Assembly: GCA_030730585.1 (NCBI GenBank)
Contig: JANQUV010000009.1
Span: 40,080 to 104,079 of the forward strand
DNA: 64,000 nucleotides
Source: Haliea sp.
GTDB lineage: Bacteria; Pseudomonadota; Gammaproteobacteria; Pseudomonadales; Halieaceae
Direction: 5' to 3'
In this document: one piece after another, positions 1-64,000 of the stretch
Position numbering within the stretch: position 1 is the first letter of the stretch
Layout of the letters: the number at the start of each line of letters is the position of its first letter
Position numbers and translations under genes: made by a program
The notes under the pieces: generated by a model
What the model was told of the DNA's origin: nothing
Databases searched by the model: none
Seen by the model: the letters and a program-made list of their open reading frames with translations, nothing else

Positions 1-136
1 GTTATGGTTATCGTGTGCTCGCCGATACTAATGGCGATTAGTCTGGATTAAAGCAGCCTTTGCCCGGCGCGAGCAAGGCGGCAAAGTACCGCGATCGGGG
101 CAACCCAGCCGGCCCACCCCCTAAGCCCTGCGTGGT

Positions 137-802
137 TCAACTTTCGCGACCAGCAACTACCCCTACTGGACAGGTGACACCGGTTCCGCCAAGGCCACAG
201 TAGCCACCCGGATTTTTCGCCAAGTACTGCTGATGGTACTCCTCCGCATAATAGAACGGCGGCGCGGGATAAATCTCCGTCGTAACGGCGCCATACCCCG
301 ACTGATCCAGGGCGGCCTGGAACTGCTCACGACTCTTTTCAGCCATCCCCTGCTGCTCGTCGCCGCAGGTGTAGATTCCCGAGCGATACTGAGTGCCCCT
401 GTCATTGCCCTGACGCATACCCTGTGTCGGGTCATGCCCCTCCCAGAAACGCTGCAGCAATTCAGGGTAGGAAATCAGCGACGGAGCAAAAATGACCTGA
501 ACCACCTCGTTATGCCCCGTACCACCGCTGCAGACTTCCTGATAGGTGGGGTTGGGCGTATGGCCGCCAGCGTAGCCTGCCGCGGTGGAATAAACCCCCG
601 GCAGCTGCCAAAACAAGCGTTCCACTCCCCAAAAACAGCCCATACCGAAAATCGCTCGCTGCAGCGGCGCGGCAAACGGACCCTGCAGAGGATGTCCATT
701 CACGTAGTGGGCAGCGGGCACCGATAACGGCTCGCGGCGGCCCGGAAGCGCTGACGCTGCATCAGGCAATGCGTGCTTCTTGCGAATATCAAACAGACTC
801 AT
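137..802 (-). CDS. msrA: peptide-methionine (S)-S-oxide reductase MsrA
   Basis: [16 protein letters not shown] active-site motif, [27 protein letters not shown]; start chosen at MSLFDIRKK (802) rather than the longer ORF start at 1087. Confidence 0.95.
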
Positions 803-1003
803 ACGGGCAACCTCCAAATGATGTGCACTCAGTGTACTGCCGTTCTGGTTACCGGTGTAGCGGCTACCTGTTCCTGATGGGGTGAAGACAGGCATTGCCA
901 TTGTACTGTCACACTTTTGTCTTAACGTGATCAGGGCCAGAACGGCGAAAGGCGAACCAACGTCGCAAGAAGAGGTCTCAAAACCGAGAAAGAGGAAAAA
1001 ACC

Positions 1004-1204
1004 ATGAACACACAGAACGGCCCTTGCAACACCTTCAATCCAAGTACGCTGTGCAGCCGCAAGCTGTGGCGTATTGTTGCAGGCCAAGAAAGAACCCCCA
1101 ATATCGACCAGCAGGATTTGCAGCGAGCGCTGCAGGAACTGTCCGCTCGACGCACCTACCTGACAGAACTCAAACGCCTCGGTAAACTAGCCACTACACA
1201 CTGA
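1004..1204 (+). CDS. hypothetical small protein (66 aa)
   Basis: ORF directly upstream of and codirectional with the VWA-like gene; no recognised domain. Confidence 0.45.
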
Positions 1205-1217
1205 AGCAGCACTTGCC

Positions 1218-1904
1218 ATGGCAAAACCGCCGGCTCGAACCTCAAGCTCACAGGATATTCAAGCCTTCCTCGGCACCGCCCGCGCGGTGTCTGTTTTTGC
1301 TGAGCGCAACCCACGCCTCCTGTTCGCGATCGATGCCACTGCCAGCCGCGAGCCCACTTGGGCAATGGCGCGCGACCGCCAAGCGGCCATGTTCCACAGT
1401 GTCGGGCAGCTGGCATCACTCAGCATTCAGCTCTGTTACTACCGTGGCTTTCAGGAGTTCAAGGCCAGCCCGTGGCTGAACGACTCTGCAGCACTGGCGC
1501 GGCAGATGGCGCAAGTACGCTGCGAGGGCGGGCATACCCAAATCCGGCGCCTGCTGCGCCATGCACTCAAGGTTCATCAACAGACACCTCTCCGGGCACT
1601 GGTTTTTATCGGTGATGCAATCGAAGAAGCGCCAGACACACTGTGTCACCTGGCAGGCGAGTGCGGACTGCGCAAGCTACCGCTCTTCCTCTTTCAGGAA
1701 GGCCACGATGGGCCAGTAGAGCGCACGTTTCGCAGCATGGCGCGCATCAGCGGAGGTGCTTGGGCCCGCTTTGACCAGCACAGTGCAGAGGCGCTGGCAG
1801 ATTTGCTCGGCGCTGTCGCGCGCTATGCCTCGGGTGGGCGAGAAGCGCTGGAGAATCACCCCGGCCAAGGTGCTAAACTGCTGCTTCAACAGTTGAAACC
1901 CTGA
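1218..1904 (+). CDS. VWA-domain-like protein
   Basis: LLFAIDATASREPTWAMARDRQAAMF (DxTxS MIDAS-like motif), followed by RALVFIGDAIEE; codirectional with a DnaJ-domain gene. Confidence 0.75.
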   Translation: MAKPPARTSSSQDIQAFLGTARAVSVFAERNPRLLFAIDATASREPTWAMARDRQAAMFHSVGQLASLSIQLCYYRGFQEFKASPWLNDSAALARQMAQVRCEGGHTQIRRLLRHALKVHQQTPLRALVFIGDAIEEAPDTLCHLAGECGLRKLPLFLFQEGHDGPVERTFRSMARISGGAWARFDQHSAEALADLLGAVARYASGGREALENHPGQGAKLLLQQLKP

Positions 1905-1912
1905 GGGCCAAC

Positions 1913-2632
1913 GTGCCGAGAATTTTGCTCCTGCTGGCCATAGCTGCTGCTCTATACATTCTTTACAGGCGGGTTAGGGCGCTGCCACCCCACAAGCGCA
2001 GGGCGCAGTATATCAAGCTGGGCGTCGGCACGGCGGCGGCCGTAATCCTGTTCCTCACCCTCACCGGGCGCATGCATTGGGTGGGCGCCGCACTGACCGG
2101 CCTGTTGGTCGCAGGCCGGCAACTGCTGCCGCTGGTGATCCGCTTTTTCCCTATGCTCGCTTCGCTGGGTCACAAAGCTGCCACTGCCGGCCAGGCACGC
2201 CAATCCACCGTGGAAAGCGCCTTGCTGAGGATGCACCTGGACCACGACTCCGGCAAGCTCAGCGGTGAGGTATTGTCAGGGCCGTGGAAGGACTGGCAAC
2301 TGGATGAACTGCAGCGCGGGCAACTGGAAGAGCTGTTAGGTTACTGCCAACAGGAGGACAGCGACTCCGTTCAGCTACTGGAAAGCTATTTGCAGCAGCG
2401 CTTTCCCGGTGAAACCCATTTTGGCGCTGCAGGTTCGACACCACCGCCGAGCAGCCACAGCGGCTTGAGCCGAACCGAAGCATTGGCCGTTTTGGGCCTT
2501 GGCGACGATGCCAGTGACAACGATATCGTCACCGCACACCGTAAATTGATGCAAAAGCTACACCCGGACCGGGGCGGCAACCACTACCTTGCGGCCAAGG
2601 TCAACGAGGCCAAGGATGTCCTGCTTGGCTGA
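1913..2632 (+). CDS. membrane-anchored DnaJ-domain protein
   Basis: N-terminal hydrophobic segments; C-terminal J-domain AHRKLMQKLHPDRGGNHYLAAKVNEAKDVLL with HPD motif. Confidence 0.85.
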   Translation: MPRILLLLAIAAALYILYRRVRALPPHKRRAQYIKLGVGTAAAVILFLTLTGRMHWVGAALTGLLVAGRQLLPLVIRFFPMLASLGHKAATAGQARQSTVESALLRMHLDHDSGKLSGEVLSGPWKDWQLDELQRGQLEELLGYCQQEDSDSVQLLESYLQQRFPGETHFGAAGSTPPPSSHSGLSRTEALAVLGLGDDASDNDIVTAHRKLMQKLHPDRGGNHYLAAKVNEAKDVLLG

Positions 2633-2721
2633 GTGTCGTAACACCCTGGATTACCACTGGTGCACGCCGAGACGACTCTTTACACTGCGCGCCGCACATT
2701 GTTGGGAGGAACTGCAAAACC

Positions 2722-3042
2722 ATGAGTGAAGTCTTTGTCGTCAGCAATCAACTCGGCCACTACTGGGGCAAAAGCAAAGCATGGGTCGACGGCCGCGATT
2801 CGCGCCCGGTAGCCCGCTTGAAGCACCGTGACGAAGCTGTAAATCTGCTATTTGAGTTAAGCAGCAAAGACGTCACACTGCGCGGAGAAGTGCTGGCAAC
2901 TGCGGTCGATAGCCGCGGTGACCCCGTAATTGAACCCAGCCAACACCCCCTGCCTGGCGCCGAAGCGGATTTACTCACCGGCACGGAACCCACACTAGAT
3001 GCCGCGGGTCAAACCGGGGCTAACCCAACCACCACGAGGTGA
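2722..3042 (+). CDS. conserved hypothetical protein (106 aa)
   Basis: ORF with upstream gggagg; sequence MSEVFVVSNQLGHYWGKSKAWVDGRDSRPVARLKHRDEAVN..., no named domain recognised. Confidence 0.65.
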   Translation: MSEVFVVSNQLGHYWGKSKAWVDGRDSRPVARLKHRDEAVNLLFELSSKDVTLRGEVLATAVDSRGDPVIEPSQHPLPGAEADLLTGTEPTLDAAGQTGANPTTTR

Positions 3043-3052
3043 AATCACTGCC

Positions 3053-3934
3053 ATGAGAATCCTGCTGTTCCTCGCCACCAATATGGCGGTACTGGTATTA
3101 GTCAGCATAGTGTTCAACCTGCTCGGCCTCCAGGGGATTCTGGCCGCCAATGGCGTCGACCTGAACCTTGGTTCGCTGCTCATTTTCTGTGCGCTATTCG
3201 GCTTCGGCGGCTCATTGATTTCACTGCTGCTATCCAAATGGATGGCAAAGCGAGGCACCGGCACGCAGCTCATCGGGCAACCGGCCAATCGCGATGAACA
3301 GTGGCTGCTCGACACGGTTAAGGACCTTGCCCAAGAGGCAGGAATCGGTATGCCGGAGGTGGGCATTTTCCCCTCTGAAGCCGCTAACGCCTTTGCCACC
3401 GGCTGGAACCGTAATGCGGCTCTGGTTGCCGTCTCCAGCGGTATGCTACAGCGCTTCACGAAGGATGAGGTGCGGGCCGTTATGGCGCATGAAATTGGCC
3501 ACGTCGCCAACGGCGACATGATCACTCTCACCCTCATTCAGGGTGTGGTTAACACCTTCGTCATGTTCCTGGCGCGTATCATCGGCCACACCGTGGACCG
3601 CGTGATCTTCAAGACCGAGCGCGGCTATGGTATCGGCTACTATGTGGTCACGATCGTCGCGGAAATGCTACTGGGCATCCTCGCCAGCATAATAGTGTTC
3701 CGCTTTTCGCGCTGGCGCGAGTCCCGCGCCGCCGCGGCCGGCGCGCAGCGCGCCGGCCGCGGGGCGATGGTGGCGGCCTTACAACGCTTGCAAGCGGAAC
3801 AGGGCCTGCCTCAGGATTTACCGGGTGAACTGACTGCCTTCGGCATCAGCGAGCAGCTTAAGGAAGGTTTTTCTGCCTTGTTCAGCTCGCATCCGCCTCT
3901 CGCGGACCGTATCAGGGCCCTACAGCAGGGCTAA
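3053..3934 (+). CDS. htpX: protease HtpX (M48 family)
   Basis: MRILLFLATNMAVLVL N-terminus, HEIGH zinc motif, SHPPLADRIRAL C-terminus; start at ATG 3053. Confidence 0.93.
   Translation: MRILLFLATNMAVLVLVSIVFNLLGLQGILAANGVDLNLGSLLIFCALFGFGGSLISLLLSKWMAKRGTGTQLIGQPANRDEQWLLDTVKDLAQEAGIGMPEVGIFPSEAANAFATGWNRNAALVAVSSGMLQRFTKDEVRAVMAHEIGHVANGDMITLTLIQGVVNTFVMFLARIIGHTVDRVIFKTERGYGIGYYVVTIVAEMLLGILASIIVFRFSRWRESRAAAAGAQRAGRGAMVAALQRLQAEQGLPQDLPGELTAFGISEQLKEGFSALFSSHPPLADRIRALQQG
3732..3762. repeat. perfect 31-nt palindrome CCGCGGCCGGCGCGC-A-GCGCGCCGGCCGCGG inside htpX
   Basis: Read directly: two 15-nt reverse-complementary arms around a single A. Confidence 0.97.
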
Positions 3935-4625
3935 ACCAGTACGCGCTCATCGGCACCACATCGATTTTGTCGAAGTCGATGAAGCGCGCACAACTTTCCA
4001 TCATGGCCGTTTGATGCGCATTCAACGTGGCATCGTCTTGTGCCGCATAAAAACTGTGCGCAGAACTCATGGCCTCGGCCGGGAAATCTTCCTCCACAAT
4101 GGCATCCAGCGCAGGCGCACCCTCGCTCAACGCACAGACCACCAGATTTTGCCGGTAACCAAAAGTTGATTGTGTTTCGATAGCGACCTTCCAATGGCTA
4201 CCCTTCCAGATACCCAACCATTCGGCCACCGTCAAACGCGGCGGCCGCTGCAACAGAGCAACCTGACAGAAACCCGGAACCCGTCCATCCGCAGCGGGAG
4301 GCTGCGAATCGTTTACGATAGGCTCTGCCTCGGCCATCAGCCAAGCGTGGCTGCGGGCCACCAGGCCTGGCACGAGTTGCGCAGGCTCTGGGCGCCGCCA
4401 TGCGTCGTCCACCCACACCGATAGCAGTGCATCGGGCAGGTCGCCGGAGCTCGCCATGCGCTTGTCAACCGCCGGTGCCACCGCAGCATCTACCAATGCC
4501 AGGCGCACACCTCGCACCGAGGTAAGGCCTTGCAGCGCCGGCACCAGCTCCGCGAGCATACCGCTGCGAAACGCCTCTTCCGTCACTGACGCGTTGCGCC
4601 AGAGGCAGTATTGTACTTTTTCCAT
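3912..4625 (-). CDS. EthD-like dimeric alpha/beta barrel domain protein
   Basis: Two EthD-like halves (e.g. LTVAEWLGIWKGSHWKVAIE...YRQNLVV); directly downstream of an SDR on the same strand. Confidence 0.6.
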   Translation of the reverse strand: MEKVQYCLWRNASVTEEAFRSGMLAELVPALQGLTSVRGVRLALVDAAVAPAVDKRMASSGDLPDALLSVWVDDAWRRPEPAQLVPGLVARSHAWLMAEAEPIVNDSQPPAADGRVPGFCQVALLQRPPRLTVAEWLGIWKGSHWKVAIETQSTFGYRQNLVVCALSEGAPALDAIVEEDFPAEAMSSAHSFYAAQDDATLNAHQTAMMESCARFIDFDKIDVVPMSAYWFSPAVGP

Positions 4626-4633
4626 AAAGGCCC

Positions 4634-5407
4634 CTAGGACAAGCCGACTGGCGGCGTGATGGTCGAACAGTTGTCCATAAGCATTTCAGCACCATTCACA
4701 AAGTTGGACTCATCGCCCGCCAGGTAAAGCACCATCTGTGCGATATCTTCCGGGTTGCACATATCGCTACCCTGTAGAGAGGCCAACTCTTCTTCCGTGG
4801 CGCTGTCTTTGCCGGTCGCTGCCTTGATAACCATGGGTGTGCGCACGCCGTCCGGGTGTATCGAGTTGCACCGGATACTGTTTCCTTTCTCCTTACAATA
4901 CATCGCGATCGACTTGGTCAGAGAGCGCACAGCTCCTTTACTCGCACTGTAAGCAGCAGCAAAAGAAATGCCCTGAATGGCAGCCACCGAAGACATATTC
5001 ACGATGGAGCCACCTCCACTACTTTTCTCCATCGCAGGAATAGCGTGCTTACAGCCCAGAAATACCCCTTCGCTGTTCACCGCCTGTACCTTGCGGAACA
5101 TGGCCAGCTCGGTATCGACAACCGATGCAATAGTAAGAATGCCTGCATTGTTAACCAGAATATCCAAGCGCCCGAACACCTGCAGCGTATCGGCAATGAC
5201 CTGAATCCAGTTATCTTCGTCTGACACGTCAAGACGCATGAAACGCGCCTGCTCGCCGATGCTGTCAGCCACCGCCTGCCCATCGACTTCATTCAGGTCC
5301 GCCACCACCACGGAGGCGCCCTCTCGAGCGAGCAAAATGGCATCGGCCTTGCCCATACCGCTGGCGGCGCCCGTTACGATTGCTACTTTCCCTGCCACTC
5401 GTCCCAT
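4634..5407 (-). CDS. SDR family oxidoreductase
   Basis: VTGAASGMGKA, NNAG, SSVAAIQG...YSASKGA motifs; start set at MGRVAGKVAIVTG. Confidence 0.9.
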   Translation of the reverse strand: MGRVAGKVAIVTGAASGMGKADAILLAREGASVVVADLNEVDGQAVADSIGEQARFMRLDVSDEDNWIQVIADTLQVFGRLDILVNNAGILTIASVVDTELAMFRKVQAVNSEGVFLGCKHAIPAMEKSSGGGSIVNMSSVAAIQGISFAAAYSASKGAVRSLTKSIAMYCKEKGNSIRCNSIHPDGVRTPMVIKAATGKDSATEEELASLQGSDMCNPEDIAQMVLYLAGDESNFVNGAEMLMDNCSTITPPVGLS

Positions 5408-5602
5408 ACTGCTTGCTCCCTTGCCCAACACGGGCGTGTTAACACTGTGAGCGCAGGAGTTAAGCAAATGCCTCTGCAAAGCTCAATGCGCCAGCGCGAA
5501 AAGCGCAAGCCATGGCTGCTCTGTTGAACCGGATTCGGGCCTCGCACATGGCGCCGCGGAATAGTATTCTAATGCCTCGCAGCAACCTGCCTGGAACTCC
5601 TT

Positions 5603-6340
5603 ATGACTGACCCACAACGCCCTGCCCGACTCCCCAGCGCGCTCGCCCTGCTCGCTGGCCTGATGCTGCTGGCCTTGCCGCTGTCCATTATCGTGGTGCG
5701 CGCAGGTATTTGGCAGCCGGGCTTGTTGCTGTATGCGCTGGCCTGCCTGCTGGCGACAATTCTGGCGATTCTGTGCGCGCTGCTTGGCGCGCTGCCGCGC
5801 TATCGCCCGCAACGCAAGCGGCTGCTGCAGGGCCTGGGACTCGCACTCCCAGGCACGCTATTGTTGCTGACTATGGTGGCTGGGGGCGGCGATTACCCGG
5901 CGATCCACGACATCACTACCGACCTCAGTGACCCACCGACCTTCACACATGCACCTACGGTGCGTGGCCCTGACAGCAACTCACTGGATATCAAGCCCGA
6001 CACTTTAGGCGCGCAACGCGAAGCCTACCCCCAACTACAGACCCTGCGCAGTGAACGCAGCGCAACTAACGCCTATCGACACGCACTGGCCGTTGCCGAA
6101 CACATGGGCTGGGAAATTACCTGGCAACGCCCGGAGGCCTGGCAGTTTGAGGCTGTCGACACCACGGCCATCATGGCTTTCAAGGACGACGTTGCGGTAC
6201 GCATCCGTTCCAGCGCCAACGGCAGCGTGCTGGACCTGCGCTCTGTATCGCGCGTGGGCGTCAGCGACCTGGGTGCGAACGCCAAGCGTATTGGTGCTTT
6301 TCTGGAAAACTTTGAACAGCAGCGCGCAGGGCAACTATGA
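5603..6340 (+). CDS. DUF1499 domain-containing membrane protein
   Basis: N-terminal TM segments followed by DUF1499-like YPQLQTLRSERS...GWEITW...MAFKDDVAVRIRSSANGSVLDLRSVSRVGVSDLGANAKRI. Confidence 0.8.
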   Translation: MTDPQRPARLPSALALLAGLMLLALPLSIIVVRAGIWQPGLLLYALACLLATILAILCALLGALPRYRPQRKRLLQGLGLALPGTLLLLTMVAGGGDYPAIHDITTDLSDPPTFTHAPTVRGPDSNSLDIKPDTLGAQREAYPQLQTLRSERSATNAYRHALAVAEHMGWEITWQRPEAWQFEAVDTTAIMAFKDDVAVRIRSSANGSVLDLRSVSRVGVSDLGANAKRIGAFLENFEQQRAGQL

Positions 6341-7395
6341 GGCACTGGTTTTGCGCCGTGTGGCTGGCGCTGCTGGCGCTGCTGGCGCCCAACGCACTGG
6401 CCGGCGATGCAGATTACCTTACCTTCACAACTGAGGATGAGGCCAATACCACAGAGATTTTCAGCAAAGCCAGCCCGGCTGTAGTTTTCGTCACCAACAA
6501 GGCGCTGCGCCGTGATCGCTTCTCGATGAACGTGCACGAGATACCCCGCGGCTCGGGAACGGGATTTGTCTGGGACACCAGCGGCTTGATCGTCACCAAC
6601 TTCCACGTCATCGCCGGCGCTCACCGCTTGACGGTGACCCTTGCCGATCGCAGTGAGCATGAAGCTGAGGTTATAGGTATTGCGCCGGAAAAAGACCTTG
6701 CCGTGCTGCGCATCCAAACCCCACCAGAAGGCTTGGTAAAACTGCCTCTGGGAGATTCATCGGAACTCAGTGTGGGGCGCAAAGTACTCGCCATTGGCAA
6801 TCCTTTCGGACTCGATACCAGCTTAACCACCGGTGTGGTTAGCGCATTGGGGCGCGAGATACGCGCACCCGGCAACCGAACAATCCGCGGGGTTATTCAA
6901 ACCGACGCCGCCATCAACCCGGGCAACTCTGGTGGGCCGCTACTGAATTCGCTGGGGCAGTTGGTAGGCGTCAACACGGCAATTTATAGCCCCAGCGGAG
7001 CCAGTGCGGGGATTGGCTTTGCCATTCCGGTGAATACCGTGCGTGAGGTAGTGCCTCAGCTGATCAGCTATGGCCGCGTCCAAACGCCCACACTCGGGCT
7101 GGAACTGGCCAGTGACCGCTGGATTCGCCGCTACCGCATAGAGGGCCTGCCGGTAATTCGGGTATTCCCGGGCCTCGCCGCCGATCGCGCCGGCATTCGC
7201 GGCGCCTACCGCAATGCACGAGGGGAAATACTGCTCAGTGACCTGATTACAGCGGTGAACGGCAAGCCGGTACGCAGCAATGACGACTACCTGAGCCTTA
7301 TAGAACAGCACCAGGCAGGAGAGACGATCACCGTCACCCTGCGCCGAGGCGACCAACAGCGCGACATATCGGTGACGCTGAGTGAATCACAGTAA
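6337..7395 (+). CDS. S1C (HtrA/DegS-like) serine protease with PDZ domain
   Basis: Signal peptide, TNFHVIAGAHRL (His), DLAVLRIQ (Asp), NPGNSGGPLLN (Ser), C-terminal PDZ-like segment; ATGA overlap with the DUF1499 gene. Confidence 0.9.
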   Translation: MRHWFCAVWLALLALLAPNALAGDADYLTFTTEDEANTTEIFSKASPAVVFVTNKALRRDRFSMNVHEIPRGSGTGFVWDTSGLIVTNFHVIAGAHRLTVTLADRSEHEAEVIGIAPEKDLAVLRIQTPPEGLVKLPLGDSSELSVGRKVLAIGNPFGLDTSLTTGVVSALGREIRAPGNRTIRGVIQTDAAINPGNSGGPLLNSLGQLVGVNTAIYSPSGASAGIGFAIPVNTVREVVPQLISYGRVQTPTLGLELASDRWIRRYRIEGLPVIRVFPGLAADRAGIRGAYRNARGEILLSDLITAVNGKPVRSNDDYLSLIEQHQAGETITVTLRRGDQQRDISVTLSESQ

Positions 7396-7397
7396 TG

Positions 7398-7432
7398 CAC
7401 GGCGCCTGCAGATTGTCTCCTCAGGCGCCGTG
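7398..7432. terminator. perfect 11-bp stem, 13-nt loop hairpin between convergent genes
   Basis: CACGGCGCCTG-cagattgtctcct-CAGGCGCCGTG immediately 3' of the HtrA-like gene. Confidence 0.7.
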
Positions 7433-7455
7433 AGCAGGCTACGGAAAAGCCTGCT
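7432..7455. terminator. second hairpin abutting the first (9-bp stem, 7-nt loop)
   Basis: GAGCAGGCT-acggaaa-AGCCTGCTC, directly adjacent, between convergent genes. Confidence 0.6.
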
Positions 7456-7478
7456 CAAAGGTTAAATAAAGGCTGCCG

Positions 7479-8228
7479 TTAAGACAGCGTACCACCATCT
7501 ACCCGAATATCCTCACCGGTAATATGCACGGCGTCCTCAGAGGCGAGCATGGCAATAACACCTGCCATCACCTCGGCTTCCTTAGGGCCCGAAAGCGAGG
7601 AAATTCTGCCAATGAGCTCGAAATCCATGTTCGGCGGCCAGACGATATCCGTGGTCATGCCCGAGTTAATATCGCCCGGACAGACGCAGTTGGCGCGCAC
7701 GCCGCGCTTGGCAAACTCTACTGCAATGCTGCGGGTCATCGCCAACACGCCGCCCTTGCTTGCCGAATACGCTGCGCCGCAGGGTAGCCCAGCGAGCGCT
7801 GCAGTGGAGGCTGCATTCACAATGCTGCCACGCGTGGCAATCAAGTGAGGCAGCACCTCACGGCAGAGGATCATGGTACCGGTGAGGTTCACCGCAATGA
7901 CTCGCGCCCAAGAATCGGTTGGCATTGCATCGGTGTCGTCAAAGCGCAGGATTCCCGCCATGTTCACCAGCGCATAGAGGCTACCATATTGGGCAACACA
8001 CGCCGCCACCGCGGCGCGCACTTGAGCTTCGTCAGAAACGTCACAGCACTGGCCCGTGGCGGCACCGCCCGCTGCCGTGATACTGGCAACAGTTTCGTCC
8101 AGCCCTGCCTGGCTGACATCCACACAGAACACACTCCCGCCCTCTGCACCGATACGCACGGCGGCAGCGCGCCCTATTCCACTGCCCGCACCGGTGACCA
8201 AAACCACTCTATTGGTAAAACGCTGCAT
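7479..8228 (-). CDS. SDR family oxidoreductase
   Basis: VTGAGSGIGRAAAVRIG, VNMAG, ASTAALAGLPCGAAYSASKGGV, CPGDINSGM. Confidence 0.92.
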   Translation of the reverse strand: MQRFTNRVVLVTGAGSGIGRAAAVRIGAEGGSVFCVDVSQAGLDETVASITAAGGAATGQCCDVSDEAQVRAAVAACVAQYGSLYALVNMAGILRFDDTDAMPTDSWARVIAVNLTGTMILCREVLPHLIATRGSIVNAASTAALAGLPCGAAYSASKGGVLAMTRSIAVEFAKRGVRANCVCPGDINSGMTTDIVWPPNMDFELIGRISSLSGPKEAEVMAGVIAMLASEDAVHITGEDIRVDGGTLS

Positions 8229-8488
8229 TGTTTATCCTCGTTAGCAAAGTCCAGCGCGGGAGCATGGCGCAGAGGCCACAGAAGGGTCAATCAGCGCGGT
8301 ACGCAGCGCTAAACCCCGCTCGAGAGATTGCGTTGCCCGCGGGGGTTTGCTGCTCTATACCAGGCCCGGGTCTAGGCCCGTCCAGCAGCCACAGTCGTTG
8401 CGTAAAATACCGCGGCCATTAACCTTGTCACACTTGCTACGCGGGCCCGTTCGGGCCACTCAAAAGGCCGCAACACAGGAGAAATACC

Positions 8489-9697
8489 GTGGAAGACCTG
8501 CAACCGTTTCGCGAAGAAACGCGGCAATGGCTGGAAGCCCATTGCCCCGCGTCACAGCGCCTGCCAAACACACCCGAAGAACAATACTGGGGTGGGCGTC
8601 GAGGCAGCTTTGCCAGCGAAGATGCACAACTGTGGTTCGAGCGCATGCGAGAGCGTGGCTGGACAGCGCCGGAATGGCCCACTGCCTATGGCGGAGGTGG
8701 CCTCACGGCGCAGCAGGGCCAAATCCTCAAAGAGGAAATGAAACGCATCAAGGCACGTACCCCACTCTATAGCCTGGGCCTATGGATGCTTGGGCCCGCT
8801 CTGCTGGAGTACGGTAGCGAAGAACAGAAACAGCAGCATTTACGCGCAATCGTCAACGGTGAACTGCGTTGGTGCCAGGGATACTCGGAGCCCGCAGCAG
8901 GCTCAGACCTCGCCAGTCTGCAAACCCGAGCCGACGATCAAGGCGACCACTTTTTAGTCAATGGCAGCAAAATCTGGACAACCGCAGCAGACCGCTCGGA
9001 CTGGATTTTCTGCCTGGTACGCACCGACCCCACCGTCAAAAAGCAGCAAGGCATCAGTTTTCTGCTAATCGATATGGCTACCGAGGGTGTGAGTACCACG
9101 CCTATTGAGCTAATCAGCGGCGAATCAGAGTTCTGCCAGACCTTCTTCGACAACGTGCAAGTCCCCAAAGCCAACCTGATCGGGGAACTCAACCACGGCT
9201 GGTCGGTCGCCAAAGCGCTGCTGGTGCACGAGCGCAAGCTGATGGCCGAGATCGGTGGCGACTCGCCGCGCCAGGAAGTCCCACCTGTTGAGGCTGCGCA
9301 TCGCTACCTCGACTTTATCGATGGCCGCATCGCCGACAGCGAGCTACGCAGCAGCCTCGTCACCTATGAGATGCGCATGCACGCTATCGGCCTCACCCAC
9401 ATTCGTAGCTTCGAGGAGCGTGCCGCGGGTACAAAGGGCAGCGTTGGCCTGGCAATGAAATATCTCGGTACCGAGGCCGTCAAAGACAAAAACGAACTGT
9501 TACTGGCCATCATGGGCAGCCAGGGCCTGGGCTGGGAAGGACCGGGTTTTACCCCGGAAGAACGCGACACCACCCGCGCTTGGGCAATGTCCAAAGCGAT
9601 GACCATTGCGGGCGGCTCCTCCGAGGTACAGCTGAACGTAATTGCCAAAACTGTCCTGCAATTGCCGCAGGCGCCGCAAGCCGCCACCGAGTCCTGA
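8489..9697 (+). CDS. acyl-CoA dehydrogenase family protein (predicted catalytic subunit)
   Basis: CQGYSEPAAGSDLASLQT, KIWTTAADRSDWIFCLVRT, VAKALLVHERKLMAE, GGSSEVQLNVIAKTVL. Confidence 0.93.
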   Translation: MEDLQPFREETRQWLEAHCPASQRLPNTPEEQYWGGRRGSFASEDAQLWFERMRERGWTAPEWPTAYGGGGLTAQQGQILKEEMKRIKARTPLYSLGLWMLGPALLEYGSEEQKQQHLRAIVNGELRWCQGYSEPAAGSDLASLQTRADDQGDHFLVNGSKIWTTAADRSDWIFCLVRTDPTVKKQQGISFLLIDMATEGVSTTPIELISGESEFCQTFFDNVQVPKANLIGELNHGWSVAKALLVHERKLMAEIGGDSPRQEVPPVEAAHRYLDFIDGRIADSELRSSLVTYEMRMHAIGLTHIRSFEERAAGTKGSVGLAMKYLGTEAVKDKNELLLAIMGSQGLGWEGPGFTPEERDTTRAWAMSKAMTIAGGSSEVQLNVIAKTVLQLPQAPQAATES

Positions 9698-9707
9698 GGA
9701 GCACAGC

Positions 9708-10847
9708 ATGGCATTGGTATTAAACGAAGAACAGCGTTTGCTCGCCGAAACGGCGCGCGACTTTCTGCAGAAAAATGCTCCCGTGAGCGCTCTGCGCGCG
9801 CTGCGTGATAGCCGTGATGAGTTGGGCTACGACGCTACGCTCTGGCAAGATATGGTGGAACTGGGCTGGGCCAGCGTTATTCTGCCCGAAGAGGTTGGCG
9901 GCCTGGATTTTGGTTTTACCGGGCTGGGTGTGGTGTTGCAGGAAACTGGCCGCACACTGGCCGCCAGCCCACTGCTAGCCACCGCTGTCGTGGGCGCCTC
10001 GGCGCTGCTGCTGGGAGGCACTGAAACGCAACAGGCAGACCTTCTGCCGCAGCTTGCCGCAGGCAAACTCACGCTGGCGCTGGCCTTGGAAGAGTCGCAC
10101 CATCATCAGCCCTACCACATTGCTACCCGGCTAGAGGCTGAGGGCGACAGCTTCTATCTTTCGGGTGAAAAAACGTTTGTACTCGACGGGCACTCGGCAG
10201 ACACCCTGTTAGTGGTCGCGCGCAGCAGTGGCGAGCGCAACAGCCGAGAAGGGCTCAGCGTGGTTCTGCTGCCGCGGGATACGCCCGGGGTGGTCATTGA
10301 GCGTACGCTCATGGCTGACAGCCGCAATGCCGCGAATATCCGTTTCACACGCGTGGCCATCACCGCGGAACAGGTTGTCGGCGAGGTTGGCGCCGCCGGG
10401 CAGTGGCTGGATAAAGTGCTTGATCGCGGCCGTGTGGCGCTCGCCGCGGAAATGCTGGGCAGCGTGGAAGAAGTCTTTGCTCGTACCGTGGCGTGGCTCA
10501 AAGAGCGGGTGCAATTTGGCGTTCCCATCGGCAGCTTTCAGGCCCTGCAACATCGTGCTGCGCGCCTGCAGACAGAACTGGAGCTGGCGCGGTCAATCGT
10601 GCTGCAGGCACTGGCGACCGTGGATGAGCAGCCCGAACAGTTAGCGGTTATCGCTAGCCTGGCCAAGGCCAACCTCAACGAACTCGCCAAGCTTGCAACA
10701 AACGAAGCCGTGCAAATGCATGGCGGTATCGGTGTCACCGACGAACTGGACATTGGTTTTTTTCTCAAACGCGCTCGCGTCACCTTGCAGATTTTCGGTG
10801 ATACTGGCTTCCACAAAGACCGTTATGCCGCACTCCGCGGCTACTAA
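9708..10847 (+). CDS. acyl-CoA dehydrogenase family protein (predicted partner subunit)
   Basis: MALVLNEEQRLLAETARDFLQKNAPV, GEKTFVLDGHSADTLLVVAR, HRAARLQTELELARS, QMHGGIGVTDELDIGFFLKRA. Confidence 0.92.
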   Translation: MALVLNEEQRLLAETARDFLQKNAPVSALRALRDSRDELGYDATLWQDMVELGWASVILPEEVGGLDFGFTGLGVVLQETGRTLAASPLLATAVVGASALLLGGTETQQADLLPQLAAGKLTLALALEESHHHQPYHIATRLEAEGDSFYLSGEKTFVLDGHSADTLLVVARSSGERNSREGLSVVLLPRDTPGVVIERTLMADSRNAANIRFTRVAITAEQVVGEVGAAGQWLDKVLDRGRVALAAEMLGSVEEVFARTVAWLKERVQFGVPIGSFQALQHRAARLQTELELARSIVLQALATVDEQPEQLAVIASLAKANLNELAKLATNEAVQMHGGIGVTDELDIGFFLKRARVTLQIFGDTGFHKDRYAALRGY

Positions 10848-10873
10848 GCAAACGAGACAGCCGGGAGGCAGAA

Positions 10874-11236
10874 ATGGAAAACTCAGACAAGATCGCCATG
10901 GTCGAACGCTATGTTGAGGCCTTCGAGCTGGGCGATGTAGAGATCATCCGCAGCATGTATGCACAGAACGCGGTCGTAGAAGATCCTGTAGGCACTGAGC
11001 CCCATCGCGGCCTGGATGCCATTTGTGCGTTTTACCAAGGGGCGCTGGGCGCCGGTGCGAAGCTACGCCTGTCCGGCACCCCACGCTGCGCCGGCAATGC
11101 TGTGGCCTTTCCCTTTCATGTGGTAATGCCGGGCATGCAAATCGATGTCATTGATGTTTTTGAATTCGACGACGAAGGTAAGATTAACAGCATGAAAGCC
11201 TATTGGGGCCCAGACAACCTGCATAAAGACGGCTGA
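10874..11236 (+). CDS. steroid delta-5-3-ketosteroid isomerase-like protein (NTF2 fold)
   Basis: ERYVEAFELGDVEIIRSMYAQNAVVEDPVGTEPHRG and IDVIDVFEFDDEGKINSMKAYW; Tyr and both Asp catalytic positions of classical KSI appear conserved. Confidence 0.85.
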   Translation: MENSDKIAMVERYVEAFELGDVEIIRSMYAQNAVVEDPVGTEPHRGLDAICAFYQGALGAGAKLRLSGTPRCAGNAVAFPFHVVMPGMQIDVIDVFEFDDEGKINSMKAYWGPDNLHKDG

Positions 11237-12307
11237 CTACTGCCCGGTGTTGACGGTGGTGGGCGGCGGCAACAGGCCGTCGCCGGGTGCCAGCCCTGCA
11301 AGCACGTCAATGCGCCCGTCTGCACCGCGCTGACCCACGCGCAGAAACCGGCGCTCTGGCCCCTCGGGGCCAGAGACTGTCGCCAACCACAATTGCCCAA
11401 CACTTGCCAGCAACGCACTTGGTACGCGGATGCGCTGCTCAATGCCGGCAGGCACTTCAACCCGTGCATAAACACCTGGCAGCAGTCGCTCATCATAGGG
11501 CAGGCGAATTTTCACCAGAAAGCTGCGCGAACCAGGTTCCGCGGCGGGCACAATTTCTTCAATCACTCCCTCCACTACACTGTCCAGCGCAGGCAGGCTG
11601 ATAGGGACCGGCTGGCCGACCTTCAAAGTCAGCGCCAGCTGCTCACGAACACTTGCTTCAACGCGCAGAGACAGCGGGTTATAGAGCGACAGCAGGTGCA
11701 AACCGGGCGTTGCCGTATCACCGGGTTCTGCAAAACGGTCAACAACCCGGCCTGCCAAAGGCGAGCGTATCGATGCGTAGGTCAGTGCTGCGCGGGCCTC
11801 CTCCAACGCCTCATCTGCGCGCTGCACATCAGCCTGAAAGCTATCTCGCGTCGCTTGTGCAGCGTCCCGGTCGGACATTGAAAGTACACCGCGTTCTTGC
11901 AGTTCGATACTGCGCTGCAGGTTGCGCTGCGCCTCGGTGAGGCGTGCTCGGACGGCGGAGATCTGGTTGGAGGCCTGGGCAACACGCGCCTCCAGGTCCG
12001 TTTTTTCCAGCTCAAGCAGCAACTGCCCCTCGCTCACGGTGTCGCCCGCGCGCACCAAAACTCGCTCAATGCGCGCCATAATACGCGATGAAATCAGCGT
12101 CGCCTGCTTCGCCTCAACGGAGCCCGGCACCGGCTCACTCACCGGCACAGTTTCCACAGTAACGCGATACACGGCGGCCTGCTCCCCGGGTTGCGGGGCA
12201 AGGCCCGGCGCCAAGCGTTGGTCAAACACGCCCGCCATCCAGGCAACCAGCAGTACCAGAACCCCCACTGCGCCTGCAGCGGGCAACCATTTCATAAGAC
12301 TACGCAT
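11237..12307 (-). CDS. RND efflux periplasmic adaptor subunit
   Basis: N-terminal TM; VEAKQATLISSRIMARIERVLVRAGDTVSEGQLLLELE; SIRSPLAGRVVDRFAEPGDTATPG. Confidence 0.9.
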   Translation of the reverse strand: MRSLMKWLPAAGAVGVLVLLVAWMAGVFDQRLAPGLAPQPGEQAAVYRVTVETVPVSEPVPGSVEAKQATLISSRIMARIERVLVRAGDTVSEGQLLLELEKTDLEARVAQASNQISAVRARLTEAQRNLQRSIELQERGVLSMSDRDAAQATRDSFQADVQRADEALEEARAALTYASIRSPLAGRVVDRFAEPGDTATPGLHLLSLYNPLSLRVEASVREQLALTLKVGQPVPISLPALDSVVEGVIEEIVPAAEPGSRSFLVKIRLPYDERLLPGVYARVEVPAGIEQRIRVPSALLASVGQLWLATVSGPEGPERRFLRVGQRGADGRIDVLAGLAPGDGLLPPPTTVNTGQ

Positions 12308-15300
12308 TGCTGACAATCTCCGTGGTCTCGCGTTCAAAGACCAATAGATACACAACAGGCACCACCACAAGCGTCAACAACGTAGACGCGATGATGCCAA
12401 AAATAATCGCCAGCGCCAGGCCACTGAACACGGGATCCAGAATAATCACGAGGTTACCGAGCAAGGTCGTGCCCGCCGTCAACAGCACGGGGCGCATGCG
12501 AACATGTCCCGCCTCCAGCAGCGCATCGGTAATGCTGGCTCCGCGGCCGCGCGCCTGTGTCACGAACTCGACCAGAATCAAGGAATTGCGCACCACGATA
12601 CCGGCCAGCGCAATCATGCCGATCATCGCAGTCGCGGTAAACAATACGGGGTCAGGCGCGCCGGCCACGCTGCGCTCACCCACTGCGTTGAGCCACCAAA
12701 AGCCTGGCATGATGCCGATGACCGTGAGAGGGATTGCCGCCATGATGATGAACGACAGGGCGGCAGAATCGGTCTGCACACGCAGCACAAAAAAGATCGC
12801 CACAAGGGCAAAAGCAAAGGCTAGCCCCATATCTCTAAACACGTCCACAGTAATGCGCCATTCGCCTTCGCCGGTCCAGCTCACCTCGATATCCGTTGGC
12901 AATTGCCAACCGTCGCCGCCGCCGGGCGTGAGAAAACTGCGCTGTTGCCAATCATTTGCGCTGCCGGGCGAGGCTCCAAGGTCGGCGACAACATCGGCGA
13001 TCACGTCCGCCGGTGGGCGGCCAGAAAGCTCCGCCGTGACATACACCACCGGGCGTAGACCTTTGCGGTAAATTGCTGAATCGGCAGCCAACGGTTGAAA
13101 AACCCCCAACTCGCCGAGCGAGACCAAAGGCTGTGGCGCCGCATCAAGCCCACTGGCCTTGCTGGCTTGTGTAATCCCCACACGCCCCTTGACCTGCAGG
13201 CGTGCGAAATCGTGCGGCGACACACGTTGCTCCGGCGCCAGGCGCAGTACCATCGGCAGCGGCTGAGCCTCGCGCTCCTGCTGCAAGTAGCCCGCAATCA
13301 GCCCCTCATTCGCCATGGCGATAGTGTCGTTAATATCGCGGGTAGAGACGCCCGAGAGCGCAGCCTTGGGCTTATCGACAACAAACCGCCAGCGGGTATA
13401 AGGCTCCCCGACCGAGGTGTCGACTTCCACCACATGAGCCTCACGCGCCAGGCGGGCGGCCAGCACATTAGCGGCGGCCTGCTGCTGCGCATAGGGCGTG
13501 AGCGCATTGCCATAGACCTCTGCCACCAAGGTGCCCATAACCGGCGGACCAGGCGGCACTTCCACCACCTGAAGTTTGACGCCGTCGACCTGCAGCGGCG
13601 CCAGCAACTCGCGAACCCGCAGCACCACGCCATGGGATTGCTGCTCGCGTTGGGCCTTATCGATCAGAATCACCCGCAGGTCAGCGAGCTGTGGTGCCTG
13701 GCGCTGATAGTGACGGCGCACCATGCCGTTGAAGTCTATCGGCGATGGAGCCCCGACAAAGGCCGCCACTGCCTCCACCTCAGGCACTCTCAACAACGCC
13801 TGCAACACACGCTGGCTCACGGCCGCGGTCTGCTCCAACGTCGCTGATTCGGGCAAGTCAACCAACACCTGCAGCTCATTTTTGTTGTCGTATGGCAGCA
13901 GCTTCAGCGGCACCCAGCGCAACACAGGCAGGCTGGCGGCCAGCACAAACATCAACAGCACCGACCACACAATCCACCATGCCCTGCGGCGCTGCTCCAG
14001 TAGCGGCCGCATCCAGCGCGCATAGAAACCGTCGGCAGCCACAACCGGAGGCCCGGTCATGGACTCCAACGCCGGGCTATCTACCGACGGCAGCAGCCGG
14101 CTCGCCAGCCAAGGCGTCACCAAGAAGGCCACCAACGTACTGCTGATGACGGCAATGGGCACATTGAAGGCCATTGGGGCCATATAGGGCCCCATCATCC
14201 CGGTGATAAACGCGAGCGGCAAAAAAGCGACCACAATGGTCAGCGTCGACATCAGCAAAGGCACGCGAATTTCCGCCATCGCCTCCACAATGCGACGAGC
14301 ACGTGGGCCGCGCCCCTCGGTGAAGTTGCGGGTGATGTTGTCAACGCCAGTAATCGGGTCATCCACCAATAGCCCCAGCGCCAGAATCAGGGCAAACAGC
14401 GTCACGCGATTAATGGTATAGCCAAATGCCATATCCAGCGCGAGGGTAAAGCCGTAGCAAATGGGCACTGCAAGCCCCACCACCAGGCCAGCGCGCCAAC
14501 CGAGAAATACGCTAATAAACACCACCACCGTGACGATCGCAAAGCCCAGGCTGCTGGCGAGATTATTCACTTTCTCATCGGCAGTACGGCCATAGTCGCG
14601 CAGCACGGTAAGGTGCATTTCAGGCGGCAGCAGAGATTGCTGCAGAGTGTGCATTTCCGTGTGCACCCGCTGCGCCAGGCTGACGGCATTGGTGCCGGGT
14701 TGCTTGGCCACATTCAGGGTGACCATGGGATAACGCGCAGCGGCACTGGCGTGAGCAGAACCGGGCTCGGCTCCCTCGGGAAACCCAATCCACGTATAGG
14801 CTGCGGGATCCTCGGGCCCATCAACAATGCGGGCAACATCCTGCAAATATACCGGCACACCGTCGATCACGTTCACCACCAGCCCGGGCAGCGCTTGTGG
14901 CTCGCGCAGCGCATCGCCGCTTTCCAGCACGATGGACTCATTGTTGAACGACCAACGACCCGCGGGCTGCAGCAGGTTAGACACCGACAGCGCGGTCGCG
15001 ACCTCCGCGGGGCTGGTGCGGCGCGCAGCCAAGCGTTCGGGGTCGAGCAGAATCTGCACCTGCCGCGCGCGGCCGCCGGTCACTGTCACCTCACCAGAAT
15101 CCGGTAAACGCTGCAGGTAAGTGCTCAGCTCATCGGCCACGCGGCGTAAATCGTAATCACTGTAGCGCTCTGGCGCCTCCGACCACAGCGCCAGCACCAC
15201 AATTGCCACGTCATCGACTTCTACCGGGCGCAGACTCCAATCACTGACCACAGCCGGTACCAGCTGTGGATTGGAGTACAGCTTGTTGTAGGTATTGAGC

Positions 15301-15626
15301 AAAGCTGACTCGCGCTCCTCACCAACGTAAAAGGACAGCGTAACCGCCGTATGGCCTGCCGTTGTGGTGGAGTAAACGTGCTCAACGCCGGGAATTTGCG
15401 CCAGTAATTTCTCCAACGGCACCGCCACTTGACGTTCGACTTGCTGCGCGTTGAGCCCTGGGGCCTGCACAAACACATCCACGACTGGCACCACGATCTG
15501 CGGCTCTTCCTCGCGCGCGGTAAATAGCAGCGACAAAATGCCCGCCAGCAAACCCAGCGCGAAAAGCAACTTGGGTAGCCCTCCACCAAGCGCATAGGCC
15601 ACCACGCGATCCAGAGGGTGGCTCAT
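12300..15626 (-). CDS. RND efflux permease subunit (HAE1-like)
   Basis: About 1109 aa, REEEPQIVVPVVDVFVQAPG, LLVDDPITGVDNITRNF, IMAAIPLTVIGIMPGFW, GIVVRNSLILVEF. Confidence 0.93.
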   Translation of the reverse strand: MSHPLDRVVAYALGGGLPKLLFALGLLAGILSLLFTAREEEPQIVVPVVDVFVQAPGLNAQQVERQVAVPLEKLLAQIPGVEHVYSTTTAGHTAVTLSFYVGEERESALLNTYNKLYSNPQLVPAVVSDWSLRPVEVDDVAIVVLALWSEAPERYSDYDLRRVADELSTYLQRLPDSGEVTVTGGRARQVQILLDPERLAARRTSPAEVATALSVSNLLQPAGRWSFNNESIVLESGDALREPQALPGLVVNVIDGVPVYLQDVARIVDGPEDPAAYTWIGFPEGAEPGSAHASAAARYPMVTLNVAKQPGTNAVSLAQRVHTEMHTLQQSLLPPEMHLTVLRDYGRTADEKVNNLASSLGFAIVTVVVFISVFLGWRAGLVVGLAVPICYGFTLALDMAFGYTINRVTLFALILALGLLVDDPITGVDNITRNFTEGRGPRARRIVEAMAEIRVPLLMSTLTIVVAFLPLAFITGMMGPYMAPMAFNVPIAVISSTLVAFLVTPWLASRLLPSVDSPALESMTGPPVVAADGFYARWMRPLLEQRRRAWWIVWSVLLMFVLAASLPVLRWVPLKLLPYDNKNELQVLVDLPESATLEQTAAVSQRVLQALLRVPEVEAVAAFVGAPSPIDFNGMVRRHYQRQAPQLADLRVILIDKAQREQQSHGVVLRVRELLAPLQVDGVKLQVVEVPPGPPVMGTLVAEVYGNALTPYAQQQAAANVLAARLAREAHVVEVDTSVGEPYTRWRFVVDKPKAALSGVSTRDINDTIAMANEGLIAGYLQQEREAQPLPMVLRLAPEQRVSPHDFARLQVKGRVGITQASKASGLDAAPQPLVSLGELGVFQPLAADSAIYRKGLRPVVYVTAELSGRPPADVIADVVADLGASPGSANDWQQRSFLTPGGGDGWQLPTDIEVSWTGEGEWRITVDVFRDMGLAFAFALVAIFFVLRVQTDSAALSFIIMAAIPLTVIGIMPGFWWLNAVGERSVAGAPDPVLFTATAMIGMIALAGIVVRNSLILVEFVTQARGRGASITDALLEAGHVRMRPVLLTAGTTLLGNLVIILDPVFSGLALAIIFGIIASTLLTLVVVPVVYLLVFERETTEIVSNA

Positions 15627-15964
15627 TGCGGGCCGCTCTCTTGCACGCAATACAGTGTATGCAATACCTGCAGAACGGCGGCCACTTCGCCTACTGCGAG
15701 CGCGTAGAAAATCAACTGCCCTTCGCGTCGGGTGCGCACCAGCCCGGCATCACGCAATCGGGCAAGATGCTGCGACAAAGCAGACTGAGAAAGCGCCACA
15801 CGAGCATTCAGTGCGGTGACCGACTGTTCACCCTCAAACAGTGCGCAAAGGATCAACAGGCGCTGTTTATTCGCCAACTCCTTGAGCAGTGCAGCCGCCT
15901 CGCCGGCCTGACGCGCCATCGCTTGGGCATCCATCGCTGTCATTGCCGTCGCTCTCCGAGTCAT
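15623..15964 (-). CDS. ArsR/SmtB-family regulator (BigR/SqrR/YgaV-like)
   Basis: ANKQRLLILCALFEGEQSVTALNARVALSQSALSQHLARLRDAGLVRTRREGQLIFYAL, C-terminal LHTLYC; 4-nt overlap with the RND permease start; start codon may be an internal ATG. Confidence 0.88.
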   Translation of the reverse strand: MTRRATAMTAMDAQAMARQAGEAAALLKELANKQRLLILCALFEGEQSVTALNARVALSQSALSQHLARLRDAGLVRTRREGQLIFYALAVGEVAAVLQVLHTLYCVQESGPQ

Positions 15965-15978
15965 TCAGTGTAGAGAAT

Positions 15979-15998
15979 ATATTAGTATTTAATAATAT
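15979..15998. promoter_or_regulatory. AT-rich imperfect palindrome, candidate ArsR operator
   Basis: ATATTAGTATTTAATAATAT, self-complementary at most positions, 15 nt upstream of the ArsR ORF. Confidence 0.6.
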
Positions 15999-16075
15999 GT
16001 AAGGCGCTGGCGTCCTACTGATCCTCAAAACCGTCTACACTTCAGTGCAAACACGCTAAGCAAAGGCATTGACGC

Positions 16076-16867
16076 ATGAGTACGGCCAACAAGATTGTCA
16101 TGAATCAGGACACCAGCAACATGGGCGGGGAGTCCGCGGATAAATCGAACAGCCAACTGCGTACGGAACGCAAGCAGCGCCTTGCAGCGTCACTGCGCTT
16201 GTTCGGCAAGTTTGGCTTTGACGAAGGCCTCGCAGGGCATATCACCGTGCGTGACCCCGAGCACAGCGACCACTTCTGGGTGAACCCGCTAGGGCGCTCC
16301 TTTAAACAAATGCGCAGCTCAGACCTCCTGTTGGTAAGCCACACAGGTGAAGTGGTTGAGGGAAAAGGCTTGCTCAACGGAGCGGCCTTTACCATCCACT
16401 CGCGTATCCACATGGCTCATCCGCGCGTTACTGCGGCGGCTCACGCGCATTCACTCTACGGTAAAACCTGGGCGTCTTTGGGCCGCCTGCTCGACCCCAT
16501 CACACAAGATGCCTGCGCCTTCTTTGAGGATCATGTGCTGTTTGACGACTTCTCTGGTGTGGTACTGGATAACAGCGAGGGAGAGCGTATCGCCGCCGCA
16601 CTGGGCACGAACAAAGCGGCTATTTTGCAAAATCATGGCCTGCTCACGGTGGGTGAGTCTGTCGACGAAGCGGCTTGGTGGTTCATCACCATGGAGCGCT
16701 CCTGCCAGGCCCAGCTCATCGCCGAGGCCGCCGGTAAGCCGCTGCTGATTGATGCGCAATGCGCGCGGCAGACACGCGAATCCGTTGGCTCTACGCTGGC
16801 AGGTTGGTTCAGCTTTCAGCCGCTCTACGACGTGATCGTAGCGGAACAACCCGAGCTGCTCGAATAG
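16076..16867 (+). CDS. class II aldolase/adducin family protein
   Basis: GFDEGLAGHITVRDPE, FTIHSRIHMAHPRVTAAAHAHSLYGKTWASLGR, ILQNHGLLTVGESVDEA. Confidence 0.9.
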   Translation: MSTANKIVMNQDTSNMGGESADKSNSQLRTERKQRLAASLRLFGKFGFDEGLAGHITVRDPEHSDHFWVNPLGRSFKQMRSSDLLLVSHTGEVVEGKGLLNGAAFTIHSRIHMAHPRVTAAAHAHSLYGKTWASLGRLLDPITQDACAFFEDHVLFDDFSGVVLDNSEGERIAAALGTNKAAILQNHGLLTVGESVDEAAWWFITMERSCQAQLIAEAAGKPLLIDAQCARQTRESVGSTLAGWFSFQPLYDVIVAEQPELLE

Positions 16868-16931
16868 GCTGCTTCGATCACCCGCGCGGGAGTGTTATCC
16901 TCCGCTGAGCCTTAAGGTTGTTGAGTATTCC

Positions 16932-17147
16932 ATGTCACGAGCATTCTGGTTAAAAGCACTGCTGGCGATATTCCTTATCGCCTTGGCGGTCATCCAGTTT
17001 ATACCGCCGGCGCCCTCGCAGCAGCCCGCCGAACCGGCCGGTGAACCCGAGCCACCCGCCGCCGCGCAACACAAGCAAGTGAGCTTCGTCACTTCTGATG
17101 CAGGCAATAGCGTTCTGCATCGCAACCTGCTCACGCAGTCCGGGTAG
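16932..17147 (+). CDS. small membrane protein, hypothetical (71 aa)
   Basis: N-terminal TM helix then Pro/Glu-rich linker; 5 nt upstream of the cardiolipin synthase start. Confidence 0.5.
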   Translation: MSRAFWLKALLAIFLIALAVIQFIPPAPSQQPAEPAGEPEPPAAAQHKQVSFVTSDAGNSVLHRNLLTQSG

Positions 17148-17152
17148 GCCGC

Positions 17153-18595
17153 TTGGTCACGGAGTTTTACGCAGAGATCATCGCCGTGGCGGTGGTGCTG
17201 TTTTATGCTCTGGGGATTGTGTCAGCGGTTGAGGCCATCATCAACGTACGCACCGCGCAGGGAGCCATCGCCTGGACCATATCGCTGCTAACGGTCCCTT
17301 ATATTGCCGTTCCTTGCTACCTTGTTTTTGGCCGCACCAAGTTTGACGGTTACCTCGACCAGCGCAAGGACGTTGAACAGGAAACCCGTGTCCTGCTGCA
17401 CCAGACACGCGCAGAAGTCTCCAAATATCTGGTGGCCCGCTCGCCCGCCGAACCCATCTACAGCGCGCTGTTTAACCTGACCGGCATACCTGCCGCCAGT
17501 GGCAATGCGGTAGAACTGCTGGTGAATGGCCAGCAAACCTTTGACAGCATCATCGCCGGGCTGGCGGCAGCAGAACACCATATTCTGCTCGAGTCATACA
17601 TTATTCGCGACGATAACCTAGGCCGACGCCTGGGCCGGGTGCTGGCAGACAAGGCACGTGAGGGAGTAGCGGTACACGTGCTCTATGACGAGATTGGTAG
17701 CCGCAACTTTCATCGCACTGGGCTCTACCGGCAGTTACGCCAGACGGGGGTACAAGTTGCCGCCTTTAACACCACTCAGGGACGTCGCAACCGTTTTCAA
17801 CTGAACTTCCGCAACCACCGCAAGATTGTTGTGGTCGACGGGCAAACAGCCTGGGTGGGCGGCCACAACATTGGTGACGAGTACCTGGGGCTGGACCCCC
17901 GCATCGGCGACTGGCGCGACACTCACATCCGTCTGCAGGGCCCCGCGGTGCTCGGCGTGGAACTGGCCTTCGCCACAGACTGGCGCTGGGCAACCCAAAA
18001 CTCACTGACGATGGTTCGGCCGGATGCGGACCACGGTAGCTGCGGCAACGAAAACGTCCTGGTTTTCCCCTCAGATCCCGCCAGTATTCTGGAACAGGCG
18101 GGACTCATGTTTCTGCAGGTGATCGTTGCTGCACGCCAGCGCATCTGGATTGCAAGCCCGTATTTCGTACCCGACCGCAGCATCGTTTCTGCCCTACAGC
18201 TGGCCGCTCTGCGCGGAGTTGATGTGCGAGTGATCATACCTGACGAACCGGACGGGCCCGTCGTGGGGATGGCGAATTGGTCGTTTACCCGGGAACTGCT
18301 GCCAGCCGGAGTCAAGGTGTACCGCTACCAAGGCGGTTTCATGCACCAGAAAGTCTTACTGATGGACGACCACTTGGCAGGCATCGGCACCGCCAATTTC
18401 GATAACCGCTCCTTCCGCCTGAACTTTGAAATCACCCTGCTGGTGGACGGCAAACGCTTCGCCACTGAAGTTGCCGGCATGCTGGAAACGGATTTAAGCC
18501 GCTGCCGCGAGGTGACCCTCGCCGACATTGCTGCAAAACCTGCTTGGTTCCCGCTAGGAATGGGCGCGGCCCGCTTGTTTTCTCCGGTGCTTTAA
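17153..18595 (+). CDS. cls: cardiolipin synthase (PLD superfamily)
   Basis: Two HKD motifs (NHRKIVVVDGQTAWVGGHNIGDEY and MHQKVLLMDDHLAGIGTANFDNRSF), N-terminal TM pair; TTG start. Confidence 0.93.
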   Translation: MVTEFYAEIIAVAVVLFYALGIVSAVEAIINVRTAQGAIAWTISLLTVPYIAVPCYLVFGRTKFDGYLDQRKDVEQETRVLLHQTRAEVSKYLVARSPAEPIYSALFNLTGIPAASGNAVELLVNGQQTFDSIIAGLAAAEHHILLESYIIRDDNLGRRLGRVLADKAREGVAVHVLYDEIGSRNFHRTGLYRQLRQTGVQVAAFNTTQGRRNRFQLNFRNHRKIVVVDGQTAWVGGHNIGDEYLGLDPRIGDWRDTHIRLQGPAVLGVELAFATDWRWATQNSLTMVRPDADHGSCGNENVLVFPSDPASILEQAGLMFLQVIVAARQRIWIASPYFVPDRSIVSALQLAALRGVDVRVIIPDEPDGPVVGMANWSFTRELLPAGVKVYRYQGGFMHQKVLLMDDHLAGIGTANFDNRSFRLNFEITLLVDGKRFATEVAGMLETDLSRCREVTLADIAAKPAWFPLGMGAARLFSPVL

Positions 18596-18620
18596 AGGCC
18601 CTTGGCACGCCCCACAGGAC

Positions 18621-20015
18621 TTACTCTGGCCAGGACTGGGCATCGATATTGAGGTCGCGCCAGTCCTCCGGACGCAAGCGCGGCTCTCCACCCTTGCGCA
18701 ACTGCTTATCATAGTCACGCAACAGGCGCATACCGATACGATACATCCACACCAGCCCGACGAGATTCACCAGCGCCAACAAGCCCATGGTGAGCTCGGC
18801 AAAGCCGAATACCGTGCTCAGGTCCTGCAGGGAACCCCAGAACACCAAAGCCAGCACCGCCACGCGAAATACGTTTGCCACCAGCGGATTGTCATTGCTG
18901 AAAAAACTCAGGCTGTTATCGCCCAGATAATAGTTGTACAGCATGGAGCTGAACGCGAAGAGCACCAGTGCTACCGACACAAAAGTCGCGCCCCACGCAC
19001 CGACGTGGCTGCCCATAGCAAGCTGGGTTAACAGCACGCCATCCACCTCGGTCGCACCCGGCTGATAAACATCGGACAGTAAAATAATTACCGCTGTGCA
19101 GCTGCACATAATCATGGTGTCGATAAAAACACTGAAAGCCTGCACCACGCCCTGATTCGCGGGGTGGGGCACGTGGGCAACTGCCGCAACATTGGGTGCG
19201 CTACCAAGGCCGGCTTCGTTACTGAACAGGCCGCGTTTTACACCCTGCAAGATCACTGCACCCAAACCGCCCCCCACCGCCTGTTCGAGGCCAAAAGCAC
19301 TTTGCACGATCGACCACAGGGCCGCCGGCACTTCGCTGATATGCAGGACGATAACCACCAATGCGGCAAGGAAATACATCAGTGCCATGATCGGCACAAT
19401 GACCTCGGATACCACAGCGATGCGGCGGATACCGCCAAAGATTACCGCGCCCAGCACCAGCACCATACATACACCGGTGACCCAGGTGTCGATACCGAAC
19501 GAGTCCGCCAAGGAGGTGGCCACAACATAGGATTGCAGTGCGTTGAAACCGAGACCGAAAGTCACCAGTAGCAAGACTGAATACACAGCAGCGAGCCCGC
19601 GCTGGCCTAGCCCATAGGTGAGATAATATGCCGGGCCGCCACGAAAAGTGCCATCCGGCTCGGTGCGTTTGAACAGCTGCGCCAGCGAACACTCGAAGAA
19701 ACTCGTCGCCATGCCCATGAGGCCGATAAGCCACATCCAGAACACGGCACCGGGGCCACCCAGCGTGATCGCTACAGCCACTCCGGCGATGTTGCCGCTC
19801 CCCACGCGGCCCGCCACTGACACCACCAGCGCCTGAAAAGAACTGACATGGCCACTTTCATGGCGCATGCCACCGCGCAGCACGCTAAACATGCGGCCAA
19901 AATAACGAAACTGTACGCCGCGTGAAGCCACCGTAAACAACAGCCCCACCGCCAACAGCACAATGATGAGAACCTGGCCCCAAAGGAAATCATTCAAGGT
20001 GGCCATCATAATCAC
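18621..20015 (-). CDS. alanine/glycine:cation symporter (AGCS) family protein
   Basis: VAGRVGSGNIAGVAVAITLGGPGAVFWMWLIGLMGMATSFFE, RGLFSNEAGLGSAPNVAA. Confidence 0.94.
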   Translation of the reverse strand: MIMMATLNDFLWGQVLIIVLLAVGLLFTVASRGVQFRYFGRMFSVLRGGMRHESGHVSSFQALVVSVAGRVGSGNIAGVAVAITLGGPGAVFWMWLIGLMGMATSFFECSLAQLFKRTEPDGTFRGGPAYYLTYGLGQRGLAAVYSVLLLVTFGLGFNALQSYVVATSLADSFGIDTWVTGVCMVLVLGAVIFGGIRRIAVVSEVIVPIMALMYFLAALVVIVLHISEVPAALWSIVQSAFGLEQAVGGGLGAVILQGVKRGLFSNEAGLGSAPNVAAVAHVPHPANQGVVQAFSVFIDTMIMCSCTAVIILLSDVYQPGATEVDGVLLTQLAMGSHVGAWGATFVSVALVLFAFSSMLYNYYLGDNSLSFFSNDNPLVANVFRVAVLALVFWGSLQDLSTVFGFAELTMGLLALVNLVGLVWMYRIGMRLLRDYDKQLRKGGEPRLRPEDWRDLNIDAQSWPE

Positions 20016-20017
20016 GG

Positions 20018-21367
20018 CTAGCCCACTACGCCGCGGACAAAAATAACAATGAGTGCCGGTGGCACCACAAAACGAATCATAAATCGCCAGAGGCCGTAAC
20101 TGATGGCGCCCATACCACTGAGTTCATCGCGGCTGGCGGCGCTGGTCATCGCCCAACCGGCGAACACCGCGATCAACAAGCCACCCAAAGGCAATAAAAT
20201 CTGGTTGGAAAAGTAATCTATGCTGTCGTTAAAGTTACTCCCGCCGAGGCTGACATCTGCCCAAAGGTTATAGGACAGAATACTCGGCACGCTTAGCACG
20301 GCAACGGAACTGACCACCAATACCGCGCTACGATGCCGAGGCATGCCGAAGCGTTCTTCCATCCAGGCGTTGACGCACTCCACCAAGCCCACCATCGAGG
20401 TGATGCCCGCGACTGAAAGCATTGTAAAAAATAGCACGCTGAATATCTGGCCACCCGGCATTTGCGCAAAGGCAACCGGTAACGTCTGGAAAATAAGCCC
20501 GGCACCGGCCGCAGGATCCAGTCCGTGGTGGAACACAGCGGGAAAAATCACCAGGCCCGCCAACAAGGCCACCGCGGTATCCACTATCACCACAATCAAC
20601 GCCGACTGGCCGATAGAAATCGACTTGGGCAGGTAGGAGCCGTAAATCATCATGCCGCCCATCGCCACACCGATAGAGAAAAAAGCCTGGCCGATAGCCG
20701 CCAGCACAGCGTCCGGGCCAATTTTGCTGAAGTCAGGTGTGAACAACCACGCGGTGGCCTCGCTGAAGCCACCTGTAAAGTAGTTGTAAACCGCAAGCCC
20801 TATCAAGAGCAGGAACATTAACGGCATCATGACGACTACGGCACGCTCAATGCCGTTTTTAACACCCGCATAGATAATCAGCCCGGTGATGGCGAGCCCG
20901 GCCAGCGTCCAGAACAGCATACCCGCCGTGTCGGCCTGGACCGCGCTGAACTGCGCTGCAGCATTCGCCGCATCAACATCCAGGAAGCCGGTCGTTACCG
21001 CCTTAAACAGATACCACAGCACCCATCCTACGATCACTGCGTAGACGATCTCAATCATGTAGGCCGCAAGCAAACCCATGCCGCCCACCCACTGCCAATG
21101 CTGGCTACGCTTGCTCTCAAGTGCCACCGCCGCCATGGCCTGGGGCGGGCTGGCCTGGCCACGGCGGCCCACCATCAGTTCGGCGATCAAAATAGGCATA
21201 GCTATACCGAAAGCGCACAGCAGGTACACGATGACAAACGCAGCGCCGCCGTTTTCGCCGGCAATATAAGGAAAGCGCCAAATATTACCCAGGCCGACGG
21301 CAAACCCGACAGCGGCCATCAGAAAGGCAAATCGGGAAGACCAGTGATCCGCCGTTGCTACTGCCAT
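20018..21367 (-). CDS. sodium-dependent (NSS/SNF family) transporter
   Basis: WSSRFAFLMAAVGFAVGLGNIWRFPYIAGENGGAAFVIVYLLC. Confidence 0.95.
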   Translation of the reverse strand: MAVATADHWSSRFAFLMAAVGFAVGLGNIWRFPYIAGENGGAAFVIVYLLCAFGIAMPILIAELMVGRRGQASPPQAMAAVALESKRSQHWQWVGGMGLLAAYMIEIVYAVIVGWVLWYLFKAVTTGFLDVDAANAAAQFSAVQADTAGMLFWTLAGLAITGLIIYAGVKNGIERAVVVMMPLMFLLLIGLAVYNYFTGGFSEATAWLFTPDFSKIGPDAVLAAIGQAFFSIGVAMGGMMIYGSYLPKSISIGQSALIVVIVDTAVALLAGLVIFPAVFHHGLDPAAGAGLIFQTLPVAFAQMPGGQIFSVLFFTMLSVAGITSMVGLVECVNAWMEERFGMPRHRSAVLVVSSVAVLSVPSILSYNLWADVSLGGSNFNDSIDYFSNQILLPLGGLLIAVFAGWAMTSAASRDELSGMGAISYGLWRFMIRFVVPPALIVIFVRGVVG

Positions 21368-21426
21368 CGCACTAACTCTCTCTTATTGTGGTCATTACAC
21401 CAGCGCACACAAAAGGCCGCAACGCA

Positions 21427-23211
21427 TCAGCCGCCAGCCAGCGGAGTGCAGGCGTGTTCCAACCAAGCCTGCTCTGCGCTGGGAAGCAGCGGCCCTACTG
21501 TCGCTAGCACACGTTGGTGATACGCATCCACCCAGGCACGCTCGCCCGCGGAAAGCAGCTCGCAGGCAATTAACCGCCGATCAAACGGCACCAGAGTGAG
21601 CGCATCGAAAACATACATCGGCGTCTCCAAAGTGCCCTCCACCGCCTGCACCACCACCAGATTCTCGCAGCGGATGCCGAACTCGCCGTCGCGGTAATAC
21701 CCGGGTTCGTTGCTCAGAATCATACCGGGTTGCAGATCGACCGCGCTCCACGCACGGCCGATGCGTTGCGGCCCCTCGTGCACGCTGAGGAAGGCCCCCA
21801 CCCCATGCCCAGTGCCGTGGTCATAATCGAGCCCCTGGCGCCACAGCGGCTGCCTGGCCAACACATCGAGATGCGTGCCGGTCGTACCCTGCGGGAAGCG
21901 CACTTCGTCCAGAGCAATGTGGCCTTGCAACACCAGCGTAAACAGCTGCCGCACTTCTGCGCCCGGGTCACCGATAGCGACCGTACGCGTAATGTCGGTG
22001 GTGCCATCGGTGTACTGGCCACCTGAATCGACCAGATAGACGGAGTTAACTGGCAGCTTGGCAGGCGTGGCATTGCGATGGTTGTAATGACACATGGCGG
22101 CATTGGCGCCAGCCGCCGAAATAGTGTCGAAGGACGGCCCCTGAAAGTGCTCCCCCCCTTGGCGAAAAGCCAGCAGCTGGTCAGACAGGCTGGCCTCGTC
22201 GTGGCGCCGCCCTGCTAACTGCTCGGCATCCAGCCACGCCAGAAAATGCACCACGGCGACCGCGTCACGCACGTGCGCACTGCGCGCGCCGGCAATTTCC
22301 ACCGAATTTTTGCAGGCTTTAGGCAGCAACACAGGGTCAGGCGCTGCGATTAAGGTCGCACCACCCCTTTCCAAAAGGCGCTGCGACCAGGCGTTCGCCG
22401 TCTGCGGGTCAGCCAGCACATGCTTGCCCGATTGACCACTCAGCAGCGACTCAGCCGCCTCCGGCGCATGCAAGCGCACATCAGATCCACAGTGTGCCTC
22501 CCATCCCGGCGGCATGCGCGCAGGCTCCACGATCAAGTCAACCGACGCATCGCGCCAAATAAGCGCCATCGCCTGCAAAACAGGGAGGCACGGCACATCA
22601 AGGCCACGCACGTTCAACAGCCAGGAGACGGAATCCGGCGCGAAGATCAGCGCAGCATCCGCCCGCTGTGGCGTAAGCATCGCCGCAATCCGCGCACGCT
22701 TGCTCGCACTGGACTCACCGGTAAACTGCTCGCCCAGCAGCAGCGCGGGACGCACTTGCGCCGCGGGGCGATCTTCCCAGCAGCGGTCCACAAGGTTATC
22801 CGCATCCGCAGACACTGCAATGCCTGCGGACGCAAGCGTGCTTTCCGCCTCGCACAGCCAGTGCAAGCTGTGCAGACGGGGGTCAACCGCCACACGGGCC
22901 CCGGCAGGCAACACACTGGCCAGCCAGCTGGCCGGCGGCATTTTGACCAAATGCTGGTAGCTGAAATGCTCCGCATCTACTTGCTGCCTCACCTGCACCG
23001 TATAACGCCCATCGACAAAAATCGCCGCCTGGTCGCGCAAAATCACCACGCTACCCGCAGATCCCGAAAAACCCGAAACCCAGAGCAAGCGTTCATTGTG
23101 CAGAGGAATGTACTCGCCCAGATGCTCGTCGGCGCGAGGAATTATCAGCGCGTCATAGCCACGCTCGGCCATCAATACACGCAGCGCGTCTAGCCTTTTT
23201 GCTGTTGCCAT
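21427..23211 (-). CDS. aminopeptidase P family (M24B) metallopeptidase
   Basis: VYLVDSGGQYTDGTTDITRTV, HGTGHGVGAFLSVHEGPQ, SNEPGYYRDGEFGIRCENLVVV metal ligands. Confidence 0.94.
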   Translation of the reverse strand: MATAKRLDALRVLMAERGYDALIIPRADEHLGEYIPLHNERLLWVSGFSGSAGSVVILRDQAAIFVDGRYTVQVRQQVDAEHFSYQHLVKMPPASWLASVLPAGARVAVDPRLHSLHWLCEAESTLASAGIAVSADADNLVDRCWEDRPAAQVRPALLLGEQFTGESSASKRARIAAMLTPQRADAALIFAPDSVSWLLNVRGLDVPCLPVLQAMALIWRDASVDLIVEPARMPPGWEAHCGSDVRLHAPEAAESLLSGQSGKHVLADPQTANAWSQRLLERGGATLIAAPDPVLLPKACKNSVEIAGARSAHVRDAVAVVHFLAWLDAEQLAGRRHDEASLSDQLLAFRQGGEHFQGPSFDTISAAGANAAMCHYNHRNATPAKLPVNSVYLVDSGGQYTDGTTDITRTVAIGDPGAEVRQLFTLVLQGHIALDEVRFPQGTTGTHLDVLARQPLWRQGLDYDHGTGHGVGAFLSVHEGPQRIGRAWSAVDLQPGMILSNEPGYYRDGEFGIRCENLVVVQAVEGTLETPMYVFDALTLVPFDRRLIACELLSAGERAWVDAYHQRVLATVGPLLPSAEQAWLEHACTPLAGG

Positions 23212-23238
23212 TAAAGATATCCAGAGAGCCGCAGGGGC

Positions 23239-23418
23239 TCAGTCCTCCATCAGGTCAAAATCAGCCTTGGAAATACCGCAGTCGGGGCACTCCCAAGTGT
23301 CGGGCAGGTCTTCCCACAGAGTACCGGGTTCGATGCCGTCGCCCGGAATACCCAGTGCTTCATCGTAAATAAAACCGCAAATAACACACTCATACTTGCG
23401 TTGACCGGGCTGACTCAT
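23239..23418 (-). CDS. rubredoxin (59 aa), absent from the supplied ORF track
   Basis: Manual translation [59 protein letters not shown]; CxxCG...CPxCG. Confidence 0.95.
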
Positions 23419-23471
23419 AGGCTTGCATCCTGTTTTGATGAGTAAAATTGAAGGTTGGCACCAAGAACCAC

Positions 23472-24230
23472 TTACTGTGACGGCAAAGACCCATCAAAGC
23501 GCAAATCGTAGCCTGCATCCAGCGGGCGCGCTAGAAGTGCCAGCGCTTCGCGCAGCAGCGGATCCCAAGTGCTCTCATGAGTAATTAAAATGGCGATGCT
23601 ATAGTCGCGTTGCTGCAACTGCAACTGGCCTTCAGCGCGCACAGGGCCAGAGAGGGTGATTACGGTGCCTGCCAGCTGCCCGGGCGCCGTGCTTTGCACG
23701 TCTAAAGCATAGCTGCCCAAAGGCAATAAACCCTGTGGCGAGTCCCAAGCCGCCTGCTGCCAAGTGACACGCGCGGTTGCCGTCACCGGTAAACCATCGC
23801 GCAAATGGAGTTTTTCAACCTGTGCCCCAAGGGCGCCCGTCAGTGACACCGGCGCTACATGTCGCAACAGCGCCGCGTCGAATCCCGCCTGCAGGTCTGA
23901 GAGGACGATATCCCGCTGCCCGCGCAGCTCCAGCACACCGCGCAGACGCTGATCAACCCAGTCAGAACTGAACTGCAGCCGCGGGGTGAGTGTGAGTAAC
24001 GACCAAGGCCTCAGCGCCCAGCGCACTTCACCCAGGTGCAGTGCACCCGCATTGGTCACGAGCCGAACGCGGCTGGCGCGGCCATTCCAGAGCGTGCCGG
24101 TGAGGCCGTCCGCGGCCACCGGCGTGTCTGCCAACAGGCGACTGAGCAGATGGGCCGGTGCCGAGGCCAACAACAGGACAAGCAGCAGTAGCAGCGCAGC
24201 GGCCGCCCCCAACACACGCAAGCGGATCAT
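23472..24230 (-). CDS. gspN: type II secretion system protein N
   Basis: T2SSN-like sequence at the end of the gsp operon, [14 protein letters not shown]...[14 protein letters not shown]. Confidence 0.88.
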
Positions 24231-24700
24231 GGCGGCTGCCCGATGCGTACCGTGGCATTGACCCTGCCGGCACTGCCGGCCTGAGTTATGGCCACTTCCT
24301 CAAACACCAGCCCTTCGCGCAACTCCAGCTGATGCAGCCACGCGACCAGGTCGGCAAACTGCGCGTTTTCCAAACGTACTTGCAGGTCACCGCGAGCGCC
24401 AGGCTGCAGCCGACTCACCGCAAGGCCAAAACGCACGGTGCTCTGGTTCACAACCGCCGCGAGGTTGCTGCCAGTGCGCGCGGGAGCAGCGCCTTCGCGC
24501 GCTTGCAGCACCTGCGCCGACAAAGCATCCACGCGCACCAGCGCCGCCGCCGTGGCGACATTCTGCTCTACCATGCGATCCCGTTTGGCTGCCAAGGGCG
24601 ACCAGACAACCATCCACAGCAGCCAGGCACCCACGGTTATCGACAACAGCAGCAGGCTCGTTTGTTCCCGCACCGTTAAACGCGACCACCAAGCGGCCAT
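24227..24700 (-). CDS. gspM: type II secretion system protein M
   Basis: Position and single-TM architecture; overlaps gspN start. Confidence 0.87.
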   Translation of the reverse strand: MAAWWSRLTVREQTSLLLLSITVGAWLLWMVVWSPLAAKRDRMVEQNVATAAALVRVDALSAQVLQAREGAAPARTGSNLAAVVNQSTVRFGLAVSRLQPGARGDLQVRLENAQFADLVAWLHQLELREGLVFEEVAITQAGSAGRVNATVRIGQPP

Positions 24701-25893
24701 TATGCGCCCCCAACCCGGATGCGCGCGCGCACACTGTCACCCTGTGCGCTGCTGCTTTCCATCACCGCAGCGAGGCCAGCCTCCGCAAGGCCGGCGCGTA
24801 ACTGCTCCACCGCCGAGAAATCACTGGCAACGATATTCAAACGCATTTCACCGCCGCGCTGGTTGTAGTTAATACTGAGCACGCGGGTGTCCGGGCGCTG
24901 CGCGATCACACTGCCCGTTTGCTCTAACAACGGCACGAAGCTGCCAGCGCCAGCACCGCCACGCAGCGCGTCCAGCTGCCGTTGCAGCTGGCGCTCGGCA
25001 TCAACCAGTGCGCCTTGCGGCACCGCCTGGCGATAGCTCGCCTCCAGTGCCCCACGCAAGGCCAGGTTCTCCGCGGCCTGCGCCCGATAATCTGCCCAGG
25101 TTGCCACCAGCTGCAAGGTGAAAGCGACCGCCACCAACGCTGCGGCCGTGCGCCATTGGCCCCACCATTGCTGCAGCGGCAGGCTCGGCGCATAAGCGCC
25201 CTGGCGCAGATTCAGCCGCTGAGCGTCCTCGGACAACAGCAAAGCACTGCACACACCACCCTGCCGCCACTGCACCCGGTCCTGCAAGGTCGCCGGCAAC
25301 AGAGCCAGCGCCTCCACCTGATCCGTGGCATAAAAGATCAGCGTCTCCGGTAACTGCAGGTCCGCGGAAGCCGCCAGCACCGCGGGCAGCAAGTCGCGCT
25401 CTACCGCGTAACCCTCGCCTTCACCGCTGCGTACGATAACCTGCTCACCGTCCGCTACCAGGCACCACTCACCCGGGCGCCAAGGCAACAACAATGCCTC
25501 TGGCAGCCACTGCGGCAAGTCGGGCAACTGTGCGAGCCGTTGTGCCCACTGCCGCATCACGCTGTGGCTGCAAATCGCCACTGCATAGCGGGTCTTACTG
25601 AGCGCACTGGAGGCAAAATGCAGGTCTTCCACATCCTCGGCAACCTGCTCTTCCAACATAAACGGCAAGGCACGCGCCAAGTGTTTTTTCTCTGCCGGTG
25701 CTACCTCGAGCTCAAGCGCACGCACCTGTGCACTGGGAGCCGCAAAGCATGCCTGCCACCGGGAGTTGCGCAGAGCGGCCCGAAAAGCTGCCAACTGCGC
25801 ATCGTTTTCCAGCGGCTGCGGCTGCGCGCCCGCACCCGGTGGATACCACACCAGGGCATCACCCATCAGGCGCACCACGGCTAGGTTCTGCAC
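24700..25893 (-). CDS. gspL: type II secretion system protein L
   Basis: GspL-like cytoplasmic domain, APAEKKHLARALPFMLEEQVAEDVEDLHFA, single TM. Confidence 0.9.
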   Translation of the reverse strand: MQNLAVVRLMGDALVWYPPGAGAQPQPLENDAQLAAFRAALRNSRWQACFAAPSAQVRALELEVAPAEKKHLARALPFMLEEQVAEDVEDLHFASSALSKTRYAVAICSHSVMRQWAQRLAQLPDLPQWLPEALLLPWRPGEWCLVADGEQVIVRSGEGEGYAVERDLLPAVLAASADLQLPETLIFYATDQVEALALLPATLQDRVQWRQGGVCSALLLSEDAQRLNLRQGAYAPSLPLQQWWGQWRTAAALVAVAFTLQLVATWADYRAQAAENLALRGALEASYRQAVPQGALVDAERQLQRQLDALRGGAGAGSFVPLLEQTGSVIAQRPDTRVLSINYNQRGGEMRLNIVASDFSAVEQLRAGLAEAGLAAVMESSSAQGDSVRARIRVGGA

Positions 25894-25936
25894 AAGCGTT
25901 TCTCCGTCATCATCAATCCAGAATATCGTGGGCGGA

Positions 25937-26974
25937 TCACAGGCTGCCCATCGCTCGCACGACCGGCCTCACCTCGCGCTTATCGCGCTGCAGCACACTG
26001 TACAAGCGCATCTTGCGCTCGGCAACTTCGACCTCTGCGGACAGCAAAAACCACGAGGAACTCTCGCCCAGCAGGCTGTTCACGTCACCCAACTCCTTGT
26101 CAGCAAAGGCGGGCTGATCCTGAAACGCCTGCATGTCAACAAACCCGGCTTGCTCGCGCTGCACGCGGAACAGGGCCTCGCCCTGCGCCTCACTCAGCGG
26201 CGCCAAATCCCCGTTGCCATTCACCGCGCGCAGCAGGGGTAGCGCCGCTGTATTGATGTTCAGCGCGGCCGGCGTGCGCGGCCATACCGTCACCAACGGC
26301 GCCAGCGCACGGTACAGCTGCGGTGTGACATTAGCCACCGCGCGCAGCTCGCTCACACTGGCCATGGGACGATTGGCTGCCCGGTAGGGCGGCGTTTGCC
26401 CGCTGTATAGATCGTCCTCTGCGCCATACACGCGCACGTTGCTGTCCTCATCCAGCCAGTCACCAATGGCGCGTGTCACGGCTACGGCTTCAGCCTGGCC
26501 CAAAGGCAGCTCCGGCAAGGCCTGCAGCAAGCGAACAAAAAACGTTTCGGCCGGCGTATAGCGCTCGGTGGCATCACCTGAACCCGCTTCTGCGGGCGCC
26601 TGTGCCAAGGTGTTCAAGTTAAAGCGGCCCTGTAAATCCTGCAAAGAGCCCACCAGCCAACCGCCCTCGTCGAGCGGATAAGGCGTTGCTTGCTGTGCCC
26701 AAATCTCACCCAGGTCATCCCTCGGCTGCTCGCGGGATTGATCTGCGTCGTAATCCATCACCAACACCACCGCCGCCAGCTCTTCCGCGCCGCGCAGGTA
26801 GGCATAGCCCTGTTCATGCAAAAACAGGTTGGCGCTGCGCTGCGAAAACAGCGTGAACTCGCGCTGCATGGCAACCATCAGCGCAGCACAGAGACCAAAC
26901 ACCAGCAGGGCCACCACCAGCGCCACGCCGCGCTCAGCCGCTCGCGCGTGCGATTTACAGTGGCGGCAGCGCAT
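25937..26974 (-). CDS. gspK: type II secretion minor pseudopilin GspK
   Basis: RGVALVVALLVFGLCAALMVAMQREF; QDLQGRFNLNTLA; INTAALPLLRAV. Confidence 0.9.
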   Translation of the reverse strand: MRCRHCKSHARAAERGVALVVALLVFGLCAALMVAMQREFTLFSQRSANLFLHEQGYAYLRGAEELAAVVLVMDYDADQSREQPRDDLGEIWAQQATPYPLDEGGWLVGSLQDLQGRFNLNTLAQAPAEAGSGDATERYTPAETFFVRLLQALPELPLGQAEAVAVTRAIGDWLDEDSNVRVYGAEDDLYSGQTPPYRAANRPMASVSELRAVANVTPQLYRALAPLVTVWPRTPAALNINTAALPLLRAVNGNGDLAPLSEAQGEALFRVQREQAGFVDMQAFQDQPAFADKELGDVNSLLGESSSWFLLSAEVEVAERKMRLYSVLQRDKREVRPVVRAMGSL

Positions 26975-27617
26975 GCAACATCCTGAGCTCACCGAGGTCT
27001 TCCAGTTCCAGCGTCAACTCCAGTGCGGCAGGCAGTGCCAAGCGGGCACCCGGCTGGCTGGTATCCACCACCCAATTATCCGGCCAGTTGCGCGTATCCA
27101 CCTCTGTGCCACGAGCACCGGGCCCCAGTGCATCCAATGCCTGCAAAAACGTAATCTGGGCACGGGCCACGCCGGTGAGCAAGCGCACCCGCCGGGGCTC
27201 GGTAGACCCTGCGCGATCCAGCACCCAGTAGCTTTCACGCCACAGGCTGTCGTCTAACCAAACATAGTTCACACGCTGCAAGGTACTGCGCTGCTGATCA
27301 GTGGGATTATGCCAGCCGGTACGGGTGAAACTGAGTAAAAACCGCGCCGCCGGCCCACCCATCAGCGCGGGCTCCTCGTCGCCGAATTCGTCGCGCACCG
27401 GGCGGTCGACCAACTCACGCAAATCACGCTGCACAATCTGCAACGCGCGGTTCACCTCCCAAGTGCGCTCCGCTACGCCACGCGTGCTTTCCACACCACT
27501 GATCACCGTGGACAAACCCGCATAGGCGATAGCAGCCACAAATGCCGTGATCGCCAAAGCAATCAGCACTTCAACCAAAGTAAAGCCCTGCGCGCGCGCA
27601 GTGGCCCTAGGGAGCAC
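26955..27617 (-). CDS. gspJ: type II secretion minor pseudopilin GspJ
   Basis: GFTLVEVLIALAITAFVAAIAYAGL; GTG start at 27617 proposed, as the listed ORF runs upstream into gspI. Confidence 0.88.
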   Translation of the reverse strand: MLPRATARAQGFTLVEVLIALAITAFVAAIAYAGLSTVISGVESTRGVAERTWEVNRALQIVQRDLRELVDRPVRDEFGDEEPALMGGPAARFLLSFTRTGWHNPTDQQRSTLQRVNYVWLDDSLWRESYWVLDRAGSTEPRRVRLLTGVARAQITFLQALDALGPGARGTEVDTRNWPDNWVVDTSQPGARLALPAALELTLELEDLGELRMLHALPPL

Positions 27618-28050
27618 GGGAGAACCCCGCAGACTGGCCGCCCGAGCGCGACATAAAGGCCACCAGCGAAAGCAACGATGGGGCATTCTCATCCTCACTG
27701 CTGCGTACGCTAATTTCGATACGAAAAAAGCCCTGCACTTGGGTGGGTGTGCTCTCCAAGCGCCAATACCATTCGCGCCCCGCGAGCTCTTCCCGCCCAC
27801 TGTCGGCGCCCTGAAAGAGTTCTCCTCGTGCCGCCGCCAGCAAGCGCAGTTCCACCAATTTGTTATTGGCAACAATTTGCGCCAGTGATTTGTCGCGCAA
27901 ATACCCGGTGCCATCCACCTGCTGATGCAGTGCAAATAGCAGCGCGGGTAGTGCAAGGGCCACTATGGCGAGCGCTACCATCACCTCAACCAGGGTAAAT
28001 CCGCGCGTACGCGCAGGAATGCCGCCGCTAACGCAAATCATCTGCATCAT
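27607..28050 (-). CDS. gspI: type II secretion minor pseudopilin GspI
   Basis: RGFTLVEVMVALAIVALALPALLFALHQQ, GTGYLRDKSLAQIVANNKLVELRL. Confidence 0.9.
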   Translation of the reverse strand: MMQMICVSGGIPARTRGFTLVEVMVALAIVALALPALLFALHQQVDGTGYLRDKSLAQIVANNKLVELRLLAAARGELFQGADSGREELAGREWYWRLESTPTQVQGFFRIEISVRSSEDENAPSLLSLVAFMSRSGGQSAGFSRAP

Positions 28051-28630
28051 CGGCCTCCCCTCGCGGCAACAGCGCCATGCGCCCCAGCAGGTCCCACTCC
28101 AGCCGCCACAACAGCACGGAACTCGCAGTATGTCGCCACTCCAGGGCACCGGGAGACATCTCGCCGCTGGCATAGAAAATTACTTGCGGGGCCGCATCCG
28201 CTGCTATGGGCGCCGGCAAAAACTCCACTGCGGACACATCATCCAACAGCAACGCCAACTCCACACCGGCGGCCAAGGTACGCGGCGCCAGTACGTCCCG
28301 CGCAAGGACAGGGCTTCGCCAGCCCTCTGGGCGTAGCTCTCGCCACTCATAGACATAGCGTGTTGCTTCGCCACGTGGATCCACCGCTAACACGAGCCCC
28401 ATATCACGGCCCGCCATCTGCGCTTCTTCCAACGCAAATTCCGCCACGTTACGCAGCTCCCGGGCCTGCGACTCAATTTCCTGCTGCTGCCCCCCGTCAC
28501 CAACATTAAGCGTCGCCAACGAGGTCATCAGCACAATCACAAACAGCACCACCAGCAACTCAACCAGGCTGAAGCCGTGCCGCCCGGCAGCGAATCCGCA
28601 GCACCTAGCCGTGCAAACGTGCGCAGGCAC
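28028..28630 (-). CDS. gspH: type II secretion minor pseudopilin GspH
   Basis: RHGFSLVELLVVLFVIVLMTSLATLNVG; GTG start. Confidence 0.88.
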   Translation of the reverse strand: MPAHVCTARCCGFAAGRHGFSLVELLVVLFVIVLMTSLATLNVGDGGQQQEIESQARELRNVAEFALEEAQMAGRDMGLVLAVDPRGEATRYVYEWRELRPEGWRSPVLARDVLAPRTLAAGVELALLLDDVSAVEFLPAPIAADAAPQVIFYASGEMSPGALEWRHTASSVLLWRLEWDLLGRMALLPRGEADDADDLR

Positions 28631-28634
28631 TGAG

Positions 28635-29084
28635 TCAGTCCTGTGCTCTCCAGTTGCCTATGTCCGCGTTCTGCCCGTCACCGCCAGACAGGCCGTCAGC
28701 GCCCTGGCTGTAAATGTCCACGTCACCGTTTTCACCGGGGCTCAAGTACAAATAAGGGCGGCCCCAGGGGTCCAGCGGGACTTCCTGCAAGTAGCCGCCC
28801 TGCTTGAAGTTGCGTGGCTGAGGGTCGAGGTTACTCTCGCTCACCAACGCTTCCAGCCCCTGCTCGGTTGACGGGTACACGTAGTTGTCGAGCCGGTAGA
28901 TTTTCAAGGCTGTTTCGATCGCCTTGAAGTCTGCATACACTTTTTGTATCCGCGCCTCATCAGCACGATTAAGCACCGTGGGAGCCACTACGCTGATCAG
29001 CAGGCCCATAATCACCAGCACCACGAGGATTTCCACCAGAGAAAAGCCGCCGTGGGCCCGTTTTGCTGTTATCGGGAGTTTCAT
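28635..29084 (-). CDS. gspG: type II secretion major pseudopilin GspG
   Basis: GGFSLVEILVVLVIMGLLISVVAPTVLNRADEARIQKVYADFKAIETALKIYRLDN...DPWGRPYLY. Confidence 0.96.
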   Translation of the reverse strand: MKLPITAKRAHGGFSLVEILVVLVIMGLLISVVAPTVLNRADEARIQKVYADFKAIETALKIYRLDNYVYPSTEQGLEALVSESNLDPQPRNFKQGGYLQEVPLDPWGRPYLYLSPGENGDVDIYSQGADGLSGGDGQNADIGNWRAQD

Positions 29085-29088
29085 ATCG

Positions 29089-30309
29089 CTATCGCACCAT
29101 TGTATTAAGGTCAAAAATCGGTAGCAGGATGGCCATCACAATCACTAAAACCATGCCGCCCATAAATACCACGAGCAGCGGCTCAAGCAGGCTCATAAGC
29201 GTGCCAAGCGTCATTTCCAGCTCGCGCTCTTGATTGCGGGCGGACCGCGCCAGCATCGCTTCCAGCTCGCCGCTGGCCTCGCCGCTGGCCACCATATGCA
29301 CCATCATCGGCGGAAACCGGCCGCTTTCGCGCAGCGCGCGGTGCAGGCTACTGCCTTCCTGCACGCGCTCCGCAACCTGTGCACTGTCTTCCCGCAATAC
29401 CAGGTTGGTCAACACCTGCCCCGCAATGCGCAATGACTCCAGCAGCGGCACGCCGCTGGCCATCAGAATACTCAAGGTGGAAGCAAAGCGCGCGGTATCC
29501 GTGGCGATCACCAGCCGCGAAAACCCTGGAATACGCAGCAGCAGTGCATGCCAGCGGTGCTTACGCGCAGGTTTACGCAGCCAGCGGCGCAGTCCAAACA
29601 CGGCGGCGATCGCGCCCACCAGAACCCAAAGCGCGTAATCACGCGAGAAATCACTGGCGACAATCAGGCCGCGGGTCAACACCGGCAGTTCACGATTGGT
29701 GTGCGCGAAAATACCAATCAGCTCGGGCACTACGAACACCATCAAGGCCACTACGACCGCCAGCGCCACCCCAATCAGGATGAACGGGTAGATCATCGCC
29801 ATTTTCAGCTTCTGCGCGGTGTATTGGCGCTGCTCGTTGTAGTCCGCCAGCTGCTCCAGCACCGGGCCCAGGTAGCCTGCATGTTCGCCGGCATTGACCA
29901 TGGCGCGATACATCTCGTTGAACACCAGGGGAAATTCGCCCATGGCGTAAGCCAGGGTATGGCCTTCGGCGACCCGCGAGCGCACCTGCAATAACAGCCC
30001 TTGGGTACGTCCCTTGCGGCTTTGTTCAGCAGCGGCCTGCAGGCACTCATCCAGGGGCAAATTTGATTGCACCAGAGTCGCCAGCTGCCGGGTCACCAGC
30101 GCCAGCTCGGACACACTGATACGCGGTTGCAGAAATGACCAGCCGGCACGACGCTTGCTCTCTGCCTGGCGGTTGGCCACCGACACATCCACCGGGCGCA
30201 GTTTCTGCACGCGCAGCTGCGCCCGCACCTGACGCTCGGAATCGCCCTCAAGAACGCCTTTCACCAGCTTGCCGCCGGGCTCCAGTGCCTGATACCGATA
30301 CGCTGTCAT
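29089..30309 (-). CDS. gspF: type II secretion inner membrane protein GspF
   Basis: MTAYRYQALEPGGKLVKGVLEGDSERQVRAQLR, FASTLSILMASGVPLLESLRIA, GMVLVIVMAILLPIFDLN. Confidence 0.95.
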   Translation of the reverse strand: MTAYRYQALEPGGKLVKGVLEGDSERQVRAQLRVQKLRPVDVSVANRQAESKRRAGWSFLQPRISVSELALVTRQLATLVQSNLPLDECLQAAAEQSRKGRTQGLLLQVRSRVAEGHTLAYAMGEFPLVFNEMYRAMVNAGEHAGYLGPVLEQLADYNEQRQYTAQKLKMAMIYPFILIGVALAVVVALMVFVVPELIGIFAHTNRELPVLTRGLIVASDFSRDYALWVLVGAIAAVFGLRRWLRKPARKHRWHALLLRIPGFSRLVIATDTARFASTLSILMASGVPLLESLRIAGQVLTNLVLREDSAQVAERVQEGSSLHRALRESGRFPPMMVHMVASGEASGELEAMLARSARNQERELEMTLGTLMSLLEPLLVVFMGGMVLVIVMAILLPIFDLNTMVR

Positions 30310-30324
30310 GCCGAGTTATCTCGT

Positions 30325-31827
30325 TTAAGTCACAGCGGTGACGCGCAGCACTTCCTCGATGCTGGTTTCACCGGTGAGAATACGCCGACGACCGTCTTCC
30401 TGAATCCCCGGGTACGCTTTTCGCGCTTCTACCAGCATCTGCTGCTCACTCGCACCTTCGTGAATCATCAAACGCAGCGCATCACTAATTTCAATCAGCT
30501 CATAAATGCCGGTGCGACCGCGGTAGCCGCCGTATTTGCATTGCTCACAGCCAACGGCTTTGTGTACCGTGTGCGCAGCATCACCCGGCGCAAGCCCGAG
30601 CAAGGTGCGTTCGGAGTCGGCGAGCTCATGCGGCTGTTTGCAGTCGCGGCAGAGCAGCCGCACCAGGCGCTGTGCCATTACGCCAATCAGGCTGGAGGAC
30701 AACAGAAATGGCTCAATGCCCATATCCTGCAGGCGTGTGACTGCACCAATGGCGGTATTAGTGTGCAGTGTCGACAGCACCAGGTGACCGGTGAGTGACG
30801 CCTGTACCGCAATCTCTGCCGTCTCCAGATCACGAATCTCACCCACCATCACCACATCGGGATCCTGACGCAAAATCGCCCGCAGGCCCCGCGCAAAGGT
30901 CATCTCCACCTTGGAATTAACCTGCGTTTGGCCAACACCGGGCAGCATATATTCTATGGGGTCTTCAATGGTCAGAATGTTTCGCGTCGCCTGGTTGATA
31001 TGAGACAGGCCCGCATACAACGTGGTGGTCTTGCCCGAGCCTGTGGGGCCGGTGACCAGAATAATGCCGTGCGGGCTACGCAGCGCCTTCTGGTAACTAC
31101 CCAGCACCTGCTCATTCATATTCAGTTGTAACAGTTCAAGCTGGCCGGCCTGCTTGTCGAGCAGACGCAGAACGACCCTTTCACCATGCGCGGAAGGCAT
31201 GGTGGACATACGAATATCAATGGCATGGCCGGCAATGCGCACCGAAATGCGGCCATCCTGAGGCACACGTTTTTCCGCGATATCCAACTTGGCCATCACT
31301 TTCAGGCGCGACACCAGCAACGGTGCCAGCATACGCTTGGGAGAAAGCACCTCCGCCAACACCCCGTCTACCCGGTAGCGCACGCTCAGCCGGTCCTCAA
31401 AGGTTTCAATATGGATGTCTGAGGCCTGCTCGCGCACCGCTTGGGAGAGAATGGCATTAATCAAGCGAATAATGGGCGCGTCGTCCTCAGCATCCATCAA
31501 GTCTGCAGAGTCGGGAATCTCATCAGCCAGGCGGCTTAAGTCAACGTCCGCGCTGATATCCTGGGCCATTTGTACGGCAGCGTTGTTGTCTCTTTGATAG
31601 GCACGGGACAGCCGACGCTGGAATTCAGCTTCAGACACCGGCTCGACCTTGAACGGCACACCGAGCCAACGGCGCAGTTCGAGCAGCAACTGCGGCGCCA
31701 GGGGATCGCGATGAACCACCACAGCACCCATTGAGGTTGCGTCAACCAACACACCAAATTGCTTGGCAAAACCAAAGGGCAAGTTGGGCATCCGCGCAGC
31801 GGGCGCTGTTACGTCCGCAGCGAGCAT
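30325..31827 (-). CDS. gspE: type II secretion ATPase GspE
   Basis: Walker [47 protein letters not shown]...[18 protein letters not shown]. Confidence 0.97.
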
Positions 31828-33872
31828 CAGTTGCTCTCCACCGCCACCGGTGCGTTGCCTGCCTCATCGCGAATTTCTTTCAGTTGGCGAATCTGCTCCT
31901 CCCACTCAGGTAAAACCGGCACATTATCGGCATCGAGGAACATTAGCCCACGCTCACGACGCAGTACCTGCTGATCGCGGATGTAGCGGTATTTATCGGC
32001 GGTCGCCCCAGCCAGCTGTTCATCATCACGAATAATCGTTGGGCGGATAAAAATCAGCAAATTGGTTTTAACTACTTGCACCGCATCGTTGCGGAACAGG
32101 CGGCCAAAAAAGGGAATGTCGCCCAGCAGCGGCACTTTCTGACTGCCGTCCTGCACGTCATCCTTGATCAGGCCACCGAGCACGACCATGCGGCCATCCG
32201 AAGCCAGCACCTTGGTTTGCAGCACCCGCTCGTTAGTGATGAGGTCGGAGGCCTGCAGCACCACTGAGGTATTGCTGAGGCTGGAGACTTCCTGGGAAAT
32301 GTCCAGCACCACCGAATCGCCCTCGTTGATATGCGGTGTCACCTTGAGGGTGATGCCAACGTTTTGCCGTTCAATGGTCTGGAACGGGTTTTGCGCACCA
32401 TCACCCGTGCCCGTACTGGTAAAAGACCCGGTCACAAACGGCACATTCTGGCCCACCGTGATATAGGCCTCTTGATTGTCGAGGGTGAGCAAGCTGGGCG
32501 TCGACAGAATGTTCGCATTGGATTTTTCCTTCAAGGCGTTGAGGATCACCGTCATCGACAGGTTGTCGTCAATCACGCCCCAGCCCAGCGACACACCGGG
32601 TGACTGCGCCAGTGCGCCGGCCAGTGCACCGACGTTAAAGTCTCCCGTCGTGGTGCCGGTGCCATCGCCACCGTCTTCCGGCAAAATCGCGCCGGCGATG
32701 TTCCGCGCACGTACGTCATCCGCGCTGATGCTGCTGCCGAAAAAGCCATTGTCGTTGGCAAAAAGCCACTGCAGCCCGAGGTCCTGCCCATCGCGCACCT
32801 CCATTTCAACAATAATCGCCTCAACCAATACCTGTGCTCGACGGATATCCAGCCGCGCAACAACGGCTTCCAAGGCTGCCATTTTATCGGTGGGCGCGGT
32901 AATAATCAGGGCGTTGGTGTTCTTGTCTGCCTCTATGGTCGCGCTGGTCTCGCTACTCCGCTGGGGCCGGCCGGCCTCACCCGCGTCGACGCGGCCAATG
33001 TTTTGCATTACCCGCGTCAACACCTCGGCAATTTCCTCGGCGTTGGCGTATTCAAGATAAAGCACTTTCACATTCCCGCTTTGCTCCAGCGGCGTATCAA
33101 GGTAACGAATCAATCGCGCCATGCGCGCGCGCTCCAGCTCATCACCGCTTATCAGCACGCTGTTGGTGCGCGCGTCGGCCACCAGCAAGATCTCGACCTC
33201 GCTGCCGCCACCCTGCTCAGCCTCGGATTTGTTGAGCTGTTCGAGCATACGCACAACATCCTCAGCCACACCGTGCTTGAGCTTGATAATGTCGGTTTCC
33301 TGCACAGCAGTACTGTCCATGCGTTCGATAATCGATGCAATCCGGTCAATGTTGGAGGCGACGTCGGAAATAATAATGGCGTTACTGGGCGCATAGGCCG
33401 CCATGTGAGCCTGTTGCGGCACCAGGGGACGCAGCACCGGTATCAGCTTCGCCGCAGAAATATTTTTGAGGCGCAGCACCTGCGTTACGTATTCGTCGTT
33501 GGCGCGCTGGCCTTCATTGTCCCGCACGGTAACCGGCGCAGAGCGCGCGTCCTTGCTCTGTATCACGCGCACAACACCCCCGGAACGGACGGCGGTGTAA
33601 CCATGCACCTCTAGAATGGACAGGAACAAATCGTAGAGCTCGGTGCGCGACACTGGCTTTGACGACACCACCTTGACCTTACCCTTAACCGCCGGGTCCA
33701 CCACAATAGTGGTATCGGTAGCCTCAGCCACAAACTTGATCAACTCCTGAATATCCGTGTCCTTCAGGTTGACGGTAAATTCCTGAGCAACCGCACTGGC
33801 TACGCCTAGCGCAGCCACGACACAAAATAGCGGTACTCGCAGTACCCGCAACACGGTTCTCACTGATGGCAC
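31827..33872 (-). CDS. gspD: type II secretion outer membrane secretin GspD
   Basis: N0-N3 repeats, secretin domain [46 protein letters not shown]. Confidence 0.97.
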
Positions 33873-33899
33873 GTCCTTATCTCAATAGTCCTGACTCTA

Positions 33900-34958
33900 T
33901 CACTGATCTGCCGGCGCAGCATCCAAGCTGACACTGAGCGCCACCGATTCACCCCCTCGGAGAAGGTCAAAAGACGCTTCAGTGGCGGAGCGCATAGCCT
34001 GATACAGGCGCATGGTATTCGCCGGATCCGACAGAGAAAGGCCATTCACCGCCAGCACCAAATCACCGGCACGAAAGCCCAATTGCTCGAACTGCACCCT
34101 GTTCTGCCCCGGTGTCACACGATAACCCCGTAGCGCTCCATCAGCGCGGACCGCCGCAATGCGCACCAAGTCTGCCAGTGACTGCGGGTCTGCATACAAT
34201 TGGTCGCGGTAGCCCGCCGCCAAGGCGGCCGCTTCGGCATCGGCTCGTTTATCAACAACTGTGGCCGCAGCCGCCGGCTGCGATCGCGTGACGGGCACGG
34301 CTTGTGGCGCGCCGACCGCTTGCGTATCGAGCGCACTGGGTGGGTAAAGGCGCAGCAGCTCGTAAGTACCACCATTATCCAGCACCACTTGGTCGGGCAT
34401 CACTTTCGCCAGCACGACGGTTCCAGACACCGGCAACTCGTCGTCTACCGAATAAATCGCCTGCCGGCTGCGATGCTCTATAATCGCGCTGCCCTCGCCG
34501 GCGTCATTAAAGGCGATTATGCCGCGCAGTGTCAGCTCTAAACGAGTTTCCCGCGCGCCGCGCTCAATACCTTCACGAACGCTGCGCGCCTCGCTAACAG
34601 CAGGTTCCGGCTCTGCGAGCACCGCCCCTCCCGGCTCGCCAAATAACGCCCAAGCGCGCAAAACCTCAATATCAACCTGCGTTCGCGCAACACCCAACGC
34701 GGCGAACTCCGCGGGCGGGTTGATAACCGGCCCCTCCAAGGCACGAGTCTGCCCCACGGGTACCAGCGCCCAAATCAACTGCGCCATGGCCGTCAATACC
34801 CACAGCAGGGCAAGCAGCATCACACCGCGCCGCAGCCACAAGGCTCTGCGCGGCTCCATCAGGGCAGCCACGGTGCGCTGAGCAAATGCCAAAACCTTCC
34901 CTGCAATGATGCTGTCGCCAAGCGAAGCTGCGGCCAACGTTATCTCCCAAAGTGTCAT
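33900..34958 (-). CDS. gspC: type II secretion protein GspC
   Basis: Single TM, HR domain LRGIIAFNDAGEGSAIIEHRSRQAIYSVDDELPVSGTVVLAKVMPDQVVLDNGGTYELLRL, C-terminal PDZ; start proposed at 34958. Confidence 0.9.
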   Translation of the reverse strand: MTLWEITLAAASLGDSIIAGKVLAFAQRTVAALMEPRRALWLRRGVMLLALLWVLTAMAQLIWALVPVGQTRALEGPVINPPAEFAALGVARTQVDIEVLRAWALFGEPGGAVLAEPEPAVSEARSVREGIERGARETRLELTLRGIIAFNDAGEGSAIIEHRSRQAIYSVDDELPVSGTVVLAKVMPDQVVLDNGGTYELLRLYPPSALDTQAVGAPQAVPVTRSQPAAAATVVDKRADAEAAALAAGYRDQLYADPQSLADLVRIAAVRADGALRGYRVTPGQNRVQFEQLGFRAGDLVLAVNGLSLSDPANTMRLYQAMRSATEASFDLLRGGESVALSVSLDAAPADQ

Positions 34959-35149
34959 GGGGCGCCGGTGGCGGCCCAGATCACATGACGCCCCGATTAT
35001 AGGGTGCACCATTGAAAGATAAAACCGTGAAGGTTATATGACAGTCCTGTACCGCAGCGGGCACCAATACCTACCCCAAGGCAGATAGACAGGGCCCAGC
35101 CAGTTGTCTACCCTTGTACGATGCCAATCCTTTTTCAGGAGCACCAACC

Positions 35150-36118
35150 ATGGGGCGCATTTTCAAAGACAACTCCGAAACCATTGGCGGGACGCCACTG
35201 GTGCGCATCAACCACATCAGCACCGGCAATGTTTACGCCAAGCTCGAGAACCGTAACCCCGCGATGTCGGTAAAGTGCCGAATTGGCACCAGCATGGTGC
35301 TTGCGGCGGAGCGTGACGGCAGCCTGCGGCCCGGCATGACCATCGTGGAACCCACCAGCGGTAACACCGGCATCGCCCTGGCCTTTGTGGCAGCCGCGCG
35401 GGGCTATGGCTGCATACTCACTATGCCCAACACAATGAGCCTGGAACGGCGCAAACTGATGAAGGCACTGGGCGCCGACATCGTACTCACCGATGGCAGC
35501 AAAGGCATGCCCGCGGCCATCGCCAAGGCCGAGGAGATTATAGCCGCCGAGCCCAGCCAGTATTGGGGCGCCCGGCAGTTTGAGAACCCGGCCAATCCGG
35601 CGATTCATGAAAGCACGACGGGGCCTGAAATTTGGCAGGATACCGATGGCGAAATCGACATTCTGGTCGCTGGTGTGGGCACCGGCGGCACACTGACCGG
35701 CATTTCCCGCTATATCAAGCGCACACAAGGCAAAGCCATTCAGACCATTGCCGTTGAGCCCGCAAGCACCACAGTGATCACCGCTGCCAAGGCGGGCGCA
35801 CAAGCCACTCACGCACCGCACAAAATACAAGGCATTGGCGCCGGGTTTCTACCCGGCAACCTGGACCTGTCAATGGTCGACCGGGTGGAGCAGGTGAGTA
35901 ACGAAGACGCTATTGGCTGGGCGCACAAGCTCATGCAAGAAGAAGGCATTCTGGCGGGCGTATCCTGCGGCGCGGCCATGGCCGTTGCCGACAGAGTGTC
36001 ACGCGAACCCGCGAACGCCGGCAAGATGGTTATTGTCGTGCTGCCAGACTCAGGCGAACGCTACCTCAGCGCAGCTCTATTCGAAGGGCGTTTCAGCGAC
36101 AACGAAATGGTGCAGTAA
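35150..36118 (+). CDS. cysK: cysteine synthase A
   Basis: [44 protein letters not shown]; start at ATG 35150. Confidence 0.95.
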
Positions 36119-36130
36119 GCCACAAGCCGT

Positions 36131-36730
36131 TCATCGCCCCTCGCTCAACTGTGCGAGGCGGCGTTTGACCGCAAGCCACTCAGTATCAATAACACTGAAA
36201 TACACCGAGTCCCGGGAAACGTCATTCTGCACAATGCGGTGCTTGCGCAGCACGCCCTCGCGTATGGCCCCAATCCGCTCCAACGCACGCTGTGATCGCA
36301 AGTTGCGTGCGTCAGCCTTGAACTCAACCCGCAAGCAACGCAAGCGCTCAAACGCATGTGCCAGCAACAGCGCCTTGGCCTCTGTGTTGACACCCGTGCG
36401 CTGCCACTCCTGACCCAGCCAGGTCCAGCCGATCTCCAGGCTGCGGTGTTCCGGTAACATATTCAAGTAGCGGGTACTGCCCACAATCTTACCCTTGGCG
36501 TTCTCGACAATTGCCCACGGTTGCTCTCCCGGCGCGGACATAGCTTCATCAACCCACTGACGGGCATCAGCCAGATCAATAAAGCAACCCCGAGGCATAA
36601 ACGCCCAGTCGGGGGCATGGCCGCCGCGCAGGAACAAGCCTTGCGCATGCGCTTGAGACAGCGGTTCGAGACGCACCCGTTCACCGCGCAGGACAGTACT
36701 GCCGCTGCCAAGCCCAGGCACCATATTCAT
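36131..36730 (-). CDS. GNAT family N-acetyltransferase (RimJ/RimL-like)
   Basis: LEPLSQAHAQGLF, EIGWTWLGQEWQRTGVNTEAKALLLAHAFERLRCLRVEFKADARNLRSQRALERIGA. Confidence 0.9.
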   Translation of the reverse strand: MNMVPGLGSGSTVLRGERVRLEPLSQAHAQGLFLRGGHAPDWAFMPRGCFIDLADARQWVDEAMSAPGEQPWAIVENAKGKIVGSTRYLNMLPEHRSLEIGWTWLGQEWQRTGVNTEAKALLLAHAFERLRCLRVEFKADARNLRSQRALERIGAIREGVLRKHRIVQNDVSRDSVYFSVIDTEWLAVKRRLAQLSEGR

Positions 36731-37710
36731 AGCGAAATAACCGTCGAGCCCGTGGTCATACGTGATTCAAGATCTGCATGCGCCCGGGCAACCTCAGCCA
36801 GCGGATAGCGCTGGCCGATATTCACCCGTAACACGCCCGATAAAACGCGCTCGAACACCGCGGCGGACGAAGCGCGCAGCTCATCCGTCGTCGCGGTATA
36901 AGTCAGCAGAGTTGGCCGCGTCACGTACAGTGAACCCAAGCTTGCGAGCGTCTGCAAGTCCAAGGGCGCCGGCTTGCCCGAGGCATTGCCGAAGCTGACC
37001 AGCATACCGCGCGCCTGCAGGCTGGCGAGCGAGGCATCAAAGGTATCCCGGCCAACACCGTCATATACAATCGGCACGCCACGCCCACCGGTCACTTCCC
37101 GCACGCGAGCTGCAACGTCTTCCTGACGGTAATCTATGACATGGTCGTAACCGTGCGCACGCGCCAACGCCGCCTTTTCAGGCGACCCCACTGTGCCAAT
37201 AACGACTGCACCGAGGCTCTTTGCCCACTGCCCAAAGAGCAAACCCACGCCCCCGGCAGCGGCATGAAAAACACATGTTTGGCCAGGCTGTAGCGAGAAT
37301 ACGCGCTGCAACAAAAACTCCGTCGTTTGCCCCTTTAACAGCACCGCAGCGGCGATATCAAAATCAATGCCGTCCGGAACAGGCACCAAGCGGGAGGCCG
37401 GGAGATTCACCGCTTCGGCATAGGCACCAAACAATGCCGAGCAATAGGCGACACGATCACCCACCGAGAACTCCACACCTTCACCCACAGCGCTAACGAC
37501 GCCGGCCGCCTCCATGCCCAGGCCACTGGGGAGGGGAATCGGGTAGAGGCCGCTGCGATGATAGGTATCGATAAAGTTGAGCCCGATGGCGCGGTGTTCA
37601 ACCGTCACCATACCTGCACCAGGCGGCGGCAGCTCAACATCCATCAGCTGCATGACCTCAGGGCCGCCCGTGGCAGCAATGCGTACTGCCTTCACCATTT
37701 TTGTATTCAT
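36727..37710 (-). CDS. quinone oxidoreductase (zinc-independent MDR, Qor-like)
   Basis: GLNFIDTYHRSGLYPIPLPSGLGMEAAGVV, HAAAGGVGLLFGQWAKSLGAVVIGTVGS. Confidence 0.94.
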   Translation of the reverse strand: MNTKMVKAVRIAATGGPEVMQLMDVELPPPGAGMVTVEHRAIGLNFIDTYHRSGLYPIPLPSGLGMEAAGVVSAVGEGVEFSVGDRVAYCSALFGAYAEAVNLPASRLVPVPDGIDFDIAAAVLLKGQTTEFLLQRVFSLQPGQTCVFHAAAGGVGLLFGQWAKSLGAVVIGTVGSPEKAALARAHGYDHVIDYRQEDVAARVREVTGGRGVPIVYDGVGRDTFDASLASLQARGMLVSFGNASGKPAPLDLQTLASLGSLYVTRPTLLTYTATTDELRASSAAVFERVLSGVLRVNIGQRYPLAEVARAHADLESRMTTGSTVISL

Positions 37711-39096
37711 GCGATTGCCTGTTCAGGCTGTGGCTCAGAACCCCGTCGGAGTAGCAGCATCAGTACAACAAATACCAAAAAACCCGCTGCCGGCATTATA
37801 TGCAGGCCAACTCTGTTCAGGGAGGTAAAATATACGGCACCCGTCGCATTGCTGGTAAACAGATAGAGTGCCAGATACAGCAGCAAGGCTGACATCACCA
37901 CAACAGCAAGCGGCAATGCCTCGCGGGCAAACAACGGCACTGCTGCCATAGCCAGCAAGACCAGATACGCCAGAAAATGCCTGTTGCCGTGTACAAAAAA
38001 AGCTGAGGTACAAGGGGAACCATGACTCCGGACGATAACGAATATCGAGCCCTGCCAGAGAATGGCCTGCAACTACTGTCTCTACCGGCATCAATGCCAC
38101 AAAAAGCAACAGCAGCAGTAGCATTGATGCTAAGACGAGCAGCCCCCGTCTGACGCCCAAAAGCACCAGCAAAATCCCAGGTATCAACGACATGAACCAG
38201 TAAAATCCTTCATTTTTAAACAGCATGCAGCTGGCGCCAGTGATAAGCCCAAGGTAGAGCAGCCAGGATGCTCGAGTGCGGCTCCAGTTGTACAGGGACG
38301 CCACAGCGCCCAAATAAGAGGCCGCCATGAACAGATCAGCGTAACCCGCCAGAGCAACGTGGATGTTCATGTAAGGCATGGATAAGACCATGTAGGTCGC
38401 GCCGATCGCCAGCCCAATACTTCCCCCCGCAATACGTGCCTGACTATAAAACACCATTCCCATGGCCACCCACACCGCAAGCCACGGCAGATTAACAAGG
38501 CTCTCGTGCCAGGCACCTATCGCGACCGCTATCCACGCTTGAAGCAATGGCGCCGTGATCGGATATCCGGGATGCATGTTCGTGTAAACGCCGCGACCAC
38601 CGAGGTCAAGCCAGTCCTGCAAAGAGACATAAGGCACCACACGTAAATGCTCATAGAAAACTCGGGCCTGCTTAGTCCAGTGTTGCTTAGCATCCCAAGA
38701 CGTCACTGGGCGAGTCGCCACTTCCAACCCCAGGCTCATCAACCGGGCTGCAAGCAAAAGCAAGCACAGCACGACAAATAGCCGCTGCAAATTGGACAAG
38801 CCGCTTTCAGCCTGCGGAAAAGGACACCGATTCTCATTCCGCCAGCCCGCGGGAAGCAATGCACCCGCGGCAGACAGACACAGGGATGCGGCGCCAACAC
38901 TGAACACCGAAAAGGGAACACTGAGACCACTCAGGCAGCGCATAATCAAGCCAATGACTACGGCACCCAGAATAACGCTGTAGCCAGACACAAGTATGCC
39001 GCGTGCCGGCAGTCCTGCCGGCACCAGTCTTTGCAACCACACCCAGGCAGGAGCAACTACAATCAGCAACGCGAGCAGCAACTGGACAGTCATCAT
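37707..39096 (-). pseudogene. GT39-like polytopic membrane protein, split by a +1 nt frameshift at an A7/T7 run
   Basis: ORF 37735..39096 loses membrane-like sequence after ...WFPLYLSFF; ORF 37707..38072 continues with hydrophobic FFVHGNRHFLAYLVLLAMAAVPLF; junction is A7 at 37995-38001. May be a sequencing error rather than a true pseudogene. Confidence 0.75.
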
Positions 39097-40217
39097 TTTA
39101 CCACCTCCAGCAACACGCCACGGTCGCTGGACAAACGCTCGATAACCGCAAGTTCGTCTCCGCGAGAGAAACGTATACGCCCGGCTTCGCGCTGGTATTC
39201 GATTACCGAAGGTGCAAGCACCAAAATATAATCCCCGCTGCGCAGGTATTTTGCATCAGGTAACTCCGGCCCATGCCGGTGCCAGAACACGTTGACCGGT
39301 GACAGATAATAAGCCGCACGCATGCCATTGCCGTCCGATTGGCTGGCAACGAAGATGCGTGCATTTGGAGCTTGAACAACCTCCTGTGCTTGATAGGCTA
39401 GGCGGGCTACCCCAGCATCTTCGGAAGCCACTACCTTACTCAGGCTATCAAGGCCGGCGAACCGCTCACGAGTGATACTCACCTGCTGCCAAAGACGCCA
39501 CTGCCAAAACCCATCGAGGATCACCCAGAGCATAAAAACAATCAACATGAGGCTGCCCAAGCGGAATGTTGCAGGACGCGCCGCGAAATAAACCAAAATC
39601 GCAATCAGGGCGAATATACCGGTGACTTGCGCTGGATGCGGGCCCACGTTTTTGGCAGTACCGATGTAGATGTTAATGTCCGCGGGGACCCAAGCACGAA
39701 ACGTTGTCCAGTCGTGTAGTACGCTTTTGAAGCGCTCGGCCATACTCGGGCGCGCTATGTGCAACGAAGTCAAAGTCACCTGTGTGTCTGGCGGAACCAA
39801 AAAACCAAACTCCAGCGACTGCAGTTCGCCACGCCACTCGGCAATGCTGTTCAGATCGAAGTAGCTGTCTGCGAGGCCGCCGGTAGCAAACCCATGCTGA
39901 AACAGTTCTCCTGAGTCGTTGCGACGCCAAATAAGATAAATTACGGGGGGAGTAGTGCCCGTAAAACTGAAGCTCGCACGTTGGCCCGACTTGGGGAGGA
40001 TGCCATGATCAAGGACGCTGAGCAGAATTTGACCGTTCGCATTCGGAACCAGTGCGAGCCCATCCTCTGCAACCGTGCCCGAGCCAATTTCAACCACAAG
40101 CTGGGATAGCGGCCAAGAATGCACTCGCCCCGCTAGCGCAAAGCAAAAAATAGCTGAGAGCAAAAGAGCTGCTTTCTTGTCGAACAAATCATTCCCCCTG
40201 CAGGCGCCATCGCGCAT
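39093..40217 (-). CDS. uncharacterised membrane protein (374 aa)
   Basis: Hydrophobic N-terminus, central TM pair; ATGA overlap with the GT39-like gene; no named domain recognised. Confidence 0.75.
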   Translation of the reverse strand: MRDGACRGNDLFDKKAALLLSAIFCFALAGRVHSWPLSQLVVEIGSGTVAEDGLALVPNANGQILLSVLDHGILPKSGQRASFSFTGTTPPVIYLIWRRNDSGELFQHGFATGGLADSYFDLNSIAEWRGELQSLEFGFLVPPDTQVTLTSLHIARPSMAERFKSVLHDWTTFRAWVPADINIYIGTAKNVGPHPAQVTGIFALIAILVYFAARPATFRLGSLMLIVFMLWVILDGFWQWRLWQQVSITRERFAGLDSLSKVVASEDAGVARLAYQAQEVVQAPNARIFVASQSDGNGMRAAYYLSPVNVFWHRHGPELPDAKYLRSGDYILVLAPSVIEYQREAGRIRFSRGDELAVIERLSSDRGVLLEVVK

Positions 40218-40570
40218 GCGAGGCTACGTCGGCGAGACCCTTTCTCCTAGAAGAATGCCGGAAGATGTCGGGTATCGCTACTGCAAGCCTTTTTCTACGA
40301 GAAATTCTGGCTATCAAACGGGCTTGGGCAAAGCACGGCTCAGATTTAAAACGAAATTGGATGTGGCAAATTGCGTCTGCCAATGTGGGGGCCAGCAAAT
40401 AGTCACTGTAAAAGCGGAAGCCGCCAATCCGACAAACATAAACGACGAAACATCGCACCCGATGCCTCTATCTGGTGGCAGTGCGGAATGTATCGAGCAG
40501 AGGCGTGCTACAATTCACTGCTTTACTATAGCGGGCCAAACGCCAGCGCCACCAGACTGAGATAACCCAT

Positions 40571-41896
40571 GTGTTAGAAGACCTCGACCTCGACCGCAGC
40601 CTGCAATTGGCGCTTGATGACCTTGCCTTTGGCACCCCGACTGACGTGCAGCTGCAAGTCATACCGCTGGCTTTGGCGGGCGCGGACCTGCGCGTCAGCG
40701 CACCTACCGGCAGCGGCAAAACGCTGGCGTACCTGCTCCCCGCGCTGCAAAGCCTGCTGCGGGAGCCGCTGGCGCCCAATGGCGGCACGCTGATGCTGGT
40801 TCTGGTGCCCACGCGTGAACTAGCAAGGCAGGTACTAAAGAGCTGTCGGCAACTGCTGGCCAAAAGTACCCTGCGAGCCGATGCGCTCACCGGCGGCGCT
40901 GATTTCAAGTACCAAAAATCGATGCTACGCAAGAACCCAGAGGTGGTTATTGCCACGCCGGGCCGCCTGCTGGAACACTGTGAACACGGCAGTGCGGATC
41001 TTCGCCACCTTAAAGTTCTGGTCATTGACGAAGCCGACCGCATGCTCGACTTGGGCTTTCGCGAAGACGTGCAAAAAATTGCGGCCTTTTCCCCGCCCAC
41101 GCGCCAAACCCTGCTGCTCTCTGCCACTTTGCACGCACGTGGCCTTGGCGATATGAGCGCAGCGCTACAAAAGGAACCGGTCGCTATCAGTTGCGGTGAC
41201 ATTCGGGCCGCTCACGAGAGCATTCATCACCAACGAATTTTGGTCGACGGCCAGGAACACAAAGATAAGCTACTGATTGCGCTGCTGCAGGATACAGGCC
41301 GCAAGCAGCTGGTGTTTGCCAACAAGCGCAGCACCGCATCACGGCTAGCGGACCTGCTGCGCCATCACGGCTTGCGCGCGGCCTGCCTGCACGGCGAAAT
41401 GACCACAGAAGAACGCAAGCTGGTGGTCACGCGCTTTGAGCAAGGCAGCATTACCACGGTCACCGCCAGTGACGTTGCCGCTCGCGGCCTGGACATTCAG
41501 GGCATCGATACCGTGATCAATTACGACCTGCCGCGCAACGGTGACGACTACCTGCACCGCACCGGGCGCACTGGCCGGGCCGGCAGCTCGGGAACCGCCA
41601 TTTCACTGGTCGGCACCGCTGACTGGAACCTGATGATCAGCATTCAACGCTACCTCAACATTGGCATGGAGGCACGCGCCCTTCCCGGCCTGAAAGCCCG
41701 TTACGCAGGCCCGAAGAAAACCAAGTCGTCGGGTAAAGCAGCAGGCGTGAAGAAAAAAGCCCCCGTAGCGAAGAAGAAAGTGCGCGCCAAGGATCGCAAG
41801 GCCAAAGGCAAGCGGCGGGAACCCGTGAGTGCAGCGCCGCCCAACGATGGTTTTGCCCCGCTAATGAAAAAGCGCAAAGAACCCAGCGAAGACTGA
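40571..41896 (+). CDS. srmB: DEAD-box RNA helicase (SrmB-like)
   Basis: SAPTGSGKTLAYLLPA, VLVPTRELARQV, DEAD motif, SATL, HRTGRTGRAG; Lys-rich C-tail; GTG start. Confidence 0.9.
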   Translation: MLEDLDLDRSLQLALDDLAFGTPTDVQLQVIPLALAGADLRVSAPTGSGKTLAYLLPALQSLLREPLAPNGGTLMLVLVPTRELARQVLKSCRQLLAKSTLRADALTGGADFKYQKSMLRKNPEVVIATPGRLLEHCEHGSADLRHLKVLVIDEADRMLDLGFREDVQKIAAFSPPTRQTLLLSATLHARGLGDMSAALQKEPVAISCGDIRAAHESIHHQRILVDGQEHKDKLLIALLQDTGRKQLVFANKRSTASRLADLLRHHGLRAACLHGEMTTEERKLVVTRFEQGSITTVTASDVAARGLDIQGIDTVINYDLPRNGDDYLHRTGRTGRAGSSGTAISLVGTADWNLMISIQRYLNIGMEARALPGLKARYAGPKKTKSSGKAAGVKKKAPVAKKKVRAKDRKAKGKRREPVSAAPPNDGFAPLMKKRKEPSED

Positions 41897-42043
41897 GCGG
41901 ACAAGCACCATATAACCGGCTGCCGCAAACAACTGCAGCTCGGCGGCAAAGCGTGAGCCGTCACCGCTGTCTACTGTGAATTCAACTGGTCCCCGCCAAT
42001 TTCCGTTAAACTTATCGCCACTATTTTTATAAAGGCCGCGAGT

Positions 42044-44074
42044 ATGACCAACCCCCTGCTGGAAAAGAACCTGTTGCCTCCCTTTTCTGCGATTCAGGCC
42101 GAACACGTAGAACCGGCGGTACGCCAACTCATCGAGCGGCACAAAGCACAGCTAGAAGCACTACTCAAGCAGCCGGGGCCGCGCAGCTGGGAATCGCTCA
42201 TCCAACCCATTGAGGACATGGACGACGAACTCGCCCACTGCTGGTCACCCGTTTCGCACCTTAACGGTGTACTCAACAGTGACGATCTAAGGGCTGCCTA
42301 CAACGCTTGCCTGCCGTTGCTCTCGGAATACCGAACCTGGCTGGGGCAACACACCGCCTTATACGAGGCCTACGTCGAACTAACAGATAGCAAAGGCTTC
42401 AGCAGCCTCACTCAGGCTCAGCAGCGAGCGATTGACAACGCTCTGCGGGACTTCCGGCTGGCGGGGGTTGCGTTGCCCGAGGACGGCAAAATACGTTACG
42501 GAGAGCTGCAGCAGCGGCTATCTGATCTTAGCAGCCGGTTTAGCGACAACGTACTGGATGCAACCAATGCCTGGAGCCGGCAGGTTACCGACGCACAACT
42601 GGCTGGCTTGCCGGCCTCCGCGATTGCCAGTGCTCGGCAGGCGGCACAGCAACGGGACCTCAGCGATTGTTTGCTCACGCTGGACTTCCCCTCCGTTTTC
42701 CCCGTGCTCACCTACTGTGACGACCGCGACTTACGCCGCGATGTGTACCTGGCCAACGTTACACGGGCATCCGATATTGGGCCTGACGCAGGCCGTTTTG
42801 ACAACAGCGCGCTGATCGATGAGATACTCGACTTGCGTCTGGAGCTGGCAAAGCTGTTGGGCTTCAACAACTATGCCGAGTGCTCCCTGGCCACAAAGAT
42901 GGCCGAGTCACCGCAACACGTTGTAGATTTTCTCACTCAGCTGGCGGAAAAGTCGAGCGCGCAAGCCCGTAGAGAATGGCAGGAGCTTTGCGACTTTGCC
43001 GCCCATGAGCAGGGCGTAGCGGAACTGAAGCCCTGGGACGTGGCGTACTACAGCGAGAAACTGCGCCAACGCACATTCAGCATCGCGCAAGAAGAAGTAC
43101 GCCCTTACTTGCCGGTGAATCGCGTGCTCAACGGCCTGTTTGAGGTTGTACAGCGCCTGTATGGGGTCAGCGTGAGCGAGGTCGATGATTTCGACAGCTA
43201 TCACCCGCAAGCGCGCCTGTTCGAAATCCGTCAGGAAGGCGAGCCCCTTGCACGCTTCTATCTCGACCTCTATGCACGCAGCCACAAGCGAGGCGGCGCC
43301 TGGATGGACGACTGTCGCGTACGCCGCCTAACAGAGTCTGGCCTACAGTTGCCTGTCGCTTATCTGGTTTGCAACTTCACCGCGCCGGTAGGCGAAGAGC
43401 CCGCATTGCTCACCGAAAACGAAATGACCACTCTGTTTCATGAGTTTGGCCACGGCCTGCACCATATGCTCACGCAGCAGCATGTCGCCGCCGTCTCGGG
43501 CATCAACGGCGTAGCGTGGGATGCAGTGGAACTGCCCAGCCAGTTCCTCGAAAACTGGTGCCATCAACCCGAAGCGCTGGCTTTTGTCTCCGGTCACGTG
43601 GAAACCGGGGAGCCTCTACCGCAAGCGCTGCTGGAAAAAATGTTGGCCGCGCGTAATTTCCAGGCCGGCATGCAAATGATGCGTCAACTGGAGTTCTCCT
43701 TATTCGACTTTCAGCTACACCAGAAGTGGGGGCAGCCCGGCGTTACCGCTCAGGGCATCATCGACGCAGTGCGTGCTGCAGTTGCGGTAGTCCCCGCTGT
43801 GCCGGAAAACCGCTTCCAGCATGCTTTCAGCCATATTTTCGCTGGCGGCTATGCGGCAGGCTACTACAGCTACAAGTGGGCAGAAGTGCTTTCAGCAGAT
43901 GCCTTCGCTCGCTTCGAAGAGGAAGGCATTTTCAACGCTCACACCGGCATGGAGTTTCGACGCCACATTCTGGAAGCGGGTGGTTCACAGGACGCAATGT
44001 CTCTTTTCATCGGATTCCGCGGCCGTGAGCCCGAGATTGAGCCACTGCTAAGGCATAACGGTATTGCGGCCTGA
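42044..44074 (+). CDS. prlC: oligopeptidase A (M3 metallopeptidase)
   Basis: TLFHEFGHGLHHMLTQ zinc motif, PLLEKNLLPPFSAIQAEHVEPAV N-terminus. Confidence 0.96.
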   Translation: MTNPLLEKNLLPPFSAIQAEHVEPAVRQLIERHKAQLEALLKQPGPRSWESLIQPIEDMDDELAHCWSPVSHLNGVLNSDDLRAAYNACLPLLSEYRTWLGQHTALYEAYVELTDSKGFSSLTQAQQRAIDNALRDFRLAGVALPEDGKIRYGELQQRLSDLSSRFSDNVLDATNAWSRQVTDAQLAGLPASAIASARQAAQQRDLSDCLLTLDFPSVFPVLTYCDDRDLRRDVYLANVTRASDIGPDAGRFDNSALIDEILDLRLELAKLLGFNNYAECSLATKMAESPQHVVDFLTQLAEKSSAQARREWQELCDFAAHEQGVAELKPWDVAYYSEKLRQRTFSIAQEEVRPYLPVNRVLNGLFEVVQRLYGVSVSEVDDFDSYHPQARLFEIRQEGEPLARFYLDLYARSHKRGGAWMDDCRVRRLTESGLQLPVAYLVCNFTAPVGEEPALLTENEMTTLFHEFGHGLHHMLTQQHVAAVSGINGVAWDAVELPSQFLENWCHQPEALAFVSGHVETGEPLPQALLEKMLAARNFQAGMQMMRQLEFSLFDFQLHQKWGQPGVTAQGIIDAVRAAVAVVPAVPENRFQHAFSHIFAGGYAAGYYSYKWAEVLSADAFARFEEEGIFNAHTGMEFRRHILEAGGSQDAMSLFIGFRGREPEIEPLLRHNGIAA

Positions 44075-44124
44075 CACGCTGCTGCGCAGACCCAAGGTGA
44101 GCCGCACGGGGAAATAAGCGCCTT

Positions 44125-44607
44125 TTATGCCTTATGCCAACTCGTGCAGCCCTTTTGCCCCGGGCCTGATGCAACGCACAGCTGAATTTCTCGCAAGTCG
44201 TCGCCCTCAGAGGCCAGCAGAAGTTGTTGTAAAAGGTAGCCGGAAAACTCTTCCACTGTGGCATTGCGCAGAGGCAACACGCGGGTATCGGATTTCAGAA
44301 ACAACATTTCTTCCTGCGCGAAGAACACCCGGTAGTAATCTCCCTCGTCCTCAATACGTTGAAACGGCGAGTCGCCAGCTAACACAAGGTACTCATCCAA
44401 TACATCACAGAGTGACTTCAAACGGCGCTTATACACGTTGTAATCCGCTGCAAAGCCATTATCCCCCATCGGCGCAACGATTTTTGCCGAAACAGAGTAA
44501 TTGTGGCCGTGCAAACGCTCACGCTCAGTAGCAGAGAATATAGTGAAATGCGCCGCAGAAAATTTGTGACTTTCCTTGTCGATGTACAGCGTGGTCAAAC
44601 GCTCCAT
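44125..44607 (-). CDS. 6-pyruvoyl-tetrahydropterin synthase/QueD family protein, atypical
   Basis: FSAAHFTIFSATERERLHGHNYSVSAKI zinc His set; no Cys at the QueD CxxxHGH position; start proposed at MERLTTL (RBS GGGAAAGAG). Confidence 0.85.
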   Translation of the reverse strand: MERLTTLYIDKESHKFSAAHFTIFSATERERLHGHNYSVSAKIVAPMGDNGFAADYNVYKRRLKSLCDVLDEYLVLAGDSPFQRIEDEGDYYRVFFAQEEMLFLKSDTRVLPLRNATVEEFSGYLLQQLLLASEGDDLREIQLCVASGPGQKGCTSWHKA

Positions 44608-44837
44608 AAACTCTTTCCCACCCATTGCTGTTGCATCATTGTTACGACTCTACGCACAATAGGCAAGGCTGGACCGCTAGCACAAAAAATCGCTGGCGCT
44701 GGTTACAATATTCTCCCTTGTTTTTTTCCAGCGCAAACTGATTCAAACCGGTATGCGTAAAGCCCATAGCGATACACCACGCCGAAGCTGCTATCCATGC
44801 CTGCTCGGACCAGACCACCACCTTTAGAGGACATTCC

Positions 44838-45539
44838 ATGTTGACTGCAATTATCACCGGCGCCAGTGTCGGCATCGGCCAAGCCACAGCACAACGTTTC
44901 CTCGGCATGGGCTATCGGGTTTACAACTTGTCTCGGCGCCCGTGCCCAGAGCCAGGCGTGGAGAATATTATTTGCGACCTGGCATCCGACGCATCCATCA
45001 ATTCAGCCTGCAGAAGGCTGCTACCCGTCATTGCCGACAGCGCCAAGGTCTGCCTGTTGCACAACGCCAGCCAGATGCGCAAAGACACTGCGGACCATTG
45101 CAACAGTGACAGTTTGCGAGCTGTATTGGAGACCAATGTGGTTGCGGTAAACAGCATCAACCAGCAATTGCTTCCCGCACTGCCCAAAGGGTCGAGCCTG
45201 CTGTACGTCGGATCAACCTTATCCGAAAAGGCCGTAGCCGGCTCCTTTAGCTATGTTCTGAGTAAGCACGCACAGTTGGGTATGATGCGAGCGACCTGCC
45301 AGGACCTGATGGGTAAAGGAATTCACACTGCGCTCATTTGCCCCGGCTTCACCGACACTGAAATGCTGCGCACCCACATTGGCAATAATCCCGAGGTGGT
45401 AGCTGCCATCGGCAGCATGAACGCTTATGGCAGGCTTATTGAGCCAGGGGAAATTGCAGGGCTCATCGTATGGGCTCACGGCAATCCGGTGATCAACGGC
45501 GCGGTCCTGCACGCTAACTTGGGACAAAAGGAAGCCTGA
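44838..45539 (+). CDS. SDR family oxidoreductase
   Basis: ITGASVGIGQATAQRFL, LLHNASQ, YVGSTLS...SYVLSKHA. Confidence 0.9.
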   Translation: MLTAIITGASVGIGQATAQRFLGMGYRVYNLSRRPCPEPGVENIICDLASDASINSACRRLLPVIADSAKVCLLHNASQMRKDTADHCNSDSLRAVLETNVVAVNSINQQLLPALPKGSSLLYVGSTLSEKAVAGSFSYVLSKHAQLGMMRATCQDLMGKGIHTALICPGFTDTEMLRTHIGNNPEVVAAIGSMNAYGRLIEPGEIAGLIVWAHGNPVINGAVLHANLGQKEA

Positions 45540-45540
45540 A

Positions 45541-46329
45541 ATGACACACGCTGTTATTTTATGGGAACGACGCGAACGAGTCTTTTTGGTGCTTGCGGGT
45601 ACCTTTCTTTGCGCCATGACCTTACTGAATGTCATCGGCATCACGCGCTTCATTCAACTTGGGCCCATGGCATTAGCGGTGGGGGTTTTACCCTACCCGC
45701 TGACCTTCCTTTGCACCGATCTGGTCTGCGAACTGTATGGTCGGGCACGCGCCAACTTTCTCGTCAGTGTCGGCCTGGGCCTCAATTTCTTTATCCTTGC
45801 CGTGCTGTTTCTGGGCGATGCGATGCCATCCGTCGGGCCAGAGTCCATGCCGCCCTGGCAAGTATTGCAGCTCGCTGAGCCGGTAGTGCTGCCCAATGGC
45901 GAGGTTGTCAGTAATAGCATTGGCCTCTATCAACTTATTTACGCTACCACCTCGGGCGCAGTCTTTGCCTCCATGCTGGCGTACATTGCCGCACAATACT
46001 GCGACGTTCAATTGTTCCACTTCTGGAAGCGCCTGACCCGTGGAAAATACCTCTGGGTACGCAACAATTTCAGCACGCTAATGAGCCAAATGGTCGATTC
46101 TGTCATGGTGATCACCGTCACCTTCGGTGCCGCCTATCTGCGCGGTGATATCGCTTTTCAGGCGCTACTGGTATTAATAGGCAGCAACTATTTATTCAAG
46201 GCCACTGTCGCCCTACTCGACACCGGCCCTTTTTACCTGTTGGTGCACTACCTGCGGCGCTACCTCGAACTGGGGCCCGAGGAGTACGCCGTGCCGGGCG
46301 GTAAATCAGATGGTGTTGGCAGCGGGTAA
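45541..46329 (+). CDS. VUT-family transporter (YhhQ/queuosine-precursor transporter-like)
   Basis: VLPYPLTFLCTDLVCELYGRARAN, NFSTLMSQMVDSVMVITVTFG, polytopic membrane. Confidence 0.88.
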   Translation: MTHAVILWERRERVFLVLAGTFLCAMTLLNVIGITRFIQLGPMALAVGVLPYPLTFLCTDLVCELYGRARANFLVSVGLGLNFFILAVLFLGDAMPSVGPESMPPWQVLQLAEPVVLPNGEVVSNSIGLYQLIYATTSGAVFASMLAYIAAQYCDVQLFHFWKRLTRGKYLWVRNNFSTLMSQMVDSVMVITVTFGAAYLRGDIAFQALLVLIGSNYLFKATVALLDTGPFYLLVHYLRRYLELGPEEYAVPGGKSDGVGSG

Positions 46330-46373
46330 CTCTATCGGCAGTGGCTGTCGGCCTAAGCGTTGGCCAGCGGAGA

Positions 46374-46390
46374 GTTACAAAGCGTTACAA
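46374..46390 (+). promoter_or_regulatory. direct repeat GTTACAA-N3-GTTACAA upstream of the response regulator
   Basis: gttacaaagcgttacaa, repeat starts 10 nt apart, with an inverted third half-site TTGTGTAAC at 46408-46416. Confidence 0.5.
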
Positions 46391-46461
46391 ACTGCCGCAT
46401 GTCATTTTGTGTAACACTATGTATCATGTTGCCTACCGTCCTGAGCCACACTGGAGACAGC

Positions 46462-47208
46462 GTGATCGCTGAACATATCCTTATCGTTGACGACGACGTA
46501 TTTCTTTGCAAAGTCCTCTGCTACCAGCTTAGCGTACGGAAGTACCACTGCGAGTTTGTCGAAACTTCCACTGCGGCACTGTCCCGGCTACAGCAAAAAC
46601 CTTTGCCCGACCTGATATTGCTGGACTATTCACTCAGGCCGCAGGACCTGAACGGCTTGCAACTGTGTAGCAAGATCAAAGCCGTCTGCGACCGCCCGGT
46701 GGTGATGCTAACCGCCAATGATGAATTGCGTACCATAGTTTCCTGCCTCGATGCAGGCGCAGATCAATACATCGTAAAACCCTACGACATTGAGGAACTC
46801 AGCGCCCGGGTACGCGCCGTACTCCGCCAGCGAGAGAGCCGCAGCACCAAAGTCGACGCGGCCGGGGCTATAGGGCTTCTGGAATGGGAAGCCTTGCAAC
46901 TCGACCCCCTGCAACGAACGCTGAGTGCTGACGGCCACGAAGTGGCACTGTCTGAAAAAGAGTTAGCCGTTTTGTCACTTCTCATGCGCAGCCCCGGCAC
47001 AGCAGTGAAGCGCAGTGACCTCTATAGCATCGTGTATGGCAGGGACTTTGACTCCATGAACAGAGCTATGGACGTGCTGGTTGGACGAGCGCGCAAAAAA
47101 CTGAAAGCACTGACCGAGAACTACAAAATACGCTCCATACGAGGCTCCGGTTATGTGTTACAACCAGTAAGAGCGCGTAAAACCACCACAGAAGGCACGT
47201 CGTCATGA
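46462..47208 (+). CDS. OmpR/PhoB-family response regulator
   Basis: HILIVDDDVF, LLDYSL, VKPYDIEEL, C-terminal winged helix DSMNRAMDVLVGRARKKL...IRSIRGSGYVL; GTG start proposed after GGAGA. Confidence 0.9.
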   Translation: MIAEHILIVDDDVFLCKVLCYQLSVRKYHCEFVETSTAALSRLQQKPLPDLILLDYSLRPQDLNGLQLCSKIKAVCDRPVVMLTANDELRTIVSCLDAGADQYIVKPYDIEELSARVRAVLRQRESRSTKVDAAGAIGLLEWEALQLDPLQRTLSADGHEVALSEKELAVLSLLMRSPGTAVKRSDLYSIVYGRDFDSMNRAMDVLVGRARKKLKALTENYKIRSIRGSGYVLQPVRARKTTTEGTSS

Positions 47209-47576
47209 CCACACATGCGCAGGCGTTTTTCGACAGTGCTCATCTGCCGCGGTCATTGGAGCTTGATGACTGGGAAATACTTGAAGACTTTTACCTTACG
47301 TTCTTACATCAGATACACGATTTCTTGTCACTCATTGAGGGAGCGACTTCTCACTTAAGCATTGAAGAACAGCGCCATCACGCCCACAAACTGGGATCGT
47401 CCTGCCGGACGGTAGGCGCGCCCACGCTGGCGGGCATGTTTGAGACGTTGGAAAACCTGTGCCGGAATGAAAATACGGATCAGCAGCGCGCAGCGCTGCT
47501 TGCAACCATAGCGAACATTGGGGAAGCGACTCGGGATCAGGTCGCATTGCATCTCGCTCACGCCGGCCGGACCTGA
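47205..47576 (+). CDS. Hpt (histidine phosphotransfer) domain protein
   Basis: HHAHKLGSSCRTVGAPTLAGMFETLENLC; ATGA overlap with the response regulator. Confidence 0.85.
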   Translation: MTTHAQAFFDSAHLPRSLELDDWEILEDFYLTFLHQIHDFLSLIEGATSHLSIEEQRHHAHKLGSSCRTVGAPTLAGMFETLENLCRNENTDQQRAALLATIANIGEATRDQVALHLAHAGRT

Positions 47577-47607
47577 GGCCATGCCCACTGCAACCGCACT
47601 CTTCTAG

Positions 47608-47997
47608 GCGCTATACAAGTACGCGCTCGAAGAGCTCATCATCTCTATTGCCATCAAATTACTGGAGGCGCCAGCTGATCAGATCGACGCCACCATCACC
47701 GAAGCCTTGGGTGATACCGCTCGCTATGTCGGCGCCGACAGAGGATACCGGTTTACCTACAATTGGGAGCTTGAATCTTGCTCCAATACGCACGAGTGGT
47801 GTGCAGATGGCATCGAGCCACACATCGACAATTTGCAAGATATATCGACTCATGGCCTGCAACTCTGGAGTAGCAATCACAAAAACCGGCTGCCTTTTAT
47901 CGCATCTTCGGTGCAAAGCCGCGACCCAGATGACTCACTGGAATCCGCTGGGCACAGTGGATCCCTGAGATTGCTGCCTGAATTTTCTCCTCGTTAA
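47608..47997 (+). pseudogene. GAF-domain remnant of a sensor/diguanylate-cyclase-type protein
   Basis: In-frame ALEELIISIAIKLLEAPADQIDATITEALGDTARYVGADRGYRFTYNWELESCSNTHEWCADGIEPHIDNLQDIS, preceded by an in-frame TAG and lacking an ATG. Confidence 0.75.
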
Positions 47998-48079
47998 CCT
48001 CGGCACCAACGACTAGCGCACCATCGGATAACAGGCGCGGAGAGAATGCTTATGAAAAATCCGTTTTTATTGTCAGCGG

Positions 48080-51000
48080 TCAGCTCAGTTTCAAGGCGCT
48101 GTCGGTGGCAGGGCTAGCGGCATTATTGAGCATCGTGACCGCAGCCAGTGCCTCGCCACGGAAGCGGCGCAACAACGCGGCACGCTGCTCTGCCAGCGTC
48201 ACCCGGTTAGCGTCCTTGACGTGGCCATAGCCGCGCAAGAACCCAGATAACGCCGCAAGCTCCAGTGCAATATCGTAGTTTTCATCGCCAAGGCCGGCCA
48301 ACAGCTCGTCCAGTAACTGCAGATACTCATCGATATCGGCTCGCTCCTGACGGCGCTCAGCGGTATAGCCGAAGAGATCAAAACGGCTTCCGCGCAGCCT
48401 GCGCAGCTTCGCCAGCCACCCAAATGCCGTCAGTATCCAGGGGCCGAACTCTTGCTTGATCAGGTGGCCAGTTGCCGTGTCTCGCTTGCTGAACAAGGGT
48501 GGCGCGAGGTTGAAGCGCAGCTCGTAGTCACCGTCAAACTGCTGCCGCACTTTGTTGAGAAAAGCGCCATCGCTGTACAACCTTGCCACTTCGTATTCAT
48601 CTTTGTAGGCCATCAGCTTGTGCAGCACCCGGGCTACAACAACGCTCAAGCTGCCAGTCTGCTCAGCCTTGGGGTCCGCTGCACGCACGCGATTCACCTG
48701 CTGCAGATAGTGCTCAGAGTAGGCCGCATCCTGGTAATCCGTTAAACGCGCGGCCCGATCAGCCGCAATCGCTTGCACCGTTTGCAGGCGCTCTACTACG
48801 GGGGGTGCAAGCTCATCAACCAAGGCCAGCACGCGCTGCGGCTGGTCGGCACAGCGCCTGCCCCAGAGGAACGCCTGCTTATTGAAATTCACCGCCACGG
48901 CATTTAACTCGATCGCCTGCTCCAGGGCTGCCGCGGAAACGGGCACCAAACCCTGCTGCCAGGCGTAGCCCAGCAAGAACAGGTTGGCCGCAATCGAGTC
49001 GCCGAGCAATTGTGTTGCAATTCGTGTGGCATCAATAAAAAACGCCGCGGGTTCACCCACTTCGTCGCTCACTTTCGCTTTCATCGAAGCGGCGGGGAAC
49101 CGCGCATCGGGATCGAGAATAAAAGCCGAGGTGGGAACTTCCGCGTCATTAACCACCGCATGCGTGCGCCCATGGGCCACTTTGCCCAGAGCCTCGTAGG
49201 TTGCGGTGACCACAAGGTCACAGCCCAGAAGCAAATCTGCCTCACCTGCTGGAATCCGCACCGCCTTGATGTCCTCTTGGCGCGCACTCACCCGAACATG
49301 GCTAACCACAGCCCCAAACTTTTGCGCAAGGCCCGTTTGATTCAGGGTTGCGCAGCCTTTACCTTCGATGTGTGCAGCCATCGCCACCAGGGCGGTGATG
49401 GTCAATACGCCAGTGCCCCCAACGCCGGTAACAACGGTATTCCACGGTTTGTCGAGAGCTGGCAACACGGGCTCTGGCAGCGGGTCGAATACCGCTTCAA
49501 CACCGTCCGAGGCGCCCTCTGGCTTACGCAGTTTGCCCCCAATGACGGAGACAAAGCTGGGACAGAAACCGTTGGCGCAGCTGTAATCTTTGTTGCAGGA
49601 GCTCTGGTCAATTTGCCGTTTGCGGCCCAGTTCCGTCTCTTTGGGCAGCACTGACAAACAGTTGGACTTGATGCTGCAGTCTCCGCAGCCCTCGCAGACT
49701 GCATCATTGATGAACAGGCGCTTCGCAGGGTCCACGAGGGTGCCTTTCTTGCGCCGGCGGCGCTTTTCCGCTGCACAGGTCTGCACATAGACAATCACCG
49801 AGGTGCCGCGGTATTCACGCAGTTGACGCTGTAGCACGTCCATTTCGCTGCGATTGTGCAAGCTATAACCACTCACACTGTGAAACTGCCCTGACCATAC
49901 CTCCGGGTGATCGCTGACCAATGCAATGCGATGAACCCCCTCTGCGGACACTTGCCGCACGAGGTCTCCCACCGATAAATTGCCGTCCAGCGGCTGGCCG
50001 CCGGTCATTGCCACTGCATCGTTATACAAAATCTTGTAGGTGATGCTCACTTTTGCGGCCACCGCAGCCCGGATGGCCAATATGCCCGAATGAAAGTAGG
50101 TACCGTCTCCCAGATTCTGGAACACGTGTGGGGTTTCGGTGAACGGCGCCTGGCCAATCCAGGCGGCACCCTCCCCGCCCATTTGAGAAAACGTGTGGGT
50201 CTGCCGATCCGGCATCCAGGTCGCCATGTAGTGGCAGCCGATGCCACCCAGGGCGTGGCTACCCTCCGGCACCTTGGTGGACGTGTTGTGTGGGCAACCG
50301 GAGCAAAAATGCGGCACACGCTCAATGGTTTCCCTGGGCTGCGCCAGAGACCGCTCCTTCTCCTCAATCCAGCGAATGCGCCGATCCATGCTTTCAGACT
50401 GGTAGAAGCGCCGAATGCGGCCGGCAATCGCCAGCGCGACCATCGCGGGAGTCAGTTCTGCAAGGTTCGGTAACAGGTCCCTGCCCGCTTCATCGAATTC
50501 ACCAATGACGCGAGGCCGCGCCGCCACAGGGTAGTTGTAAAGCTGCCCGGTGAGCTGGTCTTCTATAATAGAGCGCTTTTCTTCAACAACCAGAATTTCT
50601 GCCAGGCCTTCTGCGAAGTCATGCGTCATACGCGGTTCAAGCGGCCAGGGCATGCCCACTTTGTAAACCCGCAGGCCGATCTCCGCCGCCACGGCATCCT
50701 CAATGCCCATATCCTCCAGGGCCTGCATCACATCGAGGTAAGCCTTGCCGGTAGTGACAATGCCGAGGCGAGGATTGGGGCAATCGACTACGATTCGGTT
50801 GATTCCATTGACCCGGGCAAACTCGCGAGCAGCGTAAATCTTGAACTTGTTTAGCCGCAGTTCCTGTTCCAAAGGCTTATCGGGCCAGCGTGCGTGCACG
50901 CCGTCTGCGGGTAAACGGAAATCCTCAGGAATGACGATGTTGATGCGATTGGGGGCGATGTCAGCCGAAATGGCCGAATCCATATTTTCCGTAATCGCTT

Positions 51001-51616
51001 TCAATGCCACCCAGCAACCGCTGTAACGCGACAGCTCCCAACCGAGGATGCCAAGGTCCAGCACCTCCTGCACATTCGCCGGGCTCAATACGGGTACCGA
51101 GGCGCCAATAAACATGTGTTCCGACTGATGAGGCAAGGTGGACGACTTACAGGCGTGATCGTCCCCAGCCACCGCCAACACCCCGCCAAAACGCGAGGTA
51201 CCGAAGGCGTTGGCATGCTTGATGACGTCCATGCTGCGGTCAACGCCGGGACCCTTGCCATACCACATGCCGAACACACCATCGTACTTGGCGCCGGCAA
51301 AGAGCGTGGTCTGCTGGCTGCCCCAGACGGACGTCGCCGCCAGGTCTTCGTTTAAGCCGGGTTGAAAGTGAATATTGTGGCGTTTGAGCCAAGGCTCGGC
51401 TTTCCACATGGCCTGATCGACGCCACCAAGAGGCGACCCTCGGTAGCCCGAAACAAAGCCCGCAGTATTAAGGCCGGCCGCGCGGTCGCGCTCTTGTTGC
51501 AGCATGGGCAGCCGCACCAGCGCCTCAATGCCCGTCATGTAAGCGCGCGCAATATCCAGCGCGTATTTGTCATCCAGAGAGACTTTCTGAATGGCGTTAC
51601 GGTTCTTGCTCACCAT
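48080..51616 (-). CDS. indolepyruvate ferredoxin oxidoreductase family protein (fused alpha-gamma)
   Basis: CSGCPHNTSTKVPEGSHALGGIGCHYMATWM, CEGCGDCSIKSNCLSV, VVTGVGGTGVLTITALVAMAA; start at 51616 proposed. Confidence 0.93.
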   Translation of the reverse strand: MVSKNRNAIQKVSLDDKYALDIARAYMTGIEALVRLPMLQQERDRAAGLNTAGFVSGYRGSPLGGVDQAMWKAEPWLKRHNIHFQPGLNEDLAATSVWGSQQTTLFAGAKYDGVFGMWYGKGPGVDRSMDVIKHANAFGTSRFGGVLAVAGDDHACKSSTLPHQSEHMFIGASVPVLSPANVQEVLDLGILGWELSRYSGCWVALKAITENMDSAISADIAPNRINIVIPEDFRLPADGVHARWPDKPLEQELRLNKFKIYAAREFARVNGINRIVVDCPNPRLGIVTTGKAYLDVMQALEDMGIEDAVAAEIGLRVYKVGMPWPLEPRMTHDFAEGLAEILVVEEKRSIIEDQLTGQLYNYPVAARPRVIGEFDEAGRDLLPNLAELTPAMVALAIAGRIRRFYQSESMDRRIRWIEEKERSLAQPRETIERVPHFCSGCPHNTSTKVPEGSHALGGIGCHYMATWMPDRQTHTFSQMGGEGAAWIGQAPFTETPHVFQNLGDGTYFHSGILAIRAAVAAKVSITYKILYNDAVAMTGGQPLDGNLSVGDLVRQVSAEGVHRIALVSDHPEVWSGQFHSVSGYSLHNRSEMDVLQRQLREYRGTSVIVYVQTCAAEKRRRRKKGTLVDPAKRLFINDAVCEGCGDCSIKSNCLSVLPKETELGRKRQIDQSSCNKDYSCANGFCPSFVSVIGGKLRKPEGASDGVEAVFDPLPEPVLPALDKPWNTVVTGVGGTGVLTITALVAMAAHIEGKGCATLNQTGLAQKFGAVVSHVRVSARQEDIKAVRIPAGEADLLLGCDLVVTATYEALGKVAHGRTHAVVNDAEVPTSAFILDPDARFPAASMKAKVSDEVGEPAAFFIDATRIATQLLGDSIAANLFLLGYAWQQGLVPVSAAALEQAIELNAVAVNFNKQAFLWGRRCADQPQRVLALVDELAPPVVERLQTVQAIAADRAARLTDYQDAAYSEHYLQQVNRVRAADPKAEQTGSLSVVVARVLHKLMAYKDEYEVARLYSDGAFLNKVRQQFDGDYELRFNLAPPLFSKRDTATGHLIKQEFGPWILTAFGWLAKLRRLRGSRFDLFGYTAERRQERADIDEYLQLLDELLAGLGDENYDIALELAALSGFLRGYGHVKDANRVTLAEQRAALLRRFRGEALAAVTMLNNAASPATDSALKLS

Positions 51617-51746
51617 GGTTAAGGCTCCTGCACAGATGTAAGATTTTGCGCCAGACTGACAGGAATTGTTATTTGATTTGGAGGCCATTTACCCCATAAG
51701 ATGATTAAATTATCCAATTTAGTGCGAATTAAAGGCTAATATACGC

Positions 51747-52217
51747 GTGAAACTTGCTCATCAGGACGTTGCGATACTGAAACTGCTGCAGCGGGATGCA
51801 ACCATCAGTACCGCCAGCGTGGCGGAAAAGATTAACCTGTCCCAGTCGCCATGCTGGCGGCGCATTAACCGCCTTGAGGAAGAGGGCATCATCCAGCGAC
51901 GGGTGGCGTTGCTGGACAGAGCGCAGCTGGGCATGGAAGTGGTGGTTTTTGCCACCATCAACCTGACCTCGACCGGCCGCCAGAACCTGATAAGCTTTGA
52001 GCAGGAAATTGTCGCCTACCCGGAAGTGGTGGAGTGCTACACCATGACCGGTATCTGGGACTACATGCTAAAGATTGTGACTCGCGATATTCGCCACTAT
52101 GAAGATTTCGTGCGCAACACACTCACCACCAGCCCGGGAATACGTGAACTGCATTCACACATGGCGGTCACTGAAATCAAGAACACCACCGAACTGCCCT
52201 TGGACACTCAGCTTTAG
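51747..52217 (+). CDS. Lrp/AsnC family transcriptional regulator
   Basis: DVAILKLLQRDATISTASVAEKINLSQSPCWRRINRLEEEGIIQRRVALLD. Confidence 0.95.
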   Translation: MKLAHQDVAILKLLQRDATISTASVAEKINLSQSPCWRRINRLEEEGIIQRRVALLDRAQLGMEVVVFATINLTSTGRQNLISFEQEIVAYPEVVECYTMTGIWDYMLKIVTRDIRHYEDFVRNTLTTSPGIRELHSHMAVTEIKNTTELPLDTQL

Positions 52218-52226
52218 GATCGCTAC

Positions 52227-53369
52227 ATGTTGCCGAGCAAATTGCCCGAGGTTGGCACCACCATTTTTTCCCAGATGTCCGCCTTGGCCGCAACACACCA
52301 GGCACTGAACCTGTCACAGGGCTTCCCGGACTTCCCGGCACCCGAAGCGCTCCGTCAAGCGCTGGCGAAGCACGCCTTGGAAGGGCACAACCAATATGCC
52401 CCCATGGCCGGCTTGCCAGAGCTGCGCGATGCGATCGCGAGGCAGCTGGCACGCCACCGCAACATCAGCTGTAACCCCGACACTGAAATCACTGTACTGC
52501 CCGGCGCCACGGAAGCAATCTACTGTGCAATCACTGCCTGCGTCATGCCGGGGGATGAGGTTATCCTGCTAGACCCCTGCTACGACAGCTACCGCCCTGC
52601 GGTGTTGTTGGCGGGCGGCCATCCGGTACACGTTCCTCTCTCAGCCGGCGACTTCACCCCTGACTGGGGCCGCATCGAGGCCGCGATTAGCGCGCGGACC
52701 ACGTTGCTGGTGATCAACTCACCGCACAACCCTACCGGTGCCGTGCTTACCCATGAAGACCTGACCATCCTCTCGGCACTGGTGGTAAAACACGGCCTGC
52801 TGGTGGTGAGTGATGAAGTTTACGAGTACCTCGTTTACGACAATCACAGGCACCACAGTGCACTGCAGTTTGAAGCACTGCGCGCCGCTACCTTTGCGGT
52901 GTTCTCGTTTGGCAAAACCTACGGCGTGACCGGCTGGAAAACAGGCTACTGTGTAGCGCCCCCCGCGCTCACCGCGGAGCTGCGCAAAATTCACCAGTAT
53001 GTTTGCTTTGTAGCGGTAACGCCGGTGCAGCAGGCTCTCACCGACTTTATGGCCGCCGAACCCGACTATCCGTTGACCCTGGCGGCGTTATATCAACACA
53101 AGCGTGACCTGTTCAACTCTGCTCTCGCCCACTCGCGCTTCCAACTACGCCCGAGTGCAGGCAGCTATTTTCAACTGCTCGATTACTCGGATATCTCAAC
53201 AGCCGCGGACACGCAGCTGTGCACGCAATGGACACGGGAATTTGGCGTTGCCTCCATCCCCGTGTCCGTATTTCATCAACAACCCCCTACACAAAACCTG
53301 CTGCGCTTTTGCTTCGCCAAGCGCGACAACGTTTTAGAACAAGCCGCGGAGCAACTATGCAGAATCTGA
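52227..53369 (+). CDS. PLP-dependent aminotransferase (methionine/glutamine transaminase K type, YbdL-like)
   Basis: LNLSQGFPDFPAPEAL, NSPHNPTGAVL, SDEVYEYLVYD, SFGKTYGVTGWKTGY. Confidence 0.92.
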   Translation: MLPSKLPEVGTTIFSQMSALAATHQALNLSQGFPDFPAPEALRQALAKHALEGHNQYAPMAGLPELRDAIARQLARHRNISCNPDTEITVLPGATEAIYCAITACVMPGDEVILLDPCYDSYRPAVLLAGGHPVHVPLSAGDFTPDWGRIEAAISARTTLLVINSPHNPTGAVLTHEDLTILSALVVKHGLLVVSDEVYEYLVYDNHRHHSALQFEALRAATFAVFSFGKTYGVTGWKTGYCVAPPALTAELRKIHQYVCFVAVTPVQQALTDFMAAEPDYPLTLAALYQHKRDLFNSALAHSRFQLRPSAGSYFQLLDYSDISTAADTQLCTQWTREFGVASIPVSVFHQQPPTQNLLRFCFAKRDNVLEQAAEQLCRI

Positions 53370-54130
53370 CCGTCACCTTGGTGCAATGTGAACTGGCTTG
53401 GGAAGCACCGGCTGACAATCGGCAGCACCTCGAGTCTCTGCTCGCAGAGGCCGCCAAGAACACGGACCTCGTAGTACTGCCAGAGATGTTCACTACCGGT
53501 TTTTCGATGAACGCGCTGGCCAATGCCGAAGAACCCGGCGGCAGCACCGAAGATTGGATGCGCGCTATGGCGAGCCACTATGACTGCGCCATGACTGGAA
53601 GCCTCGCCGTACGCGCGCAGGGCGCCGTCTACAATCGCATGCTGTTTGTCACGCCTGAGGGTGACGTTGTGCACTACGACAAGAGGCACCTGTTTCGCAT
53701 GGCCGGTGAACATGAGCGCTACGCGAGCGGCAGTGACCGCGTTATTGTCAACTGGCGTGGCTGGAGGGTTCTGCTGCAGGTGTGCTACGACTTGCGGTTT
53801 CCAGTATTCAGCCGCAATCGGGCAGACTATGACCTGGCGCTCTATGTAGCCAACTGGCCGGCGGCAAGGCGTCTGCACTGGAGAGCCTTGCTGGCAGCAA
53901 GAGCAATAGAAAATGCCGCCTGTGTAGTGGGAGTGAACCGTGTCGGCGCAGACGCCAAAGGCATCGACTATTCAGGAGATAGCCTGGCCATCGCCGCAGA
54001 CGGCGTACTAATGGCAGACCTTAAAAACACAAAAGGCACCGACAGTGTGCAACTGTGCGGTGCCGATGTTCTTGCTTACCGGGAACGCTTTCCCTGCCAC
54101 CTCGACGCGGATGACTTTCAGCTACGCTGA
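53357..54130 (+). CDS. omega-amidase/nitrilase-superfamily amidohydrolase (YafV-like)
   Basis: VLPEMFTTGFSMN, YDKRHLFRMAGEHERY, LQVCYDLRFPVFSRN; overlaps the aminotransferase 3' end. Confidence 0.92.
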   Translation: MQNLTVTLVQCELAWEAPADNRQHLESLLAEAAKNTDLVVLPEMFTTGFSMNALANAEEPGGSTEDWMRAMASHYDCAMTGSLAVRAQGAVYNRMLFVTPEGDVVHYDKRHLFRMAGEHERYASGSDRVIVNWRGWRVLLQVCYDLRFPVFSRNRADYDLALYVANWPAARRLHWRALLAARAIENAACVVGVNRVGADAKGIDYSGDSLAIAADGVLMADLKNTKGTDSVQLCGADVLAYRERFPCHLDADDFQLR

Positions 54131-54165
54131 ACAGCCATCCATGCCCAAACAGCCGAGCTGCCGGT

Positions 54166-55197
54166 TTAGTCTTTGTATTCAACTTCCAGTGTGGCCATCA
54201 CGCGACGGTTTTCTGCGCGACCTGAGCTGGTGTCGTTGCTAGCAACCGGACGTGACTCACCGTAGCCCACTGCCTGCAGACGGCTAGCGTTGATACCGTG
54301 CTGGTTGACCAGCAGATCCACCACAGCCTGTGCGCGGCGCTGAGACAGCTGCTGGTTGTAGTTTTCCGGACCGACGTTGTCAGTATGGCCTTCAACATTT
54401 ACTTGCAGATCGCTAAAACGCTTCAAGAACACCGCCAGTTCATTGACGTCGTTGAAGTACACTTCTTTTACCTTGGTTGCATCAAAGTCGAAGTTAACCT
54501 TCAGCTTGATTGAGGCGACCTGAGTCACCGGCAGCGGGCAACCCGTTGCATCGACGCGAGTGCCAGCGGCAGTACCTGGGCACTGGTCACGATCGTCATT
54601 TACGCCGTCACCATCGGAATCAACCGGAGCGGCTGCTACGGCAACTGCAGGTGCGGCGTCCTCAGACACTTTACCGAAGTAGTAATTCAGGCCAGCTGTG
54701 AGCAGGAAGTCGTTATCGCTCTCGTCCAGGCTGTGCAGCATGCGCGCATCCACGCGAGCACCGAAACGGGGCGTCAGCATCCAGCGCAAACCACCACCGG
54801 CGTTAGCCGTAGTTTCTACGGTATCAAACGCGCCAGCATCAATGTCGATTTCGCCCATACCAAACGCCAGATAAGGACGCACACGATTGCCACCACCAAT
54901 GTAGCTGCCGGTGTAATACATCATGCCAACCTGCCACGCTGCGACATCGGTTTCAGTGCCGTCGTTGTAGCGGGTGCTGTCTTCTGCGTACATGACTTCC
55001 GCAGCCCAGTTATCCGTAAAGGCATACTCAAGGCCAACCACCGGAGTTTCAGTGTCTTTCAGGCGACGGTCGCCGTCAAAGACGAACTGGCCGACACCCG
55101 CATTGATGGTCAGCGGCACTTCAGCCGAAACCGGCGCTGAAAGCATAGAAGCGGTGGCTGCCATGGCAGCAACACCTGCAAGGATTTTTTGTTTCAT
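54166..55197 (-). CDS. OmpA family outer membrane protein
   Basis: Signal peptide, beta-barrel, TSP3-like DSDGDGVNDDRDQCPGTAAGTRVDATGCPL, OmpA C-domain VEGHTDNVGPENYNQQLSQRRAQAV. Confidence 0.95.
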   Translation of the reverse strand: MKQKILAGVAAMAATASMLSAPVSAEVPLTINAGVGQFVFDGDRRLKDTETPVVGLEYAFTDNWAAEVMYAEDSTRYNDGTETDVAAWQVGMMYYTGSYIGGGNRVRPYLAFGMGEIDIDAGAFDTVETTANAGGGLRWMLTPRFGARVDARMLHSLDESDNDFLLTAGLNYYFGKVSEDAAPAVAVAAAPVDSDGDGVNDDRDQCPGTAAGTRVDATGCPLPVTQVASIKLKVNFDFDATKVKEVYFNDVNELAVFLKRFSDLQVNVEGHTDNVGPENYNQQLSQRRAQAVVDLLVNQHGINASRLQAVGYGESRPVASNDTSSGRAENRRVMATLEVEYKD

Positions 55198-55328
55198 TAC
55201 GGACTCTCCTGATTATCGGACAAGGCCCCCTAAACTACTGGCCGTAACAATATGATACAGAGTTACCGCCCGAGCTCCAGCCGAAAGCGACCAAACAATT
55301 CACAGTCTTACTGGGAATAAATTCGCTA

Positions 55329-56045
55329 CTACAAGCCCAGAACCTGCTTGACGAAGGGCACAGTCAGCGCCCGCTGGTCGGCCAGGGAACGCGCGTCCAG
55401 CTGATCCAGCAGAATGATCAGCGCGTCAAGGCCGCGTGGCGCGCGGCCGACCAGGAACCTGGCCACATCAACCGACATCTCAAACCCTCGACACCGCGCG
55501 CGGAAGCGCAGGATGGCCTGCTTGTCGGCATCGTCAGGCGACGATAGCTGAAAAACAGGCCCCCAACCCAAACGCGAACGCAAATCAGGCAGCGTCAAAG
55601 GCAGCTGCCGGGGGCTGGCTCCCGCGCCGAACAGCAATCTACAACCGCTGTCACGTGCTCGATTATAAAGATGAAACAGCGCTTCTTCCCAAACCGGGTC
55701 GCCCGCCACATGGTCAAGGTCGTCAATACACACGAGGCCCTGCGCCTCCAGTCCGCTGAGCAAGTCCGCTGCGGGCAAAGTGCGTAATTCAGCGAGGGGC
55801 AAATAGGAACTGTTGGCAGGCGCCAAATGGCAAGTTGCTTGCAACAAGTGAGACTTGCCACTGCCCTCAGCCCCAAACAGATACACAGCCGGTTCGCCCG
55901 TACCCTCAGCCTGAGCGCGCAAGGCTGCCAACAGCGCCTCATGCTCGGGTGCTACAAGGAAACTGGCCAAGGTGGCATCGTCACGCAACTGCATATTGAG
56001 AGCCAGCTGGCTGGCCGGCGCACTACCCACCGCGCTAGTCCCCAC
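55329..56045 (-). CDS. hda: DnaA regulatory inactivator Hda
   Basis: LRDDATLASF, YLFGAEGSGKSHLLQATCH, LVCIDDLDHVAGDPVWEEALFHLYNR, LTVPFVKQVLGL; start uncertain (GTG 56045 or 56030). Confidence 0.88.
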   Translation of the reverse strand: MGTSAVGSAPASQLALNMQLRDDATLASFLVAPEHEALLAALRAQAEGTGEPAVYLFGAEGSGKSHLLQATCHLAPANSSYLPLAELRTLPAADLLSGLEAQGLVCIDDLDHVAGDPVWEEALFHLYNRARDSGCRLLFGAGASPRQLPLTLPDLRSRLGWGPVFQLSSPDDADKQAILRFRARCRGFEMSVDVARFLVGRAPRGLDALIILLDQLDARSLADQRALTVPFVKQVLGL

Positions 56046-57117
56046 CGAAGAGCTGGCTGGCACGGTAGTGAGCCAGCGCATGACGCACAAAAACCATAAT
56101 CACTGCCGACACCGGCAGCGCCAGCAACACGCCCACGAACCCAGCCAACTGGCCGCCGGCCATGAGAGCAAAGATGACCGCCACTGGGTGCAGCCCGATA
56201 CGGTCACCCACCAGCACGGGAGTCAGCAGCACACTTTCCAACACCTGACCGACGCCAAACACCAATGCGACCCAGAGCAGAATCGTGAATTCCTGATACT
56301 GAACGTAGGCGAGAACGCAGGAGGCAAGAATACCCACCACGAAGCCCAGATAAGGCACAATACTGGCAAGGCCGGCAATAACGCCAAGCACCAAGGCAAA
56401 CTGCACGCCGACCAGCCACAGCCCTGTGCTGTAAATGACGCCCAGCGAACACATGACCAAAAACTGGCCGCGGATAAAGGCGCTCAACACCTCGTCGGCC
56501 TCAAGCACCAGGTTCACCACGTTTTGCCGCCAGGCAACCGGCACAATTCCCAACGCTTTCTGCATCAGAATGTCCCAATCGCGCATCAGATAAAAAGCGA
56601 CCACGGGCACTAGCGCAAGGTTAAACAGCCCGAGCAGGAACCCGGCTCCCGAGCCGGTAATACTCTTCAGCGTGGAAGCCGTGACCCGGCCCAGCGACTG
56701 CCAGTGCTCCGCGAGCTGGCCGGACCAGTCTATCTCCGGGAGCTGAGCTGCTGGCACGCTCAGACGGTCACGCAGCCATGGCACCAAGACATCAGTAAGC
56801 CATTGATAAAAAACGGGAATTTTTTGTATCAGGGCGTCCAATTGCTGTAAAACCAGCGGGAAGGCAAATAACACACCCACCACCACCAGCGTCGTAAACA
56901 GGACAAATACCACCAGCACACCCGCTGTGCGCCCAAGCCCGCGACGCTCCAGCGCGTCCACCAGGGGATCTCCCAGGTAACCCAGCAAGCCGCCAAGCAC
57001 AAAGGGCAGCAAAATTGGCTGCAACACGTAGAACATCACTGACAATAATGCGAGCACCACCAGCGCCAGCGGCCAACGCTGCACGGGTAAGGACGCTCCA
57101 GGCTCTAATTCTGCCAC
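56035..57117 (-). CDS. AI-2E family transporter (PerM-like)
   Basis: LLPFVLGGLLGYLGDPLVDALERRGLGRTAGV, IVPYLGFVVGI, multi-TM. Confidence 0.93.
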   Translation of the reverse strand: MAELEPGASLPVQRWPLALVVLALLSVMFYVLQPILLPFVLGGLLGYLGDPLVDALERRGLGRTAGVLVVFVLFTTLVVVGVLFAFPLVLQQLDALIQKIPVFYQWLTDVLVPWLRDRLSVPAAQLPEIDWSGQLAEHWQSLGRVTASTLKSITGSGAGFLLGLFNLALVPVVAFYLMRDWDILMQKALGIVPVAWRQNVVNLVLEADEVLSAFIRGQFLVMCSLGVIYSTGLWLVGVQFALVLGVIAGLASIVPYLGFVVGILASCVLAYVQYQEFTILLWVALVFGVGQVLESVLLTPVLVGDRIGLHPVAVIFALMAGGQLAGFVGVLLALPVSAVIMVFVRHALAHYRASQLFGGD

Positions 57118-58148
57118 TGGTAATTTAACCCCCCGCCAACGCTGGACACCACGGGCTGCATGCGCGTGTTCAATTCAATAATGGAGGCCAGCTGACCGGC
57201 ATCAGCCACCGCCGTCACCGACAGTGTGAGTGTTTCATTCTGTAGCGAAGTCACCTGCGTCTGACGGATAGGCTCGAGACCCTTCAGCCAACTTACAACC
57301 GCCGCATAGTCGGCATAGCTGCCAATCCCGCCAACCCGCAGTAGCAGCGCATCGTTCACCTCCGCGCCCCCGCCAATGGCGTAGCGCAGCGCCATATCCC
57401 CGACCACCTGGTTGACGCCAGCCTGCAGAAACTGCGCAGCCTCGGTGCGCGGCACGCTGAGATCCCGCCGGCTCTGTACTGAAAAGTAGGCCCAGTCACC
57501 GGCGCTGTCACCTGCCGCGAACACCGCCATACGCCCCGCCAACACTTCAGATGTGCGGTACCGAGAGGATGCCGACTCTATCGCAGACGTTGACAATTGC
57601 CAGGCGTCAGTCGCGTCCAGCGCGGCCGCATCGGCAATATCGAACAGAGGAAAACGCAAGGGCACTCCTCGGCGACGGAAACCCTCCGCCAGTTCCGCGG
57701 CAAGCTGCGGGTGTGAACTCGGGCTGACAAAACGCCGCTCTCCGGCCTCCTCGACGACCAACCAAACCAAGACGGCCGGGCGCGTAGCCGTCCAGATCGG
57801 GGCCCCTGCACTGAGCAACAGCTCGCGCACCTGTGCTGGATCAAATTCCACACGCGCAGACAATGCGGCATCACCCGCGTCAATTCTGTGGTACGAGTAC
57901 TGCAACACCTTCGCACGTGCATCCTTGAGCGCCGCTGACAATGCCGGCAGCTGCAACACCTCTGCCGTGCCCGAGACCTTGACCAACACTTCAGCAAGCC
58001 CGGCGCCTGCGGCACGAGCCAATTCAACTTCCGTGCGGTCTGCTACCGACATCTCGGCAACGTAAAGGTCACGCACCAGCTCTGCCGAGTGGGCGTTGTA
58101 TACGACAAGCAGCAGCATCGCCGCCACCCACTTCAAGGACACACCCAA
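57105..58148 (-). CDS. DUF2066 domain-containing protein
   Basis: Signal peptide; VRDLYVAEMSVADRTEVELARAAGAGLAEVLVKVSGTAEV; position between AI-2E and purM. Confidence 0.85.
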   Translation of the reverse strand: MGVSLKWVAAMLLLVVYNAHSAELVRDLYVAEMSVADRTEVELARAAGAGLAEVLVKVSGTAEVLQLPALSAALKDARAKVLQYSYHRIDAGDAALSARVEFDPAQVRELLLSAGAPIWTATRPAVLVWLVVEEAGERRFVSPSSHPQLAAELAEGFRRRGVPLRFPLFDIADAAALDATDAWQLSTSAIESASSRYRTSEVLAGRMAVFAAGDSAGDWAYFSVQSRRDLSVPRTEAAQFLQAGVNQVVGDMALRYAIGGGAEVNDALLLRVGGIGSYADYAAVVSWLKGLEPIRQTQVTSLQNETLTLSVTAVADAGQLASIIELNTRMQPVVSSVGGGLNYQWQN

Positions 58149-58312
58149 ACTGGCCTCCAGATCACCGACAAAGCGTGCATTGTAACAGCAGCAGAGCCCG
58201 GCGAAATGTGTCAGCGTGAAAATTGCCGCGCGCGTGAATCAGCGTGCGTTTAGCGCTAGAATACGCGCCCCTGCTCAAGCAGGTGCCCACAACTGAACTG
58301 GACCCGCACACC

Positions 58313-59350
58313 ATGAGCACAGACAACAAGGGTAAGCCCCTAAGTTACAAAGATGCCGGCGTTAATATTGACGCGGGCAACGCACTGGTAGAGCGCATCA
58401 AAGCGGTTTCACGGCGTACCACTCGCCCTGAAGTGCTCGGAGGCCTGGGGGGGTTCGGTGCGCTGTGCGAAATCCCTGAGGGCTACAAGCAGCCCGTACT
58501 GGTTTCGGGCACGGACGGAGTCGGCACCAAACTACGTCTGGCAATGGATATGGGCATTCACGACACCATCGGCATCGACCTCGTGGCCATGTGTGTGAAC
58601 GACCTCGTAGTGGCCGGCGCAGAACCCCTGTTCTTCCTTGATTATTACGCTACGGGCGCCTTGAACGTCGACACCGCGGCCGATGTGGTCAGCGGCATCG
58701 GCCATGGCTGCGAGTTAGCGGGTTGCGCACTGGTCGGCGGCGAAACCGCGGAAATGCCGGGCATGTATGAGGGCGAAGATTACGATTTGGCAGGTTTCTG
58801 TGTCGGCGTGGTTGAAAAATCAGCAATCATAGATGGCAGCAAGGTTGCCGCCGGCGACACTTTGATTGCCATCGGCAGCAGCGGACCACACTCCAACGGT
58901 TATTCGCTCGTGCGCAAAATCCTCGAAGTCAGCGGCGCGTCACTGGAGCAACCGTTCGGCGACAGCACTCTCGGCCAGACCCTGCTCACCCCTACTTTGA
59001 TTTATGTGAAGGCACTACTGGAACTGTTTCGTCAAGTAGACGTGAAAGCTCTCAGCCATATTACCGGGGGCGGCCTGCCGGAGAACCTGCCCCGCGTGCT
59101 GCCAACCGACTGCAGGGCGGTGGTAAACACCTCGAGCTGGCAGTGGCCAGCGATTTTTAGCTGGCTGCAGGAACAGGGCAATGTGGCGACACCCGAAATG
59201 TACCGCACCTTCAACTGTGGCGTGGGCATGGTACTGTGCGTCGCGAGCGCTTCAGTCGAAACTGCGCTCACCCTGCTGAGTCAGCATGGCCTGAAGGCAT
59301 GGGAGCTCGGCACCGTCATCAACGGCGAACGCGGTGTGGACCTGGCCTGA
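58313..59350 (+). CDS. purM: phosphoribosylformylglycinamidine cyclo-ligase
   Basis: [52 protein letters not shown]; start at ATG 58313. Confidence 0.97.
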
Positions 59351-60036
59351 TGCCTGAGCAACCCTCAGGCCGCATTGCGGTGCTGATTTCCGGCCGCGGC
59401 TCCAACCTGCAAGCCTTCATTGAGGCCTGCAAAACGGGCCAGCTACCCGCGCAAATCTGTTTGGTCGTGAGTAATCGCGCTGATGCTGCGGGGCTGCAGT
59501 GCGCGCGCGACGCGGGGATCGAGGTGGCCTGTATTGCGCACACGGACTACGCAGACCGGGAAGGGTTTGATGCTGCACTGGTGGCACGACTGCAACAAGC
59601 ACAACCCGACCTGGTTGTGTTAGCTGGCTTTATGCGCATCCTCACGCCGGTATTTATCACACCTTTTGCGGGTAGATTATTGAACATTCATCCGTCATTG
59701 TTGCCCAAGTACCCGGGGCTACACACGCACCAACGCGCTATTGACGCCGGCGACAGTGAAGCAGGCAGCACCGTGCACTTCGTGACACCGGAATTGGATG
59801 GGGGCCCACCCGTGCTGCAAGCACGAGTCGCAGTCGGGGCCAACGACACCGCATATAGCTTGGCGCAGCGCGTTCTGAGCGTAGAGCATGCCATTTACCC
59901 GCTGGCCGCCCTCTGGTTCCTGCAAGGCAGGCTCACACTGGATCAACAAGGAGCACATTTCGATGGCCAGAAAATTCCAGCCTGTGGGCTGCAGTACCCG
60001 CCACCGCTGGCTGCTGACAGCGCTGCTGGGCATTAG
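59350..60036 (+). CDS. purN: phosphoribosylglycinamide formyltransferase
   Basis: IAVLISGRGSNLQAFIEAC, VLAGFMRILTPVF, LLNIHPSLLPKYPGLHTHQRAIDAGDSEAGSTVHFV; ATGA-type overlap with purM. Confidence 0.97.
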   Translation: MPEQPSGRIAVLISGRGSNLQAFIEACKTGQLPAQICLVVSNRADAAGLQCARDAGIEVACIAHTDYADREGFDAALVARLQQAQPDLVVLAGFMRILTPVFITPFAGRLLNIHPSLLPKYPGLHTHQRAIDAGDSEAGSTVHFVTPELDGGPPVLQARVAVGANDTAYSLAQRVLSVEHAIYPLAALWFLQGRLTLDQQGAHFDGQKIPACGLQYPPPLAADSAAGH

Positions 60037-60757
60037 CGCCAGCTTAATACTCAGCACTGGCCAGGTAGTTGCCAGTGAGCCCGGCGATGCGCCCTCACTG
60101 CAACCTTACCTGGCTGAGTACTCGACCTCGGCGCGTGGCATGACGGTCACCCTGGAGCGTGAACTCAAAGACGAGGGGGATGGGCGCTACACATTGACTA
60201 ATGGGGGGAAGCTTCTAGTAGTAGGTTTCCATGAAGTTGCCGTGTTTGACGTCGTCGGCGCGCAGATCCAGCCGAAATCCTATATCTATCAGGGCACGGG
60301 CCTGATCAATCGTCGTCGGGAAGTGCACTTCACGCCTGGCTCCGAGACCGTGCGCAGCTTTTACAAAGATGAGTGGTATGACCTCCCCTACACCGCGGGC
60401 ACCTTAGACCGCATGAGCCAGCAGGAACAACTGCGCCTGCAACTCCTGTCCAAGGAAAACCCGCGTGAAAACCTGCAGGTGCGCATCGCTGACGGCAAAC
60501 GCATACGCGACTATGAACTGGTCTATATGGGCGAAGAAATCCTCGACACCCCGATGGGCCCCGTGAACACCTTCCGCTTTGAGCGTTTACATGAGGATCC
60601 GGACCGCGCCTCCAATATGTGGCTGGCGCCAGATTGGGAATACCTTATGGTTAAGACGGTCCATGTTGAGGACGACCAACCCATTGAGGTGATGCTCAAA
60701 GAAGGCAGCATGGGTGGTGAGCCCTTGGCCACCCTCCTAAAGGCCGCAGCCCCCTGA
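59963..60757 (+). CDS. DUF3108 domain-containing secreted protein
   Basis: Signal peptide RHRWLLTALLGISASLILSTGQVVAS; YLAEYSTSARGMTVTLEREL; RBS aaggag before ATG 59963. Confidence 0.85.
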   Translation: MARKFQPVGCSTRHRWLLTALLGISASLILSTGQVVASEPGDAPSLQPYLAEYSTSARGMTVTLERELKDEGDGRYTLTNGGKLLVVGFHEVAVFDVVGAQIQPKSYIYQGTGLINRRREVHFTPGSETVRSFYKDEWYDLPYTAGTLDRMSQQEQLRLQLLSKENPRENLQVRIADGKRIRDYELVYMGEEILDTPMGPVNTFRFERLHEDPDRASNMWLAPDWEYLMVKTVHVEDDQPIEVMLKEGSMGGEPLATLLKAAAP

Positions 60758-60798
60758 AGCATTACTTACTCCGGCATTAAGCGCCAGAATCAGTCACG

Positions 60799-61365
60799 TC
60801 AGGCACGCGGCAGGGTCACGCCGCGTTGCCCTTGGTACTTGCCGCCACGATCACGATAGCTCGTCTCGCACACTTCGTCTGACTCAAAAAACAGCATCTG
60901 TGCAACGCCTTCATTGGCGTAGATCTTTGCCGGCAGTGTGGTGGTATTGGAGAACTCCAAGGTTACATGACCTTCCCACTCCGGCTCTAGCGGCGTGACG
61001 TTCACGATAATGCCGCAACGGGCATAGGTCGATTTACCCAGGCAAATCGTCAGCACATTACGCGGTATACGGAAGTATTCGACGGTCACAGCCAACGCAA
61101 AAGAGTTCGGCGGAATGACGCAGACGTCGCCCCGCACGTCCACGAAGCTGTTTTCGTCAAAGGCCTTCGGGTCCACGGTCGCCGAGTTGATGTTGGTAAA
61201 CACTTTGAAATGGTTAGAGCAGCGCACATCGTAGCCGTAGCTGGAGGTACCGTATGAGATCAGGCGACGGTCGCCATCGCTACGCACTTGGCCAGGTTCA
61301 AAGGGCTCGATCATTGCGTGTTGCTCCGCCATCCGGCGGATCCATTTATCGGCTTTAATACTCAC
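60799..61365 (-). CDS. dcd: dCTP deaminase
   Basis: [67 protein letters not shown]. Confidence 0.97.
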
Positions 61366-61382
61366 GCTATACCTTACTCCGG

Positions 61383-62198
61383 TCAGTCGTCGGTCATTCG
61401 AATTGTTGGCACCAAGGCGTCACTGCCGGCAGAAGGATCCACGAGCGTCGCTTGAATTGCCCGGGCAGCGCCAAGGTAGAGCTGCGCTTCTGCAGAATCT
61501 GGCGCCGCAATCACCGTGGGTGTGCCGCTGTCAGTCTGCTCGCGAATCAACAAAGCCAGCGGCAAACTCGCCAATAGAGGAACGGAATAGTCCTGAGATA
61601 CGCGCTCGCCGCCGTCCCGGCCGAAAATGTGCTCTGCATGCCCGCATTGGCTGCAGATATGCACGGCCATATTCTCGATGATACCGAGAATCGGCACGTC
61701 CACCTTGCGGAACATTTCAATGCCCTTACGGGCGTCCAGCAAGGCGATATCCTGAGGTGTGGTGACAATTACGGCGCCGGCCACGGTGGCTTTTTGCGAC
61801 AAGGTGAGCTGGATATCACCCGTACCCGGGGGCATATCAATCACCAGATAATCCAGTTCGCCCCACAGGGTTTGGTCCAGCATTTGCACCAGAGCACCGC
61901 CGGCCATCGGGCCGCGCCACACCATCGGCGTGCGCTCACTGGCCAGAAACCCCATGGACATAGTCTTGAGGCCGTGGGCCATCACTGGCAGCAGCCACTT
62001 ACCGTCTTTTTGCTCGGGTTTCGTGCCTTCGGGCAGGCCCAACATGCGCTGTTGGCTAGGCCCGTAAATATCGGCATCCAGCAAACCTACGCTGCCACCT
62101 AAAGCCTGCAGCGCGAGCGCCAGGTTAACGGCGGTTGTGGATTTACCCACGCCACCTTTGCCCGAGGCGACGGCGATAATGTGTTTGATCGTATTCAT
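61383..62198 (-). CDS. apbC: iron-sulfur cluster carrier protein Mrp/ApbC
   Basis: [55 protein letters not shown]. Confidence 0.96.
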
Positions 62199-62357
62199 GG
62201 CTGGCAGCTGTCCGTATCATTCTTCCACCCAAACCAGCATGGCCCGGGCGAATTTGGCCGCCAGTATAGGCAGTTGTCAGAGCCCCGACAATGACTGGAG
62301 CCTGCAAAGCCGCTATAGTACGCCCCCTTTTCTCACCTGCATGGAACTGAACAGCCG

Positions 62358-64000
62358 ATGCCCAAAAGCAGCGTGCGCAAGATCCTCGTCACCAGCGCCC
62401 TACCCTATGCCAATGGGCCTCTGCACCTGGGGCACATGCTGGAGATGGTGCAAACCGATATCTGGGTGCGCTTTCAGAAGTCGCGCGGCCACGATTGCCT
62501 GTATGTGTGTGCCGATGATGCCCACGGCACCGCCATCATGCTGACCGCGGAAAAACTCGGTATTACTCCCGAAGAACAAATCGCCAAAATCAAGGCGGAG
62601 CATGAGCAGGACGCCGCAGGCTTTAGCATCGGCTTCGACAATTACTACAGCACGCATTCAGAAGAGAACCGCTACTGGAGCGAAGAGATCTACGCCCGCT
62701 TAAAGGCGAACGGACACATTGCCAGCCGCGAAATCGTGCAAGCCTTTGACCCCGAGAAACAACTCTTTCTGGCAGACCGCTTTATCAAGGGGAGCTGCCC
62801 ACGCTGTAAAACACCGGGCCAATACGGCGATAACTGCGAAGCCTGTGGGGCCACCTACTCGCCCGCCGAACTCATCGACCCCGTATCTGCAATTTCGGGC
62901 GCGCGCCCTATCGACAAGGAATCCACTCATTTCTTTTTTACGCTGCCAGCGCTGGCAGACATGCTGGCCACCTGGATTGACTCCGGCACGTTGCAGCCGC
63001 AGATCGCCAATAAACTGCGTGAATGGACCGAAAGCGGCCTGCAGGAATGGGATATCAGCCGCGATGCGCCGTACTTCGGCTTCGAAATCCCCGGCGAGCC
63101 CGGCAAGTATTTCTACGTCTGGCTCGACGCCCCAATCGGCTATATCGCCAGCTTTCAAAACTACTGCGAGCGCACTGGCTGCGATTTTGACCGCTACTGG
63201 CATACCGACGCTGATGCCGAACTCTTGCATTTTATCGGCAAGGACATCATCAACTTCCACGGCTTGTTTTGGCCCGCTATGCTCCACTCGGCAGGCCTGC
63301 GCACCCCGACGGCTGTTTATGTCCACGGCTTCCTGACCGTCAACGGCACAAAAATGTCCAAGAGTCGCGGCACGTTCATCAACGCGGGCACTTACCTACA
63401 ACATCTTGATGCTGAGTACTTACGCTATTACTTTGCCGCCAAACTCAGCGCTGGCGTCGATGACATTGACTTAAACCTCGAAGATTTCGTGCAGCGGGTG
63501 AACTCGGATGTAGTGGGCAAGATCGTCAATATAGCCAGCCGCTGCGCGGGCTTCCTGCGCAAGGGTTTCGACAACACCACTACTGCCAAATGCGCTGAAC
63601 CCGCGCTGTTGCAGTCATTTTTAGAGCACAGCGATACGATTGCAGAAGCCTACGAACAGCGCGAGTACAGCAAAGCGATACGCGCCATCGTTGCGCTGGC
63701 TGACCGGGCCAACCAATACATAGATGAGCGCAAACCCTGGGTGCTGGCAAAAGAAGCTGGGCGAGAAGCCGATGTGCATGCTGTCTGCAGCATGGGGGTC
63801 AATCTCTTCCGAGTTATCATGATCTACTTGAAACCCGTGCTGCCTACTATGGCAGAAAAATCAGAGCAGTTCCTGAACTGTTCTCTGGACTGGACTGCGC
63901 TGACCCAAGGGCCTTTGCTGAACCATGGCCTATCAACGTTTCAACCACTGTTAACCCGGGTGGACCCGGCAGGTGTGGACGCTCTGCTGGCAGCCAGCGC
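62358..64000 (+). CDS. metG: methionine-tRNA ligase (truncated by window end)
   Basis: Manual translation [47 protein letters not shown] zinc knuckle, [12 protein letters not shown]; divergent from apbC. Confidence 0.97.

Follow-up and report, generated by a model that had tools for sequence, protein, structure and literature searches.

A divergent PTPS-family protein and its linked partner genes suggest an undescribed branch of pterin metabolism in Halieaceae

The window, a 64,000-nucleotide stretch of a Haliea-like Halieaceae genome that is 90% complete, carries a gene of the PTPS (COG0720) family and, divergent from it, genes for a short-chain dehydrogenase/reductase (SDR) and a membrane protein, here termed SDR-A and VUT-A. 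The features are:

44125-44625, minus strand: PTPS/COG0720-family gene, 166 residues, of a PTPS-III-like lineage, in a subfamily of its own; motifs ERERLHGHN, LDE and VASGPGQ
44626-44837, no strand: intergenic region of 212 bp between the divergent genes, with presumed divergent promoters
44838-45539, plus strand: SDR-A, 233 residues, an SDR with Ser-Tyr-Lys intact; subfamily nearly limited to PTPS carriers
45541-46329, plus strand: VUT-A, 262 residues, a Vut_1/COG1738-type membrane protein; subfamily only in PTPS carriers

A preliminary description of this DNA had placed the same three genes here, and all three open reading frames were found, as was the Ser-Tyr-Lys set it assigned to the SDR (Ser126 and Y139xxxK143 in SDR-A, which also has GASVGIG). 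The stop codon of SDR-A and the ATG of VUT-A are one base apart (45540) rather than two as previously given, and with this spacing the genes are probably co-transcribed. Homologues of the PTPS-like protein begin at MERLTTL, so that the true start is probably Met7 (44607) and the coding sequence 44125-44607. Between 43900 and 46500 neither a riboswitch nor any other Rfam family was matched at E ≤ 5, and a riboswitch link to preQ1 or folate was discarded. Downstream of VUT-A (46360-47576) are genes for an OmpR-type response regulator and then an Hpt-domain protein; among the compared loci this pair occurs only in Haliea-type genomes, at variable distance.

The PTPS-like protein is a member of the superfamily, scoring 45.1 bits against Pfam PTPS (PF01242, cut-off 22.4), and falls below the cut-off of the QueD equivalog (NCBIfam TIGR03367, 41.6 against 89.25 bits). 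Active-site columns were counted over 50 subfamily sequences. The three zinc-binding histidines, Glu36, Asn121 and Glu125 are invariant, and the TxE site keeps its Thr123 and Glu125. The column of the QueD catalytic cysteine is occupied by arginine in all 50, extending to the subfamily what had been noted for the single protein, and no conserved cysteine is found nearby at a shifted but equivalent position. Upstream of HGH, the region of the PTPS-II CxxxxxHGH motif, the window protein has no cysteine and none is conserved across the subfamily. The glutamate at −3 from the first histidine, one of two remarked on earlier, is invariant, but that at −5 is present in only 36 of the 50. The earlier label of a protein without the cysteine is correct, but this is not in itself novel, since ExxHGH is the published signature of PTPS-III, CxxxHGH being that of QueD and CxxxxxHGH that of PTPS-II (PMC5041015). 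The subfamily motif, ERLHGH, conforms to ExxHGH, and Glu36 falls in the alignment column of Glu37, the catalytic residue of the Plasmodium enzyme; the PDB entries 3m0n and 3lze, titled as the E37A and E37C catalytic residue mutants of the P. vivax enzyme, concern this same place.

In the PTPS family an Asp-His pair works with the cysteine, and the glutamate found in VSES of Plasmodium PTPS anchors the pterin ring. The combination of Asp-His pair and pterin-anchoring glutamate seen in Plasmodium is absent from all 50 sequences. The catalytic histidine column (position 78) is never histidine, being glutamate in 39 members, and the column of the VSES glutamate (position 153) is never glutamate but serine in 46, threonine in three and alanine in one. 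Sister types (L165, L169) retain this glutamate, though with glutamate at the catalytic histidine column, and the Glu-to-Ser change therefore marks the present subfamily. As judged from the alignment, the unusual features are the lost anchor and the lost catalytic histidine rather than the loss of cysteine.

By sequence, the solved structures nearest to the protein are those of Plasmodium PTPS (PDB codes 1y13 and 2a0s, profile E-values down to 2e-29), at about 25% identity. An AlphaFold model of the PTPS-like protein, prepared with 31 sequences and with a mean pLDDT of 91.9, also matches Plasmodium PTPS best, with TM scores of 0.85-0.89 as opposed to approximately 0.5 (by query length) for QueD. 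In a phylogeny, a check that the preliminary description had proposed, the subfamily forms one group with support of 98/94 and Plasmodium PTPS falls outside it; long branches were flagged, which leaves the deeper placement unsure. The subfamily might correspond to PTPS-V (Phillips et al. 2012), the function of which was called unclear in 2016 (PMC5041015).

Within the genus the PTPS-like protein is 87-91% identical and it occurs in 34 of 36 other genomes searched from the same genus or family, the two that gave no match being 83% and 91% complete. It is thus not a chance reading. The subfamily is present in a minority of the order's other families and in scattered families across the class, where scores are split between the subfamily itself (approximately 170-274 bits), its nearest sister (118-124), related ExxHGH proteins (75-94) and QueD-like proteins (below 45). 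A phylum-wide search of 399 genomes returned the window genome as sole carrier, and among the genomes searched the subfamily is found only in Gammaproteobacteria. Genes for some of the related ExxHGH proteins (L167, L168, L172) cluster with those for dihydropteroate synthase-like and MfnB-like proteins, as in methanopterin/methanofuran synthesis.

Twenty-six other Halieaceae were compared over stretches of at most 16 kb; SDR-A is present in 25 of them and VUT-A in 24. The flanking genes for an M3 peptidase, a DEAD helicase and an indolepyruvate oxidoreductase are also conserved within the family, so the linkage seen there could by itself reflect shared ancestral gene order. Outside Halieaceae those flanks are lost and the module is kept in new arrangements: PTPS and SDR-A are a divergent pair or stand in tandem, 4-63 bases apart, or the genes follow one another as PTPS-VUT-SDR on one strand. 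We then compared 80 genomes picked for having or lacking the PTPS subfamily, 39 carriers (the sister-type genomes G276 and G160 included) and 41 non-carriers. SDR-A is present in 27 carriers and one non-carrier (Fisher p = 6e-11) and VUT-A in 19 and none (p = 6e-8), values that do not correct for the tree; with one genome per family the association persists (SDR-A 13/22 against 1/40, p = 7e-7; VUT-A p = 3e-4). In 24 of the 27 genomes no more than 811 bases separate SDR-A from PTPS, and two of the other three have the genes split over contigs or located elsewhere, situations that are indistinguishable. The lone non-carrier homologue of SDR-A (G074) adjoins apparent acyl-CoA dehydrogenase and thiolase genes and was set aside as saying nothing on pterins. 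Linkage beyond the window, on which the preliminary description had staked its proposal, is therefore borne out: the three genes are a real module, repeatedly re-assembled. Every genome with VUT-A also has SDR-A, and this strict co-occurrence with PTPS and SDR-A suggests a shared metabolite. Genes for MFS proteins are adjacent to or near PTPS in several families (L059:1287-2561, L061:4986-6203, L063:8699-9931, L157:8486-9703), possibly as a second transporter of the same product.

SDR-A is similar to generic FabG-type SDRs. The pteridine reductases FolM, PTR1 and PruA carry the motif TGxxxRxG (PMC13259868); SDR-A reads TGASVGIG, with Gly12 (invariant in alignment A2) at the position of the arginine, and by this signature it is not a FolM. 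VUT-A scores 141 bits against Vut_1 and 111.1 bits against TIGR00697, the queuosine precursor transporter model, above the cut-off of 50.95. One member of its family, YhhQ of E. coli, is involved in taking up preQ0 (PMC5372724). Both facts would fit a locus for 7-deazapurine metabolism, with the PTPS-like protein a second QueD or another deazapurine enzyme and VUT-A an importer of queuosine precursors. The YhhQ family is not homogeneous, however (PMC5372724), and against the curated preQ0/preQ1-transporter model (YhhQ equivalog) VUT-A scores 34 bits where the cut-off is 252. With the QueD cut-off missed and no riboswitch at the locus, this reading is further weakened by a canonical QueD (CERLHGH) encoded on another contig of the window genome (G000:C71:4696-5046; L066:4693-5148, minus strand), on which grounds QueD replacement was rejected for that genome. 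We judge a deazapurine locus to be very improbable, while accepting that VUT-A, by analogy with its family, could possibly have a deazapurine role. The CERLHGH motif of the canonical QueD is both CxxxHGH and ExxHGH, a published PTPS-I/III hybrid motif, and from this the enzyme might serve queuosine and folate together.

A search of the genome for queD and folE had been proposed at the outset, and for FolE it has two paralogues (G000:C10:110309-110842 and G000:C69:3376-3903). FolE is present in 33 of the 39 carriers and twice in most Halieaceae, where the paralogues score clearly differently (about 250 and 200 bits) and the second adjoins GAPDH-like genes. Assignment of this second FolE to the same cluster was rejected, since its neighbours in G000, G007 and G020 are, by eye, GAPDH, AMP-ligase and, in two of them, MFS genes, with no pterin gene. 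Most Halieaceae also have two HPPK (FolK) paralogues, one directly after folB (in the window genome G000:C79:728-1105 and G000:C125:7111-7494).

The distribution of FolB bears on whether the protein is simply an ordinary PTPS-III, converting dihydroneopterin or its phosphates to 6-hydroxymethyl-dihydropterin and so bypassing FolB in folate synthesis. The ExxHGH motif, the closeness in sequence and fold to Plasmodium PTPS and the methanopterin-type clusters of related ExxHGH proteins would all agree with this, as would two carriers with FolK and no detected FolB (G060 and, with a partial FolK, G081). FolB is nevertheless present in 35 of the 39 carriers, making a bypass unneeded, and as the main role it was rejected; the other two carriers that lack FolB also lack FolK. 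The anchor glutamate and catalytic histidine are altered, and a bypass has no place for a linked SDR and transporter. We therefore consider an ordinary PTPS-III improbable. With FolB so widespread, and with the window genome encoding its own canonical QueD, a separate role is indicated and replacement of either enzyme is unlikely.

Other gene neighbourhoods direct attention to pterins. FolM (NF006598) is usually adjacent to PTPS in carriers without SDR-A, and in seven of these it lies 1.2-2.4 kb away, with a gene for a MidA-type methyltransferase between or beside the two. A MidA-FolM pair is also found in other genomes that lack PTPS, which makes this adjacency weaker evidence than that of SDR-A. 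The PTPS gene of the nearest sister type (L165, L166) is grouped with those for FolB and a further SDR, and FolK is encoded several kilobases off. A second FolB-like protein above the cut-off, and so a FolX candidate, occurs in none of the 39 carriers and in seven of the 41 non-carriers. Phenylalanine hydroxylase (PAH) is present in 23 carriers against eight non-carriers, and 16 carriers, the window genome included, have no detected PAH. A divergent PAH of about 570 residues is restricted to 12 carriers, all with SDR-A (0/41 non-carriers), and adjoins tyrosine-catabolism genes in two of those neighbourhoods that were examined. In two aromatic amino acid hydroxylases of this length (L181:5763-7475, L184:6968-8698) the match to the Biopterin_H domain is broken into two pieces.

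The re-assembly of the module, the occurrence of FolM and MidA beside the same PTPS, and FolB and FolK near the sister type make a non-canonical pterin pathway the best reading. We infer, at even confidence, a side branch dedicated to a reduced pterin, comprising a PTPS-like step, SDR reduction and VUT transport. FolE would supply 7,8-dihydroneopterin triphosphate, and the PTPS-like enzyme, with zinc held by three histidines, Glu36 as general base and no cysteine, would rearrange or cleave the side chain of this compound or a dephosphorylated form. SDR-A with NAD(P)H might then reduce the product to a pterin that is neither a folate nor a queuosine intermediate, and VUT-A, in part of the carriers, could be the inner-membrane transporter of the reduced pterin or of a precursor. 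Fold, conservation of the zinc ligands and Glu36, linkage and co-occurrence are the sequence basis for this scheme; substrate, reaction, product, direction of transport and use are our proposal. In carriers with PAH and no detected FolX or FolM, the branch is a candidate source of the tetrahydropterin cofactor of PAH. Such a link is plausible in only some carriers, since the 16 without detected PAH show that PAH cannot be the only user. The earlier proposal was of a pterin or deazapurine module; the FolM, MidA, FolB and FolK contexts speak for its first half, and the separate queD, the lack of a riboswitch and the low YhhQ score count against the second.

The main doubt raised by the alignments is the lost anchor glutamate: the protein may bind its pterin differently or may have a different ligand, and with a catalytic histidine column that is never histidine the chemistry may also differ. 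The protein may have left pterins altogether: zinc and Glu36 would now act on a small keto-sugar or a heterocycle of another kind, or it would serve in binding or sensing, with SDR-A and VUT-A devoted to that metabolite. The loss of the anchor in 50 of 50 members is consistent with this, as are the position of the Halieaceae module, which is not beside known pterin genes, and an SDR-A that is devoid of the pteridine-reductase signature. The retention of Thr123 and Glu125, the proximity of FolM and MidA in other families and that of FolB and FolK to the sister type argue the other way, and we regard a departure from pterins as unlikely. A bolder form of the pterin branch is that the enzyme, with zinc, glutamate and an altered pocket, makes a new side chain that SDR-A completes, that VUT-A is a bacterial transporter dedicated to pterins and that the product serves PAH and possibly extracellular signalling. 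We consider this form fairly unlikely. A 2026 review states that no pterin efflux system is known (PMC13259868).

The module is real and widespread in its lineage, its function being a matter of inference, and no account of this gene set turned up in searches of the literature. The evidence suggests that in marine Halieaceae and scattered other Gammaproteobacteria it represents an undescribed branch of pterin metabolism. COG0720 proteins are often mis-annotated, and similarity alone would assign this subfamily as QueD or 6-pyruvoyltetrahydropterin synthase. It is clearly bounded, having its own active-site signature and partner genes, and the combination of ExxHGH, no LDH and SGPGQ allows annotation pipelines to separate it. 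If the pterin branch is correct it would explain how bacteria that lack FolX and FolM obtain the cofactor of PAH, and VUT-A would be a first candidate for a bacterial pterin transporter.

Comparison with known systems places the PTPS-like protein nearest to PTPS-III, the Plasmodium enzymes and the bacterial enzymes that bypass FolB, with which it shares glutamate as the base, the zinc histidines, a long insertion before the TxE site, a C-terminal glutamine and the fold. It differs in its low identity, replaced catalytic histidine and serine for the anchor glutamate, in hosts that keep FolB and in the linked SDR and VUT genes. PTPS-I/QueD shares the T-fold, zinc histidines and HGH motif, but has the cysteine, is distant in score and TM value and is encoded separately in the window genome. 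The tetrahydrobiopterin pathway likewise follows a PTPS-family enzyme, PTPS-II, with an SDR, sepiapterin reductase; here CxxxxxHGH is absent and the FabG-like SDR-A does not imply sepiapterin reductase identity. VUT-A belongs with the YhhQ/COG1738 preQ0 transporters (PF02592) by Pfam and TIGR00697, whereas its subfamily is confined to PTPS carriers and is far under the YhhQ equivalog cut-off. The FolX-FolM tetrahydromonapterin pathway differs in that carriers have no FolX candidate and SDR-A lacks the FolM/PTR1 arginine, but is alike in that FolM adjoins PTPS where SDR-A is missing and a non-folate tetrahydropterin would result.
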